A stretch of DNA of 62,446 nucleotides from an alpha proteobacterium AAP81b (lineage in GTDB: Bacteria; Pseudomonadota; Alphaproteobacteria; Sphingomonadales; Sphingomonadaceae). Positions 1 through 62,446 of the stretch are shown piece after piece. Location: positions 1 through 62,446 of the forward strand of contig LJHX01000038.1 in the NCBI GenBank assembly GCA_001295935.1, in the 5' to 3' direction. Numbering within the stretch: the stretch's first letter is position 1; every line of letters begins with the position of its first letter. The notes below the pieces were generated by a model. It saw nothing but the letters and a program-made list of their open reading frames with translations. It had not been told where the DNA came from and searched no databases. The translations under genes were made by a program, and so were the position numbers.

Positions 1-44
1 CCCTCCCCACTCTCGGTTCGCTGCGCTCACCGGGGGGGAGGGGG
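1..44. repeat. GC-rich inverted repeat after pdxJ
   Basis: Arms CCCTCCCC (1-8) and GGGGAGGG (35-42) can pair across a loop of about 26 nt. The element lies 15 nt beyond the pdxJ stop codon, so it could act as a terminator or 3' stabilising hairpin on the minus strand. It resembles the CCCTCCC/GGGAGGG-armed repeats near 11.2 and 53.4 kb. The window edge may cut it off. Confidence 0.5.
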
Positions 45-59
45 AAGGAAGGCCTGTCG

Positions 60-791
60 TCACCCTCTTGCCGCGTCCATGGCGGCACGCATGCGGCGGA
101 TGGCGGCGTCGAGCCCGGTGAAGACGGCTTCGCCGATGAGGAAATGCCCGATGTTGAGCTCGGCGATCTCAGGGATGGCGGCGACGGGGGCGACATTGTC
201 GAAAGTCAGGCCATGGCCGGCGTGGATTTCGAGACCGAGCGCGGCGCCGTATGTGGCGGCGGTGCGCAGCCGGTCGAGCTCGAAGGCGATCGCGTCGCCC
301 TCGGCGTGGGAATAGGGGCCGGTGTGGAGTTCGACGACGGGGGCGCCGAGCTGCGCCGCAGCGTCGAGCTGGCGAGCTTCCGGGGCAATGAACAGGCTGA
401 CGCGGCAACCGGCGTCGCGCAGCCTTGTGACGATCGGCGCGAGCACATTGTGCTGGCCGGCGGCGTCGAGCCCGCCTTCGGTGGTACGCTCGGCGCGGCG
501 TTCGGGAACGATGCAGGCGGCGTGCGGGCGATGGCGCAGCGCGATCGCCAGCATCTCGTCGGTCGCCGCCATTTCGAGGTTCAAGGGCAGCGAGATCGAG
601 CCGATCATACGATCGAGATCGTCGTCGGTGATGTGGCGGCGATCCTCGCGCAGATGCGCGGTGATGCCATCGGCACCGGCAGCGGCGGCGGCGAGCGCGG
701 CGCGCAAGGGGTCGGGATGCTCGCCGCCCCGCGCGTTGCGGATGGTGGCGACGTGATCGATGTTGACGCCGAGGCGGAGATGGCTGGTCAT
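60..791 (-). CDS. pdxJ: Pyridoxine 5'-phosphate synthase PdxJ
   Basis: PdxJ condenses 1-deoxy-D-xylulose 5-phosphate with 3-amino-2-oxopropyl phosphate to give pyridoxine 5'-phosphate, the last step of the DXP-dependent vitamin B6 pathway in the cytoplasm. The 243-residue product has the usual length of this TIM-barrel enzyme. Family signatures are [17 protein letters not shown] at the N-terminus, the LHTGPYS segment and the final [15 protein letters not shown] stretch. The start is the ATG at 791, which overlaps the upstream serine hydrolase stop by four bases (ATGA), implying translational coupling. A longer reading frame continues upstream inside the hydrolase gene but adds nothing conserved. 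Confidence 0.96.
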
Positions 792-1798
792 GCCGCGCAC
801 GCCGCCGCCGACAGCAGGTCGTAGCTGAGGCCCTTGCCCTGCCAGATCTCGCCGAAGTCGGTCTCGCCGCGATTGGTGAAGGCGATCAGCACGATATGCT
901 TGTCGGGCAGAATGATGTTGCGCACCTGGACGCCGCCGATGCCACCGCGGCGCTCGACGATCTTCACCGGGCCGGTGCAGCCCTTCAGCGGCGCGCTGAA
1001 CACCCATTGGCCGAGCGCCGCGAAGCCGAGCTTCGGCTGGCCGTCCCACATCGTCGCCCGCGCCGCCGGCGACAGCAGCCGGCCGCTGAGGAGGGCTTCG
1101 TCGAAGCGCCACAGGTCGCGCGCGGTGCCGGTCAGCGCCCCAGAGGCGCCGAACGCCGGCAGGTTGAGCGCGCCCTCGGGTTTGCCCTGGTCGAAGCCCT
1201 TGATCGGCGGCGGCCCGGCGGGCGCCAGCGCAATGCCGGTGGCGCCGGCGGGCGCAGCGATCCGCGTCGCCACCAGCCGCGCGAAAGGCTCGCCGGTGAC
1301 GGCTTCGAGCAGGCGACCCGCGACCATATAGTCGCAGTTGTTGTAGCGGAAGCTCGCGCCCGGCTGGTCGCGCACCGGACCGGCACAGATACCGGTCAAC
1401 GCGGCGTAGCTGCCCTTGAAGCCGGGCGTATAGGCGGTGGCGTCGTCATTGGGATCGGGCAGCCCCGATTCGTGCCGGAGCAGCTGGCGGACGGTAAGGC
1501 TGCCGCCGGTCGGCCCCTTGAAGCCCGGCAAATAGCGCGTCAGTGGCGCGTCGAGATCGAGCTTGCCGAGCGTCACCTGCTGCATGGCGAGCGTCGCGGT
1601 CAGCTGCTTGCTGACCGAGGCGAAGCGCCAGCGCCCATAGCCGGTGAAGGCCGCCTTGCCACCCGGGTCGCGGCTGCCAAAGCCGCGCTGGAGGGTGACC
1701 GCGCCATCGCGCGCCACCAGGATTTCGCCATGGAGCTTCGCCGCTTCAGCGACGATCTCGACCGGCGTCGGTGGCAGGATGAGGTCAAGCATCATCAT
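788..1798 (-). CDS. Serine hydrolase, beta-lactamase/transpeptidase-like family
   Basis: A 336-residue member of the class C beta-lactamase-like serine hydrolases (penicillin-binding protein/esterase fold). The catalytic SxxK motif is SVSK at residues 61-64, the second YxN motif is YNN at 152-154, and HESGLP is a typical family segment. I see no signal peptide or lipobox, so it is probably cytoplasmic or non-classically exported, and an esterase or peptidase role is as likely as a cell-wall role. It overlaps pyrE upstream and pdxJ downstream by four bases each, placing it in a translationally coupled nucleotide/B6 biosynthesis operon. The substrate is unknown. Confidence 0.85.
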
Positions 1799-2376
1799 GC
1801 GGCGCGGCTGCCCGGCTTGACCGCCGGGATGGCGGCGAGCTCGGGCGGCAGCGCATCGACGGCATAGCTCGGCACGTCGAGGCGGATAAGCGGCGTGAAG
1901 GGCACGCCGAGATCGGCGCTGCCGTTCGAGCGATCGACCAGCGACGCCGCATGGATGACATCGCCGCCGGCGGCGCGCACCGCGGCGATCGCCTCGCGGC
2001 TGCTGAGGCCAGTGGTCACGACATCTTCCATCAGCAGCACCTTCTGGCCGGGTTCGAGGCGGAAGCCGCGCCGCAGCTCGAAAGTCCCCGTCGGGCGCTC
2101 GACGAACATCGAGAGCACGCCGAGCGCCCGCGCCACTTCATGGCCGCAGATCAGCCCGCCCATCGCCGGGGCGATCACCACCTCGACCGCGTCGCGAACC
2201 GCCGCCGGCAGCTTCGCCGCCAGCGCCTCGGCAAGCCGCGCCGCGCGCGCCGGGTCCATCAGGACGCGGGCGCATTGCAGATAGCGCGGGCTGCGCAGCC
2301 CCGAGGAGAGAATGAAATGGCCTTCGAGCAGGGCCTCGGCGGCGCGGAATTCCGCCAGAACGTCGTCATCGGTCAT
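1795..2376 (-). CDS. pyrE: Orotate phosphoribosyltransferase
   Basis: PyrE transfers the phosphoribosyl group of PRPP to orotate, giving OMP in pyrimidine synthesis. The 193-residue protein contains the PRPP-binding segment [18 protein letters not shown] and the N-terminal [15 protein letters not shown] stretch of the shorter alphaproteobacterial PyrE group. Its stop overlaps the hydrolase start by 4 nt. An 81-nt spacer separates it from rsh upstream, so an internal promoter is possible but not obvious. Confidence 0.95.
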
Positions 2377-2457
2377 GACGACCGCCTAGCAGAGCCGCGG
2401 GCCTGCCGAAACGCCCCTATTGTCCCACCTCGGTGAAAGTGACGACACGGCGCGTGG

Positions 2458-4599
2458 TCAGCTGCCCCGCACGCGATCGACCGAGACGACCGCTTTCACC
2501 GCGCGCAGCCCGGTCAGAATGCGGCTGAGATGTTTCACATCCTCGACCTCGATGTCGAGAAGGTCGGTATGAAACTCACGGTCGCGGTGCTGCAGCGCCA
2601 GCCCGACGATGTTGGCACCTTGCGCCGCGATGCTCGCCGTCAGGCTGGCGAGCGCGCCGGGCTGGTTGTGGACGACGACGGCGATGCGCGCCACGGCGCC
2701 GTCGCTTTCCGGCCCCCAGGAGACTTCCAGCCATTCGCCATCCTCCTCGGCGAGGCTGGCGCAATCGATGGTGTGGACAACAATGGGGCCATCGGGGTGG
2801 CGGATGCCGACGATGCGATCGCCCGGGATGGGGTGACAGGCGCCGAGCTCGAAGCCGACGCCGGGGGTCAGGCCTTCGATGGTCAGCGCCGCGGGGCCGG
2901 GCTTGCCGCGGCTGCGACGCGGCTTCTTGCCGGCGGTCGACCCCGGCACCAGCGCTTCCGACACCTCGGCATCGGTCAGGCGGTTCTTCGCCATGGCAAC
3001 TTCGAGCGCCAGGCGATCGGGGAGTTGCAGCCGCGCCAGCGCCGGCGCCAGCACCTCGTCATCAAGCTGCACCGCCAGCCGCAACGCCAGCGATTCGAGC
3101 AGCTTGTGCCCCATGGCGCGGTTCTCGGCCTCGGCTTTCTGGCGGACGTGGCGGCGCACCGCGGCGCGCGCCTTGGCGCTGGCGACAAAGCCGCCCCAGG
3201 CCGGATCGGGCGCCTTGACCTTGCTGCGGATGATCTCGACCTGGTCGCCATTGGCCAGCCGCGTCCTGAGCGGCACGACGCGCGAATTGACCTTGGCGCC
3301 GATGCAGGTGTCGCCCAGATCGCTATGCACGGCATAGGCGAAATCGACCGGCGTCGAGCCCTTCGGCAGCTGATACAGGTCGCCCTTGGGGGTGAAGGCG
3401 AAGACCTGGTCCTGGAACATCGCCAGCCGGGCGTTTTCGAGCAGTTCCTCGGGGCTCGCCGCCGAATGCAGGACTTCGAGCAGATCCTCGAGCCAGGGAT
3501 AGGCCTCGCGCGCCGCCGGGCTGCCCTGCTTGTAGGCCCAATGCGCGGCGAGGCCGAATTCGGCTTCCTCATGCATGCGGCGGGTGCGGATCTGGACTTC
3601 GATGCGGGCATTTTCGCGCGCCCCGTCGCGTCCGCCGGCGTCACGGCCGCCGCCGCTGTTGTGCATCACCGTCGTGTGGATTGACTTGTAGCCGTTGCGC
3701 TTCGGCGTCGAGACGAAATCCTTGAAGCGCCCGATGACCATCGGCCAGCGGCGGTGCACCACGCCGAGCGCGCGATAACAAAGGTCGTCGTCGGGCACGA
3801 GGATGCGGAAGGCCATGACGTCGGACAGCGCCTCGAAGCCCATGGCGCGCGCCTGCATCTTGCGCCAGATGCTGTAGGGGCGTTTTTCGCGCCCCGTCAC
3901 CTCGGCGTCGATGCCGTTCTGGGCGAGCACAAGCTTGATGCCCGAGGCGATGCGCGCGACGGTATCGCCGCCCGTGCTGCGCAGCTTGTCGAGGCGCTGG
4001 ACGATGGTGTCATGCGCTTCGGGTTCGAGATGGCGGAAAGCCAGCTCCTGCATCTCCTCCATGAAGCCATACATGCCGATGCGCTCGGCGAGCGGCGCAT
4101 AGATGTCCATCGTCTCGCGGGCGATGCGGCGGCGCTTTTCCTCGGACTTGATGAAGTGCAGCGTCCGCATGTTGTGCAGCCGGTCGGCGAGCTTGACGAG
4201 CAGCACGCGGATGTCGTTCGACATGGCGAGGATGAACTTGCGCAAATTCTCGGCCTGGCGCTCGGTGTCGGTCTGCACCTCGATGCGGCTGAGCTTGGTG
4301 ACGCCGTCGACCAGCCGGCCGACGCTGGCGCCGAACAGCCGGTCGATCTGTTCCTGGGTGGCGACGGTATCCTCGATGGTGTCGTGGAGGATGCCGGTGG
4401 CGATCGTCTCGTCGTCGAGTTTCAAGTCGGTCAGGATGCCGGCGACTTCGATCGGATGGCTGAAATAGGGGTCGCCCGAGGCGCGCAGTTGCGACCCGTG
4501 CGCCTTCATCGAGAAGACATAGGCGCGGTTGAGCAGGTCCTCGTCGGCCTCGGGGTCGTACGACTTGACGCGTTCAACGAGTTCATACTGGCGGAGCAT
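2458..4599 (-). CDS. rsh: Bifunctional (p)ppGpp synthetase/hydrolase (RelA/SpoT homologue)
   Basis: A 713-residue Rsh protein that both makes and degrades the alarmone (p)ppGpp. The HD hydrolase domain occupies roughly residues 25-180, with FSHP and the metal-binding HDTIEDT (H72-D73). The synthetase domain follows with RFKDFVSTPKRNGYKSIHT. A TGS domain (VFAFTPKGDLYQLPKG) and a C-terminal ACT domain (VHNQPGALASLTASIA) complete the order. Retention of both catalytic motifs argues for a bifunctional enzyme, as in most alphaproteobacteria with a single long Rsh. It lies in the conserved neighbourhood of rpoZ and pyrE. The start is the ATG at 4599. Confidence 0.96.
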   Translation of the reverse strand: MLRQYELVERVKSYDPEADEDLLNRAYVFSMKAHGSQLRASGDPYFSHPIEVAGILTDLKLDDETIATGILHDTIEDTVATQEQIDRLFGASVGRLVDGVTKLSRIEVQTDTERQAENLRKFILAMSNDIRVLLVKLADRLHNMRTLHFIKSEEKRRRIARETMDIYAPLAERIGMYGFMEEMQELAFRHLEPEAHDTIVQRLDKLRSTGGDTVARIASGIKLVLAQNGIDAEVTGREKRPYSIWRKMQARAMGFEALSDVMAFRILVPDDDLCYRALGVVHRRWPMVIGRFKDFVSTPKRNGYKSIHTTVMHNSGGGRDAGGRDGARENARIEVQIRTRRMHEEAEFGLAAHWAYKQGSPAAREAYPWLEDLLEVLHSAASPEELLENARLAMFQDQVFAFTPKGDLYQLPKGSTPVDFAYAVHSDLGDTCIGAKVNSRVVPLRTRLANGDQVEIIRSKVKAPDPAWGGFVASAKARAAVRRHVRQKAEAENRAMGHKLLESLALRLAVQLDDEVLAPALARLQLPDRLALEVAMAKNRLTDAEVSEALVPGSTAGKKPRRSRGKPGPAALTIEGLTPGVGFELGACHPIPGDRIVGIRHPDGPIVVHTIDCASLAEEDGEWLEVSWGPESDGAVARIAVVVHNQPGALASLTASIAAQGANIVGLALQHRDREFHTDLLDIEVEDVKHLSRILTGLRAVKAVVSVDRVRGS

Positions 4600-4643
4600 C
4601 GGGCGATGATGGGGCGCGCTGGCGACGCGCGCAACCGCAACTG

Positions 4644-5327
4644 TCAGGCGAGGCTGAGGCCGTGGTCGGCGGCCTTGGCCAGCACCAGGCCGGCACGGGC
4701 GCGCATCGGCGCGATATGTTCACGCAGATTGGGCAGGTTGATGTCGTTCCAGACCTGCGTCGCCACCGCCGCGACGCCGGCCTCGTCGAGCCCCAGAAAG
4801 CGCGTGTAGAAGGACGCCGGATCGTCATGCGCCGCGCGCCAGAAGCCCAGGAAGCGCGCGATGTACCAGGCAAGCAGATCGGCCTCGGCGGCGTCGAGAT
4901 AGACCAGCACGTCAAGCGCGCCCGTCGGCAGCGCATTGAAGCCAAGGCCTTCGACGATCACCACGTCGGCGCTGACGTCCCTTGCAAGCTCGGGGTCGAT
5001 GTCGAAATGCTGGTGCGAATAGCCGGGCACCCGCGCGCCGCCGCGGCGCAGGTCGGCGAGCGTCGCGGCGAACAGGTGGTGGTCGTAGCTTTCCGGGAAG
5101 CCCTTGCGGAGGAGCAGGCCACGGCTTTCCAGGACGGCATTGGGCAGCAGGAAGCCGTCGGTGGCGACGACCGCGGCGCCGGGGATGGCGTCGGCGAGCG
5201 CTGACGCCAGAGTCGATTTGCCGGCGGCGACCGAACCGGTCAGGCCGATGAGACACGGTGTATCGGGAGTGCGCCCGGCGATGAGGCGGGTGGCGAGGTC
5301 GGGGATGGTGAGCGGGCCGCCGGACAT
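4644..5327 (-). CDS. Short CoaA-like (type I pantothenate kinase family) P-loop kinase
   Basis: A 227-residue P-loop kinase that reads like type I pantothenate kinase (CoaA): Walker A GSVAAGKST (about residues 31-39), the CoaA hallmark ATDGFLLPN followed by RKGFPESYD, then YSHQHFDI, WYIARFLGF and NDINLPNLREHI. CoaA proteins are about 310-320 residues; this one lacks roughly 75 residues at the N-terminus before the P-loop. It could still phosphorylate pantothenate, the first committed step of CoA synthesis, or act on a related substrate. It sits between the rpoZ 3' repeat and rsh, apparently in the same transcription direction. Confidence 0.75.
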   Translation of the reverse strand: MSGGPLTIPDLATRLIAGRTPDTPCLIGLTGSVAAGKSTLASALADAIPGAAVVATDGFLLPNAVLESRGLLLRKGFPESYDHHLFAATLADLRRGGARVPGYSHQHFDIDPELARDVSADVVIVEGLGFNALPTGALDVLVYLDAAEADLLAWYIARFLGFWRAAHDDPASFYTRFLGLDEAGVAAVATQVWNDINLPNLREHIAPMRARAGLVLAKAADHGLSLA

Positions 5328-5394
5328 GGCGTCATGGTGACGCGGGGGCCGCGCGTTGGGAAGGGGAGAGGTAGGGGAGGGAAAGTAGGAAGAG

Positions 5395-5531
5395 CGCCGC
5401 GGCGAAGCCGCGTCGGACGTCAGACCGGTTCGCCGGACTTGATGTCCGGCGCCCGGCTGGCCGACCGTTCGCGCGAGTCCGCGCGCTTCAGAAATTCGCT
5501 GCGCGAATTTCTTCCAGCGCGCTGGCCGCGC
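5395..5531 (-). repeat. Three-hairpin 3' element, copy 1 (after rpoZ)
   Basis: A roughly 137-bp element that begins directly after the rpoZ stop codon. It is nearly the reverse complement of 6725-6864, which follows rpsD; relative to its gene each copy has the same orientation. Three inverted repeats can be seen: GAAATTCGC/GCGAATTTC (5491-5511, 3-nt loop), GCCGGAC/GTCCGGC (5432-5450, 5-nt loop) and CGCGGC/GCCGCG (5398-5412, 3-nt loop). There is no T-tract, so it is not a classical intrinsic terminator. Possible roles are a 3' UTR stability element, a processing site or a mobile palindromic repeat. Confidence 0.85.
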
Positions 5532-5873
5532 TCATTCGTAATCCGGCCCCAGATTCTGATTCCGCGGCGGCTGCGCCGCCGTAACCCGCAAAGCCTCGGC
5601 CGAAGCCGCCAACGAACCGATCGCATCGGGCGTATCGTCCTCGTCAGGAACGACACGCTGCATCGACGACACCACCGCCTCCTTGAGATCGGCGGGGCGG
5701 ACGGTCTGTTCGGCGATCTCGCGCAGCGCGACGACGGGGTTCTTGTCGCGGTCGCGGTCGATGGTCAGCTCGGCGCCGGCCGAAATGGCGCGGGCGCGGT
5801 TGGCGGCGAGCAGCACCAGGTCGAAGCGATTGGGGATCTTGTCGACGCAATCCTCGACGGTGACGCGCGCCAT
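5532..5873 (-). CDS. rpoZ: RNA polymerase omega subunit
   Basis: The 113-residue protein starts [16 protein letters not shown] and contains the omega core segment [17 protein letters not shown]. Omega promotes folding and assembly of the beta' subunit and, in many proteobacteria, forms part of a ppGpp site, which suits its position upstream of rsh. I chose the ATG at 5873 because the conserved sequence begins there; an in-frame extension to 5930 has no conservation. After the omega core the tail is acidic and Ala/Pro-rich. The three-hairpin 3' element follows immediately. Confidence 0.95.
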
Positions 5874-5944
5874 GGGGCAAACTCCGGGGGAATTAGGAAA
5901 GAGCGGCGCGAGTGACGACAAAGCCGCCAAAAGTCAAGTCCGGC

Positions 5945-5973
5945 TTGACGGCGTGGCCCCTTGCGGCTAACGC
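5945..5973 (+). promoter_or_regulatory. Candidate sigma-70-type promoter of rpsD
   Basis: TTGACG (5945-5950), a 17-nt spacer, then TAACGC (5968-5973). The layout and downstream bases (GGCTAAC followed by a GCCCGCGCTT-like run) are shared with the rpmB promoter near 39.6 kb, which supports it. It would give an rpsD leader of about 130 nt. It lies in the 238-bp divergent rpoZ-rpsD spacer; a minus-strand TTGACT at about 5938-5933 may belong to rpoZ, but I see no clear matching -10 for it. Confidence 0.55.
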
Positions 5974-6111
5974 CCCGCGCTTCGCGACTTGGCCCTGCAC
6001 CCCCGGTGAAGCAGGCGCCGCGCTCGGTGGCCCTACAAGGGGGTCGGCCGGGCGGTGCGAGGCCGGGGACCGGCGCTCGATGACGGGCGCCGCGCCAGCA
6101 AAGGAACATCG

Positions 6112-6723
6112 ATGTCGAAGCGTCACGCCGCCAAATACAAGCTCGATCGCCGCATGGGCGAGAATATCTGGGGCCGGCCGAAGAGCCCGGTCAACAAGCG
6201 CGAATATGGCCCCGGCCAGCATGGCCAGCGCCGCAAGGGCAAGACCTCGGACTTCGGCCTGCAGCTCAAGGCCAAGCAGAAGCTCAAGGGCTATTACGGC
6301 GACGTCACCGAAAAGCAGTTCCGCAAGGTCTATGAAGAGGCCGTCCGCATGAAGGGCGACACCTCGCAGAACCTCATCGGCCTGCTCGAACAGCGCCTCG
6401 ACATGGTCGTCTATCGCGCCAAGTTCGCCCCGACGATCTTCGCCGCGCGCCAGATCGTCAACCACGGCCATATCCTGGTCAACGGCCGCCGCTGCAACAT
6501 CGGCTCGGCCAAGGTCTACCCCGGCGACATCGTCGAGCTCGGCCCCAAGGCCAGGGAAATGGCGTTGGTCATGGAAGCCCAGACCTTGAGCGAGCGCGAC
6601 GTTCCCGAATATGTCGCGACCGAAGGCCCCAAGGCGACCTATGTCCGCGTGCCGACGCTCGATGAAGTGCCGTATGCGGTGAAGATGGAGCCGAATTTGG
6701 TCGTGGAATTTTATAGCCGGTGA
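6112..6723 (+). CDS. rpsD: 30S ribosomal protein S4
   Basis: A 203-residue S4 protein beginning [20 protein letters not shown] and containing the S4 RNA-binding segment [20 protein letters not shown]. It is a primary 16S rRNA binder and an early assembly protein of the small subunit. The ATG at 6112 is preceded by AAAGGAA at 6100-6106. It is a single-gene unit here, as in other alphaproteobacteria, divergent from rpoZ and followed at once by copy 2 of the three-hairpin repeat. Confidence 0.98.
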
Positions 6724-6724
6724 T

Positions 6725-6864
6725 CCGCAGCGCGGCCGCGCGCTGGAAGAAATTTGCGCAGCGAATTTCTGAAGCGCGCGGACTCGCGCAAGGTCGGCTG
6801 GCGGGGCGCCGGACATCAAGTCCGGCGAACCCGTCCAACGTCACGCCGCGGCTTTGCCGCGGCG
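6725..6864 (+). repeat. Three-hairpin 3' element, copy 2 (after rpsD)
   Basis: Partner of 5395-5531, in inverted orientation but identical placement: it starts one base after the rpsD stop. Hairpins are GAAATTTGC/GCGAATTTC (6749-6769, 3-nt loop), GCCGGAC/GTCCGGC (within about 6808-6827) and CGCCGCGGC/GCCGCGGCG (6844-6864, 3-nt loop). The one change in the first stem relative to copy 1 turns a C-G pair into a U-G wobble and so keeps the RNA stem. The third stem is longer (9 bp) than in copy 1. Confidence 0.85.
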
Positions 6865-7292
6865 TTTCGCGTTCCGGGCTATTGCAACACCCCCTCGCCG
6901 CGCCCCGCCCTTGCGGCGCCGACAACCCCCTGCTACCAAAGGCGCGCCGCAGCTTCGCGCCGTGGCGCTTTCCCGGACCGATGCGTCCTGTCGCCCTGTG
7001 CCCGCGCCCCGCGCGCCGGCGGGGGGCGACGTTCGACGCCCAGGTTCGGGCCGAAAATGTCCGGCCGGGGTCAGGCCGGCAAGGCAAGGGAGCCGGATGA
7101 GCCGAGTGTCATGGAGAAATGTCGAGGGCGCCCGCGAGGTCGCATCGGCATGGATGACACCGCTTCCCGGCGCCATTTATTCCCGATTGAACCAATCCCG
7201 GGCCGAACGCCGCTGGCGTTCCGGCCCTTCGCTTGTCCGCCGCCACGGCAGTTCGCCCGTCGAACGCCATCGCCGCGCCATGGAGTTATCCG
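6865..7292 (+). promoter_or_regulatory. Long leader region of rne
   Basis: About 430 nt without a convincing gene precede rne; the open frames here are continuations of the repeat or lack codon bias. The clearest structure is a GC hairpin with one bulge, GGGCCGAACGCC (7200-7211) pairing with 7215-7227. A second GC-rich inverted repeat lies around 7060-7095. The rne ribosome-binding site GGAGTT is at 7282-7287. RNase E leaders are autoregulatory in other bacteria; a similar role here is inference only. Confidence 0.4.
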
Positions 7293-9995
7293 ATGTCATT
7301 ACGCATGCTGATCGACGCCCGCCACCCGGAGGAGACCCGGGTTGCCGTCGTCAATGGCCAGAGAATTGAAGAATTCGATTTCGAGGCGGCCGATCGCCGC
7401 CAGCTGAAGGGCAATATCTACCTCGCCAAGGTAACGCGCGTCGAACCCTCGCTGCAGGCGGCGTTCGTCGAATATGGCGGCAACCGCCACGGCTTCCTCG
7501 CCTTCAGCGAAATCCATCCCGATTACTACCAGATCCCGCGCGAGGATCGCGAGGCGCTGCTGCGCGAGGAAGCCGAGTACGCCGCGCAGGAAGCCCATGA
7601 CGACGAGCATGGCGTCGTCCGCGACCATGGCGACGACGACGACGCCGATGGCGAGCCGCATGACGAAGGCGCCGAAGTCGCCGAAACCGGCGGCGCCCAG
7701 GACGAGCCGACCGACGCGCTGCGCCGCAAGCGCCAGGCGCTGCGTCGCCGCTACAAGATCCAGGAGGTCATCCGCCGCCGCCAGGTGCTGCTGATCCAGG
7801 TCGTCAAGGAAGAGCGCGGCAGCAAGGGCGCGGCGCTGACCACTTACCTCAGCCTCGCCGGCCGCTATTGCGTGCTGATGCCCAACACCGCGCATGGCGG
7901 TGGCATCAGCCGCAAGATCTCGAACCCCGCCGATCGCAAGCGGCTGAAAACCATCATGGCGGAGCTCAAGCTGCCCGCCGGCATGGGCGCCATTGTCCGC
8001 ACCGCCGGCCTCAAGCGCTCGCCCGCCGACATCCGCCGCGACTTCGATTATCTCACCCGGCTGTGGGACGAAATCCGCGAGCGCACCCTGTCGTCCTCGG
8101 CGCCGGCGCTGATCCATGAGGATTCGAACCTCGTCAAGCGCGCCATCCGCGACATCTATCACCGCGATATCGAGCAGGTCATCGTCGAGGGCGCCGAGGG
8201 CTTTGCCGCGGCGCACCGCTTCATGTCGATGCTGATGCCGACGCATGCGCCGAAGGTCGTCGAATATCAGGACAATGTGCCGCTGTTCCAGCGCTTCGGC
8301 GTCGAACAGCAATTGGAGGCGATGTACCAGCCGGTCGTCCAGCTGAAATCGGGGGGCTATCTCGTCATCAACCCGACGGAAGCGCTGGTGTCGATCGACA
8401 TCAACTCGGGGCGCTCGACGCGCGAGTACGGCATCGAGGAAACCGCCACCAAGACCAACCTCGAAGCCGCCGAGGAAATCGGCCGCCAGCTGCGGCTGCG
8501 CGACATGGCCGGGCTGGTGGTGATCGATTTCATCGACATGGAACATGGCAACAACGTCCGCAAGGTCGAGAAGGCGATGAAGGACGCGCTGCGGAATGAC
8601 CGCGCTCGCGTCCAGATCGGCCGGATCAGCGCCTTCGGCCTGATGGAAATGAGCCGCCAGCGCCTGCGCACCGGCGTGCTCGAAGCGTCGACCCACAGCT
8701 GCCCGATGTGCGAGGGCACCGGCATGGTGCGCTCGGTGTCGTCGGCGGCGCTGGCCGCCTTGCGCGCGCTCGAAGCCGAGGCGCTGCGTGGCCGCGCGTC
8801 GGACCTGACCCTGCGCGCCAGCGAGGAAGTCGCGGTCTATCTGCTCAACCGCAAGCGCATCGAGCTCGCCGAATTGGAGGAGCTTTATGGCGTCACCATC
8901 GTCACCGTTCCCGACGAGGCGCTGATCGGCCCCAATTTCGTCATCGACGCCAGCGGCCCGGCACCGTCGAAGCGCATCGAGATGCGGCCGCTGCCGGCGC
9001 CGGTGCGGATCGAGGATGACGAGGACGGCAACGCCGCCGATGATGATGGCGATGACGAGGCCGGCGACGAGCGCGCCGAGCGTGGCGGCGACCGCGGCGG
9101 CGCCGGTCGCGGCAAGCGCCGGCGGCGCCGGCGTGGCGGGCGCGATGACGCCGAGGGCGCCGAAGCGACCCAGGAAAGTGCCGGCGACGCAGAGGAAGAC
9201 GCCGACGCAGCCGACTTCGTGCCGGCGGCGAGCGTCGCCACGGTGGACGCCATCGATCACGATGACGCCGCCGACGACGAGGCCGACGCCGCGAGCGACG
9301 CCGAGGCGAATTCCGGCGCCGAGCCGCGCGAGAAGCGCAAGCGCCGGCGTCGCGGCCGCCGCGGCAAGCGCGATCGCGACGGCGTGACGCCGGGCGGCGG
9401 CGAGACGGCACCGGCTGCCGACGCCAGCGACACCGCCGCCAGCGACACCGCGGACATGGCACCGGCCGATATCGCCGTAACCGCCAGCGCGGCAGCCGTA
9501 ATCGCCAGCGACGCCCGCCCCGCGACCGACGACGCCGCGCCCAAGGCGCGCCGCCCGCGCCGGCGCAAGGCCGATCCGGCCGATGCCGAGCCCGCGGCCA
9601 GCGTTGCCGAAGTGGCGCCCGCCGCGCCGGTCGTCGCCGAGGTACCGGCTGTCGAGGACGCACCGAAGCCGAAGCGCCGGCGCAAGGCCGCTGCCGAGGC
9701 CGAAGCCGCACCGGCGCCGGAGGCGGTGGCGGTCGAAGCCGCGCCCGAAGCAGCCGCCAAGCCGAAGCGGCCGCGGCGCGCCAAGGCGACGAGCGCCGAC
9801 AGCGAGGTGGCGGCTGCTGCCGCACCCGAGGCCGTCGCCGCAGCCGTCGCGCCGGCAGCGGCAGCCGAGACCGGTGCCGGCGAGGCAACGTCCGGCGACG
9901 CAACGTCCGACGACGCAGGCGCGCCCGCCGCCAACGATCCCGCCGAGCCCGCGGCGCCGCCGCGCAAGGGCTGGTGGCAGCGCACCTTCGGCTGA
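7293..9995 (+). CDS. rne: Ribonuclease E
   Basis: A 900-residue RNase E, the endonuclease that starts most mRNA decay and processes rRNA and tRNA. The N-terminal S1 domain carries an acidic insertion (about residues 95-140, rich in D/E/H). The DNase I-like active-site Asp residues are D369 (SIDINSG) and D412 (VVIDFIDM). The zinc-link CPMCEGTG is at 470-477. From about residue 565 the protein is a low-complexity scaffold of Arg-rich blocks and Ala/Glu/Pro runs, ending GWWQRTFG, which resembles the GWW peptide that recruits PNPase in Caulobacter. The start at 7293 (MSLRMLIDARHPEE) has GGAGTT upstream; the frame extends 60 nt further without conservation. Confidence 0.97.
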   Translation: MSLRMLIDARHPEETRVAVVNGQRIEEFDFEAADRRQLKGNIYLAKVTRVEPSLQAAFVEYGGNRHGFLAFSEIHPDYYQIPREDREALLREEAEYAAQEAHDDEHGVVRDHGDDDDADGEPHDEGAEVAETGGAQDEPTDALRRKRQALRRRYKIQEVIRRRQVLLIQVVKEERGSKGAALTTYLSLAGRYCVLMPNTAHGGGISRKISNPADRKRLKTIMAELKLPAGMGAIVRTAGLKRSPADIRRDFDYLTRLWDEIRERTLSSSAPALIHEDSNLVKRAIRDIYHRDIEQVIVEGAEGFAAAHRFMSMLMPTHAPKVVEYQDNVPLFQRFGVEQQLEAMYQPVVQLKSGGYLVINPTEALVSIDINSGRSTREYGIEETATKTNLEAAEEIGRQLRLRDMAGLVVIDFIDMEHGNNVRKVEKAMKDALRNDRARVQIGRISAFGLMEMSRQRLRTGVLEASTHSCPMCEGTGMVRSVSSAALAALRALEAEALRGRASDLTLRASEEVAVYLLNRKRIELAELEELYGVTIVTVPDEALIGPNFVIDASGPAPSKRIEMRPLPAPVRIEDDEDGNAADDDGDDEAGDERAERGGDRGGAGRGKRRRRRRGGRDDAEGAEATQESAGDAEEDADAADFVPAASVATVDAIDHDDAADDEADAASDAEANSGAEPREKRKRRRRGRRGKRDRDGVTPGGGETAPAADASDTAASDTADMAPADIAVTASAAAVIASDARPATDDAAPKARRPRRRKADPADAEPAASVAEVAPAAPVVAEVPAVEDAPKPKRRRKAAAEAEAAPAPEAVAVEAAPEAAAKPKRPRRAKATSADSEVAAAAAPEAVAAAVAPAAAAETGAGEATSGDATSDDAGAPAANDPAEPAAPPRKGWWQRTFG

Positions 9996-10005
9996 ACGCC
10001 GGGAT

Positions 10006-10037
10006 GGCCGGCGCCGGAGGATTTTCCGGCGCCGGCC
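10006..10037 (+). terminator. 13-bp perfect stem after rne
   Basis: GGCCGGCGCCGGA (10006-10018) pairs with TCCGGCGCCGGCC (10025-10037) around a 6-nt loop, 11 nt past the rne stop. It is followed by a C-run rather than T residues, so it is better called a stabilising or Rho-assisting hairpin than a textbook intrinsic terminator. Confidence 0.6.
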
Positions 10038-10190
10038 CCCGCTCTGTCCTACACGCGCCGAATCTGGCATGGTCGCCCGGCTGTTTGACAGGGTGAATTG
10101 CGGCGAGGTTGCGCGGGGCGACCTGGCGAGGGCCCGCGCGCTCGTGCCGCGCGGGGCAGCGCCCGGCGATGACGGGCGGCGGTCGGCCTC

Positions 10191-10247
10191 GAAAGTCAGC
10201 CCGAATTCGCATTCTGCCGAGCGCGAAGGGCTGACTTTCCGGACTTT
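10191..10247 (+). repeat. GAAAGTCAGCC inverted repeat, copy 1
   Basis: GAAAGTCAGCCC at the left end pairs with GGGCTGACTTTC near the right end, and a second GACTTT follows. The reverse complement of 17045-17107 has the same ends and length, so the two form a dispersed repeat family. The surrounding 10038-10414 interval (about 380 nt) holds no convincing gene. Confidence 0.6.
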
Positions 10248-10323
10248 GCGAGCCGCGGTGCCAGGTGCGATCGCGACGTCGACGGCGGCCGGAACGGCGC
10301 AACGGGGGAAGCGTGCGCCATCT

Positions 10324-10348
10324 ATCGCCTAGCATGTGACTAGGCGAT
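10324..10348 (+). promoter_or_regulatory. 25-bp perfect dyad upstream of the sulfur operon
   Basis: ATCGCCTAG, a 7-nt centre CATGTGA, then CTAGGCGAT: a perfect 9-bp inverted repeat 67 nt before the cobA start. It may be an operator for a dimeric regulator of the cobA-cys operon or an RNA hairpin in its leader. I could not identify a convincing -35/-10 pair next to it. Confidence 0.45.
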
Positions 10349-10414
10349 CGGTGCTTGGCTGATCCCAAGAATCGCTGTGTCGCGAAGCCGGCATGGGCGC
10401 CCTAGGTCAGCGGC

Positions 10415-11308
10415 ATGGCAAGCCCGTCCCCCACAAGCCTTGGCCGCGTCGTCCTTGTCGGCGCCGGGCCAGGTGCCGCCGACCTGCTGACCCTGCGCGC
10501 GGCGCGGGCGCTCGCCGCGGCCGAGGTCGTTGTCCATGACGGCCTGGTCAGTGCCGAGGTGCTGGCGCTGGCGCCGGCGGGGGCGCGGTTGGTTTCGGTC
10601 GCCAAGCGCCGCGATCGCCACACCATGCAACAGGCCGAGATCGGCGCGCTGCTCGTCGCCGAGGCGCGCGCCGGCCACAATGTCGTGCGGCTGAAGGGCG
10701 GCGATCCCTTCATCTTCGGCCGTGGCGGCGAGGAGGTCGATGCCTGTATCGCCGCCGGCGTCGCCGTCGAGGTCGTGCCCGGTATTTCCGCCGCGCAGGG
10801 CGCCGCCGCCGCCAATCTGCTGCCGCTGACCCACCGCGACCATGCCTCGATCGTCAGTTTCGTCGCCGGCGAATGCCGCGGCCTTGCCGACCAGGATTGG
10901 GCGGGGTTGGCGGGCAAGGGCCGGACATTGGTGATCTACATGGGAATCGCCGGCGCCGAGCGAATCGCCGAAAAGCTGATGGCGGACGGCCTGGCGCCCG
11001 ATACGCCGATCGCGGTCATCGAACGCGCGACCCTGCCCGGCATGCGCATCGTCCGCAGCCTGCTCGCCGATCTCGGCGGGTTGGTGGCGCGCGAGGGCAT
11101 TGTCTCCCCGGCGCTGATCGTCGTCGGCGATGTGACCGCCCTGCCCCCCTCCCGCTTGCGGGGAGTCGAAGACGGCGCGCAGCGCCAGCGGCTGGGGGAG
11201 GGCAGTGCCGCCTGGACCGAATCCGCCCAACTTTCTCTCATTCCCTCCCCCAGCCCCTCCCGCAAGCGCGAGGGGAGTAAGAAAGCCCCCATATGCCCCG
11301 TGTCCTGA
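10415..11308 (+). CDS. cobA: Uroporphyrinogen-III C-methyltransferase (siroheme branch)
   Basis: This SAM-dependent enzyme methylates uroporphyrinogen III at C2 and C7 to precorrin-2, the precursor of siroheme, the cofactor of the CysI protein encoded downstream. The 297-residue product has VLVGAGPGAADLLTLRAA and VRLKGGDPFIFGRGGEE, both strong SUMT motifs. The conserved protein ends near GDVTAL at about residue 245; the last 50 or so residues (PSRLRGVEDGAQ onward) are translated from intergenic repeats at 11143-11279, so the tail is probably acquired and dispensable. The coding end overlaps the DUF2849 start by 16 nt. Confidence 0.94.
   Translation: MASPSPTSLGRVVLVGAGPGAADLLTLRAARALAAAEVVVHDGLVSAEVLALAPAGARLVSVAKRRDRHTMQQAEIGALLVAEARAGHNVVRLKGGDPFIFGRGGEEVDACIAAGVAVEVVPGISAAQGAAAANLLPLTHRDHASIVSFVAGECRGLADQDWAGLAGKGRTLVIYMGIAGAERIAEKLMADGLAPDTPIAVIERATLPGMRIVRSLLADLGGLVAREGIVSPALIVVGDVTALPPSRLRGVEDGAQRQRLGEGSAAWTESAQLSLIPSPSPSRKREGSKKAPICPVS
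11143..11205 (+). repeat. GC-rich repeat, long module (copy 1, inside cobA)
   Basis: Begins GCCCCCCTCCCGCTTGCGGGG and ends GGGGGAGGGCAG, enclosing GACGGCGCGCAGCGCCAGCG. An almost identical module is at 53437-53499. It is translated in frame as the C-terminal extension of CobA. The arms can fold into a long hairpin. Confidence 0.8.
11241..11279 (+). repeat. GC-rich repeat, short module (copy 1)
   Basis: TTCCCTCCCCCAGCCCC then CTCCCGCAAGCGCGAGGGGAG; its second copy is 53397-53432. It is the inverted, shorter relative of the long module 36 nt upstream. It also lies inside the cobA reading frame and ends 14 nt before the DUF2849 start. Confidence 0.8.
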
Positions 11309-11580
11309 CCGGCAACCGCCTCGAAACCGGCGATGTCCTGTGGTGGAACGGCAGCGACTGGAGCCCTCGCATCGCCGACGCCGTCGCCATCGGTGATGAA
11401 GGCGAGGCTTTGGTCGCCCGCCTTGTCGCCGAGGAGCGCATCAACGATCCCGTGCTGATCGACGTGACCGGCGAACCCGGCGCCTTTGTTCCCACCACCA
11501 CCCGCGAGCGGGTTCGCGCCTCGGGCCCCAGCGTCCGCGCCGACCTCGCCCGCGGCAGCCTTAGCGTTGAAGTGATTTAA
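11293..11580 (+). CDS. DUF2849 domain protein of the sulfite reductase operon
   Basis: A 95-residue protein beginning MPRVLTGNRLETGDVLWWNG. This small family occurs in alphaproteobacteria directly upstream of the sulfite/nitrite reductase hemoprotein, as here, where cysI starts 13 nt after its stop. The biochemical role is not known to me; position suggests assembly of, or electron delivery to, sulfite reductase. It has no signal peptide or membrane segment. Confidence 0.85.
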   Translation: MPRVLTGNRLETGDVLWWNGSDWSPRIADAVAIGDEGEALVARLVAEERINDPVLIDVTGEPGAFVPTTTRERVRASGPSVRADLARGSLSVEVI

Positions 11581-11593
11581 GGGAAGTCATCTG

Positions 11594-13234
11594 ATGTACC
11601 GCTATGACCAGTACGACCAGGCCATCGTCGACGCCCGCGTCGCCGAGTTCAAGGACCAGGTGGCGCGCCGGCTGCGCAATGAGATCACCGAGGACCAGTT
11701 CAAGCCGCTGCGGCTGATGAACGGACTCTATCTCCAGCTGCACGCCTATATGCTGCGCGTCGCCATCCCCTATGGCACGCTCAGCGGCACCCAGATGCGG
11801 ATGCTGGCGCATATCGCGCGCAAGTACGACCGCGATTATGGCCATTTCACCACGCGCCAGAACATCCAGTACAACTGGATCAAGCTGGAACAGTTTGCCG
11901 ATTTGCTCGACGATCTGTCGAAGGTCGAGATGCACGCCTTCCAGACCAGCGGCAATTGCATCCGCAACATTTCGTCGGACCAGTTTGCCGGCGCCGCCGC
12001 CGATGAGGTCGCCGACCCGCGCCCCTATGCCGAGCTGCTGCGGCAATGGTCGACCTTGCATCCCGAATTCAGCTTCCTGCCGCGCAAGTTCAAGATCGCC
12101 GTCATCGCCAGCGACACCGACCGCGCCGCCATCCAGCTCCACGACATCGGCCTGCAGCTGCGCCGCAATGACGCTGGCGACCTCGGCTTCCGCGTCTATG
12201 TCGGCGGCGGCATGGGCCGCACCCCGATCCTCGGCCAGGTGGTGCGCGACTGGATCCCGGTCGGGCAGTTCCTCAGCTATTCGGAAGCGATCCTGCGCGT
12301 TTACAATCGCTACGGCCGCCGCGACAACATCTACAAGGCGCGGATCAAGATCCTTGTCACCGAGCTCGGCATCGAAGAGTTCACCCGCCAGGTCGAAGCC
12401 GAATGGGCGCTGCTCGAACCGCTCGGCCTTGATGCGCCGCAAGCCGAATATGACCGGATCATCGCCCAGTTCGCCCCACCGGCCTTCGATCCGGCGGCGA
12501 ACGACGATCTTGACCTCAGCGATCCCGATTTCCGCCTATGGGTCGAACAGAATGTCCACCCCCACAAGGCCCCCGGCTATGCCATCGCGACGATCAGCCT
12601 GAAGCCGCGCGCCGGCATCCCCGGCGACGCCTCCTCGGCGCAGATGGACGTCATCGCCGATCTTGCCGAACGCTATGCCCAGGACGAAATCCGCGTCACC
12701 CACAGCCAGAACCTCGTGCTGGCGCATGTCAGGAAATCGGACCTTTACGCCGTCTGGCAGGCGCTGGAGGCGGTCGACCTCGCGACCCCCAACCTCGATC
12801 TGGTCACCGACATCATCGCCTGCCCTGGCATGGATTATTGCACCCTGGCCAATGCCCGCTCGATTCCGATCGCCCAGAAGATCGCCGCCAAGTTCGAGAA
12901 CGACATCGCCGAACAGCGCGACATCGGCGAGTTGAAGATCAAGGTTTCGGGCTGCATCAACGGCTGCGGCCACCACCACGCCGGCCATATCGGCATCCTC
13001 GGCGTCGACAAGAAGGGCGAGGAAGCCTATCAGCTCCTGCTCGGCGGCTCGGGCGCCGAAGATGCGTCGCTGGCCAAGATCCTCGGCCCCGGCTTTGACG
13101 AGAACGGCATCGTCGCGGCGGTCGACAGACTGATCGCCTTCTACCGCTCCGCCCGCGCCGCCCCCGACGAGCGCTTCCTCGACACCTATCGCCGCCTCGG
13201 CCCAGCGCCCTTCAAGGCAGCGGTCTATGGCTGA
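11594..13234 (+). CDS. cysI: Sulfite reductase hemoprotein (CysI-type nitrite/sulfite reductase)
   Basis: The 546-residue hemoprotein reduces sulfite to sulfide with six electrons using siroheme coupled to a 4Fe-4S cluster. Cluster ligands are visible as C410-x5-C416 (CPGMDYC) and C454-x3-C458 (GCINGCGHHH), spaced as in CysI. Siroheme-binding Arg/Lys regions (KYDRDYGHFTTRQNIQYNW and TSGNCIRNISSD) are present. It lies between genes for siroheme synthesis and APS/PAPS reduction. No CysJ flavoprotein gene is adjacent, so the electron donor may be ferredoxin or involve the small DUF proteins of the operon. The gene overlaps the RidA gene by 8 nt. Confidence 0.94.
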   Translation: MYRYDQYDQAIVDARVAEFKDQVARRLRNEITEDQFKPLRLMNGLYLQLHAYMLRVAIPYGTLSGTQMRMLAHIARKYDRDYGHFTTRQNIQYNWIKLEQFADLLDDLSKVEMHAFQTSGNCIRNISSDQFAGAAADEVADPRPYAELLRQWSTLHPEFSFLPRKFKIAVIASDTDRAAIQLHDIGLQLRRNDAGDLGFRVYVGGGMGRTPILGQVVRDWIPVGQFLSYSEAILRVYNRYGRRDNIYKARIKILVTELGIEEFTRQVEAEWALLEPLGLDAPQAEYDRIIAQFAPPAFDPAANDDLDLSDPDFRLWVEQNVHPHKAPGYAIATISLKPRAGIPGDASSAQMDVIADLAERYAQDEIRVTHSQNLVLAHVRKSDLYAVWQALEAVDLATPNLDLVTDIIACPGMDYCTLANARSIPIAQKIAAKFENDIAEQRDIGELKIKVSGCINGCGHHHAGHIGILGVDKKGEEAYQLLLGGSGAEDASLAKILGPGFDENGIVAAVDRLIAFYRSARAAPDERFLDTYRRLGPAPFKAAVYG

Positions 13235-13637
13235 GCGCGTCGCCATCTTGCCCGCCGGGCGGCAGGACCTCTACACCCGCAACCGCTATTCGGCGGCGGT
13301 GGCATCGGGGGGCTTCCTGTTTATTTCCGGCCAGGTCGGCAGCCGCGAGGATGGCAGCCCGGAGCCCGACCCCGAGGCCCAGCTGCGCCTCGCCTTCCAG
13401 AATCTGAACGCTGTCCTGGCGGCGGCGGGGTGCGACTTCGGCGATGTCGTCGATTTCACTGTCTTCATCGTCGATCCGCAAGCGCAGCTGCGTGTGTTCG
13501 GCAAGGTCCGCGACGAATTCTGGGGTCCGGCGCCCTATCCGACGCTGACCGCCGTCGGCGTCACCTGGCTCTACGGCTTTGATTTCGAATTGAAGGTGAC
13601 CGCACGGTTGCCGGAAGGAAGCGACCACCATGGATAA
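13227..13637 (+). CDS. RidA/YjgF family protein
   Basis: A 136-residue RidA-family protein with GGFLFISGQVGS and a conserved C-terminal half. RidA hydrolyses reactive enamine/imine intermediates made by PLP enzymes; distant members have other or unknown roles. The classical catalytic Arg is not obvious near PYPTLTAVGV, so it may belong to a non-canonical Rid subgroup. It is wedged into the sulfate-reduction operon by 8-nt overlaps with cysI upstream and DUF934 downstream, so it is co-translated with them. Confidence 0.85.
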   Translation: MAERVAILPAGRQDLYTRNRYSAAVASGGFLFISGQVGSREDGSPEPDPEAQLRLAFQNLNAVLAAAGCDFGDVVDFTVFIVDPQAQLRVFGKVRDEFWGPAPYPTLTAVGVTWLYGFDFELKVTARLPEGSDHHG

Positions 13638-14112
13638 TCAGGACCAGCAGGCCGTCGCCGGCGCGCCGACGCCAGCGCTCGACGACGCCCCGGCGCGGCT
13701 GCGCCTGCGCGACGACGCGCCCTTCGAAAGCCCGATCGCGCCGCTGGCCGATTTCCTGGCCGGCGGCAATTTCGCCGCCGTCCGCCTCGAACCGGGCGAC
13801 GACGCGCGGGCGCTGATCCCGCATTTCGGTCGCCTCAAGCTGATCGAGGTCGCCTTCCCGAAGTTCCGCGATGGCCGCGGTTATTCCGCGGCGCGCATCC
13901 TGCGCGAAGCCGGCTTCAGCGGCGAAATCCGCGCCGCCGGCGACGTGCTCGTCGATCAACTGGGCTTCATGCGCCGCGTCGGTTTCGACAGCTTCGCCCC
14001 CAACGCGCCGCTCGATCCCGGCACTGTCGCGGCGACGCTCGATCGCTTTCCTCATGTCTATATGAAGTCGTCGGACGGCCGCCCCCCCGTCTGGGCGCTG
14101 CGGCATGGCTAG
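13630..14112 (+). CDS. DUF934 protein, accessory to sulfite reduction
   Basis: A 160-residue DUF934 protein with FPKFRDGRGYSAARILRE and DVLVDQLGFMRRVGFDSF. The family is found almost only between cysI and cysH in alpha- and betaproteobacteria and is presumed to assist sulfite reduction. I see no cofactor motif. It overlaps the RidA-like gene by 8 nt and cysH by 8 nt. The first 30 residues are variable. Confidence 0.88.
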   Translation: MDNQDQQAVAGAPTPALDDAPARLRLRDDAPFESPIAPLADFLAGGNFAAVRLEPGDDARALIPHFGRLKLIEVAFPKFRDGRGYSAARILREAGFSGEIRAAGDVLVDQLGFMRRVGFDSFAPNAPLDPGTVAATLDRFPHVYMKSSDGRPPVWALRHG

Positions 14113-14842
14113 CCTCGCGCGCCCCCACGATACTATCGACACGGCGGCGGCGTTCACGCTCGCCGATGTCGCGCGACTGACCGCTCGCTATGCCGGCGTA
14201 TCCACCGCGGCGATGCTTGCCGACCTGCTCGGCGGTGAGCTCAAGGGCCGGGTTGCGGCCGTCTCGTCCTTCGGCAGCGAATCGGCAGTACTGCTCGATC
14301 TTGTCGCTGGCATCGACAAGGACGTGCCGGTCATTTTCATCAACACGCAGAAAATCTTCGGCGAAACGCTCGCCTATCGCGACGCCCTCGCCGAACAGCT
14401 CGGCCTGACCGATCTGCGCGAATACCGCCCCGATCCGCGCCTGCTCGCCGCCAAGGACGCGACCTCGCTGCGCTGGAGCTACGACCCCGATGGCTGCTGC
14501 GACCTGCGCAAGGTCGAACCGTTGCGCCGCGCGCTCGCCCCCTTCGACGCCTGGATTTCGGGTCGCAAGGGCTTCCAGAGCGCGACGCGCGCCGCGCTGC
14601 CGCGCTTCGAGCTCGATGAGGGCCGGCTGAAGATCAACCCGCTCGCCGATTGGTCGAAGGCGATGATCGAAGCACGCTTCGCGGAAACCTGCCTGCCGCG
14701 CCACCCGCTCGAGGCCCAGGGCTATCCGTCGATCGGCTGCGTGCCCTGCACCAGCCAGGTCCAGCCCGGCGAAGACCCGCGCGCCGGGCGTTGGCGCGGT
14801 TGGGACAAGAGCGAGTGCGGCATCCACGAGCCGGTGTTCTGA
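14105..14842 (+). CDS. cysH: Phosphoadenylyl/adenylyl-sulfate reductase
   Basis: The 245-residue enzyme reduces activated sulfate (APS or PAPS) to sulfite. The PP-loop motif is SSFGSESAVLLDL. The cysteine pattern, a CC pair in DGCCDLRKVEPL plus CVPC and the catalytic ECGIH at the C-terminus, marks the 4Fe-4S type, which commonly uses APS. It ends the operon that starts with cobA, so the window encodes siroheme synthesis, APS reduction and sulfite reduction but not the sulfate transporter or ATP sulfurylase. Confidence 0.94.
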   Translation: MASLARPHDTIDTAAAFTLADVARLTARYAGVSTAAMLADLLGGELKGRVAAVSSFGSESAVLLDLVAGIDKDVPVIFINTQKIFGETLAYRDALAEQLGLTDLREYRPDPRLLAAKDATSLRWSYDPDGCCDLRKVEPLRRALAPFDAWISGRKGFQSATRAALPRFELDEGRLKINPLADWSKAMIEARFAETCLPRHPLEAQGYPSIGCVPCTSQVQPGEDPRAGRWRGWDKSECGIHEPVF

Positions 14843-14992
14843 TCGGCCAGGCCGCCAACTGACTGCGCCACCGCGCCGCACTTCGACAGTTTCTTGCCGC
14901 CTTCCCGCACAAAACGCCTGCAAATTGCCGAAAACCGCCGCGATTGCCCCATTGCCGTATCCTGGCGCCAGCGCCACAATGCTGTTGTTGCG

Positions 14993-16633
14993 ATGCACAA
15001 CTGGCGTCACGACAGCGGCGACGCGGGGGACAAGGGGTTGATCGACAAAGGCAGGCATGCGCCGACGCGGCGGGAACTGCTCCACGCCATCGGCGTGATG
15101 GGCGGCGCCGCGCTGCTCTACCAGGCCATGGAAGCCATGGGGCACGCCAGGGAGACCCAGTTCGCCGGGCCGCCGAACCTCTCCGGCGCCCGCCCTGGCG
15201 CTTCGGTGCTGGTGCTCGGCGCGGGCCTTGCCGGCATGCTCGCCGCCTATGAGCTCGCCAAGGCCGGCTACAAGGTCGAGATCCTCGAATACAACAATCG
15301 CCCCGGCGGCCGGAACTGGTCGCTCTATGGCGGCGATACCTATACCGAATTGGGCGGCGCCACCCAGAAGATCGGCTTCGCTCCGGGCAATTACTTGAAC
15401 CCCGGCCCCTGGCGCATTCCCTATCACCACCGCACGCTGCTGCATTATTGCAAGGCCTTCGGCGTCGCGCTCGAACCCTTCATCCAGCTCAACCACCAGG
15501 CGCTCGTCCACGACAGCCTGGCCTTTGGCGGCAAGCCGCAGCGCTATCGCGAGCTCGCCGCCGATTGGGACGGCAATGTCGCCGAACTGCTCGGCAAGGC
15601 GATCGACAACAAGGGCCTCGACAGCACGCTGCGCGCCGAGGATCGCGACCGGCTGAAGGAAGCGCTGCGCCGCTGGGGCCTGCTCGACAAGGACATGCGC
15701 TATGTGAAGGGGCTGCGGTCATCGCGGCGGCGCGGCTATGATCGGCCGGCCGGCGGCGGTGTCGATGGCGCGCCGATCGCCTCGCAGCCCTTCGCGCTCA
15801 GCGACCTGCTCGATTCGGGCATCGCCGAGCTCATCGCGATGCACATGGAAAACCAGCACCAGACGACGATGTTCCAACCGGTCGGCGGCATGGGGATGAT
15901 CGGCAAGGCCTTTGGCCGCCAGGTTGCCGGCAAAGTCCGCTTCGGCGCCAAGGTGACGAAGATCGACCAGAGCGGCGGCGCCGTCACCGTCACCTACAGC
16001 GATGTCGCCAGCGGCGCGGTCAACACCGCCAAGGCCGATTATTGCGTCTGCACCATTCCGCTCGGCATTCTTTCGCAGATCGAGGTCGACGCCTCGCCCG
16101 GCATGCTCGCGGCGATCGCCGCGGTGCCCTATTCGAATTCGGTCAAGGTCGGCCTCGAGATGCGCAGTCGCTTCTGGGAGGACGACGAGGCGATCTATGG
16201 CGGCATCAGCTTCACCGATCGCGAGATCTCGATGGTCTCCTACCCGAGCAGCGGCATGCACAGCGCTGGCCCAGCGGTGCTGCTCGGCGCCTATACGTTC
16301 GGCCCGGCGTCGTACAAATTCGCCGGGATGAGCCCTGAGGAACGCATTGCGACGGCGCTCGAAATGGGCTCGGTGCTGCACCCCGGGCGCTACAAGGAGC
16401 AGTTCCTCGGCGGCGCCGCGGTGGCGTGGAGCCGCTCGCCCTTTACGCTCGGCTGCTGCGCGCAATGGAACGAAGCGACGCGCAAGGAACATTATCAGAC
16501 GCTTGTCGCGGTCGATAATCGGCTGGTGCTGGCGGGCGAGCACGCCTCCTACATCGGCTGCTGGATGGAGGGGGCGCTGCTGTCGTCGCTCGATGCCATC
16601 ACCCGGCTGCACAAGCGCGCGCTGGAGGCGTGA
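14993..16633 (+). CDS. Tat-exported flavin monoamine oxidase-like protein
   Basis: A 546-residue FAD amine oxidase. The N-terminus carries a twin-arginine signal (TRRELLHAIGVMGGAALL, near residue 25), so the folded flavoprotein is probably exported to the periplasm. The dinucleotide fold VLVLGAGLAGMLAAYELA is followed by GGRNWSLYGG, and the C-terminal FAD site is GEHASYIGCWMEGAL. The start at 14993 (MHNWRHD) lies just before the signal; the frame opens 99 nt earlier without conservation. The substrate is unknown. A c-type cytochrome gene follows immediately, suggesting it passes electrons to the cytochrome rather than to oxygen, as reported for nicotine oxidoreductase NicA2. Confidence 0.88.
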   Translation: MHNWRHDSGDAGDKGLIDKGRHAPTRRELLHAIGVMGGAALLYQAMEAMGHARETQFAGPPNLSGARPGASVLVLGAGLAGMLAAYELAKAGYKVEILEYNNRPGGRNWSLYGGDTYTELGGATQKIGFAPGNYLNPGPWRIPYHHRTLLHYCKAFGVALEPFIQLNHQALVHDSLAFGGKPQRYRELAADWDGNVAELLGKAIDNKGLDSTLRAEDRDRLKEALRRWGLLDKDMRYVKGLRSSRRRGYDRPAGGGVDGAPIASQPFALSDLLDSGIAELIAMHMENQHQTTMFQPVGGMGMIGKAFGRQVAGKVRFGAKVTKIDQSGGAVTVTYSDVASGAVNTAKADYCVCTIPLGILSQIEVDASPGMLAAIAAVPYSNSVKVGLEMRSRFWEDDEAIYGGISFTDREISMVSYPSSGMHSAGPAVLLGAYTFGPASYKFAGMSPEERIATALEMGSVLHPGRYKEQFLGGAAVAWSRSPFTLGCCAQWNEATRKEHYQTLVAVDNRLVLAGEHASYIGCWMEGALLSSLDAITRLHKRALEA

Positions 16634-16635
16634 AG

Positions 16636-17028
16636 ATGAAGACCCTGCTCATCGCCCTGCTCGCCGCCACCCCGGCGCTTGCCGCCAAACCGCCGCTAGA
16701 TGCCGGGCCGGCGCCGCACCCGGGCGCCGAAGTCTATCGGAATGTCTGCCAGGCCTGCCACATGGCCAATGCCCAGGGCGGCGTCGGCGCCGGTCGTATT
16801 CCAGCGCTCGCCGGTAACCGCAACCTCGCCGTTTCCGGCTATCCGATCCTGGTCGTCACCGGCGGCAAGGGGGCGATGCCCTGGTTCCGCGGCAACCTCA
16901 GCGACCAGCAGATCGCTGATGTCATCAATTATGTCCGCGGCAATTACGGCAATCGCTACAAGGACGCGGTGACCGCGGCGATGATCGCCGAGATGGGCGT
17001 GGCCGCGCCGGTCCGCGACGAGCGCTGA
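16636..17028 (+). CDS. Small periplasmic c-type cytochrome
   Basis: A 130-residue protein with a Sec signal peptide (MKTLLIALLAATPALAA) and one heme c site, CQACH at residues 38-42. GAMPWFRG supplies a plausible axial Met. The rest is a single cytochrome c domain (QQIADVINYVRGNYG). I chose the ATG at 16636, 7 nt after GGAGG; a GTG at 16630 overlaps the amine oxidase stop but has poor spacing. It is probably the electron acceptor of the flavin oxidase. Confidence 0.9.
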   Translation: MKTLLIALLAATPALAAKPPLDAGPAPHPGAEVYRNVCQACHMANAQGGVGAGRIPALAGNRNLAVSGYPILVVTGGKGAMPWFRGNLSDQQIADVINYVRGNYGNRYKDAVTAAMIAEMGVAAPVRDER

Positions 17029-17044
17029 CGGCGGCGGGAAGGGA

Positions 17045-17107
17045 CGAAAGTCCCGGAAGGTCAGGCGCTGGCGCTCTTGTAGTGCGCCAATCGGGCTGAC
17101 TTTCGGG
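17045..17107 (-). repeat. GAAAGTCAGCC inverted repeat, copy 2
   Basis: In reverse complement it starts CCCGAAAGTCAGCCCGA and ends CCGGGACTTTCG, matching 10191-10247 at both ends with a divergent middle. It lies between the cytochrome gene stop and the stop of the convergent DUF2075 gene, so it may work as a bidirectional terminator. Confidence 0.6.
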
Positions 17108-17181
17108 TGGCGCAGCGGGCAGTTCGCCAGCGGTATGGCCAGCGCCGAAGCGGTGCGGGCTGCAAAAATCCATTCGCGATG

Positions 17182-19197
17182 TCAAAGAGCTGCCTGCGGC
17201 AATAGCGGATCGTCGGCGTGTAGGACAGGAATTCCGCATTCCGCCAGCCAGGCGTCGATTGCGTCATAGTCCGCCGGCGGTCGTGTCGCGTCCTCGGCGT
17301 CGCCACGCGGCACGAAGATCACCATGCCCTGACGCGCGCGCGTCAGCAGCACGCGATAGGCATTGCGGACATAGTCGGCGCGGCCGAGATCACCGTCGTC
17401 CTCGCGGATGTTGGTCCAGCGCGTGCCGCGAAACTCGCGTGCCTGCCAGCGCGCGTCGCGGCGGAAGTTGAGGTCCCACGCAACGCCCGTCCAGTCGAGT
17501 TCGAGCCCCTGGACGGCAAATTCGCTCGCCGCATCCTCAAGCGCGCTCGATGACCGGACGTCGTCGCTCGGCCCCAGAAACCATTCACAGACATCGATGG
17601 GTGCCTTGACGTAGAGGCCCTCGGGCTTGAGGCGCAGCGCCTTCGACGTCGCCAACAGCCCTGAGCGCTCGCCGGCCCGCCGCCGGGCGCGCAGCCAGAC
17701 GCGTGCGTCGGCGAGGCGGCGGGTGCGAAAGATCGGAAACAGCGCCGGATCGGGCCGCGCCGCCGCCGCGGCGGCGCTGTCCTCGCCGAGCAGCGCCGCG
17801 ACGAAGCGCGAAACACTGTCGGCGCGGAACGACCGCACCGACCAGGCAAGGTGCAGCGCATCGTCGGTAACCGCGCCGCGTCGGCCGAGGTGCCAGCGCA
17901 GCCCGGCGTCGAGGCTCGTTGCCTCGGCGAGCAGGTGCGGCGGCAGCGCGACCTGCCAATGCGGCAGATCGGCCTGCAGGGCGCGCACCCATTCGGCGAC
18001 GCCGGCCTCACCGCGGTTGATTTCCTGGCCCTCGCCGATCAGCGCGACGACGACGCACCAATCGGCGCGGCGGTCCATGACCGAGAGCAGGAAGCCGGGC
18101 TCCGACTGGTCGAAGTCGGCGAGCCCGCGCTTGCGGCGCATGAAATCGCTGGTCATGGCGCGATCCCAGGCGCGCTGGGCTTCGTCGAAGACGACGACAT
18201 GCTCCGAAGGCACGCGGCCAGCATCGACATACTCGTCGCGGAAATGATGGACATTCTGGATGAACTTGTCGGGCGACCGCCCGGCGAGATGCGCCGCGTC
18301 GCTGCCCTGCCGCTCGCGCTCCTGGCGGCGGTTGTCGCGTTTCAGCGCCTCGCGCAGCACCTCGACGAGCGGGCCATTGCCCGACAGGAAGGTCGCGTCC
18401 TCGCCGATGTCGCGCGCCATGCGGCCACAGGCGAGGTTCAGCCCGGCCAGGGTCTTGCCGGCGCCGGGAACGCCGGTGACGAAGGCGATCGCCTTCCCAC
18501 CGCGGGCTTTGGTCTGCGCCACCAGCGTTTCGATGGCGGCAGCGGTGCGCGTCAGATTCTCGACGCCTGCCTCCGAGCGCGAGATCTCGGCGACGTCATG
18601 CCCGCGATAGAGCGCCTCGGCGGCTTCGATGATTGTCGGCGTTGGTTGGTAGGCACCTTCGGCCCAAGCAGCGGCGTCGAAGGGGCGATGGTCGGACAGT
18701 GCGGCCATGCGCTGGATCGTCGGCAACAGGTCGCCCGGCGCCAGGCAGAGCGGCGCGTGGACGCGATCGGCTTGCGAAAAGCCGAGGCCCAATTGCTGGG
18801 GCGGGGCATTGCTGGCGATCAGGATTGGCACGATCGCCTTGTCATGGCTGGTGCGATGGAAATTCTTGAGGTCGAGGGCATAGCCATGGACCTGCTCGAT
18901 TGCGTGGCGGGCGAAGTCGCGCTCGCCGACCTTGTATTCGAGCACGAACACCAGCCCGGCATGGACGATGATCGCATCGGCGCGGCGGCCCATGCGCGGG
19001 ATGGCGAATTCGAGGAAGCACTGCGCGGTCGGCAGTGCCGCCGCGATCGCTTTCAGATGGGTGATTTCGAACAGCCAGGCGGCGCGCTGCGCCGGCTCGA
19101 CGGCAAACGGCAGATGGCGCGCCAAGGCCCCGAGCAGCGCGTCATCGGGCGTAACGGCGAAGTCCTCGCCGGCAAGAGAGACATAGGCGCGCTGCAC
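17182..19197 (-). CDS. Nuclease-DUF2075 helicase-like protein
   Basis: A 671-residue protein. The N-terminal region has a PD-(D/E)xK-like nuclease core: RRADAIIVHAGLVFVLEYK, where D and E-x-K are the expected metal and catalytic residues (about residues 92-109). A P-loop NTPase of the DUF2075 superfamily-1 type follows: Walker A GVPGAGKT, Walker B VVVFDEAQRAWD, and a C-terminal motif NAYRVLLTRARQGMVIFVP typical of UvrD-like motif VI. This architecture recalls single-gene antiphage nuclease-helicases such as Nhi. Flanking genes are not defence genes and codon use matches the host, so defence is inference. Repair or RNA metabolism are alternatives. Confidence 0.8.
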   Translation of the reverse strand: MQRAYVSLAGEDFAVTPDDALLGALARHLPFAVEPAQRAAWLFEITHLKAIAAALPTAQCFLEFAIPRMGRRADAIIVHAGLVFVLEYKVGERDFARHAIEQVHGYALDLKNFHRTSHDKAIVPILIASNAPPQQLGLGFSQADRVHAPLCLAPGDLLPTIQRMAALSDHRPFDAAAWAEGAYQPTPTIIEAAEALYRGHDVAEISRSEAGVENLTRTAAAIETLVAQTKARGGKAIAFVTGVPGAGKTLAGLNLACGRMARDIGEDATFLSGNGPLVEVLREALKRDNRRQERERQGSDAAHLAGRSPDKFIQNVHHFRDEYVDAGRVPSEHVVVFDEAQRAWDRAMTSDFMRRKRGLADFDQSEPGFLLSVMDRRADWCVVVALIGEGQEINRGEAGVAEWVRALQADLPHWQVALPPHLLAEATSLDAGLRWHLGRRGAVTDDALHLAWSVRSFRADSVSRFVAALLGEDSAAAAAARPDPALFPIFRTRRLADARVWLRARRRAGERSGLLATSKALRLKPEGLYVKAPIDVCEWFLGPSDDVRSSSALEDAASEFAVQGLELDWTGVAWDLNFRRDARWQAREFRGTRWTNIREDDGDLGRADYVRNAYRVLLTRARQGMVIFVPRGDAEDATRPPADYDAIDAWLAECGIPVLHADDPLLPQAAL

Positions 19198-19282
19198 GCC
19201 ACCTGGTGCCAGGCGGTGCCCGCGGCGGCAAGCGTCGGCTGGTCCGAAAGCCAGCGGCTGTGGCGTTCACTTCCGAGCCGCT

Positions 19283-19349
19283 CCGCTCGTGCCGAGCGGG
19301 GTCGAGGCACGCTCGCCATGTGCCTCGACTTCGCTCGGCACGAGCGGGG
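19283..19349. repeat. GCCGAGC...GTCGAGGCA inverted repeat, copy 1
   Basis: CTCGTGCCGAGCGGGGTCGA then GGCAC faces GTGCCTCGACTTCGCTCGGC then ACGAG. A long, almost perfect dyad with a short loop, sited after the class V aminotransferase stop. Same family as 38045-38114 and 45771-45833. Probably a terminator or palindromic repeat. Confidence 0.85.
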
Positions 19350-19367
19350 TTCGGTTTTTCCTGGCTG

Positions 19368-20621
19368 CTAGGCGCCGGCAATCTCCGCCAGTGCCGCCAC
19401 CAGCGCATCGACTTCCTCAGCACTGTTATAGTGACTCAACCCGACCCGCACCGCACCCGGGCCATCACGCAGCCCCAGCACGCCGGCGGGCTCCCAAGCG
19501 TAATAATAGCCGTCCCAGGCGAAGATGTTGCGCGCCGCCAGCGCTGCCGCGACGGCGCTGCTGTCGTGCCCGGCAAGCGTGAAAGTGAAGGTCGGCACGC
19601 GCGCTTCCAGGCGGTTGGCGTTGCCGATGCCGTGGAGGGTGACCCCCTTGACCGTCGCCAGCCCGGCGAGGAACTGGCGCATCAGATCGGTTTCATAGGC
19701 GACGATTGCCTCACAGCCCGCAACGATCCGCGTCCGCAGCGGTGCGTCCGCCGCGGCGCCGCCGGCGACTTCGCCGAGCCAGGCATAATGTTCGAAGGCG
19801 GCGAGGCAGCCCGCCTGCGCCTCGAAGCTCGGCGTGCCGGGGGCGAGGCGGGTCGGCATGACATTGGCCGAGGGGCGGACCTTCTGCACTGGCATCCGCG
19901 CCTGCAACGCGCGGGAGACGAAGAGCACCGCCGCATGTGGCCCGAAGAATTTATACGCCGATGCCGACAGCAGGTCGCAGCCAATCGCCGCAACGTCGAT
20001 GGCAAGGTGCGGCGCCGATTGCACCGCATCGACGACGCTCACCGCGCCGACCGCCCGCGCCGCGGCGCAGACGCGCGCGACATCGTTCAAGGTGCCGAGG
20101 AAGTTGCTCGCCTGGCCGACCGCCACCAGCCGGGTGCGGCCGTCGACTAGCTCGCCCAGCGTCTCGTAGCGGAACTCGAAGCTGTCGCGATCCCATTCGA
20201 GCCAGCGGACCGCGACGCCCTTGGCCTCGGCGGCCTGCAGCCAGGGCGAGACATTGGCGTCGTGGTCCATGCGGGTGAGCAGGATATTGTCGCCGGCGCG
20301 CCAGTCGCGGCTCAAGAGCCCGGCGAACTGGAAGAACAGCGAGGTCGTGTTGAGGCCAAAGACGATCTCGTCGGGCGCGCAATGGTAGAAGGCGGCGGCG
20401 CCGGCGAGGCTGGCATCGACAATGGCGCCGGCGGCGTGCGAGGTGCGGAAGGCGCCGCCGTCATTGGCGCAGGCGTGGAGCATCGCGTCGCGCATCGCGT
20501 CGATCACTCGGCCCGCCACCTGGCTGCCCGCCGGCGCGTCGAAATAGTGGCGCGGGCGCCCGTCGTCGGTGAACGCCAGCGCCGGAAAGGCGGCGCGGAC
20601 GGTATCGATCGGAAAGTGCAT
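19368..20621 (-). CDS. Cysteine desulfurase-like class V aminotransferase
   Basis: A 417-residue PLP enzyme of the class V (NifS/SufS-like) fold. The cofactor Lys is in SASAYKFFGPH; VVDAVQSAPH and MDHDANVSPW are further family sites. The catalytic cysteine loop of true cysteine desulfurases is not evident, which fits the group annotated as cysteine desulfurase-like proteins. No isc or suf gene is nearby, although an IscU-like gene lies at 55.4 kb. Function may be in sulfur or amino-acid metabolism; the substrate is unclear. The start at 20621 gives MHFPIDTVRAAFPAL. Confidence 0.88.
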   Translation of the reverse strand: MHFPIDTVRAAFPALAFTDDGRPRHYFDAPAGSQVAGRVIDAMRDAMLHACANDGGAFRTSHAAGAIVDASLAGAAAFYHCAPDEIVFGLNTTSLFFQFAGLLSRDWRAGDNILLTRMDHDANVSPWLQAAEAKGVAVRWLEWDRDSFEFRYETLGELVDGRTRLVAVGQASNFLGTLNDVARVCAAARAVGAVSVVDAVQSAPHLAIDVAAIGCDLLSASAYKFFGPHAAVLFVSRALQARMPVQKVRPSANVMPTRLAPGTPSFEAQAGCLAAFEHYAWLGEVAGGAAADAPLRTRIVAGCEAIVAYETDLMRQFLAGLATVKGVTLHGIGNANRLEARVPTFTFTLAGHDSSAVAAALAARNIFAWDGYYYAWEPAGVLGLRDGPGAVRVGLSHYNSAEEVDALVAALAEIAGA

Positions 20622-20746
20622 CGCAGGTCCCCTTGTGGCGCCTTGTTCCGCAGCGCGGACGCGCGCGCAAGGTGGCGCATATCGAGAGGTTTTCGCTTAA
20701 GCCTCGCTGCGATAGGCGGCGTCGAGAGCCTTTAAGGGGAAATGCC

Positions 20747-22243
20747 ATGCTGCCAGCCGATCGCACGCCCGTCATCATCGGCGTCGGCGAGATCGTCGAC
20801 CGCCCCGCCGATCCGGGGCAGGCGCTCGAACCGCTGGCGCTGATGGCGGCCGCGGTCGCCGCCGCCGATGCCGATGCCGGCGGTGGCTGGACGGCACGGG
20901 TCGACAGCCTCGATGTCATCAACCTCGTGTCATGGCGCTATGACCGGGTGGCGCAGCGGCTCGCCGACCGCGTCGGCATCACCCCGGCGCGCGCCGTCTA
21001 TGGCCAGGTCGGCGGCGAGACGCCGACAACGCGGCTGCACGAGGCGGCGCTGCGGATCATGAACGGCGATTCGATCGTCGCGGTGGTGACCGGCGGCGAA
21101 GCGCTGCACGCCGTGGGCAAGGCCAAGGCGGCGGGAATCGAACTGCCATGGACGCCGCCGGCGGCGAAACCCGAGAACCCGATCATCCCTTCCGATCATG
21201 TGACGGAAATGGCGATCCGCCACGGGCTCGCCCAGCCGGCGCACATCTATCCCTTCTACGAAAATGCGACGACCGCAGCGTGGCGCCTGACACCGGCGCA
21301 GGCGACGCAGGAGTCGGCAAAGGCCTGGGCGCGCTTCTCGGAAGCCGCCGCCGCCAACCCCCATGCCTGGGGCCGCCGCGCCTTCGCGCCCGACGAGATC
21401 GCGACGCCGACCCCCGACAACCGCATCATCGCCTGGCCCTATACCAAGCGGATGGTCGCCAACAACACCGTCAACATGGCGGCGGCGGTGATCCTGACCA
21501 GCCTTGCCGAAGCGCGCGCGCGGGGGATCCCCGACTGGGCGATGGTGCATGTCCATGGCGGCGGGGCGGCGGCCGAGCCGATGGATTATCTGCGCCGTGA
21601 CCAATATGTCCATTCGGTGGCGCAGGATGCCGTGCTCGGCCAGGCGATGCGGATCGCGCCCGATGGCTTTGCCAAGGTCGAGCTCTATTCCTGCTTCCCG
21701 ACGGTGCCCAAGATGGCGCGGCGCACCCTCGGCCTGCCCGCGGACATGCCCTTTACGGTGACGGGCGGGCTCAGCTTCGCCGGCACCGGGCTCAATTGCT
21801 ACATGCTCCACGCCGCCTGCTCGATGGTCGCGGCGCTGCGCGAGGCGCCGGCGGCGGCGGCGCTGCTCTATGGCCAGGGCGGCTATGTCACCAAGCATCA
21901 CGCGCTGGTCGTCGGCAGCGAGGCGGGCGACCCCGCCGGGCTGATGCTGCCGATGAACGTCCAGGATGCCGCCGAGGACGCGCGCGACGATGTGCCGGGG
22001 CTGGCGCTCGATTACGCCGGTCCGGCGCGGATCGAGACCTTCAGCATCGTCTTCGATCGCGACGGCGCGCCGGCCTATGGCAGCATCATCGGCCGCGCCC
22101 CCGATGCGGCGCGGGTCTTCGCCAAGATCGACATGGCGGATGCGGCGCTGGTCGCGGCGCTGCTCTCGACCGAACGCTCGCCGGTGGGCGAGGAGGGCCG
22201 GGTGGTGGTGCGCGAGGACGGCCTGCAGGGCTGGGTGGCCTGA
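20747..22243 (+). CDS. Thiolase-superfamily protein lacking the nucleophilic cysteine
   Basis: A 498-residue protein recognised as an acetyl-CoA acetyltransferase/thiolase-fold homologue: RTPVIIGVGEIVDRP at the N-terminus, GGLSFAGTGLNCYMLHA, and a C-terminal GQGGYVTKHHALVVGS. In thiolases the nucleophile lies in a CA(S/T)G-type turn at about residue 90; here the stretch reads QVGGETPTTRLHEAAL with no Cys. It may be a non-decarboxylating acyl-CoA binding protein or use another residue. The ATG at 20747 has AAGGGGA upstream. It is divergent from the aminotransferase gene. Confidence 0.82.
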   Translation: MLPADRTPVIIGVGEIVDRPADPGQALEPLALMAAAVAAADADAGGGWTARVDSLDVINLVSWRYDRVAQRLADRVGITPARAVYGQVGGETPTTRLHEAALRIMNGDSIVAVVTGGEALHAVGKAKAAGIELPWTPPAAKPENPIIPSDHVTEMAIRHGLAQPAHIYPFYENATTAAWRLTPAQATQESAKAWARFSEAAAANPHAWGRRAFAPDEIATPTPDNRIIAWPYTKRMVANNTVNMAAAVILTSLAEARARGIPDWAMVHVHGGGAAAEPMDYLRRDQYVHSVAQDAVLGQAMRIAPDGFAKVELYSCFPTVPKMARRTLGLPADMPFTVTGGLSFAGTGLNCYMLHAACSMVAALREAPAAAALLYGQGGYVTKHHALVVGSEAGDPAGLMLPMNVQDAAEDARDDVPGLALDYAGPARIETFSIVFDRDGAPAYGSIIGRAPDAARVFAKIDMADAALVAALLSTERSPVGEEGRVVVREDGLQGWVA

Positions 22244-22246
22244 AGT

Positions 22247-22296
22247 GCCGCCGGCGGCGGGCTCCCGGCAGGGGGCTGAGTCCCTTGACCCACTTT
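22247..22296 (+). repeat. GGGGCTGAG-CCCACTTT 3' element, copy 1
   Basis: Directly after the thiolase-like stop: GGCAGGGGGCTGAGTCCCTT then GACCCACTTT. The order (GC stem, GACCCACTTT) equals the reverse complement of 60350-60401. It ends in a short T-run, consistent with a terminator-like repeat. Confidence 0.6.
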
Positions 22297-22336
22297 CGAT
22301 TGCGCCGTTTCTTTGCCATGCGAGGTCGGCACCAAC

Positions 22337-22383
22337 AAAAGCGGGTGAAGGGGCTCAGCCCCTTCCCGCCGGAGGCCGCTTTT
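22337..22383 (-). terminator. Terminator-like repeat after the amidohydrolase (copy 2)
   Basis: On the minus strand, just after the amidohydrolase stop, AAGGGGC/GCCCCTT (22348-22364, 3-nt loop) sits inside GCGG/CCGC and is followed by CACCCGCTTTT. The same design follows actR at 60.35-60.40 kb, including the CCGCCGGAGGCC stretch. Likely an intrinsic terminator that has spread as a repeat. Confidence 0.7.
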
Positions 22384-22390
22384 CTGTCTG

Positions 22391-23764
22391 TTACTTCGGC
22401 GCCAGCGCCGCCTCGACCGCCGCGCCGTCGCGCTTGTAAACAGTGCCGCCCTTCATCACGAAGGGCACCGTCTGCAACAGGCCGATGTTGGCCAGCACAT
22501 CGCCGCGCACCGCGATGATATCGGCGTAATGGCCGGCGACGATGGTGCCGCTTTCCTTTTCGCGGCCGAGGAACTTCGCCGGCCAATAGGTCGCCGCCTG
22601 GATCGCTTCCATCGCCGGCACGCCGAGCCGGTTGACCCAGACGTCGAGCTCGTTCCAGGTCGATTGGCAGTGAAAGGTCGCCGGGATGCCGCTGTCGGTG
22701 CCGATCATCAATATGGCGCCGGCCTTGCGCAGCTGGGCGAATTTGGTGTCGAGGGTCGGTTTGCGCTTGGGCGTCAGCTGGTTGTAGTCGAGCTGGTCGG
22801 GGTGAGCGAGGCTGGCGCGGATATCGGCGACGGTATCGGGCTTGAGGCCGCGCTGCCAGCAGGGGTCGTCGAGCTTCTCGGGGTTGGCGATGAATTCGGC
22901 GTGCTTGTAGAGGCCGCTGATCGTCGGCGTCCAATAGAGCGGGCTGCCGCGCACCCGCCCCTCGGCGGCGCGGGCTTCGAGCAGTACCATGATGTCGTCG
23001 GGGTAGCGCGGCGCGGCGCCGAGGCCGGTGTGTTCGAAATTGTCGACGCCGGTCCTGAGCCCGATGCGGATCTCCTCGGGCAGATGGCTGTGCGCGACGA
23101 CCTTCAGCCCGAGCTTGTGCGCCTCCTCGACGATGGCGCGGGTGGCGGCCTCGCCGACCTCGTCCTGGTCGACGAGCTTGATGACATCGACCCCGGCGGC
23201 TTTCAGCTTGCGGACCTTGGCGCGGCCGTCCTCGGGGTTGGCGACGCCCCAGCGAAAGGCTTCGGTCCCCGGATAGGGCGCCTTCTGCAGGAACGGCCCC
23301 GAGACATAGAGGCGCGGCCCCGGCAGGCGCCCGGCGGCGACGGCATCACGCACCGCGATCGATTCGGCGAGCGGCCCGCCGAGGTCGCGCGCGCTGGTGA
23401 CGCCGGCGAGCAGCAGCTGGACAGCGCCGGCGGGCATGATCTCGTTGCCGAAACGCGAAGGGTAAGTCTTGTCCCAATGGGTGTAGTCGGCGTGGCCGTC
23501 GATCATCAGATGGACGTGCATGTCCCAGAGGCCGGGGAGCACGTCCATGCCGTCGGTCGAGATCACCTCGGCGCCGGCGGGGACGGCGAGGCTGCCGACG
23601 CTGCCGACCGCGGTGACGCGCTCGCCGTCGATGAGGATGACGCTGTTGGCGATCGGCGGGCCACCGTTGCCGTCGATCAGCCGGCCGCCGACCAGGGCTT
23701 TCAGCGGCGCGGCGACCCCCGGCGCGGCGAGCAGCAGGGCAGCGGCGATGGCGAGCAGGCGCAT
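22391..23764 (-). CDS. Exported metal-dependent amidohydrolase
   Basis: A 457-residue amidohydrolase with a signal peptide (MRLLAIAAALLLAAPGVAA). Metal ligands follow the superfamily: H83-x-H85 (DMHVHL), a Lys in VIKLVDQ, His in VVAHSHLP and FEHTGLG, and Asp in IGTDSGIP. It resembles the imidazolonepropionase-like and prolidase-like periplasmic amidohydrolases. The cyclic amide or dipeptide substrate is unknown. The start at 23764 was chosen because the signal peptide begins there and GAGGA lies upstream; the frame extends further with no conservation. It is divergent from the parDE pair. Confidence 0.9.
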   Translation of the reverse strand: MRLLAIAAALLLAAPGVAAPLKALVGGRLIDGNGGPPIANSVILIDGERVTAVGSVGSLAVPAGAEVISTDGMDVLPGLWDMHVHLMIDGHADYTHWDKTYPSRFGNEIMPAGAVQLLLAGVTSARDLGGPLAESIAVRDAVAAGRLPGPRLYVSGPFLQKAPYPGTEAFRWGVANPEDGRAKVRKLKAAGVDVIKLVDQDEVGEAATRAIVEEAHKLGLKVVAHSHLPEEIRIGLRTGVDNFEHTGLGAAPRYPDDIMVLLEARAAEGRVRGSPLYWTPTISGLYKHAEFIANPEKLDDPCWQRGLKPDTVADIRASLAHPDQLDYNQLTPKRKPTLDTKFAQLRKAGAILMIGTDSGIPATFHCQSTWNELDVWVNRLGVPAMEAIQAATYWPAKFLGREKESGTIVAGHYADIIAVRGDVLANIGLLQTVPFVMKGGTVYKRDGAAVEAALAPK

Positions 23765-23878
23765 GGTGGAGTCCTCTTGTCGCGCGCATGCTGGCGGGTC
23801 GTCGGCGCGGCTGTCAATGCCTTGGCGCGGTTGCCATCTATTGCCAATCGCCGTAAATTCCCTGCGGAAGGATCGCCG

Positions 23879-24160
23879 ATGCCGACACGCAACATCAGCC
23901 TGACCGGACACTACGACAGTTTCATCGAGGACAATGTCCGCACCGGCCGCTTCGGCAACGCCAGCGAGGTGGTCCGCGCCGGGCTGGCACTGCTCGAACG
24001 CGACCAGTCCGAGCACGCTGCCAAGCTGGCGGCGTTGCGTGCGGCGGTGGCCGAAGGCGTCGCCGATCTCGACAATGGTCGCTACATCGACTTCGACTCG
24101 AGTGAAGCGCTCAATACCTACCTGCAGGGCTTGGTCGAAGCGGGGCCGGCGCACGGATGA
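23879..24160 (+). CDS. ParD-like antitoxin (locus 1)
   Basis: A 93-residue ribbon-helix-helix antitoxin of the ParD/CopG family: PTRNISLTGHYDSFIEDNV gives the N-terminal DNA-binding strand and first helix, and FGNASEVVRAGLALLE the second. The C-terminal tail would wrap the toxin. The stop overlaps the toxin start as ATGA. The pair probably represses its own promoter in the 114-bp spacer shared with the amidohydrolase gene. Confidence 0.9.
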   Translation: MPTRNISLTGHYDSFIEDNVRTGRFGNASEVVRAGLALLERDQSEHAAKLAALRAAVAEGVADLDNGRYIDFDSSEALNTYLQGLVEAGPAHG

Positions 24161-24534
24161 AGCAGATACGCTTGTCGGAACGGGCGCAAGCCGATCTGGC
24201 CGAGCTATTGTCGACAAGCGCGATCAACTTCGGGGTGGCGGCACGGCGCCGCTACGCTTCCCTTATCGGTGCGGCATTTGACGACCTTGCCGCGGCGTCG
24301 GAGCGGCCGGGAAGCCGCGCTGCCCCCGAACTGGGCGATGGCTTGCGGCTCTACCATATCCGCAACAGTCGTCGCCGTATCGCGGCTGACACCGTACGGA
24401 AACCGCGTCACGTCATTGTCTATCGCGTCGTTGGCGAGATCGTGGCGGTGGTGCGTCTTCTGCATGACGCCATGGATTTTGCAGCACAATTGGACCCCGC
24501 CGTCGCTCCACATGGGCAACTACGGCAAAACTGA
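24157..24534 (+). CDS. ParE/RelE-family toxin (locus 1)
   Basis: A 125-residue toxin: MKQIRLSERAQADLAELL, a central GSRAAPELGDGLRLYHIR loop and HVIVYRVVGEIVAVVRLLHD, which is the ParE/RelE core. ParE toxins poison DNA gyrase, RelE toxins cleave mRNA; which applies is not decided by sequence alone. The C-terminus (FAAQLDPAVAPHGQLRQN) is slightly long. Only 1 nt separates its stop from that of the convergent methyltransferase. Confidence 0.9.
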   Translation: MKQIRLSERAQADLAELLSTSAINFGVAARRRYASLIGAAFDDLAAASERPGSRAAPELGDGLRLYHIRNSRRRIAADTVRKPRHVIVYRVVGEIVAVVRLLHDAMDFAAQLDPAVAPHGQLRQN

Positions 24535-24535
24535 A

Positions 24536-25357
24536 TCACCGACTTGGCGCCGCCAGCGGCTCCAGCTGATCGAGCCCGCGATAGAGCAGCACCGCGGTCG
24601 CCACCGCGACGTTGAGGCTGTCGGCAGTACCGTGCATCGGCAGCTTGACCAGCGCGTCGCAGGCGGCGGCGTATTCCGCTGGCAGACCCGATTGCTCGTT
24701 GCCCAGGAACAGGAAGGTCGGCGCCGTGAAACGATGCGCGCGATAGTCGATCGTCGCGCCGCCGAGCGCCGCGCCGACCAGAGTCCCCTCCCCGGCGCGC
24801 AGCCAGGTGAAGAAATCGGCGGCGGGGGCGCGGGCGACGGCGCGGGTGAACAGCGCCCCCATGCTCGCCCGTGTCGCTTCGAGGCTGAAGGGGTCGCACG
24901 ACTGGTCGAGCAGGATCACCCCGCCGGCGCCGACGGCGTCGCAGGTGCGCAGCATCGTGCCGAAATTGCCCGGGTCCTTGAGGCCTTCGACCACCACCCA
25001 GAGCGGCGCCGTCGCGCGGTCGATCCGCGCCAGCGAGGTGTCGGGGATGGCATAGGCGGCGGCAACGGCTTGCGGATTGTCCTTGCCCGTCAGCCGGTGC
25101 AGCAGGTCGCGCGTCGAGCGAATGGCGAGCCCGCGCGCCGCCACCGTCGCGGCGATCAGCGCCTGCGTCAGCGGATGCGCCTCGGCATCGGCGGCGAAGA
25201 TCAGGTACCGCGGCACCACCCCCGATTGCAGCGCCTCGGTGCAGACGCGCAGGCCTTCGGCAAGGAACAGGCCATGCTCGCGGCGGCCCTTCTTGTCGGC
25301 GAGGCTCTTCAGCAGCTTGAAGGTCGGATTGGCGCTGGAGACGATCTCGGCAATCAT
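24536..25357 (-). CDS. TrmH/SpoU-family RNA 2'-O-methyltransferase
   Basis: A 273-residue SPOUT methyltransferase with an N-terminal substrate-binding domain (HGLFLAEGLRVCTEAL) and the knotted catalytic domain: LKDPGNFGTMLRTCDAVGA, FLFLGNEQSGLP and HGTADSLNVAVATAVLLY. These are motifs 1-3 of the RlmB/TsnR type that 2'-O-methylates 23S rRNA with SAM. The exact target cannot be told. Five nt downstream of the DNA glycosylase stop, so the two form a minus-strand operon. Confidence 0.92.
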   Translation of the reverse strand: MIAEIVSSANPTFKLLKSLADKKGRREHGLFLAEGLRVCTEALQSGVVPRYLIFAADAEAHPLTQALIAATVAARGLAIRSTRDLLHRLTGKDNPQAVAAAYAIPDTSLARIDRATAPLWVVVEGLKDPGNFGTMLRTCDAVGAGGVILLDQSCDPFSLEATRASMGALFTRAVARAPAADFFTWLRAGEGTLVGAALGGATIDYRAHRFTAPTFLFLGNEQSGLPAEYAAACDALVKLPMHGTADSLNVAVATAVLLYRGLDQLEPLAAPSR

Positions 25358-25362
25358 GCGCC

Positions 25363-25980
25363 TCAGATCACCGTCGTGTTGTAATGGTGCCAGAGGAACA
25401 CCGCCAGCGCGCCGCGGTGCGGGCGGAAAGGCTCGGCGAGCAGCCGCGCCGCCTTTTCGGTCGGGCGCTTTTCAAGCTCGAGGATGCGGCCGAGTTCCAG
25501 CTGTACCGCAAGATCCCCCGCCGGGAAGATGTCGGGGCGGCCTTCGGCGAACAGCAAATAGATTTCCGCCGACCAGCGGCCGATGCCCTTGACCGCGGTC
25601 AGCGTCACCAGCGCCGCCTCGTCATCTTCGGGCAGCGCGCCGAAGTCGAGGCCGCCAGCGATGGCGGCGGCGAGGCCATGGACATAGGCGGCCTTCATTC
25701 CCGACAGCCCGGCGCCGCGCAGCGCCTCGACCGGCGTCGCCAGGATCGCCGCATGGTCGCCCATGTCACCGCCGCACGCCGCCTCCAGCCGGGCATAGAT
25801 GCTCGCCGCCGCCTTGATGCTGACCTGCTGGCCGACGATCGCCCGCATCAGCGTCGCCGCGCCGCGGTCACGGATACGCGGCTCGGGGTAGCCGATGCGC
25901 GCGATCGCCGCGGCGATGCGCGGCTCGGCGGCGGCGATCTGGTCGAGCCCGGCGCGCAGCTGGTCGGCGGAAAGTCCCAT
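25363..25980 (-). CDS. DNA-3-methyladenine glycosylase, AlkA-like (HhH-GPD)
   Basis: A 205-residue HhH-GPD glycosylase that excises alkylated bases. The helix-hairpin-helix is LTAVKGIGRWSAEIYLLF and the catalytic Asp lies in FPAGDLAVQLELG. It lacks the N-terminal domain of E. coli AlkA, as is common for the short alphaproteobacterial form. RAIVGQQVSIKAA is a further signature. Upstream (25981-26090) is the divergent spacer to the histidine kinase gene, with a GGCGCAAAGGCGCC-like palindrome near 26020. Confidence 0.92.
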   Translation of the reverse strand: MGLSADQLRAGLDQIAAAEPRIAAAIARIGYPEPRIRDRGAATLMRAIVGQQVSIKAAASIYARLEAACGGDMGDHAAILATPVEALRGAGLSGMKAAYVHGLAAAIAGGLDFGALPEDDEAALVTLTAVKGIGRWSAEIYLLFAEGRPDIFPAGDLAVQLELGRILELEKRPTEKAARLLAEPFRPHRGALAVFLWHHYNTTVI

Positions 25981-26090
25981 GCCTTGCGGTTAGGCCGGCG
26001 GTGGGGCGCTTGTCACCCCCCGGCGCAAAGGCGCCAGCGGAAAACGGCTGCCTATGAAGACGCCGGCGAAATCGGCTAGGGTGGCGCCAG

Positions 26091-27278
26091 ATGTTCGAGG
26101 ATCTCCGCTCCCAGAGCTTTTTCGCCGACAAGAACCGCGCCTTCTGGCTGCTCCAGGGCGGCGGCTGGATCGCCTATCTGCTGCTGCGCGCGCTGTCGGG
26201 GCTGGCCAATTCGATGGGGGTCGCCTTCATCCTGCCGGCGATCGTCGTCACCGCCACCGGCTTCTCGCTGTCGCTGCTGATGGCGGCGGCCTATCGCCGG
26301 ATCATCGTCATGCGGCCGATCTACACCTGGACGCTGACCCTGATCATCCTCGGCGGCGCCTCGGCGGTGTTCTCGATCCTCGAGGTCTGGGCGCACGCCA
26401 CCTTCTACCAGCCCGGCTGGCAGCCGCAGGGCATCGAGTTCCTCGGCGCCATCCTGCTCGACTTCTCGGTGCTCGGCGCCTGGACGGGGCTTTATTACGG
26501 CATCAACTATTATCTTCTGCTCGCCGAACAGTCAGAGCGGATGCTCAGCGTCGCGCGCCAGGCCAACAGCGCCCAGCTCGAAATGCTGCGCTACCAGCTC
26601 AACCCGCATTTCCTGTTCAACACGCTCAACTCGATCTCGACGCTGGTGCTGCTGAAGCAGACCGAGCGCGCCAATGCCATGCTCAGCCGGCTGGCCTCCT
26701 TCCTGCGCTACAGCCTCGTCGGCGAGCGCGAGGGGCTGGCGACGATCGCCCAGGAAGCCGAGGCGCTGAAGCTCTATCTCGATATCGAACGCACCCGCTT
26801 CGAGGATCGCCTGCGCACGCGCTTCGACATCGCCCCCGATGTGATGGAGGCGCGGCTGCCGTCGCTGCTGCTCCAGCCGATCGTCGAGAACGCCATCAAA
26901 TATGCCGTGACGCCTTCCGAGGACGGCGCCGACATCGTCATCGACGCGCGCCGCATGGGGGCGCGGCTGGTCATCACCATCGCCGATACCGGGCCGGGCC
27001 TTGCCGGCACCGCCCAGGCGGCCGAGACCGCGGCGGGCACCCAGGTCGGCCTCGCCAACATCCGCGACCGCCTGCGCCAGGGCTATGGTGTCGACCATCG
27101 CTTTGAATTGGCGGACAATGTTCCGCACGGCTTGATCGTGCTGATCGACATTCCATATCAGACCGAGAATGCCGGGCCGGGAGCCATGGGCGGCGATGGC
27201 CGTTCGAACGAGCGTCCCGACCCGCGTTCCGACAATCTCGTGGGGGCACCACCGCTGCGCGAAGGCGCGGCACCCTAG
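26091..27278 (+). CDS. LytS-type sensor histidine kinase
   Basis: A 395-residue membrane kinase. Four hydrophobic segments lie in the first 140 residues (GWIAYLLLRAL, FILPAIVVTATGFSLSLLMA, TLTLIILGGASAVF, FLGAILLDFSVLGAW). The HisKA-like segment LNPHFLFNTLNSISTLVLL holds the phosphoacceptor H173, and IVENAIKYAV plus TGPGL form the ATPase domain. There is no separate sensory domain, so the stimulus is probably sensed in the membrane. The LytTR regulator starts 8 nt downstream. The last 40 residues are disordered. Confidence 0.93.
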   Translation: MFEDLRSQSFFADKNRAFWLLQGGGWIAYLLLRALSGLANSMGVAFILPAIVVTATGFSLSLLMAAAYRRIIVMRPIYTWTLTLIILGGASAVFSILEVWAHATFYQPGWQPQGIEFLGAILLDFSVLGAWTGLYYGINYYLLLAEQSERMLSVARQANSAQLEMLRYQLNPHFLFNTLNSISTLVLLKQTERANAMLSRLASFLRYSLVGEREGLATIAQEAEALKLYLDIERTRFEDRLRTRFDIAPDVMEARLPSLLLQPIVENAIKYAVTPSEDGADIVIDARRMGARLVITIADTGPGLAGTAQAAETAAGTQVGLANIRDRLRQGYGVDHRFELADNVPHGLIVLIDIPYQTENAGPGAMGGDGRSNERPDPRSDNLVGAPPLREGAAP

Positions 27279-27286
27279 GAAGCCCT

Positions 27287-28084
27287 ATGCCCATTCGCAC
27301 CATCATCGTCGACGACGAACGCCTCGCCATCCAGGGCCTCGAACTGCGGCTGGCCGCCTTCGACGATATCGAGATCGTCGAGCGCTGCGCCAACGGCCGC
27401 GAGGCGATCCGCGCCATCAAGACACTGAAGCCCGATCTCGTCTTCCTCGATATCCAGATGCCGGGTTTCGACGGTTTCTCGGTGGTCGCCGGCCTCGCCG
27501 ATATCGAGCCGCCGCTGTTCGTCTTCGTCACCGCCTATGGCGAACATGCGCTGAAAGCCTTTGAGGCGCAGGCGGTCGATTATCTGATGAAGCCCGTCGA
27601 CGAGGACCGCCTCGCCACCACCGTCGACCGCGTCCGCCAGCGTCTCGCCGAGCGGCGCAGCAGCGTCGATACCGAGCGGCTGAAGGAGATCCTGTCGGAA
27701 GTGGCGCCCGACGCGGTGCCCGAGGATATGGTCGGCGATGGCGAACCCGCCGCCAATCGTTTCGAGAAGATCCTCAACATCAAGGATCGCGGCCAGATCT
27801 TCCGCGTCGACGTCAACGATATCGAACGTATCGACGCTGCCGGCGACTATATGTGCATCTATACCGCCGACCAGACGCTGATCCTGCGCGAGACCATGAA
27901 GGACCTCGAAAAGCGTCTCGACCCGCGCAAGTTCCAGCGCATTCACCGCTCGACCATCGTCAACCTGGACAATATCAAGAGCGTCAAGCCGCATACCAAC
28001 GGTGAATGCTTCCTGGTGCTGCAGTCCAATACCCAGGTGAAGGTTTCGCGATCCTACCGCGAAGTGGTCGCGCGATTTTTATAG
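27287..28084 (+). CDS. LytTR-family response regulator
   Basis: A 265-residue regulator: receiver domain with the phosphoacceptor D55 (VFLDIQMPGFDG) and conserved Lys in YLMKPVDEDR, then a linker, then the LytTR DNA-binding domain from about residue 165 (DVNDIERIDAAGDYMCIYT ... FQRIHRSTIVNLDNIKSV). LytTR proteins bind repeats upstream of target promoters. It forms an operon with the kinase and precedes the PEP-CTERM gene by 271 nt, which may be a target region. Confidence 0.95.
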   Translation: MPIRTIIVDDERLAIQGLELRLAAFDDIEIVERCANGREAIRAIKTLKPDLVFLDIQMPGFDGFSVVAGLADIEPPLFVFVTAYGEHALKAFEAQAVDYLMKPVDEDRLATTVDRVRQRLAERRSSVDTERLKEILSEVAPDAVPEDMVGDGEPAANRFEKILNIKDRGQIFRVDVNDIERIDAAGDYMCIYTADQTLILRETMKDLEKRLDPRKFQRIHRSTIVNLDNIKSVKPHTNGECFLVLQSNTQVKVSRSYREVVARFL

Positions 28085-28291
28085 ACAGTGAATGTTTCTA
28101 TCGGATCGTTCATTATGGCAGAGGCGCTGTCACTAGCTCGGTCTTCATTCCGGGCAGCCACTTCATACCGACCAATGGTTGCGTAACATGAATCTTGGTG
28201 AATTCGCCTTAACCACGACTGTAAGCCCTGATTTACAACCCTAAGAAAGTCGAAACCCGCAACGACGCCTGCCCCCATCGTGACACCTGTC

Positions 28292-28307
28292 TGGCACGCA
28301 TTGTGCA
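28292..28307 (+). promoter_or_regulatory. Candidate sigma-54 (-24/-12) promoter
   Basis: TGGCACGCATTGTGCA matches the sigma-54 consensus TGGCACG-N4-TTGCA except for one base, with GG and GC exactly 12 nt apart (GC at 28305-28306). The start point would be near 28317, giving a 39-nt leader that contains a GCCTGCG/CGCAGGC hairpin. The 200 bp upstream are AT-richer than the window average and could hold enhancer sites; I could not identify one. Confidence 0.65.
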
Positions 28308-28355
28308 TTGCAGCAGGAGCGCCTGCGCCCGCAGGCGAACCACGAGGAGGCCTTC

Positions 28356-29003
28356 ATGCGTATCTCAATCGCCTCGACCCTGGCGCTGCTGGTCGCAACC
28401 CAAGCCCAGGCTGTTACCGTGCTCAATGGCAGCTTCGAAACCGGCGTCGCCATCGGCCCGTCGGGCATCGCGACGCTCGCCACCGACGATACGACGTCGC
28501 TGCCGGGTTGGACGATCCTTGCCGACGGCGTCGATTATCTCGACAGCAGCTATGTCGATGCTTCCGACGGCAGCCGCGCCGTCAAGCTGACGACCACCAG
28601 CTCGGGTGGCATCACCCAGCGCATCGGCGGCTTCACCGCCGGGCGCGCCTATGAGATCCGTTTCGACCTTTCGAGCGACCCCAATGATCCCCAGCCGCGA
28701 CCCTTCACCTCGCGGATGATCGTCTCGGCCACCGGCGGTGGCGCCCAGCTCTACAGCTATACCGTCACCGGCCAGAACACGCCGACCAACATGCTTTACG
28801 AAGCCAATCGCTACCGCTTCACCGCCGGCGGCGAGTTCGCCAACATCCAGTTCCGCAGCCTCAACAACGACGAATTCGGCGCGATCCTCGACAATGTCAC
28901 CATCGCCGAAGTCCCCGAGCCGGCAAGCTGGGCGCTGCTGGTGCTTGGCTTCGGCCTCGTCGGCGTCGCGGCACGCCGCAAGGCGGGGCCGGTCACCGCC
29001 TGA
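28356..29003 (+). CDS. PEPxxWA-CTERM sorting domain protein
   Basis: A 215-residue secreted protein. It has a signal peptide (MRISIASTLALLVATQAQA), a beta-rich middle starting VTVLNGSFETG like choice-of-anchor/DUF642 proteins, and a C-terminal sorting signal: VPEPASWALLVLGFGLVG then VAARRK. PEP-CTERM signals are recognised by an exosortase and are linked to exopolysaccharide and biofilm matrices; no exosortase gene is in this window. GAGGAGG lies at 28344-28350 before the ATG at 28356. The preceding sigma-54-like promoter fits the known link of some PEP-CTERM genes with sigma-54 control. Confidence 0.93.
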   Translation: MRISIASTLALLVATQAQAVTVLNGSFETGVAIGPSGIATLATDDTTSLPGWTILADGVDYLDSSYVDASDGSRAVKLTTTSSGGITQRIGGFTAGRAYEIRFDLSSDPNDPQPRPFTSRMIVSATGGGAQLYSYTVTGQNTPTNMLYEANRYRFTAGGEFANIQFRSLNNDEFGAILDNVTIAEVPEPASWALLVLGFGLVGVAARRKAGPVTA

Positions 29004-29005
29004 AC

Positions 29006-30154
29006 CTATGCCCCCCGGGTCTCGGCAAGCCAGGCGGTGACGGTCGCCACCGCCTCGGCGAGCTTGTCGGGCTGGAAAGCGTAATAATGGGTCGCGCCGG
29101 CGACGATGTGGAGGCGACGCGGCACGTGTTTCACCGCCTCATGGAGCCGCATGGTGTGGCTCGGCGTGCAGGCGTCGTCGGCGGAATTGCCGACGACCAA
29201 TACCGGCACCGAAATCCGCGGGCCGCAGGCGATGCCGTCGGCGTGGCTCTTGCGGCTCCACTGGCTGAGCCATGACCGCAAGGTCGTGAAGCGCGCCAGG
29301 CCGCCGGGGGAATCGTTGATCAACCGCGGATCGCCGAGATAGCAGCGGCCGGGCGTGCGGTCGTTGGGATCGACGGCGGGGTCGAGCCAGCGCGGATCGG
29401 CCATGGTGCCATGGACGACAAAGGCGCGCTCGGCATGTTCGCCGTCGCGCGCCTTGAGGTCGGCGAGCGTCGCTTCGGCCCAGGCGGTGATCCGGTCCGA
29501 CCGGGCGATCTGCCGGGCGCGAAATTCGGCGAGGAAATCGTCGCCATAGGGCGGCTGCGGGCAGGCGGGATCATAGAGGTTCCACGCCGGGTCGCGGCGT
29601 GTCGGATCGGCTTCGTCGGTCACCGACGGATCGAGCCATTCGGTCAGCGTGTGCGCCCGGCTGACGTGCGCCGCGAGCAGCATGACGCCATCGGCGCGCG
29701 GCAGTGCCGCCTGCGTCAGATCGGGCGGGTCGCCGGCGGGGGTGGCCGTCACCTGCGGGTTCTCGGCCTCGGCTTGGTAGAAGAGCGCGAGGCTGCCGCC
29801 CCCCGACCAGCCGGCGAGGATGACCCGGGCATAGCCGAGCTTTTCGCGCGCGTGCGCCACCCATTTGCCGAGGTCGATCGCGACCTTTTCCATGATCAGC
29901 GCGCTGTCGTTGTTGGGGTAGCGCGAGACCGCCGTCAGCACATGGACGCCGGCCGCCGCCAGCGCGCCGGGCAGCGGCAGATAATGCATGATGCCCATCG
30001 GGTGCATGAAGACGACGAGCGTGTCCGACGGCGTTTCGGGCTTGAGGTGATGCGCCTGGAGGGCGACGACGCCATCGACGCCGCCATAGGTGTCGCGCAG
30101 GCCGACGGGCTCGCGCCAGCCGATCAGCAGCGGGATGCGCGCATAGCCGGTCAA
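29006..30154 (-). CDS. Alpha/beta hydrolase
   Basis: A 382-residue alpha/beta hydrolase. VVFMHPMGIMHYLPLPGAL contains the oxyanion region, ILAGWSGGGSLALFYQAEA the nucleophile elbow (GWSGG), VPVLVVGNSADDACTP an Asp region and AGATHYYAF the catalytic His. The start I favour is the TTG at 30154, which overlaps the VOC gene stop as TTGA; the frame continues upstream in another gene's sequence without conservation. It is co-transcribed with the VOC gene, which suggests a common aromatic or ester catabolic step, but the substrate is unknown. Confidence 0.85.
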   Translation of the reverse strand: MTGYARIPLLIGWREPVGLRDTYGGVDGVVALQAHHLKPETPSDTLVVFMHPMGIMHYLPLPGALAAAGVHVLTAVSRYPNNDSALIMEKVAIDLGKWVAHAREKLGYARVILAGWSGGGSLALFYQAEAENPQVTATPAGDPPDLTQAALPRADGVMLLAAHVSRAHTLTEWLDPSVTDEADPTRRDPAWNLYDPACPQPPYGDDFLAEFRARQIARSDRITAWAEATLADLKARDGEHAERAFVVHGTMADPRWLDPAVDPNDRTPGRCYLGDPRLINDSPGGLARFTTLRSWLSQWSRKSHADGIACGPRISVPVLVVGNSADDACTPSHTMRLHEAVKHVPRRLHIVAGATHYYAFQPDKLAEAVATVTAWLAETRGA

Positions 30155-30666
30155 GCCGCGGCGTCCCGCTGCTTGGCGGCGGTCCAGTCGGCGAGCTGCG
30201 CGCGATGGGCGGCGAGTTCCTCGGCCATGATCTCGTCGTGGCGCGGCAGGCGCGTGGTGATTTCGAGCGGCAGGCCGTTGGGATCGCTGAAATAGACCGA
30301 TTTGACGAAGCCATGGTCGATCGGCCCGAAGCACGGCACCCCGGCGGCGTTCAGCTTGTCGCGCCATTCGAGCAAGGTCGCCTCGTCGCCGGCTTCGAAG
30401 GCGACATGGCGATCGAAGCCATGGGCGAGTTCGAACTTCTCGGGCGCGGCGCTGCCGGGGGCATCGAAAAAGGCGATGTAGCGGCCGTCGCCGAGGCCGA
30501 AGAAGATATGGACGAAGGGGTTGCGCTTACCGCTGCCGGGTTCCTTTTCCTCGATGACCAGGCCCTGGAGCGGCAGGCCGAGCAGGTCCTCGTAGAAGGC
30601 GCGGGTTTCCTCGGCGTCGCGGCAGCGATAGGCGCTGTGATGGATTCCGTGCAGCGGCTGTGGCAT
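30151..30666 (-). CDS. VOC (glyoxalase/dioxygenase) family protein
   Basis: A 171-residue vicinal-oxygen-chelate protein: LHGIHHSAYRCRDAEETRAF at the N-terminus and SVYFSDPNGLPLEITTRL at the C-terminus. A metal triad is plausible from a His in the first beta strand, His in DRHVAFEAGD and Glu in LEITTR. It may be an extradiol dioxygenase, glyoxalase or resistance-type binder. It is coupled to the alpha/beta hydrolase by a 4-nt overlap. Confidence 0.88.
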   Translation of the reverse strand: MPQPLHGIHHSAYRCRDAEETRAFYEDLLGLPLQGLVIEEKEPGSGKRNPFVHIFFGLGDGRYIAFFDAPGSAAPEKFELAHGFDRHVAFEAGDEATLLEWRDKLNAAGVPCFGPIDHGFVKSVYFSDPNGLPLEITTRLPRHDEIMAEELAAHRAQLADWTAAKQRDAAA

Positions 30667-30697
30667 AACCTACCTCGCGGGTGGAGTTTTGCGGATC

Positions 30698-32026
30698 ATG
30701 GCACAGGGCGCGCCGATCGGGAAAGCTGACGGAAACGTCGAGGCAGCGCCCGCGCCGAGCGTTGCCGACTTCCTCAGCGCCTTCTGGACCGTCGGCGTGC
30801 TCAGCTTCGGCGGCCCCGCCGGCCAGATCGCCACCATGCACCGCGAGCTGATCGACAAGCGCCGCTGGTTCGAGGAGGCGGAGTTCCTCGGCGCGCTCAA
30901 CTTCTGCATGCTGCTGCCGGGGCCCGAAGCGCAGCAGCTCGCCACCTGGTGCGGCTGGCGACTGCGCGGGGCGTGGGGCGGCATCGCGGCAGGGTTGCTG
31001 TTCCTGTTGCCGGGCGCCGCGGTGATGGCGGCGCTGGTGGCGATCTATCTCGCTTTCGGGCGGCTGGCGCCGGTGCAGGCGCTGTTCGGCGGCGTTCAGG
31101 CGGCGGTCGTCGCGGTGGTGGCGCAGGCGCTGCTCCGCGTCGCCGGCAAGGCGCTGAAGACGCGGCTGGCCTGGGGACTGGCGGGGCTGGCCTTCGTGCT
31201 GCTGGTCGGTTTCGGCCTGCCATTTCCGCTGGTGGTGGCGCTGGCGGCGGCGATAGGCGCCTGGCGCGGCCGCGAGGCGCCCAAGGCCGCCCCGGCGTTG
31301 GCGCGGCACCCACCCTGGTCGCGCACCGCCGGCGTACTGGCGGCTGGCAGCGCGCTGTGGCTGGCGCCGCTCGGCGCGCTGGCGGCGTGGCTGGGGCCGG
31401 CGCATGAGCTGGTCGACCTCGGCAATTTCTTCGCGCAGCTGGCGACGGCGAGCTTCGGCGGCGCCTATGCCGGCCTCGCCTATGTCGCCCAGGGCGCGGC
31501 GGCAGCGCATGGCTGGGTGACGCCGGCCGAGATCGTCGACGGGCTGGCGCTCGCCGAGACGACGCCCGGCCCGCTGGTGCTGACCTATCAGTTCGTCGGC
31601 GGCCTCGCCGGGCACCGCATCGCCGGGCCGTGGGGCCCCGGCGCCGGCGCCGCCATCGGCATGGCGCTGGTACTGTGGCTGACCTTCGTGCCGAGTTTCG
31701 TGCTGGTCCTCGGCCTCGCGCCGCAGTTCGATCGCCTGCTGGCGGCGCCGCTGCTGGCCCGCGCGCTTGCCGGGGTGACGGCGGCGGTGGTCGGCGTCGT
31801 CGCCAGCCTGGGGCTGTGGTTCGCGCTGCACGTGCTCTTCGCGCGCGTCACCACCGAGGCGATCGGCCCGCTGACCTTGTGGGTGCCGCATGGTGCCCCC
31901 GACCTTTTCGCCGCGGCCATCGCGCTCGCCGCCTCGCTGCTGCTGCGTCGCGGCTCGCCGATGGCGGCGGTGCTGGCGCTGGCAGCCCTTGCCGGGGTGC
32001 TGCGTTGGATCATGAACCCCGGGTAA
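30698..32026 (+). CDS. chrA: Chromate transporter ChrA
   Basis: A 442-residue inner-membrane protein with the two homologous halves of long-chain ChrA: each begins with a conserved motif, LSFGGPAGQIATMHRELI and FFAQLATASFGGAYAGLAYV, and many hydrophobic segments follow. PGPEAQQLATWCGW and ETTPGPLVLTYQFVG are family signatures. ChrA exports chromate driven by proton motive force and gives chromate tolerance; some members serve other oxyanions. The ATG at 30698 follows GTGGAG. It is divergent from the VOC gene with a 31-nt spacer. Confidence 0.93.
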   Translation: MAQGAPIGKADGNVEAAPAPSVADFLSAFWTVGVLSFGGPAGQIATMHRELIDKRRWFEEAEFLGALNFCMLLPGPEAQQLATWCGWRLRGAWGGIAAGLLFLLPGAAVMAALVAIYLAFGRLAPVQALFGGVQAAVVAVVAQALLRVAGKALKTRLAWGLAGLAFVLLVGFGLPFPLVVALAAAIGAWRGREAPKAAPALARHPPWSRTAGVLAAGSALWLAPLGALAAWLGPAHELVDLGNFFAQLATASFGGAYAGLAYVAQGAAAAHGWVTPAEIVDGLALAETTPGPLVLTYQFVGGLAGHRIAGPWGPGAGAAIGMALVLWLTFVPSFVLVLGLAPQFDRLLAAPLLARALAGVTAAVVGVVASLGLWFALHVLFARVTTEAIGPLTLWVPHGAPDLFAAAIALAASLLLRRGSPMAAVLALAALAGVLRWIMNPG

Positions 32027-32112
32027 CGAAGCCACTCAGAAGTCGTTCAGTGGCGAATCGGCATATCCCGGGTCACGCCCCGCAATCGGGCGGTATTGAA
32101 GGGAGTTGCAAG

Positions 32113-32580
32113 ATGCAGAAATTCATCCTGGCCGCGCTTGCCGGCCTGACCCTCGCCACCAGCCTCGCCGCCCCTGCCGCGGCGCAGGACTGGCGCCGCG
32201 ACGACCGTCGCGAATGGCGTGATGACCGCCGCGATGACCGCCGTGACTGGCGCGATGACCGCCGTGACGACCGCCGCGACTGGCGTGACGACCGTCGTGA
32301 CGCCCGGTTCGACAATCGCCGTGACTGGCGCTGGGAAGGCCGCCGCTATCGCGATGCCGGCTATTACCACCCGCGCGGTTACGGCTATCGCCCCTATGCC
32401 GTCGGCTATGCCATCCCCCGGCCCTATATCGCCGAGCGCTACTGGATCAACGACTGGGGCCGCTACCAGCTGAGCCGGCCCTTCCCGGGGACGCGCTGGG
32501 TGCGCGTCGGCCCGGATGTCCTGCTGATCCGCGTCGGCGATGGCTTTGTCCTGCGCGCCATCCGCGGCCTCTGGTACTAA
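32113..32580 (+). CDS. RcnB-like periplasmic protein with Asp-Arg repeats
   Basis: A 155-residue secreted protein: signal peptide MQKFILAALAGLTLATSLAA, then a charged repeat region (tandem DDRRD and RDWR units, about residues 26-75), then an RcnB-like domain (YWINDWGRYQLSRP, WVRVGPDVLLIRVGDG). RcnB proteins help nickel/cobalt homeostasis in E. coli; a metal role here is inference. The repeats make the DNA look like a 30-bp tandem array but are coding. The stop is interlocked with that of ubiG in CTAA. A CCACT/AGTGG dyad around 32031-32053 precedes it. Confidence 0.85.
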   Translation: MQKFILAALAGLTLATSLAAPAAAQDWRRDDRREWRDDRRDDRRDWRDDRRDDRRDWRDDRRDARFDNRRDWRWEGRRYRDAGYYHPRGYGYRPYAVGYAIPRPYIAERYWINDWGRYQLSRPFPGTRWVRVGPDVLLIRVGDGFVLRAIRGLWY

Positions 32581-33317
32581 CTCGCGTTCGGCACAGCGGT
32601 GAGGAAATAGTTCACCGCCATGTCGTCACCGAGGTGAAAGCTGCGATCCGGGCGCCAGCCAAGGCCCCGGGTCGCGGTGACCTCGATGCCGACCGCCGCC
32701 AGCGCCGCGGTCAGCTCGGCCGGAGTCATGAACTTCTGCCAGTCATGCGCGCCGCGCGGAATGGCGCGCGCCAGATATTCGGCGCCGGCGATCAGCACCG
32801 CCCAGCTCAGCGGCGTGCGGTTGGGGGTCGACATCACCACCAGCCCGCCCGGACGCACCAGCCGCGCCAGCGCGGCGAAGAAGCTGTCGCGATCGGCGAC
32901 ATGCTCGACGACTTCGAAACAGGTGACGATGTCGGCGCTCACGCCCTCGGCGGCGAGTTCCTCGACCGACAGCGCGCGATAGCCGATCGCCAGCCCGCCG
33001 GCGGCGGCATGCGCCTCTGCCGCCGCGATATTCTCGGGCGCCGCATCGATCCCCGTCACCTCGGCCCCCATCCGCGCCAGCGGTTCGGTCATCAGCCCGG
33101 CGCCGCAGCCGATATCGAGCGCGGTCAGCCCGGCGAGCGGCCGGCGCGCCCGCACATCGCGGCCGAAACGTTCGCAGGCGGCATCGCGCAGCAATGTGCT
33201 GCGCAGCGGCGTCACCCGGTGCAGCATCGCCGACGACCCCTTCGGATTCCACCAGTCCGCGGCGAGTCTGCCGAAAAACGCCGCTTCCGCGGGGGCGATA
33301 CTGGCGGCTGCGCTCAT
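32577..33317 (-). CDS. ubiG: Ubiquinone O-methyltransferase UbiG
   Basis: A 246-residue SAM methyltransferase carrying out both O-methylations of ubiquinone synthesis. FGRLAADWWNPKGSSAMLH is the UbiG-specific N-terminus; DIGCGAGLMTEPLARMGA binds SAM; AHDWQKFMTPAEL is another family site. I chose the ATG at 33317 because GAGAGAC lies at good distance; 33329 is possible. It is divergent from lysC across 153 bp, a common alphaproteobacterial arrangement. The stop shares CTAA with the RcnB-like gene. Confidence 0.95.
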   Translation of the reverse strand: MSAAASIAPAEAAFFGRLAADWWNPKGSSAMLHRVTPLRSTLLRDAACERFGRDVRARRPLAGLTALDIGCGAGLMTEPLARMGAEVTGIDAAPENIAAAEAHAAAGGLAIGYRALSVEELAAEGVSADIVTCFEVVEHVADRDSFFAALARLVRPGGLVVMSTPNRTPLSWAVLIAGAEYLARAIPRGAHDWQKFMTPAELTAALAAVGIEVTATRGLGWRPDRSFHLGDDMAVNYFLTAVPNAS

Positions 33318-33470
33318 TTCGTCTCTCATGTCGACAAGCCCGGCTTCCTTGCCAAGGCTAGGTCGCCTTCCTATCAGGCGCGCAGCCCCCACCGAAAGAT
33401 GGGACATTGTTGCACAGGCTGCGCAACCCTGCAGGGGCGGCGCGCGGCGCGAAGGACGCTTGTTTCGGCC

Positions 33471-34718
33471 ATGGCCCTGATCGTCATGAAATTCGGCGGC
33501 ACCTCGATGGCCGGCACCGAGCGCATCCGCGCCGTCGCGGCGCGGGTCAAGCGCGCCGTCGATGCGGGCGACCGCGTCGCCGTCGTCGTTTCGGCGATGG
33601 CCGGCGAGACCGATCGCCTGGTCAATTTCTGCCGGGAGGCCTCGCCGCTCGCCGACCCCCGCGAATATGACGTCGTCGTCGCCGCCGGTGAGCAGATCAC
33701 CGCCGGGCTGCTGGCGATCGCGCTGCAGGCCGCCGGGGTGCCGGCGCGGTCGTGGCTCGGCTGGCAGCTGCCGGTGCGCACCTCCGACGCGCACAGCGTC
33801 GCGCGCATCGAGGCGATCGACACCGCCGGCATCCTCGCCGCCATGGACCGCGGCGAGGTCGCCGTCGTCCCGGGCTTCCAGGGGCTTGCCGACAGCGGCC
33901 GGGTGACGACGCTCGGCCGCGGCGGTTCGGACACGTCGGCGGTGGCGCTGGCGGCGGCCTTGAAGGCCGATCGCTGCGACATCTACACCGACGTCGACGG
34001 CGTCTATACCACCGACCCGCGCATCGTGCCGCGCGCTCGCAAGCTCGCGCGGATCACCTATGAGGAAATGCTCGAACTTGCCTCGGTTGGCGCCAAGGTC
34101 TTGCAGACGCGCTCGGTCGAGCTTGCCATGAAGGAAGCGGTGCGCCTTCAGGTGCTGTCGAGTTTTTCGGACGCGCCCGGGACGCTGGTCGTCGGAGAGG
34201 ATGAGGAAATGGAGCGCGAGCTGATCGCCGGCGTGGCGTACGACAAGAACGAGGCCAAGGTGACGCTCGTCGGCGTGCCCGACAAGCCCGGCGTCGTCGC
34301 GATGATCTTCGGGCCCTTGGCCGACGCCAACATCAACGTCGACATGATCGTCCAGAATATCGACAAGGGCGAGGGCACCACCGACGTCACCTTCACCGTA
34401 CCGCGCGCGCAACTGCCGCTGTCGCTCGACGTCCTCGACAAGGCGCGCGCCGGCATCGGCTATGCCCGGATCATCCCCGACGCCAATGTTGCCAAGGTCT
34501 CGGTCGTCGGCGTCGGCATGAAGAGCCATGCCGGGGTGGCCGCGACGATGTTCCGCGCGCTCGCCGATCGCGGCATCAACATCCAGGCGATCACCACCTC
34601 CGAGATCAAGGTCAGCGTGCTGATCGCCCAGGAATATGTCGAGCTCGCGGTGCGGGTGCTGCATACCGCCTATGGCCTCGACGGCGAAGCGCCGGCCGAG
34701 GCGGAGGACGTGCTTTGA
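33471..34718 (+). CDS. lysC: Aspartate kinase
   Basis: A 415-residue monofunctional aspartokinase that phosphorylates aspartate, the first step to Lys, Thr, Met and diaminopimelate. The kinase domain starts IVMKFGGTSMAG and includes TLGRGGSDTSAVALAAAL and YTDVDGVYTTDPRIV. Two C-terminal ACT domains follow (VTLVGVPDKPGVVAMIFG and VSVVGVGMKSHAGVAATMF), the site of feedback control by Lys/Thr. The next gene starts in its TGA (TTGA). Confidence 0.97.
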   Translation: MALIVMKFGGTSMAGTERIRAVAARVKRAVDAGDRVAVVVSAMAGETDRLVNFCREASPLADPREYDVVVAAGEQITAGLLAIALQAAGVPARSWLGWQLPVRTSDAHSVARIEAIDTAGILAAMDRGEVAVVPGFQGLADSGRVTTLGRGGSDTSAVALAAALKADRCDIYTDVDGVYTTDPRIVPRARKLARITYEEMLELASVGAKVLQTRSVELAMKEAVRLQVLSSFSDAPGTLVVGEDEEMERELIAGVAYDKNEAKVTLVGVPDKPGVVAMIFGPLADANINVDMIVQNIDKGEGTTDVTFTVPRAQLPLSLDVLDKARAGIGYARIIPDANVAKVSVVGVGMKSHAGVAATMFRALADRGINIQAITTSEIKVSVLIAQEYVELAVRVLHTAYGLDGEAPAEAEDVL

Positions 34719-35734
34719 GCCTCGACGCCCTCTCCGCCAGAGGCCGCGCCTTTCTCGGCACCCGCCACGCCATCATGGCCGGCGCAATGACCTGGGTCAG
34801 CGAACGCCATCTCGTCAGCGCCATCTCCAACGCCGGCGGCTTCGGCGTCATCGCCTGCGGGTCGATGACCCCCGACCTGCTCGACGCCGAGATCGCCGCG
34901 ACGCGCGCCCTCACCGACAAGCCCTTCGGCGTCAATCTGATCACCCTGCACCCGGCGATGGACGACCTCATCGCCGTCTGCGCCCGCCACCAGGTCGGCC
35001 ATGTCGTCCTCGCCGGCGGGCTGCCGTCGGGCGCCGCCATCGCCGCGATCAAGGCCTTCGGCGCCAGGCTGATGTGCTTCGCGCCGACCGCGGCGCTGGC
35101 GAAGAAGCTGGTGCGTTCCGGCGTCGATGCCATCGTCATCGAAGGCTCGGAGGCCGGCGGCCATATCGGCCCGGTCAGCCTCACCGTGCTGGCGCAGGAA
35201 ATCCTGCCCGTCGTCACGGACGTGCCGGTGTTCGTCGCCGGCGGCATCGGCCGCGGTTCGGCGATCGCGGCCTTTCTCGATATGGGGGCGAGCGGGGTGC
35301 AACTCGGCACGCGCTTCGCGGCGTCGGCCGAATCGGTGGCTCACCCCAACTTCAAAAAGGCCTTCTTTCGCGCCAGTGCTCGCGATGCCATCGCCAGCGT
35401 GCAGATCGATCCGCGGCTGCCGGTGATCCCGGTGCGGGCGCTGAAGAATGCCGGCTCGGATGCCTTCAACGCCAAGCAACGCGAGGTCGCCGCGGCGGTC
35501 GATCGCGGCGAGATCGACCTCGCCACCGGCCAGCTTGCCATCGAGCATTATTGGGCCGGCGCGCTGCGTCGCGCTGTCGTCGAGGGCGATGTCGAAACCG
35601 GCAGCCTGATGGCCGGGCAGTCGGTCGGCATGGTGACCCGCGAGCAGCCCGTCGCCGAGATCATCGCCGAGCTCGTCGCCGAGGCCGAGGCAGCGCTCGC
35701 GCCGCGTCCCGTGACGCCAGCGGTCGCCGCCTGA
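34715..35734 (+). CDS. Nitronate monooxygenase-like FMN enzyme
   Basis: A 339-residue TIM-barrel flavoprotein of the nitronate monooxygenase/enoyl reductase II group. FMN-binding segments are ISNAGGFGVIACGSM, FVAGGIGRGSAIAAF and GVQLGTRFAASAES; SEAGGHIGP carries the expected catalytic His. It starts at a TTG overlapping the lysC stop and ends 4 nt before ptsP, so lysC, this gene and ptsP form one translational unit. It may detoxify nitronates or act as an NAD(P)H:quinone reductase. Confidence 0.9.
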   Translation: MSLDALSARGRAFLGTRHAIMAGAMTWVSERHLVSAISNAGGFGVIACGSMTPDLLDAEIAATRALTDKPFGVNLITLHPAMDDLIAVCARHQVGHVVLAGGLPSGAAIAAIKAFGARLMCFAPTAALAKKLVRSGVDAIVIEGSEAGGHIGPVSLTVLAQEILPVVTDVPVFVAGGIGRGSAIAAFLDMGASGVQLGTRFAASAESVAHPNFKKAFFRASARDAIASVQIDPRLPVIPVRALKNAGSDAFNAKQREVAAAVDRGEIDLATGQLAIEHYWAGALRRAVVEGDVETGSLMAGQSVGMVTREQPVAEIIAELVAEAEAALAPRPVTPAVAA

Positions 35735-35738
35735 GCCG

Positions 35739-38009
35739 ATGGCCGCTGCTTCCGCCGCCCGCGAGATCCTCCGCCGCCTCCATGAAGTGATGGCGGCGAA
35801 AACGGGCGTCGAAGCCAAGCTGGCGCAGGTCGTCCGCATCGTCGCCGAGGAACTGACCAGCGAGGTCGCGTCGATCTATCTGCTGCGCGACGGCGTCCTC
35901 GAACTCTTCGCCACCCAGGGCCTCGCCCAGAGCGCCGTCCATGTCACCCGCCTCGCCATGGGCCAGGGCCTTGTCGGCGTCATCGCCGCGGGCCGCGAGC
36001 CGCTCAATCTCGCCGAGGCGCGCGCCCATCCCGACTTCGTCTTCCGCCCCGAAACCGGCGAGGAGGATTTCCACAGCTTCGCCGGCGTGCCGATCGTCCG
36101 GCGCGAGGCGGCGATCGGCGTCCTCGCCGTCCAGCACCGCGAGCCGCGCGACTATGACGAGGTCGAGATCGAGGCGCTGCAGACCGTCGCCATGGTACTT
36201 TCCGAGCTGATCCACGGCGCCGGCCTTGTCGACGACGCCCAGGCGGCGCGCGCCCGCGCCGCGCAATCGGGGCCGGTGCGGCTGCAGGGCCTCAAGCTCG
36301 TCGATGGCATCGGCCGCGGCGCCGCGGTCTTTCACCAGCCGCGTGTCGTTGTCGAGCACACCGTTGCCGACGATGTCGAGGTCGAGCGCGGCCGGCTGTT
36401 CGTCGCCTTTCGCCGCATGCGCGAGCAGATCGACACGATGATGGGCCAGGCCGAATTTTCGGCCGCCGGCGAGCATCAGGACGTCCTCGAAACCTACAAG
36501 ATGTTCGCCTATGATGAAGGCTGGGTGCGGCGGATCAACGAGGCGATCGAGACCGGGCTGACCGCCGAGGCCGCCGTCGAGCGCGTCCAGGCGCGCACCC
36601 GCGCTCGCATGCGCTCGATCGCCGACCCTTACCTGCGCGAGCGCCTCGCCGATCTCGACGATCTGTCGAACCGGCTGCTACGCATCGTTTCGGGGCAGCT
36701 CGGCACCGCTGCCAAATTGGGGCTGCTCGCCGATACCATCCTCATCGCGCGCAATTTGGGGCCCGCCGAGCTGCTCGAGTACGACAAGCGCTTCCTCAAG
36801 GGCGTCGTGCTCGAGGAAGGCTCGCTGACGGCGCATGTCACCATCGTCGCGCGCGCCATGGGGGTGCCCGTGCTCGGCCGGGTGCGCGGGCTGTTCACCG
36901 ACATCGGCGACGGCGACGAGTTGATCCTCGATGGCGCCAATGGCCTGCTCTTCGTCCGCCCGCAGGGGGCGATGATCAAGTCCTTCGAGGCGATGACGGT
37001 GCTGCGCGCCGCCCGCGCCGAAAAATACGCCGCGGTCCGCGACCTGCCGGCGGTCAGCCGCTGCGGCCGCCATGTCCAGGTGATGATGAACGCCGGGCTG
37101 GCCGGCGACGCCCGCGCCCTTGATCTGACCGGCGCCGATGGCATCGGGCTGTTCCGCACCGAATTCCAGTTCCTCGTTTCGGCGACGCTGCCGCGCCGCG
37201 AGCGCCAGCAGGCGCTCTACCGCTCGGTGCTCGACGCCGCCGGCACCCGCCCGGTCATCTTCCGCACCGTCGATATCGGCGGCGACAAGGCGGTGCCGTA
37301 CCTCATGAACAAGGACGGCGCCGAGGACGAGAATCCGGCGATGGGCTGGCGGGCACTGCGCCTCGCGCTCGGGCGCACCGGGCTGATGAAGGTCCAGGCG
37401 CGCGCGCTGCTCCAGGCCGCCGCCGGGCGAACCCTGTCGGTGATGTTCCCGATGGTCAGTGAGCCCTGGGAGTTCGCCGAGGCGAAAGCGCTCGTCGAGG
37501 CGCAGCGCGAGCAACTGGCCCGCGCCGGCGCGGCGCTGCCGAGCGACATCCGCTATGGCGCGATGATCGAGGTGCCGGCGCTGATCGAGGCGCTCGATTC
37601 GCTGCTGCCGATGACCGACTTTGTTTCGGTTGGCACCAACGACCTGACGCAGTTCCTGTTCGCCGCCGACCGCGCCAACCCGCGCCTCGCCGATCGCTAC
37701 GACTGGCTGTCGCCCGCCATCCTGCGCGTCATCCGGCGCATTTGCCGCGAGGCCGGGGCGGCGCGGGTGCCGGTGACGGTTTGCGGCGAAATGGGCGGGC
37801 GGCCGCTGGAGGCGCTGGCGCTGATGGCGTGCGGCGTCGAGCGGCTGTCGATCACGCCCGCCGGCGTCGGCCCGATCAAGGCGATGGTGCGCTCGGCCGA
37901 TCTGGGGCGCTTGAGCGAGGCGATGCAGGGCTGGCTCGATTCACCGGGGTGCGACGTGCGCGCCGCGCTGTCGGCGGCAGCGGCGGCGCAGGGGGTCGAG
38001 CTAGGGTAG
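35739..38009 (+). CDS. ptsP: Nitrogen-PTS enzyme I (EI-Ntr)
   Basis: A 756-residue PEP-protein phosphotransferase. The N-terminal GAF domain (about residues 10-165, FHSFAGVPIVRREAAIGVL) resembles the NifA sensory domain and in other alphaproteobacteria binds glutamine. The phosphocarrier His is H366 in LTAHVTIVARAMGVP. The PEP-binding barrel follows with GLFRTEFQFL, FRTVDIGGDK and VSVGTNDLTQFLFAADR. It starts the regulatory cascade EI-Ntr, NPr, EIIA-Ntr; ptsO and ptsN are not in this window. Co-transcription with lysC is characteristic of alphaproteobacteria. Confidence 0.96.
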   Translation: MAAASAAREILRRLHEVMAAKTGVEAKLAQVVRIVAEELTSEVASIYLLRDGVLELFATQGLAQSAVHVTRLAMGQGLVGVIAAGREPLNLAEARAHPDFVFRPETGEEDFHSFAGVPIVRREAAIGVLAVQHREPRDYDEVEIEALQTVAMVLSELIHGAGLVDDAQAARARAAQSGPVRLQGLKLVDGIGRGAAVFHQPRVVVEHTVADDVEVERGRLFVAFRRMREQIDTMMGQAEFSAAGEHQDVLETYKMFAYDEGWVRRINEAIETGLTAEAAVERVQARTRARMRSIADPYLRERLADLDDLSNRLLRIVSGQLGTAAKLGLLADTILIARNLGPAELLEYDKRFLKGVVLEEGSLTAHVTIVARAMGVPVLGRVRGLFTDIGDGDELILDGANGLLFVRPQGAMIKSFEAMTVLRAARAEKYAAVRDLPAVSRCGRHVQVMMNAGLAGDARALDLTGADGIGLFRTEFQFLVSATLPRRERQQALYRSVLDAAGTRPVIFRTVDIGGDKAVPYLMNKDGAEDENPAMGWRALRLALGRTGLMKVQARALLQAAAGRTLSVMFPMVSEPWEFAEAKALVEAQREQLARAGAALPSDIRYGAMIEVPALIEALDSLLPMTDFVSVGTNDLTQFLFAADRANPRLADRYDWLSPAILRVIRRICREAGAARVPVTVCGEMGGRPLEALALMACGVERLSITPAGVGPIKAMVRSADLGRLSEAMQGWLDSPGCDVRAALSAAAAAQGVELG

Positions 38010-38044
38010 TCAGTGTCGCCTTGTTACCGACGACATGCCCCATC

Positions 38045-38114
38045 CGCTCATGCCGAGCGAAGTCGAGGCATCCACCGTCACCGGGGCGTGCCTCGACTTC
38101 GCTCGGCATGAGCG
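38045..38114. repeat. GCCGAGC...GTCGAGGCA inverted repeat, copy 2
   Basis: Perfect 26-bp arms (38045-38070 and 38089-38114) around an 18-nt loop, located between the convergent stops of ptsP and yciI. Same family as 19283-19349 and 45771-45833. Placement suggests a bidirectional terminator. Confidence 0.9.
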
Positions 38115-38189
38115 ACGGCAAAGTTACAATCGATCGTAGCCGACATCAGGTCCGATCGCCGCCGGTCCAGCGCTCCGGGGCGCTGCGCC

Positions 38190-38471
38190 TCAGCCCGGTA
38201 TGACCTTGTGCCAGTTCGTCACCGACCGACTCTCGAACAGCCCGACCTGATGGTACGGATCGGCGGTGGCGAAGGCGACGGCGTCGTCGCGATTGTCGAA
38301 GGCGATGATCAGCAGGCTGCCCATCGCCCGGCCGTCGGGGCGCAGCAGTGGCCCCGCCACCAGCACGTCGTCGCCCTTGCTGTTTATATGCGCAAGATGC
38401 GCCTGCCGCGTCGCGGCGCGCAGATCAGCCGAATCGGGCTTGTCGATACAATGGATGGCGAAATAGGGCAT
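38190..38471 (-). CDS. YciI-family protein
   Basis: A 93-residue YciI-like protein with a dimeric alpha/beta ferredoxin-like fold: MPYFAIHCIDKP, AHLAHINSKGDDVLVAGPLL and FATADPYHQVGLFES. His and Asp residues (HLAHI, ADPY) form the supposed active site of the family, whose biochemical function is unsettled. The start at 38471 is where the conserved protein begins; the open frame runs on upstream without conservation. It is divergent from the lrgAB genes. Confidence 0.9.
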   Translation of the reverse strand: MPYFAIHCIDKPDSADLRAATRQAHLAHINSKGDDVLVAGPLLRPDGRAMGSLLIIAFDNRDDAVAFATADPYHQVGLFESRSVTNWHKVIPG

Positions 38472-38510
38472 GCGCCGGCGGCATAACCCGCGCCGGCGCG
38501 AAGGGGAAGC

Positions 38511-38879
38511 ATGGCCGTACGGAAGTTCTTGCAAGGCCACGCCCCCGGCGTGGCGCTGTGCATCGCGCTGGCCGAAGCCGGGCGCTGGCTGGCGGCGGCG
38601 CTGGCGCTGCCGGTGCCGGGCGCCGTCATCGGCCTTGCCGCCTATCTGGCGCTGCTGCTGACGCTGGGCGAACGCCTGGCGTGGAGCCGCGACGGCGGCC
38701 GGCTGCTGCTGCGCTGGCTGGGCGCGCTGCTGGTGCCGGCGCTCGTCGGGCTCGGTGCGCGCGCCATGCTGATCGCCGATGCGGCGCTGCCGCTGGTGCT
38801 GCTGCTGGTGACGACGACACTGGTGACCGCGGTGGCGACGGCGCTGCTCTATCGCCTCGCCGGCGGCGGCGATTCGTGA
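38511..38879 (+). CDS. lrgA: CidA/LrgA family membrane protein
   Basis: A 122-residue membrane protein with four predicted hydrophobic helices and the family motif LPVPGAVIGLAAYLALL. CidA/LrgA proteins are holin-like in the older model; recent work links them with LrgB homologues to pyruvate or glycolate transport. Its TGA overlaps the lrgB ATG (TGATG). Confidence 0.9.
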   Translation: MAVRKFLQGHAPGVALCIALAEAGRWLAAALALPVPGAVIGLAAYLALLLTLGERLAWSRDGGRLLLRWLGALLVPALVGLGARAMLIADAALPLVLLLVTTTLVTAVATALLYRLAGGGDS

Positions 38880-39604
38880 TGGCGGGAACCATGCCGAACA
38901 TGATGCCGGTGATGGTGGCGCTGTGGTCGGCGCTGCTCGCCTCGGCGCTGGTGCTGCTGGTCTTCGCCGGCGCCCGTGCGCTGTCGGGGCGCCTCGGCCA
39001 CCCGCCCTGGGCCAGCCCGGTGCTGACCGGCGCCATCGCCACGGCGCTGCTGCTCGCCGCAACCGGCATTCCGCTCGCCTGGTTCAGCGCCGCGACCCAG
39101 CCGCTGCGCTGGCTGCTGGGGCCGGCGCTGGTGGCACTGGCGCTCGTCGTCGAAGCCAATGCCGGGCTGTTGCGGCGCTCGGCGCTGCCGGTGCTGGTGG
39201 CGGTGACCGGCGGCACGCTCGTCGGCCTCGCCAGCGCCATCGTCATGGCGCGCTGGCTCGGGCTCGGCCCCGATCTCGCCGCCGCGGTCAGCACCAAGAC
39301 GGTATCGACACCTTTTTCGGTGGCGATCATGATGAAGGTCGGCGGCCCGGTCGAACTCGCCGCGGCGATGTCGGTGACGACGGGCGTTGTTGGCGCGCTG
39401 ACGGTGATGCCGCTGCTGCGTCGCCTCGGCTTTCGAGGGGCCGGCCCGGCGCTGGCGCTGGGGGTCGCGGCGCATATCGTCGGCACCGACTGGCTGACCC
39501 GCCGCGACGCCCGCGCCGGCGGGCTGGCGGCGCTGGCGTTCGTGATTGCCGGGGTGATCCTGGGATTGCTGGTGCCGGCAATCTGGCCCTGGCTGGCGGC
39601 GTGA
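38879..39604 (+). CDS. lrgB: CidB/LrgB family membrane protein
   Basis: A 241-residue LrgB protein with about six to eight membrane helices. Conserved segments are LGPALVALALVVE, VSTKTVSTPFSVAIM and AHIVGTDWLTRRD. It would form a complex with the LrgA protein. The ATG at 38879 overlaps the lrgA stop. The rpmB promoter begins within 20 nt of its end. Confidence 0.92.
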   Translation: MAGTMPNMMPVMVALWSALLASALVLLVFAGARALSGRLGHPPWASPVLTGAIATALLLAATGIPLAWFSAATQPLRWLLGPALVALALVVEANAGLLRRSALPVLVAVTGGTLVGLASAIVMARWLGLGPDLAAAVSTKTVSTPFSVAIMMKVGGPVELAAAMSVTTGVVGALTVMPLLRRLGFRGAGPALALGVAAHIVGTDWLTRRDARAGGLAALAFVIAGVILGLLVPAIWPWLAA

Positions 39605-39619
39605 CCGTTGACCTTGGCG

Positions 39620-39648
39620 TTGACCTTTGTAGGGGCTTGGGCTAACAG
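39620..39648 (+). promoter_or_regulatory. Candidate sigma-70-type promoter of rpmB
   Basis: TTGACC (39620-39625), 17-nt spacer, TAACAG (39643-39648). The bases around the -10 (GGGCTAACAGCCCGCGCTT) closely match the rpsD promoter (GGCTAACGCCCCGCGCTT). Another TTGACC is at 39608. The leader would be about 45 nt. Confidence 0.6.
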
Positions 39649-39699
39649 CCCGCGCTTGCCGCCGGCGGTGCCGGCTTCCCACCCCAAGGACCTGTCCTC

Positions 39700-39993
39700 A
39701 TGTCGCGCGTTTGCGAGCTCACCGCCAAGGGTCGCCTCGTTGGCAACAATGTTTCCCACGCCAACAACAAGACCAAGCGGACCTTCCTGCCCAATCTGCA
39801 GAATGTCACGTTGATCTCGGACGCGCTCGGCCGTTCGGTGCGCCTGCGCGTCTCGGCCAATGGCCTGCGCTCGGTCGAACATGTCGGCGGGCTCGACAAT
39901 TGGCTGCTGAAGACCAGCGAAACCAAGCTCAGCGATCGCGCCGCCCGCCTGAAGCGCGAAATCGCCCGCAAGCTCGCCGCGCCCGCCGCCTGA
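39700..39993 (+). CDS. rpmB: 50S ribosomal protein L28
   Basis: A 97-residue L28 protein: [20 protein letters not shown], then [20 protein letters not shown], of the long alphaproteobacterial type. The zinc-ribbon form is not present. AAGGA lies at about 39685-39690, a little far from the ATG at 39700. The gene has its own promoter and a clear terminator. Confidence 0.97.
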
Positions 39994-40014
39994 GGCGTCG
40001 CCGCTGATGTGTTG

Positions 40015-40045
40015 ACGGCCCGGCTCGTCCGGGCCGTTTGCTTTT
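40015..40045 (+). terminator. Intrinsic terminator of rpmB
   Basis: ACGGCCCGG (40015-40023) pairs with CCGGGCCGT (40029-40037) around CTCGT, followed by TTGCTTTT. This is the most canonical Rho-independent terminator in the window, 21 nt after the L28 stop. Confidence 0.9.
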
Positions 40046-40072
40046 GGGCGCGCCGCATGGGACGACGCCGCC

Positions 40073-40678
40073 ATGCCCCGCCACCCCGTTCGCGCCGCGA
40101 CACCGGCTGACCGCCCGGCGGTGATCCGCATCCTCGCCGACGCCTTTGCCGACGATCCGGCGATGACCTGGCTGTTTTCCGATCCGGCGCGCCGCGCCCG
40201 CCGCCTGCCCCGCCTGTTCACGACGATCGCCCGCGTCGACGCCGATCCGGCGATCTGGAGCCTGAGCCTGGCGGGCGACGGCACGCCGGCCGCCGTCGCG
40301 ATGTGGCGCGCCCCTGGCGCCTGGGCGACGCCGCCGCTTGCCATGCTGGGCGCCTTGCCCGCGCTCGTCGGCACCTTCGGCCGGGCGCTGCCGCGCGCGC
40401 TGGCGCTGCAGAGCGCCCTTGAGGCGCATCACCCGGCGCCGCCGCACTGGTATCTGCAATTCGTCGGCTGCGCGCCGGGGCAGCAGGGCAAGGGCCATGG
40501 CGGCAGCGCCATCGGCGCGCGGCTTGCCGAGTGCGACGCGACGGGCCTGCCGGCGGCGCTCGAAACCGCGACCGAGAGCAATGTCGGGCTGTATCAGGCG
40601 CTCGGTTTTCGCGTCACCGGCACCTTCCGCCACCGCGATGGCCCGTTGTTCTGGTCAATGTGGCGCGAGCCTGCCTAA
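40073..40678 (+). CDS. GNAT-family N-acetyltransferase
   Basis: A 201-residue GNAT protein. DRPAVIRILADAFADDPAMT is the usual N-terminal region of this subgroup. The acetyl-CoA pyrophosphate loop is CAPGQQGKGHGGSAIGARL (Q/R-x-x-G-x-G/A type), and ETATESNVGLYQALGFRVTG is the C-terminal motif B. The substrate is unknown. Its TAA shares a CTAA with the stop of the convergent phytase-like gene. Confidence 0.9.
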   Translation: MPRHPVRAATPADRPAVIRILADAFADDPAMTWLFSDPARRARRLPRLFTTIARVDADPAIWSLSLAGDGTPAAVAMWRAPGAWATPPLAMLGALPALVGTFGRALPRALALQSALEAHHPAPPHWYLQFVGCAPGQQGKGHGGSAIGARLAECDATGLPAALETATESNVGLYQALGFRVTGTFRHRDGPLFWSMWREPA

Positions 40679-41733
40679 GGATCGAGCTCGAACTTCATCA
40701 GCAGGGTGCGCTGCGCCGGCGACAGATTGTCGTCGGAAACGAGGTAGAGGAACACCCGTCCGCCCTCGCGGCGCAGCGCCAGCCCCTCCATATTGTCGAG
40801 CGTCAGTGGTGGCGCCAGGGTTGCGAGTTCACGGCTCGGCAACAGCAGGTCGGCGGGAACGCCGCCCGCCCGCCGCGCCGCCTGCAAGGCGCCGAGATCG
40901 ACGAGCACCAGCTTTGCCGCGACACTGACGCCGTCGAAGCGGCGCGTCAGCAGCAGCAGGCGATTCGCATCGAGCAGCACCGCATCGGTCGGGCTGAAGC
41001 CCCTGGGCGGCGCGATCGCCAGCCGCGTCGCGCCGGCGGCGGTCAGCAGCAGCGCGTCGTGATGGCCATCGCGCCCGCGCCCCTGTTCCGAGATCGCCAG
41101 CGCCGCCTCGGCATCGAGGCGCGCGAAAGCCTCGCCGCCGCCGTTGCTCGGCCAGGCGATCGTCGGCGTGACGTGGCGAACGTCGGTCGGCGCGCCGTCG
41201 GGCAACGCGCCGGTTGCAGCGGCGCGATAGCGTTGCAGGCGATGATCCTGCTCGAAAAACACTTCGGCGACCCCGCCGGTCCATTCGAGCGCTTCGGCGT
41301 CGCCATCGGCCTTGGTCGCCGCCGGCCGGCCGTCGGCCATGACGATCGCCGCGATTCGCCCGCCCTCGGCGCCGACCAGCCGCCCGCCGCGCTCGACGGG
41401 GCGGAAAGACAGCCAATTGCCGGTATCGGAAACGGCGACCAGCGAGCCATCGTCGCGCCAGCGCAGCCCCGACAACCCGCCGAACAAGCGATCGGGCGAG
41501 CTTAACTGCACGGCGCCGGCAAAGCGCAGCGCGCCGACACGATCCTGCGCGCGATCGTCGGGGTTGAGCGGCAGCGGCGCCGCATCGAGGCGAAGTGCCG
41601 CCGGCGCCGCCACCGCCGGCGGCCCGTCGGGCAGCATGGCGTTGCCGGCGGCGGCGGCCGCGGCGATGACGACGGCGCCGGCGAACAGGCGCTCCCAGAG
41701 CACGGGTGGCGCGTTACTTCGCCTTGACTTCAA
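40675..41733 (-). CDS. Phytase-like/esterase-like beta-propeller protein
   Basis: A 352-residue protein with a hydrophobic N-terminal segment (LFAGAVVIAAAAAAGNAML, about residues 15-34; membrane anchor or uncleaved signal), then a propeller-like domain resembling the esterase-like activity of phytase family: FGGLSGLRWRDDGSLVAVSD, NGGGEAFARLDAEAALAISE, DNMEGLALRREGG. It is probably periplasmic and membrane-tethered. The start overlaps the DUF2846-like gene by 20 nt, so it is part of a three-gene minus-strand unit. Confidence 0.8.
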   Translation of the reverse strand: MKSRRSNAPPVLWERLFAGAVVIAAAAAAGNAMLPDGPPAVAAPAALRLDAAPLPLNPDDRAQDRVGALRFAGAVQLSSPDRLFGGLSGLRWRDDGSLVAVSDTGNWLSFRPVERGGRLVGAEGGRIAAIVMADGRPAATKADGDAEALEWTGGVAEVFFEQDHRLQRYRAAATGALPDGAPTDVRHVTPTIAWPSNGGGEAFARLDAEAALAISEQGRGRDGHHDALLLTAAGATRLAIAPPRGFSPTDAVLLDANRLLLLTRRFDGVSVAAKLVLVDLGALQAARRAGGVPADLLLPSRELATLAPPLTLDNMEGLALRREGGRVFLYLVSDDNLSPAQRTLLMKFELDP

Positions 41734-52365: not shown

Positions 52366-53360
52366 AGCCGCACCAGCATCTTGCCGGTATTGGCGCCGCT
52401 GAACAGCCCGATGAAGGCGTCGGGTGCCTTGGCGACGCCGTCGAGCACCGTCTCCTCCCAGGCGAGCTTGCCGTCGGCGATCCAGCCGGTCATTTCGGCG
52501 AGGAACTGCGGCCGCAGATGCCCGAATTCGATGACGATGAAGCCGCGGATGGTCAGCGACTTGCCGACCACCTGGATGATGTTGCGCGGCCCCGGCATCG
52601 CGGCCATGTCGTTGTAACCGCTGATCATGCCGCATTCGACCAGCCGCGCGAAGGGCCGCGCCACTTCGATGGCGACTTCGAGATGCTCGCCGCCGACATT
52701 GTCGAAATAGACATCGATGCCCTTGGGCGCCGCCGCCTGCACCGCGGCAAGCAGGTCGCCGCAGGTGCGGTAGTTGATGGCGTGATCGACACCGCGGGCG
52801 CGCAGCCAGTCGCATTTCTCGTCGCTGCCGGCGGTGGCGACGACGGTGCAGCCCTTGAGCTTCGCCACCTGCGCGACGACCGAGCCGACGGCGCCGGCGC
52901 CGCCCGAGACGAAGACCGTCTGCCCGGCCTGGGGCTTGCCGATTTCGAGCAGCCCTGCCCAGCCGGTCAGCCCCGGCATGCCGAGGACGCCGAGATAGGC
53001 CTGGTCGGGAACATTGGCGACGCGCGTCAGCTTCTCGATCGCGCCCGCCGGCGCGACAAAGCCTTCGCGCCAGCCGAACATCGACGACACGAGATCGCCC
53101 TTGGCGAAGCCCTCGGCGTTCGATTCGACGACCTCGCCGATGGCACCGCCCTGCAGCGCCGCGCCGATGGCAAAGGGCGGCACATAGCTTTCACGGTCAT
53201 ACATGCGGCCGCGCATATAGGGATCGACCGACATCCATGTGTTGCGGACGAGCACTTCGCCAGCGCCGGGCGCTGGCAGGCTGACCTCGGCGACTTCAAA
53301 GTTCTCGGGCGCCGGCGTGCCGGCGGGGCGCGAGGCGAGGCGGATTTCGCGGGACTGCAT
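52362..53360 (-). CDS. NADP-dependent oxidoreductase (zinc-free MDR family)
   Basis: A 332-residue medium-chain reductase of the leukotriene B4 dehydrogenase/curcumin-reductase-like group: NTWMSVDPYMRGRMYD at the N-terminus, nucleotide-binding VFVSGGAGAVGSVVAQVAKL, IDVYFDNVGGEHLE and MISGYNDM. No zinc ligands are present. It reduces alpha,beta-unsaturated ketones or aldehydes with NADPH. The start at 53360 has GGAGA upstream; the frame runs back into the repeat at 53.4 kb. Confidence 0.92.
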   Translation of the reverse strand: MQSREIRLASRPAGTPAPENFEVAEVSLPAPGAGEVLVRNTWMSVDPYMRGRMYDRESYVPPFAIGAALQGGAIGEVVESNAEGFAKGDLVSSMFGWREGFVAPAGAIEKLTRVANVPDQAYLGVLGMPGLTGWAGLLEIGKPQAGQTVFVSGGAGAVGSVVAQVAKLKGCTVVATAGSDEKCDWLRARGVDHAINYRTCGDLLAAVQAAAPKGIDVYFDNVGGEHLEVAIEVARPFARLVECGMISGYNDMAAMPGPRNIIQVVGKSLTIRGFIVIEFGHLRPQFLAEMTGWIADGKLAWEETVLDGVAKAPDAFIGLFSGANTGKMLVRL

Positions 53361-53396
53361 GGGGTGTCTCCTGGTTGGCACCAAGCTAGGCCGATT

Positions 53397-53432
53397 TCCC
53401 TCCCCCAGCCCCTCCCGCAAGCGGGAGGGGAG
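53397..53432 (+). repeat. GC-rich repeat, short module (copy 2)
   Basis: TTCCCTCCCCCAGCCCC then TCCCGCAAGCGGGAGGGGAG, near-identical to 11241-11279. The second half is a perfect CTCCCGC/GCGGGAG hairpin. It lies 36 nt upstream of the oxidoreductase start, in the leader. Confidence 0.85.
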
Positions 53433-53436
53433 CCGA

Positions 53437-53499
53437 TCCCCCCTCCCGCTTGCGGGGATTCGCAGACGGCGCGCAGCGCCAGCGGTCGGGGGTGGGCAG
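53437..53499 (+). repeat. GC-rich repeat, long module (copy 2)
   Basis: Almost identical to 11143-11205, with the same order of CCTCCCGCTTGCGGGG, GACGGCGCGCAGCGCCAGCG and GGGGGTGGGCAG. Here the long module follows the short one, the opposite order from the 11.2-kb locus. It ends 30 nt before the antiporter stop on the minus strand. Confidence 0.85.
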
Positions 53500-53528
53500 T
53501 CGCTCGCCGCCAAACCCGCCTCGGCCGC

Positions 53529-55361
53529 CTACGCCGCCGCCTCGGCCTGCCCTTCGGGCGCCACGGCCTCGGCGAAGGGGATCTCCGCCAGCCCCGACGC
53601 GTCGAAATCGAGCCGGCCACGAATGATCCGCTCGGCCCCCGACATCATGTCGCCCGAGCACAATTGCAGGTCGAGCCGCTCGGCGTCGCGCTGGCGAAAC
53701 TCGGCCTCGATGGCGTCGATCGTCTCGTCGGGGGTTCCGAGTTTGGCGAGCGCCTCGCGTCCCAGGCCGACGGCGCCATCGAAGGTCTCGCGCACCACCG
53801 TCTCGACCCCGGCGCGGCGCAGCGCCAGCCAGTGCGTGCGGTCATAGGCGCGCGCCAGGATCGGCAGGTTCGGCCATTGCTGGCGCACCGCCGACAGCGT
53901 CGCCTCGGGGTCCCACTGCCCGTCGATGGCAAAGACCAGGATATCGGCCTCATCGGCACCCGAGGCCTTCAGAATATCGATGCGGCGACCATCGCCGAAA
54001 TAGACATTGTTGCCGAAGCGCCGGGTGATGTCGATCAGCTCGACATCGAGATCGACCGACGTCACTTCGAGGCCGCGGGCGCGCAGCATCTGCGCGACGA
54101 CCTGGCCGAAGCGTCCCGCCCCGACGATCAAGGCGCGGCCGTCGGCGCCATCGCCATGCTCGGCCGCCTCAGGGCCGTCGCGGGCTTCCTTGGCTTCGGC
54201 AGGCAGCAGCCGCAGCAGCAGCGGGAAGACCAAAGGCGTCAGCAGCATCGAGATGGTGACGACGGCGCCGAACAATTGCGCCGCCTGGTGGGAGATGAGC
54301 AGGCCGCGCTCGGCCTCGGCGAACAGCACGAAGCCGAACTCGCCGCCCTGGCTCAGCAGCACGCCCATCTTGAGCGCGTGCCGCAAGTTGCTGCCGAAAC
54401 CCCGCGCCAGCAGCGCGATGCTCGCCGCCTTGATCGCCATGATGCCGACGACGAGCAGGGCGACCAGCCCCCATTGGTTGAGCAGCAGGCGGAAATCGAG
54501 CGTCATGCCGATGGCGACGAAGAACAGCCCGACGAGCAAGCCGCGGAAGGGCTCGATGTCGGCCTCCAGCGCATGGCGATAGGGCGATTCGGCGAGCATG
54601 ACCCCGGCGACAAAGGCGCCGAGCGCCATCGACAGCCCAAGCGACGCCATCAGCAGCGCACTGCCGAGCACCGACAGCAGCGCCGCCGCGACGAACGCCT
54701 CGCGTGCGCCGAGCACGCCGATGGCGTGGAACAGCCAAGGGAGGGCGTAACGGCCGATCAAGATCAGCACCAGCAGCGCCGCGACCGTCAGCCCGGCCAT
54801 CTGCCAGCCGGGCAGGGCATTGGGGTCGGGCACCCGCGACAGCGCGCCGACGATGGTCAGCAGCGGCACGATGGCGAGATCCTGGAACAGCAGGATGGCG
54901 AAGCCGCGCTGGCCGAAGGGCGTGCCGGTGATGCCGCGTTCGGCGAGGATCTGCATGACCAGCGCCGTCGACGACAGCCCGAGCGGCAGGCCGACGACGA
55001 GCGCCGCCTGCCAGGTGAGGCCGGTCAGCCCGAGCAGCAGCAGCGTGAGTGCCAGGCCGCAGACGATGACCTGGAGCAGCCCCAATCCGAAAATGTCGCG
55101 CCGCATCGCCCATAGCCGCGACGGTTGCAGTTCCAGCCCGATGACGAACAGCAGCATGACGATGCCGAATTCGGCGAATTGCAACACGCGCTCGGGGGCG
55201 TCGTAAAAGCCGAGTAGCGATGGCCCGATCAGGATGCCGGCGGTCAGATAGCCGAGGACAGCGCCGAGCCGCGCCCGGATGAACAGCGGCACCAGCACGA
55301 CCGCGGCGGCAAGATAGACGACCGCCTCGGGCAGGAAGGCGGGAAGGTGCGCCGCCGCCAA
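53529..55361 (-). CDS. Kef-type monovalent cation:proton antiporter (CPA2)
   Basis: A 610-residue antiporter. About 12 helices cover residues 10-395, with GYLTAGILIGPSLLGF, FQDLAIVPLL (the ion-binding Q-D) and LSQGGEFGFVLF. A RCK/TrkA-N domain follows (ALIVGAGRFGQVVAQML) and a C-terminal extension. The family expels potassium in exchange for protons and in enteric bacteria is gated by glutathione adducts. No KefF/KefG-like ancillary gene is adjacent. The start is TTG at 55361, three nt after the IscU-like gene's stop. Confidence 0.92.
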   Translation of the reverse strand: MAAAHLPAFLPEAVVYLAAAVVLVPLFIRARLGAVLGYLTAGILIGPSLLGFYDAPERVLQFAEFGIVMLLFVIGLELQPSRLWAMRRDIFGLGLLQVIVCGLALTLLLLGLTGLTWQAALVVGLPLGLSSTALVMQILAERGITGTPFGQRGFAILLFQDLAIVPLLTIVGALSRVPDPNALPGWQMAGLTVAALLVLILIGRYALPWLFHAIGVLGAREAFVAAALLSVLGSALLMASLGLSMALGAFVAGVMLAESPYRHALEADIEPFRGLLVGLFFVAIGMTLDFRLLLNQWGLVALLVVGIMAIKAASIALLARGFGSNLRHALKMGVLLSQGGEFGFVLFAEAERGLLISHQAAQLFGAVVTISMLLTPLVFPLLLRLLPAEAKEARDGPEAAEHGDGADGRALIVGAGRFGQVVAQMLRARGLEVTSVDLDVELIDITRRFGNNVYFGDGRRIDILKASGADEADILVFAIDGQWDPEATLSAVRQQWPNLPILARAYDRTHWLALRRAGVETVVRETFDGAVGLGREALAKLGTPDETIDAIEAEFRQRDAERLDLQLCSGDMMSGAERIIRGRLDFDASGLAEIPFAEAVAPEGQAEAAA

Positions 55362-55364
55362 CGC

Positions 55365-55802
55365 TCAGGCCGCCGCGACGGCGGTGAGGGTGGCGGCGGC
55401 AGCGAGGGTCGCGTCGAAGGCGAGCAGGATCGACGGATGCCGGGCGCGGTGCGGCCGCGCCGGCGCGAACACCGCCATGCCGGGCCAGTCGGGAGGCGTT
55501 TCGCTGCGCCCGGCGAGCCAATCGGCAAGACCGGCGCGCGCCGCGACGATGTCCTCCGGGGTCTTGCCGGTGACTTCGGCCTCGACCAGCGCCGCCGCCG
55601 CCTGGCCGAGGGCGCAGGCGCGCACCTCCTGGCCGAAGCGCGCGATCCGGCCGCCGTCGTCGATGTCGATATCGGCGGTAACCTTGCTGCCGCACACCGG
55701 CGACACCTTGGTAGCGCTCGCCATCGGCGCGTCGAGGCGGCGGGCACTCGCGGTCGACGCCGCCAGCCGCAGGATTTCGGTGTTGTAGAGGGCTTCCGAC
55801 AT
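55365..55802 (-). CDS. IscU/NifU-N-like scaffold protein with altered third ligand
   Basis: A 145-residue protein recognisable as an iron-sulfur scaffold homologue: SPVCGSKVTADIDIDDGG (first Cys, residue 37) and RACALGQAAAAL (second Cys, residue 63). In IscU the third Cys follows a His in HCSIL; here the segment reads RHPSILLAFDA, with Pro replacing that Cys. It may therefore bind clusters differently or be a regulator. No isc/suf genes are adjacent; it shares a transcript with the Kef-type antiporter. Confidence 0.8.
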   Translation of the reverse strand: MSEALYNTEILRLAASTASARRLDAPMASATKVSPVCGSKVTADIDIDDGGRIARFGQEVRACALGQAAAALVEAEVTGKTPEDIVAARAGLADWLAGRSETPPDWPGMAVFAPARPHRARHPSILLAFDATLAAAATLTAVAAA

Positions 55803-55900
55803 GGCTGCCGATATAGGGCAGTGCGGCGGCGGCGAACAGGCCGCTGCGCGAAGCGGCGCGATGGCTGGCGGCGGCGGCGGCGCGGGCTTAAGTCGGGCGC

Positions 55901-58063
55901 GTGGACCCGGTTCGTGTCATTGTCTTCCAGCACGGGCTGGGCGCGCTCGATTATGCCGTGCCGCCAGGGCTTGCGCTGCTGCCCGGCCAGGCGGTGAGCG
56001 TGCCGCTGGGACCGCGGACGATTACCGGCGTCGTCTGGGATCGCGATGCCGTCGCCGCGCCCGAGGTGCCGGTCGCCAAACTGCGCGCGGTGACGGCGGC
56101 GCTCGACCTGCCGGTGATCGCCGCGCCCTTGCGGCGGCTGATCGACTGGGTGGCGGATTATTATCTCAGCCCGCTGGCGCCGGTGGTGCGGATGGTGTGG
56201 CCGTCGGTGGCCTTCCTCGGCAGCCGCGAGCTGACGCAATATCGCCTCGCCGGCGCGCCGCCGGCGCGGCTGACGCCGGCGCGGGCACAGGCGCTCGATC
56301 GGCTGGCGGGCGAGCAGGGCAGCGCCCGCGACCTGGCGGTGCGTGCCGGCGTCTCCGACGCGGTCATCCGCGGGCTGATTGCCACGGGGTCGCTGCAACC
56401 TGTGGCGGTGTCGAGCGACGCCGACCCGCCGCTGCCCGACGCCGACCATGCCCCGCCGGAACTCAGCGACGCGCAGGCGGCAGCAGCGGCAACGCTGGCC
56501 GACGCCGTCACCGCCGGCGGCTTCGCGCCCTTTCTCCTCGAAGGTGTCACCGGTTCCGGCAAGACCGAAGTCTATTTCGAGGCCGTCGCTGCAGCGCTGC
56601 GCCAAGGCGGCCAGGCGCTGGTGCTGCTCCCCGAAATCGCGCTCACCGCGCCGTGGTTCGCGCGTTTCGCGGCGCGCTTCGGCGTCGCGCCAGTGGCGTG
56701 GCACAGCGACCTGAAAGCCTCGGAACGCCGCGCCGCCTGGGCCGCCATCGCCGATGGCCGGGCAAAAGTCGTCGTCGGGGCGCGCTCGGCGCTGTTCCTG
56801 CCGTTCAAGGATCTGCGCGTCACCATCGTCGACGAGGCCCATGAGACGAGCTTCAAGCAGGAGGAGGGCGTCCATTACCACGCCCGCGACGTCGCGGTGA
56901 TGCGCGCCCGCGAGGAGGGCGCCGCCGTCATCCTCGCCACCGCCACCCCGGCGATCGAAACCCAGGTCCAGGCGGCGCGCGGCACCTATCGCCATCTGCT
57001 GCTGCCGAGCCGCTTCGGCGGCGCCGAACTTCCCCAAATCGCCGCGATCGACATGCGCCGCCAGCCGCCGGGGCGCGGCAGCTGGCTCAGCCCGCCGCTT
57101 GTCGCCGCGGTCAACGCGACGCTCGACCGCGGCGAGCAGACGCTGCTGTTCCTCAACCGCCGCGGCTATGCGCCGCTCACCCTGTGCAAGGCGTGTGGCC
57201 ACCAGATCCATTGCAGCCACTGCAGCGCCTGGATGGTCGAACATCGCCTGTCACGGCGCCTCGCCTGCCATCATTGCGGCGCCAGCGAGCCAGTGCCCGA
57301 CGCCTGCCCCGAATGCGGCGAGGCCGAGTCGCTGATCGCCTGCGGCCCCGGCGTCGAGCGCATCGCCGAGGAAGTCCGCCGCCGCTGGCCGGCGGCGCGG
57401 ACGGCGCTGGTGACGTCGGACACCGTCACCTCGCCGGCGCGCGCCGCCGCCCTTGTCGCCGCGGTCGAGGCGCATGAGGTCGATATCCTGATCGGCACCC
57501 AGATGGTCACCAAGGGCTATCACTTCCCCGAACTGACCTTGGTCGGCGTCGTCGATGCCGATCTCGGCCTGTCGGGCGGCGACCTGCGCGCCGGCGAGCG
57601 CACTTTCCAGCAGATCGCCCAGGTTTCGGGGCGCGCCGGGCGCGGCGCCAAGCCGGGCCGGGTGCTGATCCAGACCCACCAGCCCCAGGCGCGACTGATG
57701 CGGGCGCTGGTGGCGGGCGACGCCGCCGCCTTCTACGCCGCCGAAACCGACGCCCGCCGCGATCTTGGCCTGCCCCCTTTCGGCCGGCTGGCGGCGATCA
57801 TCGTGTCGAGCGAGGATGAGGCGGCGGCGCTGGCGGCGGCCAAGGCGATCGGCGCCGCGACGCCCGTGATGGAGGGCCTCAGCGTCCTCGGCCCGACGGC
57901 GGCGCCGCTTGCCATGCTGCGCGGCCGCCATCGCCAGCGACTGCTCGTCCAGGCGCGCCGCAACCTCGCGCTGCAGGCGGTGCTTCGCGACTGGCTCGGC
58001 GCCTTGCGTTGGCCGGCGAGCGTTCGCGTTGTTGTCGACGTCGACCCGTACAGTTTTGTCTGA
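55901..58063 (+). CDS. priA: Primosomal replication protein N' (PriA helicase)
   Basis: A 720-residue PriA that reloads the replisome at stalled forks. The N-terminal 3' DNA-binding domain covers about residues 1-100. Walker A is GVTGSGKTEVYFEA, DEAH box IVDEAHETSFKQEEG, and the zinc module has eight Cys in CKACGHQIHCSHC, CHHCG and CPECGEAESLIACG. GTQMVTKGYHFPELTLVGVV is the last helicase region. It starts with GTG at 55901, where the conserved MDPVRVIVF begins. Divergent from the IscU-like gene. Confidence 0.96.
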   Translation: MDPVRVIVFQHGLGALDYAVPPGLALLPGQAVSVPLGPRTITGVVWDRDAVAAPEVPVAKLRAVTAALDLPVIAAPLRRLIDWVADYYLSPLAPVVRMVWPSVAFLGSRELTQYRLAGAPPARLTPARAQALDRLAGEQGSARDLAVRAGVSDAVIRGLIATGSLQPVAVSSDADPPLPDADHAPPELSDAQAAAAATLADAVTAGGFAPFLLEGVTGSGKTEVYFEAVAAALRQGGQALVLLPEIALTAPWFARFAARFGVAPVAWHSDLKASERRAAWAAIADGRAKVVVGARSALFLPFKDLRVTIVDEAHETSFKQEEGVHYHARDVAVMRAREEGAAVILATATPAIETQVQAARGTYRHLLLPSRFGGAELPQIAAIDMRRQPPGRGSWLSPPLVAAVNATLDRGEQTLLFLNRRGYAPLTLCKACGHQIHCSHCSAWMVEHRLSRRLACHHCGASEPVPDACPECGEAESLIACGPGVERIAEEVRRRWPAARTALVTSDTVTSPARAAALVAAVEAHEVDILIGTQMVTKGYHFPELTLVGVVDADLGLSGGDLRAGERTFQQIAQVSGRAGRGAKPGRVLIQTHQPQARLMRALVAGDAAAFYAAETDARRDLGLPPFGRLAAIIVSSEDEAAALAAAKAIGAATPVMEGLSVLGPTAAPLAMLRGRHRQRLLVQARRNLALQAVLRDWLGALRWPASVRVVVDVDPYSFV

Positions 58064-58145
58064 GAGGCGGCGCTACGGCAGGCGGGCGTCGCTTCAGCGG
58101 GTCAGCACGCCACGCCGCAGTCAGTGTGCGCATCGGCAACGGCGG

Positions 58146-58172
58146 TTGAACCATAACGCCAAGTATTATATT
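58146..58172 (+). promoter_or_regulatory. Candidate promoter of the HigBA-like locus
   Basis: TTGAAC (58146-58151), 15-nt spacer and TATATT (58167-58172); an overlapping TATTAT starts at 58164. The AT-rich stretch 58151-58184 stands out from the GC-rich surroundings. The start point would lie at 58176-58180, leaving almost no leader before the TTG at 58178. Confidence 0.45.
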
Positions 58173-58177
58173 GGTGG

Positions 58178-58576
58178 TTGTGTTGGAGGTCGGCCGTCAC
58201 GCGCGTCTTCAAAAATGGCTGGTTCGAACGGTTCGCGCGCAAGGAAGGGCTTGCCGATTTGGTGTTGCGCGAAGCGGTCGCGCGCGCCGAAAGCGGTTTT
58301 GTTGACGCCGATCTTGGCGGCGGCATCATCAAGCAGCGGGTCGCACGGCCGGGCAAGGGCAAGTCCGGCGGCTATCGCACCTTGATTCTGTTTCGCCGTG
58401 GCGACCGCGCCATTTGTGCTTTCGGTTTCGCCAAGAGCGCACAGGCCAATGTATCGAAGGCCGATCTGGCGATTTTGAAGGCTGCGGCGGCCGAGGCCCT
58501 GGCGTGGAGCAGCGCCGATCTTGACCGACTGGTCATCACGGGCGCGTTGAAGGAGATCGAGGATGATCGGCAATAA
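58178..58576 (+). CDS. HigB/RelE-type toxin with an unusual start
   Basis: A RelE/HigB-like toxin of the group pairing with a downstream HTH antitoxin: TRVFKNGWFERFARKEGLAD, GGGIIKQRVARPGKGKSGGY and RTLILFRRGDRAICAFGFAK. The conserved protein would normally start M-TRVFK. Here that codon is GTC (58196-58198), six nt after a perfect GGAGG (58185-58189). The only in-frame standard start is the TTG at 58178, which adds MCWRSA and has no useful Shine-Dalgarno. So the toxin may start from a non-canonical codon, from a nearly leaderless TTG, or be silenced. The C-terminus overlaps the antitoxin gene by 14 nt. Confidence 0.8.
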   Translation: MCWRSAVTRVFKNGWFERFARKEGLADLVLREAVARAESGFVDADLGGGIIKQRVARPGKGKSGGYRTLILFRRGDRAICAFGFAKSAQANVSKADLAILKAAAAEALAWSSADLDRLVITGALKEIEDDRQ

Positions 58577-58886
58577 GGGCTATCGCAGCGAGATCGCCGG
58601 GGCGGTTCATGAAATGATCCGCGACGCGCATGATGCCGGTGTAGTTTCGCGCGCGACATTGCGTGACTTCGATGCTGCCTGTCTGGCGCCCGCGCCGGCG
58701 TTGGCGGCTGACGAGATCCGCGCGTTGCGCGCGCGCGAGCAGGTCTCGCAGCCGGTATTTGCCGCCTATCTCAATGTCTCGCGCAATCTCGTTTCGGATT
58801 GGGAGCGCGGCGTGAAGCGGCCCGGCGGCCCGGCGCTGCGCCTGCTGTCGATCATCCAGCGCAAGGGATTGCAGGCGGTGGCGTAG
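58563..58886 (+). CDS. HigA-like helix-turn-helix antitoxin
   Basis: A 107-residue antitoxin. The C-terminal HTH domain is LRAREQVSQPVFAAYLNVSR followed by NLVSDWERGVKRPGG; the N-terminal half should bind the toxin. Its ATG is 14 nt inside the toxin gene. Toxin-first order is typical of HigBA. It would repress the locus promoter near 58.16 kb. Confidence 0.9.
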   Translation: MIGNKGYRSEIAGAVHEMIRDAHDAGVVSRATLRDFDAACLAPAPALAADEIRALRAREQVSQPVFAAYLNVSRNLVSDWERGVKRPGGPALRLLSIIQRKGLQAVA

Positions 58887-58949
58887 GTGGCGCGACGTCG
58901 GTAAGAGCACGGATGGCGCTCTCCAGCCCCGGCGCCTAGCGTCCCGGCG

Positions 58950-60188
58950 GTGAAGCCCAAGCTCCTGACCACCCTCAAGGGCTACACCCTGCCGGCGCTG
59001 CTCGCCGACAGCCTTGCCGGGGTGACGGTGGCGATGGTGGCGCTGCCGCTCAGCATCGCCATCGCCATTGCCTCGGGCGTGCCGCCATCGGCGGGGATCG
59101 TCACGGCGATTGTCGGCGGCTTGGTCATTTCGCTGCTCGGCGGCAGCCGGGTGCAGATCGGCGGGCCGACCGGCGCCTTCATCGTCATCGTCTATGGCAT
59201 CGTCGAGGCGCATGGCGTCGCGGGCCTCGTGACGGCGACGCTGCTTGCCGGCATTATCCTGCTCGTCGCCGCGGTGCTGCATGCCGGGCGGCTGGTGGCG
59301 ATAGTGCCCGAACCCGTCGTCGATGGCTTCACCATCGGCATCGCCATCGTCATCGCGGCAAGCCAGTTCGGCGACCTTTTCGGCCTGAACGTCCACCTGC
59401 CGGCGGATTTCCTGCCCAAGCTGGCGGCGCTATGGGCGGCGCGCGACGGCGCCAGCCTGGCGGCGCTCGGCGTCGGGGTGGTGGCGATGGGGTTGATCGT
59501 CGGCCTGCGCCGGGCGGCGCCGCGCGCGCCGGGGCTGATCGTCGCCGTCGCGCTGGTTTCGGGCGCCGTCGCATGGTTCGGCCTGCCGGTGGCGACCGTC
59601 GCGGCGCGCTACGGCGCGCTGGCGGCGACCTTGCCAGCGCCAACCCTGCCGGTGCTCGACCCGGCCACCATCGTCGCGCTGCTGCCCTCGGCACTGGTCA
59701 TCGCCTTTCTGGCGGGGATCGAATCCTTGCTGTCGGCGCGCGTTGCCGACCGGATGATCGGCGGCGCGCACCGTCCTGATGCCGAGCTTCTGGCGCAGGG
59801 GGCGGCCAACCTCGCCTCGGCGCTGTTCGGCGGGCTGCCGGCGACGGGCGCCATCGCGCGCACCGCGACCAACGTCCGCGCCGGCGGGCGGACGCCGGTG
59901 GCCGGCATCGTCGCCGCGCTGGCGATCCTCGTCGTCATGGCGGTGGCGGCGCCGCTTGCCGGGCAATTGGCATTGCCGGCGCTCGCCGGGCTGCTGCTGC
60001 TGACAGCGTGGAACATGAGCGAACCGGCGCGCTGGCGCGAGCGACTGGCGGCGCCGTTCCGCGACCGTGTGCTGATCGTGCTGACCCTGCTGCTGACGGT
60101 GCTTGTCGATCTGACCGTGGCGATCGCTGTCGGCACATTGGCGGGGGTGATCTGGCGCGCGCCGTCACCGCCGCCTTCGCGAACGTAA
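58950..60188 (+). CDS. SulP-family anion transporter without STAS domain
   Basis: A 412-residue membrane protein of the SulP/SLC26 family: DSLAGVTVAMVALPLSIAIA, SGVPPSAGIVTAIVGGLVIS and GGSRVQIGGPTGAFIVIV at the N-terminus, then GGLPATGAIARTATNVRAGG. Most SulP proteins end in a cytoplasmic STAS domain; this one stops after the last helix with APSPPPSRT. Substrates of the family include sulfate, bicarbonate and C4-dicarboxylates. It starts with GTG at 58950. Confidence 0.9.
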   Translation: MKPKLLTTLKGYTLPALLADSLAGVTVAMVALPLSIAIAIASGVPPSAGIVTAIVGGLVISLLGGSRVQIGGPTGAFIVIVYGIVEAHGVAGLVTATLLAGIILLVAAVLHAGRLVAIVPEPVVDGFTIGIAIVIAASQFGDLFGLNVHLPADFLPKLAALWAARDGASLAALGVGVVAMGLIVGLRRAAPRAPGLIVAVALVSGAVAWFGLPVATVAARYGALAATLPAPTLPVLDPATIVALLPSALVIAFLAGIESLLSARVADRMIGGAHRPDAELLAQGAANLASALFGGLPATGAIARTATNVRAGGRTPVAGIVAALAILVVMAVAAPLAGQLALPALAGLLLLTAWNMSEPARWRERLAAPFRDRVLIVLTLLLTVLVDLTVAIAVGTLAGVIWRAPSPPPSRT

Positions 60189-60252
60189 AGCGCTCGCTGC
60201 GCCGCGCTGCGGGCGCTGTCCTACAACAGGCGTTTCATGCCATAGACTTGCC

Positions 60253-60340
60253 GGCCCGTAAGGGCCCCATCGCAAGGACAGTAAGCACGTGAAAACCGTC
60301 CGAAACGGTAAACTTGGTCAACTTCCGACCTCGAAGGTCG
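60253..60340 (+). other. Cluster of three short hairpins
   Basis: Between sulP and actR three small stems follow each other: GGCCC-GTAA-GGGCC (60253-60266, GNRA-type loop), ACCGT-CCGAA-ACGGT (60295-60309) and CGACC-TCGAA-GGTCG (60326-60340). The interval 60189-60349 has no convincing gene. It could be a structured 3' UTR of sulP or a small RNA; no known riboswitch class was recognised. Confidence 0.35.
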
Positions 60341-60349
60341 AGAAAACCC

Positions 60350-60401
60350 TACAAAAAGTGGGTCCAGGGGCTCAGCCCCTGGCCGCCGGAGGCCCGCTTT
60401 C
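60350..60401 (-). terminator. Terminator-like repeat after actR (copy 3)
   Basis: CCAGGGGC/GCCCCTGG (60364-60382, 3-nt loop) preceded by the GGCCTCCGGCGG stretch and followed, on the minus strand, by ACCCACTTTTTG. It matches the element after the amidohydrolase gene (22.3 kb) and, in part, that after the thiolase-like gene. Confidence 0.75.
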
Positions 60402-60410
60402 TTCCTCGTC

Positions 60411-60980
60411 TTACTTCGGCGACCGCTTCGCCAGAATCCGCTGCAGCGTCCGCCGGTGCATCTTCAGCCGCCGCGCGGTTTCGGAAACATTGCGTTCGCA
60501 CAGTTCATAGACGCGCTGGATATGTTCCCAGCGGACGCGGTCGGCCGACATCGGCTCGGCGGGCGCCTCGGGGCGGGCGCCTTCGTCGGCGGCCAGCGCG
60601 CGGACGATGTCTTCGGGGTCGGCGGGCTTGGCGAGATAGTCGACGGCGCCGGCCTTGACCGCGGCGACAGCGGTGGCGAGGTTGCCATAGCCGGTCAGCA
60701 TGACGATGCGGACCTCGGGCGCCATGGCGCGGAGCTCGGCGACGAGGTCGAGGCCGTTGCCGTCTTCCAGCCGCATGTCGACGACGGCGTGGCTGGGGCG
60801 GAGGCGGGCGGCGGCGGCACGGGCTTCGGCGAGGCTGCCGACGGCGGTCACGTCAAAGCCGCGGCGGGCGAGCATCACCGACAGGCGTTGCCGGAAGGGC
60901 GCGTCGTCGTCGACGAGCAGCAGCGGCATTGTCGCCTGGGTGGCGATAGCCTCGGCGGTGGGCTCAAGCATGGTTGCCAT
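60411..60980 (-). CDS. actR: Response regulator ActR/RegA
   Basis: A 189-residue response regulator: receiver with LLLVDDDAPFRQRL and phosphoacceptor D68 (HAVVDMRLEDGNGLDLV), then a proline/alanine linker and a Fis-like HTH: NVSETARRLKMHRRTLQRIL. This HTH is almost invariant in the RegA/ActR/PrrA family, the global redox regulators of alphaproteobacteria. It lies 3 nt downstream of actS, so both come from one transcript. Confidence 0.95.
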   Translation of the reverse strand: MATMLEPTAEAIATQATMPLLLVDDDAPFRQRLSVMLARRGFDVTAVGSLAEARAAAARLRPSHAVVDMRLEDGNGLDLVAELRAMAPEVRIVMLTGYGNLATAVAAVKAGAVDYLAKPADPEDIVRALAADEGARPEAPAEPMSADRVRWEHIQRVYELCERNVSETARRLKMHRRTLQRILAKRSPK

Positions 60981-60983
60981 AAT

Positions 60984-62255
60984 TCACTCCCTGGCTTCGA
61001 TATGGGGGCGCGGCCAGCGCAATTCGACCTCGGCGCCGCCGTCGCGGCGGTTGCGGAAGGCGAGACGGCCGCCGGTGCGTTCGAGCAGCGTCGTCGCGAT
61101 GAAGATGCCGAGCCCGGTGCCGCCGGCGCGGCTGTGCGACGGGCCAAGGTCAGGCTCGCCGAGATGCGGCAGCAGCTGCGGGTCGAAGCCCGCGCCATCG
61201 TCGCGGATGGCGACGCTGATCTCGCCGGCGGTGCTGGTGGCGCGCAGTTCGACGTTGCTGGCGGCGTGGCGGACGGCGTTGCTGACGAGGTTCGACAGGC
61301 CGTGGAGCAGCTCGGGCGAGCGCCGCACCTGGGGCTGCGGCGACGGCGCGACGACGGTAACCGGCACCCGCGCCGGCGCGACGCTGTGCGCGACCTCGTG
61401 GAGCAGGACGTCGAGGCCGAGCAGCGCGAAGGGGTCTTCGGCCTCGGCGCGCTTGGCGATGCGAACAAGGATGTTGCGGCTGCGCCGGGCTTCGGCTTCG
61501 AGCAGGCGGATGTCCTCGCCGAAATCGGGGTCGTCGCCCAATTGTTCGGCAAGGCTGTGGGCGATGAGGGTGATAGTGCCGAGCGGCCCGCCGAGCTCAT
61601 GCGCGGCGGCGGCGGCGAGGCTGCCGAGCGCCGACATCTTGGCCTCGCGGGTCAGCGCGGCTTCGGTGGCAACGAGGGCGCGGGCGCGGTCACGGGCATC
61701 GGCCGAGACGATATAGAGATAGATGGCGAGAAAGCCGACCGCCAGCGCCAGGCTGACGGCGACGCCGACCTGGTAGATCTGCGGGAACACCGGCGGCGTG
61801 CCATGCGCCCAGGGCAGCGGCAGCGCCCAGAACCATTGCACGGCGATGACGGCGACGGCGAGCAGCCCGAGGACGATCATGGCGCGCGCCGGCAAAAGGG
61901 TGGCGGCGATCGTCACCGGGACGATCAGCAGGATGGCGAAGGGATTGGCGAGGCCGCCGGTCAGGAAGAGCAGCACGCCCGCCTGGACGAGATCGAAACC
62001 CAGATGCAGCACGAGGTCGCGCCCCTGCAGCCGGTCGTTGCGACCGTAAAGCGTTACCAGCCCGATATTGAGGATGGCGGACGCGGCGACCGCGGCAAGC
62101 AGCGACGGCCAGCGCAGCGCATAGCCGAGATAGAGCCCGACGACGACGAGCGTGACAAACTGGCCGACAATGGCGATCCAGCGCAGATTGGCGAGCGTGC
62201 GGACGCGCACGCCGGGGCGGTCAAAGGCGTCGGCGGCAATCGAAGGCCGTTCCAT
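60984..62255 (-). CDS. actS: Redox sensor kinase ActS/RegB, cysteine-free
   Basis: A 423-residue membrane histidine kinase. Six hydrophobic segments lie in residues 20-185; GGLANPF (100-106) is the quinone-sensing GGXXNPF motif of RegB. The H-box AAAAHELGGPLGTITL holds H219. ATPase boxes NLVSNAVRH and GTGLGIF follow. RegB of phototrophs has a redox-active Cys in the linker; this protein contains no cysteine, so sensing should rest on quinone or flux signals alone. It starts at 62255. Confidence 0.94.
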   Translation of the reverse strand: MERPSIAADAFDRPGVRVRTLANLRWIAIVGQFVTLVVVGLYLGYALRWPSLLAAVAASAILNIGLVTLYGRNDRLQGRDLVLHLGFDLVQAGVLLFLTGGLANPFAILLIVPVTIAATLLPARAMIVLGLLAVAVIAVQWFWALPLPWAHGTPPVFPQIYQVGVAVSLALAVGFLAIYLYIVSADARDRARALVATEAALTREAKMSALGSLAAAAAHELGGPLGTITLIAHSLAEQLGDDPDFGEDIRLLEAEARRSRNILVRIAKRAEAEDPFALLGLDVLLHEVAHSVAPARVPVTVVAPSPQPQVRRSPELLHGLSNLVSNAVRHAASNVELRATSTAGEISVAIRDDGAGFDPQLLPHLGEPDLGPSHSRAGGTGLGIFIATTLLERTGGRLAFRNRRDGGAEVELRWPRPHIEARE

Positions 62256-62323
62256 CGCCGCGCTCTAGGCCCTCGGGCGCGCCATGACCATGCGACAAAG
62301 CTGCTGTCGGAAAAGCGCGCGGC

Positions 62324-62446
62324 TCAGCGCAGCCAGCCACGGGCGCGGATGGCGGCGACGCGGCTGTCGGCGACGCGAAGCTCGCTGCCGTCGCCGAGGC
62401 GCAGAACCCAGCGGCGCCCGTCGCGGCGCGCGCCGGCGACGGCGCG
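62324..62446 (-). CDS. 3' end of a possible LytTR-type regulator (cut by window edge)
   Basis: On the minus strand an open frame enters from the right edge and ends with TGA at 62326-62324. The visible 40 residues, with RRDGRRWVLRLGDGSELRVA and then DSRVAAIRARGWLR, look like the last strands and helix of a LytTR DNA-binding domain. The upstream part is outside the window, so the identity is tentative. It lies 68 nt upstream of actS in the same direction. Confidence 0.5.
   Translation of the reverse strand, partial: RAVAGARRDGRRWVLRLGDGSELRVADSRVAAIRARGWLR

Follow-up and report, generated by a model that had tools for sequence, protein, structure and literature searches.

The rpoZ and rpsD genes in the window, the whole 62,446-nt stretch of DNA analysed here, are each followed by a copy of a structured RNA module that recurs behind unrelated genes and stable RNAs of the same genome. 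The module itself is well supported, and we observe covarying structure, a position at gene ends, a linker fitted to the host gene, loci shared between genera and homogenisation within genomes. The sequence-only reading had proposed a conserved RNA element at gene ends beyond ordinary termination, a proposal upheld by the covariation and the gene-end position. As to mechanism, we give an even chance to a 3´-end module that is carried mainly by usually highly expressed genes and protects the transcript, terminates it, or both. The architecture supported by modelling comprises a basal helix P0, predicted to form between a linker and the last codons and stop codon of the gene, then hairpins H1, H2 and H3 and a pyrimidine-rich tail.

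The two window copies are inverted to each other, at 5395–5531 on the minus strand behind rpoZ and at 6725–6868 on the plus strand behind rpsD. As had been read from the sequence, each is flush with the stop codon of its host (rpoZ, 5532–5534, minus; rpsD, 6721–6723, plus), lies in the orientation of that gene, and is predicted to fold into three stems in identical order. The hosts are RNA polymerase omega (open frame 5532–5930, minus; TIGR00690 above cut-off) and 30S ribosomal protein S4 (6112–6723, plus; NCBIfam NF003717/TIGR01017 above cut-off). In the predicted fold of the rpoZ copy, on the minus strand, H1 (5471–5531) abuts the rpoZ stop codon and H3 (5395–5415) precedes a pyrimidine-rich stretch without a long T-run; model R2 matches the 3´ base of H1, the linker and the H2 core at 5418–5482 with 77.8 bits. 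The rpsD copy, on the plus strand, is predicted to form H1 at 6730–6789, which carries the conserved GAC bulge close to its 3´ base, and H3 at 6843–6865, a GC-rich stem with a UUU loop; the 3´ base of H1, the linker and the H2 core (6778–6840) are matched by R2 with 84.6 bits and backed by covariation. A weak P0 enclosing H1 (6722–6795) appears in both the minimum free energy (MFE) and centroid folds of the rpsD copy, in which stop-codon bases and CC (6722–6726) would pair with linker bases 6792–6795. The MFE fold of the rpoZ copy lacks P0. R2 finds both copies (E 1.3e-17 and 4.5e-16), and its next match in the window has an E of 0.34.

The earlier description of the copies as near-identical fits their 90% identity over the matched stretch but is somewhat too strong for the middle domain: identity is 98% in the 52-base H1 arm and 81% in the 69-base middle. 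The middle differences are partly compensatory (CAG..CUG and CCGG..CCGG in the rpoZ copy versus UGG..CCA and CGGG..CCCG in the rpsD copy), and the reported change of a C–G to a U–G pair in H1 is genuine. Both folds are stable, with an MFE of -96 and -87.1 kcal/mol (z -6.7 and -5.4), and neither stability was reached by any of 200 shuffles. A scan of 4600–7700 found no terminator-like site, and a stricter script found no terminator within 300 nt of the copies; nor does a T-run follow either of them, as noted previously. Among the neighbouring genes, a Rne/Rng-family ribonuclease (TIGR00757; 7293–9992, plus), an enzyme class fit for testing against the module, lies about 430 nt downstream of the rpsD element. 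A pantothenate-kinase-like gene (below family cut-off; 4647–5327, minus) and a RelA/SpoT gene (2461–4599, minus) follow the rpoZ element co-directionally. The former starts about 70 nt past the element, so that full termination by the rpoZ module would cut this gene off.

In the source genome (G000; other G numbers denote compared genomes and L numbers individual loci), BLAST gave at least 20 matches at E <= 0.01 among the best 40 of 107 candidates scored, some of them short and one antisense to another. The covariance model gave at least 28 matches at E <= 1 and at least 21 at E <= 4.5e-7; these source-genome counts are lower bounds because 150 of 7351 candidates were scored. We examined 22 copies, adding to those 21 a degenerate one behind nrdA (E 0.21). 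Of these, seventeen lie behind protein genes with an NCBIfam family (some below cut-off): rpsD, rpoZ, rho, infA, rpmE, rplL, rpoA, secB, glnA, nrdA, nrdB and genes for a thiolase, an SDR, an AhpC-like peroxiredoxin, two TonB receptors and a TamB-like protein. Many of these host genes are usually highly expressed. Two copies stand behind open frames without a family match and three directly behind RNase P RNA, SRP RNA and a tRNA. What the mRNA and stable-RNA hosts have in common is the transcript end. Unit length is mostly 139–153 nt, with three hairpins.

Compensatory changes are seen in H1 and in H2, and those in H2 greatly exceed what shuffling gives in two sets of aligned copies. In set A5 (49 copies), 98.1% of H2 cells are paired versus 77.3% in shuffles and 149 double changes are seen versus 40 (0/500 each), with a less extreme count of pair types (15/500). 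The corresponding values in set A6 (89 distinct rows) are 95.7% versus 80.8% and 187 versus 44 (0/500), with the proviso that A6 leans towards R2 because it was aligned to it. Its rows come mostly from G110, G171 and G076, genera outside model building, and otherwise from G021, two of whose rows had been in the training set. Slid controls left 20–41% paired and at most 23 (A5) and 41 (A6) double changes. Covarying stems, which the sequence-only reading would have taken as favouring a regulatory RNA if restricted to 3´ UTRs, are present beyond both kinds of control, which supports a new structured RNA family. Counted along the entire unit, and without a shuffle control, 29 of the 46 predicted pairs carry a double change among 17 source-genome copies. 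R2 was built on a hand-drawn structure because RNAalifold gave R1 a spurious short helix; L013, L019 and L020 were left out of set A2, and ten long-tip, antisense or degenerate rows, plus the last two of 51, out of A5. The GAC bulge is nearly invariant (G in 89, A in 86 and C in 85 of 89 rows), as are other unpaired positions of the conserved core, a U bulge (80/89) and an A before the closing CG (88/89), while H1 differs in length among species. By their conservation, such unpaired bases suggest a candidate binding partner.

A known Rfam family was rejected: Rfam 15 gave no match at the gathering score in window positions 5000–7200 or in sets of 10 and 17 loci. The two matches in the former lay far below it (E 0.54 and 0.85), and the loci returned solely neighbouring tRNA, RNase P and SRP genes. 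Our literature search, which covered open-access papers, found no description of the three-hairpin unit. Some copies carry additional elements. After 7 of 111 scanned elements (L028, L037, L038, L039, L041, L183 and L250), 40–51 nt downstream of the core, lies a second small hairpin of the form GCGGACTCGGCGGC-loop-GCCGCC (or near), which again has the GACTC motif in an internal loop. A REP-like palindrome of the CCCCGGATCAGGTCCGGGG type, which we take to be a CGTC-REP, is inserted between H2 and H3 in L029 (the copy behind a TonB receptor), in L069 and at the rpsD ends of G009, G016 and G021.

Position was scored over 138 copies, comprising 22, 19, 16, 27 and 27 from five genomes (for G110 and G076, 27 of 31 and 27 of 41 matches were sampled) and 27 from other congeners. 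A same-strand open frame of at least 80 codons ends between -6 and +15 nt of the H1 base in 88 of them, a figure lowered by the automatic H1-base rule, which misplaces some copies; the rule also lets through at least one spurious frame, which lies over RNase P RNA in G000. Such a frame ends within 75 nt in 121 copies; among 20,000 random positions, 6.9% had one ending in the 22-nt interval. Several of the remaining copies follow RNA genes, and copies stand directly behind RNase P RNA in five genomes, SRP RNA in two, and tRNAs.

The linker is fitted to the gene that it follows. Each gene end was folded with its H1 and either its own linker or that of another copy, counting pairs into the last 15 sense nucleotides and the stop codon. 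Swapping the linker only, among copies of one genome that have the same constant part (55 copies), lowered the pairs from 4.02 to about 3.23–3.24 (4/3000 and 3/5000) and the stability by 1.6 kcal/mol (0/3000 and 0/5000). Displacing the gene end by 30 or 60 nt upstream abolished the pairing signal (2381/3000 and 802/3000), left a smaller energy difference (25/3000 and 77/3000) and, at a shift of 30, raised pairing into post-stop bases (4/3000). An earlier full-fold swap of 111 copies gave 0/5000 in energy, with part of the H1 base included in the swap. On the same number of copies a simple duplex test between gene end and linker gave a weak result, 48/2000 by run score and 280/2000 by duplex energy, and G021, G171 and G076 were each not significant alone in this test. 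The linker pairs at least two stop-codon bases in the MFE fold of 19 of 111 copies, and 18 of 87 copies carry the linker that fits best among those of their own genome. Among rpoZ orthologues, a TAA stop goes with linker TTA in G006, G021 and G110, and TAG with CTA in G004, an exact stop-codon match in four of nine copies; G000, G019, G042 and G139 show no such match. At the rpoZ end of G023 (L283), by eye, H1 is apparently lost and the linker can still pair the stop-codon region, as a minimal clasp around a short loop. The fit is a statistical property of the family as a whole, weak in the two copies of the window, and P0 is a helix supported by family-wide statistics, for which the rpsD copy alone is insufficient.

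The third hairpin was found in 132 of the 138 copies, and the 15 nt after it are 76% pyrimidine versus a background of 52%. In copies with this hairpin the T fraction of the tail is 0.39 versus 0.17, and a T-run of at least four occurs in 34 of the 132; none is present in 20 of the 22 source-genome copies. The tails of G076 are T-rich (T 0.68 in 25 copies; 0.27–0.38 in the other four genomes). A canonical terminator can stand in place of the unit, after it or inside it. It was found at 41 of 67 related rpsD genes by a strict rule that missed obvious T4 terminators, and G013, with an RpsD 96% identical, has one and no module, so the module is dispensable at that locus. At rplL in G018 and G014 it is visible after the module, and termination is therefore not always the module's job. 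In three loci the tip of H2 is swapped for a canonical A-tract/T-tract terminator hairpin, an arrangement also seen at rpsD (G009, G011, G015, G016 and G022) and rplL (G007, G019 and G042).

Model R1 found the module in all 24 genomes of the genus that were searched and in none of 17 others. With R2, in wide searches that score few candidates per genome, it was found in at least 43 of 298 genomes of the family (at least 16 of 96 sampled genera), at least 37 of 246 of the order and at least 2 of 289 of the class, the latter two groups lying entirely in the same family. In these searches the module was found only in one family of Sphingomonadales, taken on the strength of the named relatives as Sphingomonadaceae. 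G021, G171, G110 and G076 have 16–41 matches each, lower bounds with 150 candidates scored. Of twenty weaker matches sampled in further genera, one per genome, 14 lie, as judged by eye rather than by family search, behind recognisable C-termini (six phaB-like, two groEL, two fusA, one nusG, one lepA, and another conserved protein in two genomes). No match better than E 0.91 was obtained at 80 named rpsD loci. The rpsD 3´ flank of G018 equals that of Alphaproteobacteria bacterium PA4 over the stretch compared.

G000 and G110, of different genera, carry the unit at seven common loci (rho, rpsD, rpoZ, thiolase, glnA, secB and rnpB) versus about 0.2 expected by chance, assuming some 3,300 genes and no bias to expressed genes. 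Similarity between orthologous copies hardly exceeds that of random copies from different genomes, standing at a mean percentile of 0.58 of cross-genome similarity (32 pairs). On the whole similarity is higher within genomes (means of 73–77%) than across them (67–76%), with the exception of G110 versus G171, which at 75.5% is close to within-genome values. Among 26 genomes read, the unit is present at rpsD in nine and at rplL in 15, one other rplL end falling at a contig end; genomes without it mostly show a canonical terminator there (by eye). The rplL copy of G000 resembles its genome-mates, and G013, G008, G007 and G042, the last of another genus, keep a common rplL type (by eye). At rplL the location may thus be old and the homogenisation recent.

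These data bear on several other explanations. The special rpoZ–rpsD link of the sequence-only reading falls away: the genome has at least 21 copies, and their hosts include unrelated genes as well as RNase P RNA, SRP RNA and a tRNA. A regulator common specifically to these two genes would suit the copies that both carry in G000 (the window), G110 and G021, but at least 19 further copies stand behind other genes of the same genome; private regulation was therefore rejected, and such a regulator is highly improbable. The suggestion of a palindromic mobile repeat fares better in part: copies are dispersed, present or absent between congeners at rpsD and rplL, and homogenised within genomes. Such a selfish or once-mobile repeat, REP- or MITE-like, would survive just behind genes and be evened out by gene conversion, its RNA fold reflecting DNA hairpins; the weak likeness of orthologous copies agrees with this, and known REPs, in the available account, favour the downstream side of genes (PMC3733652). 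Its sites are not random, however: by script, 88 of 138 copies lie right at a gene end and on the strand of that gene, loci are shared with another genus far beyond chance, and linkers are fitted to their hosts. At rplL, filled versus empty sites show by eye no target duplication, and the unit replaces a segment. PF01797 (Y1/RAYT, the REP-type transposase) was found in none of eight genomes at E <= 0.001, with 5 of 14 control genomes positive, which rejects RAYT mobility; carriage by phage or plasmid was likewise rejected, the rpsD copy having no match in either collection (blastn only). Mobility alone is insufficient because it leaves the gene-fitted linker and the shared loci unexplained, and a mobile repeat as the whole account seems rather unlikely. 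Mobility may, alongside termination, have contributed to the unit's spread.

An elaborate intrinsic terminator of GC-rich genomes, in which H3 and the pyrimidine-rich tail terminate and H1 and H2 add folding alone, would explain why the unit stands where relatives have canonical rpsD terminators and also follows RNase P RNA, SRP RNA and tRNAs; the T-rich tails of G076 and the canonical terminators at the H2 tip of several loci point the same way. Termination does not, however, require the GAC bulge, the nearly invariant unpaired bases of H2 or a gene-fitted P0. Further points against it are the true terminators that follow the module at rplL in G018 and G014 and the rarity of T-runs in the source-genome tails. 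Since H1, H2 and P0 are left unexplained, termination alone is insufficient, and we consider this account quite unlikely. A translation-coupled device, in which a stop codon at the base of a strong hairpin stalls terminating ribosomes or senses their passage, accords with the flush position, with the stop-codon bases taken into P0 in some copies and with an E. coli REP precedent (PMC12306157, as far as the available text goes). The module also follows untranslated RNAs, however, and stalling would presumably be costly at usually highly expressed hosts; the RNase P, SRP and tRNA hosts weaken a purely translational role, and a device of this kind appears improbable.

For the 3´-end module that we prefer, the mechanism may be pictured as follows. 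Between the last codons and the terminal hairpin, the module would keep the transcript folded with few interruptions. RNase E, 3´ exonucleases and Rho would then find little room to land once the last ribosome has passed, and the module would in this way define and protect the 3´ end; where a canonical terminator is absent, it may itself act as terminator. A more specific version is that of a new RNA device: a standard 3´-end module on dozens of unrelated transcription units, kept uniform by concerted evolution, with a gene-specific clasp by which copies pair to the end of their own host gene, last codons and stop codon included, and an H2 motif read by a dedicated, putative partner. We offer this version tentatively, as a possibility that falls short of an even chance. 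If true, it would mean that one RNA part has been copied genome-wide and kept uniform, yet fitted to its sites. Transcript ends have been mapped less thoroughly in GC-rich bacteria than in the usual model organisms, and the module would offer a direct means of studying how these bacteria finish and protect their abundant transcripts.

Among described repeats, CGTC-type REPs come nearest. S. chlorophenolicum, S. wittichii and N. aromaticivorans are sphingomonads. The available account names CGTC-tagged REPs of alphaproteobacteria from these species and describes them as palindromic, dispersed, mostly downstream of coding regions, partly RNA-acting by proposal and with no dedicated transposase known; they are 20–40 bp single hairpins with 8–9 bp stems, predominantly in head-to-head dimers (PMC3733652). 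The module, too, is palindromic and dispersed, lies downstream of genes and has no known transposase, and the other strand of H2 begins with CGTC. Unlike what is described of these REPs, it is an ordered three-hairpin unit of about 150 nt here with gene-fitted pairing; in a test for REP tags it was not a 20–40 bp GTAG/CGTC hairpin, the other-strand CGTC lying within the larger covarying unit. REP copy number, in the part of the literature at hand, is usually over 100 (PMC2817692). REPs also form pairs in alternating orientation; face-to-face pairs of the module occur, but behind convergent genes. E. coli REPs that lie no more than 15 nt from a stop codon are reported, in the accessible text, to stall ribosomes (PMC12306157). 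The module resembles E. coli REP/BIME in placing a hairpin within 15 nt of the stop codon, and roles in stability and translation have been proposed for those elements; as far as they are described to us, they are short, whereas the module is also found behind stable RNAs. We know of no gene-fitted linker for E. coli REP/BIME. With intrinsic (Rho-independent) terminators the module shares a last hairpin and a pyrimidine-rich tail at transcript ends; it differs in having two extra conserved domains, usually no T-run, and sometimes a true terminator besides. The HRC-28-1 motif of Polynucleobacter is also a structured motif at a putative 3´ UTR site ending in a terminator stem. It differs in having six stems and 33 examples, most of them from a single genus, and in that the available part of its description does not present it as dispersed over many genes (PMC8632094). 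Set against these systems, the module is a new variant of the kinds of 3´-end repeat and terminator already described, and possibly a new kind.
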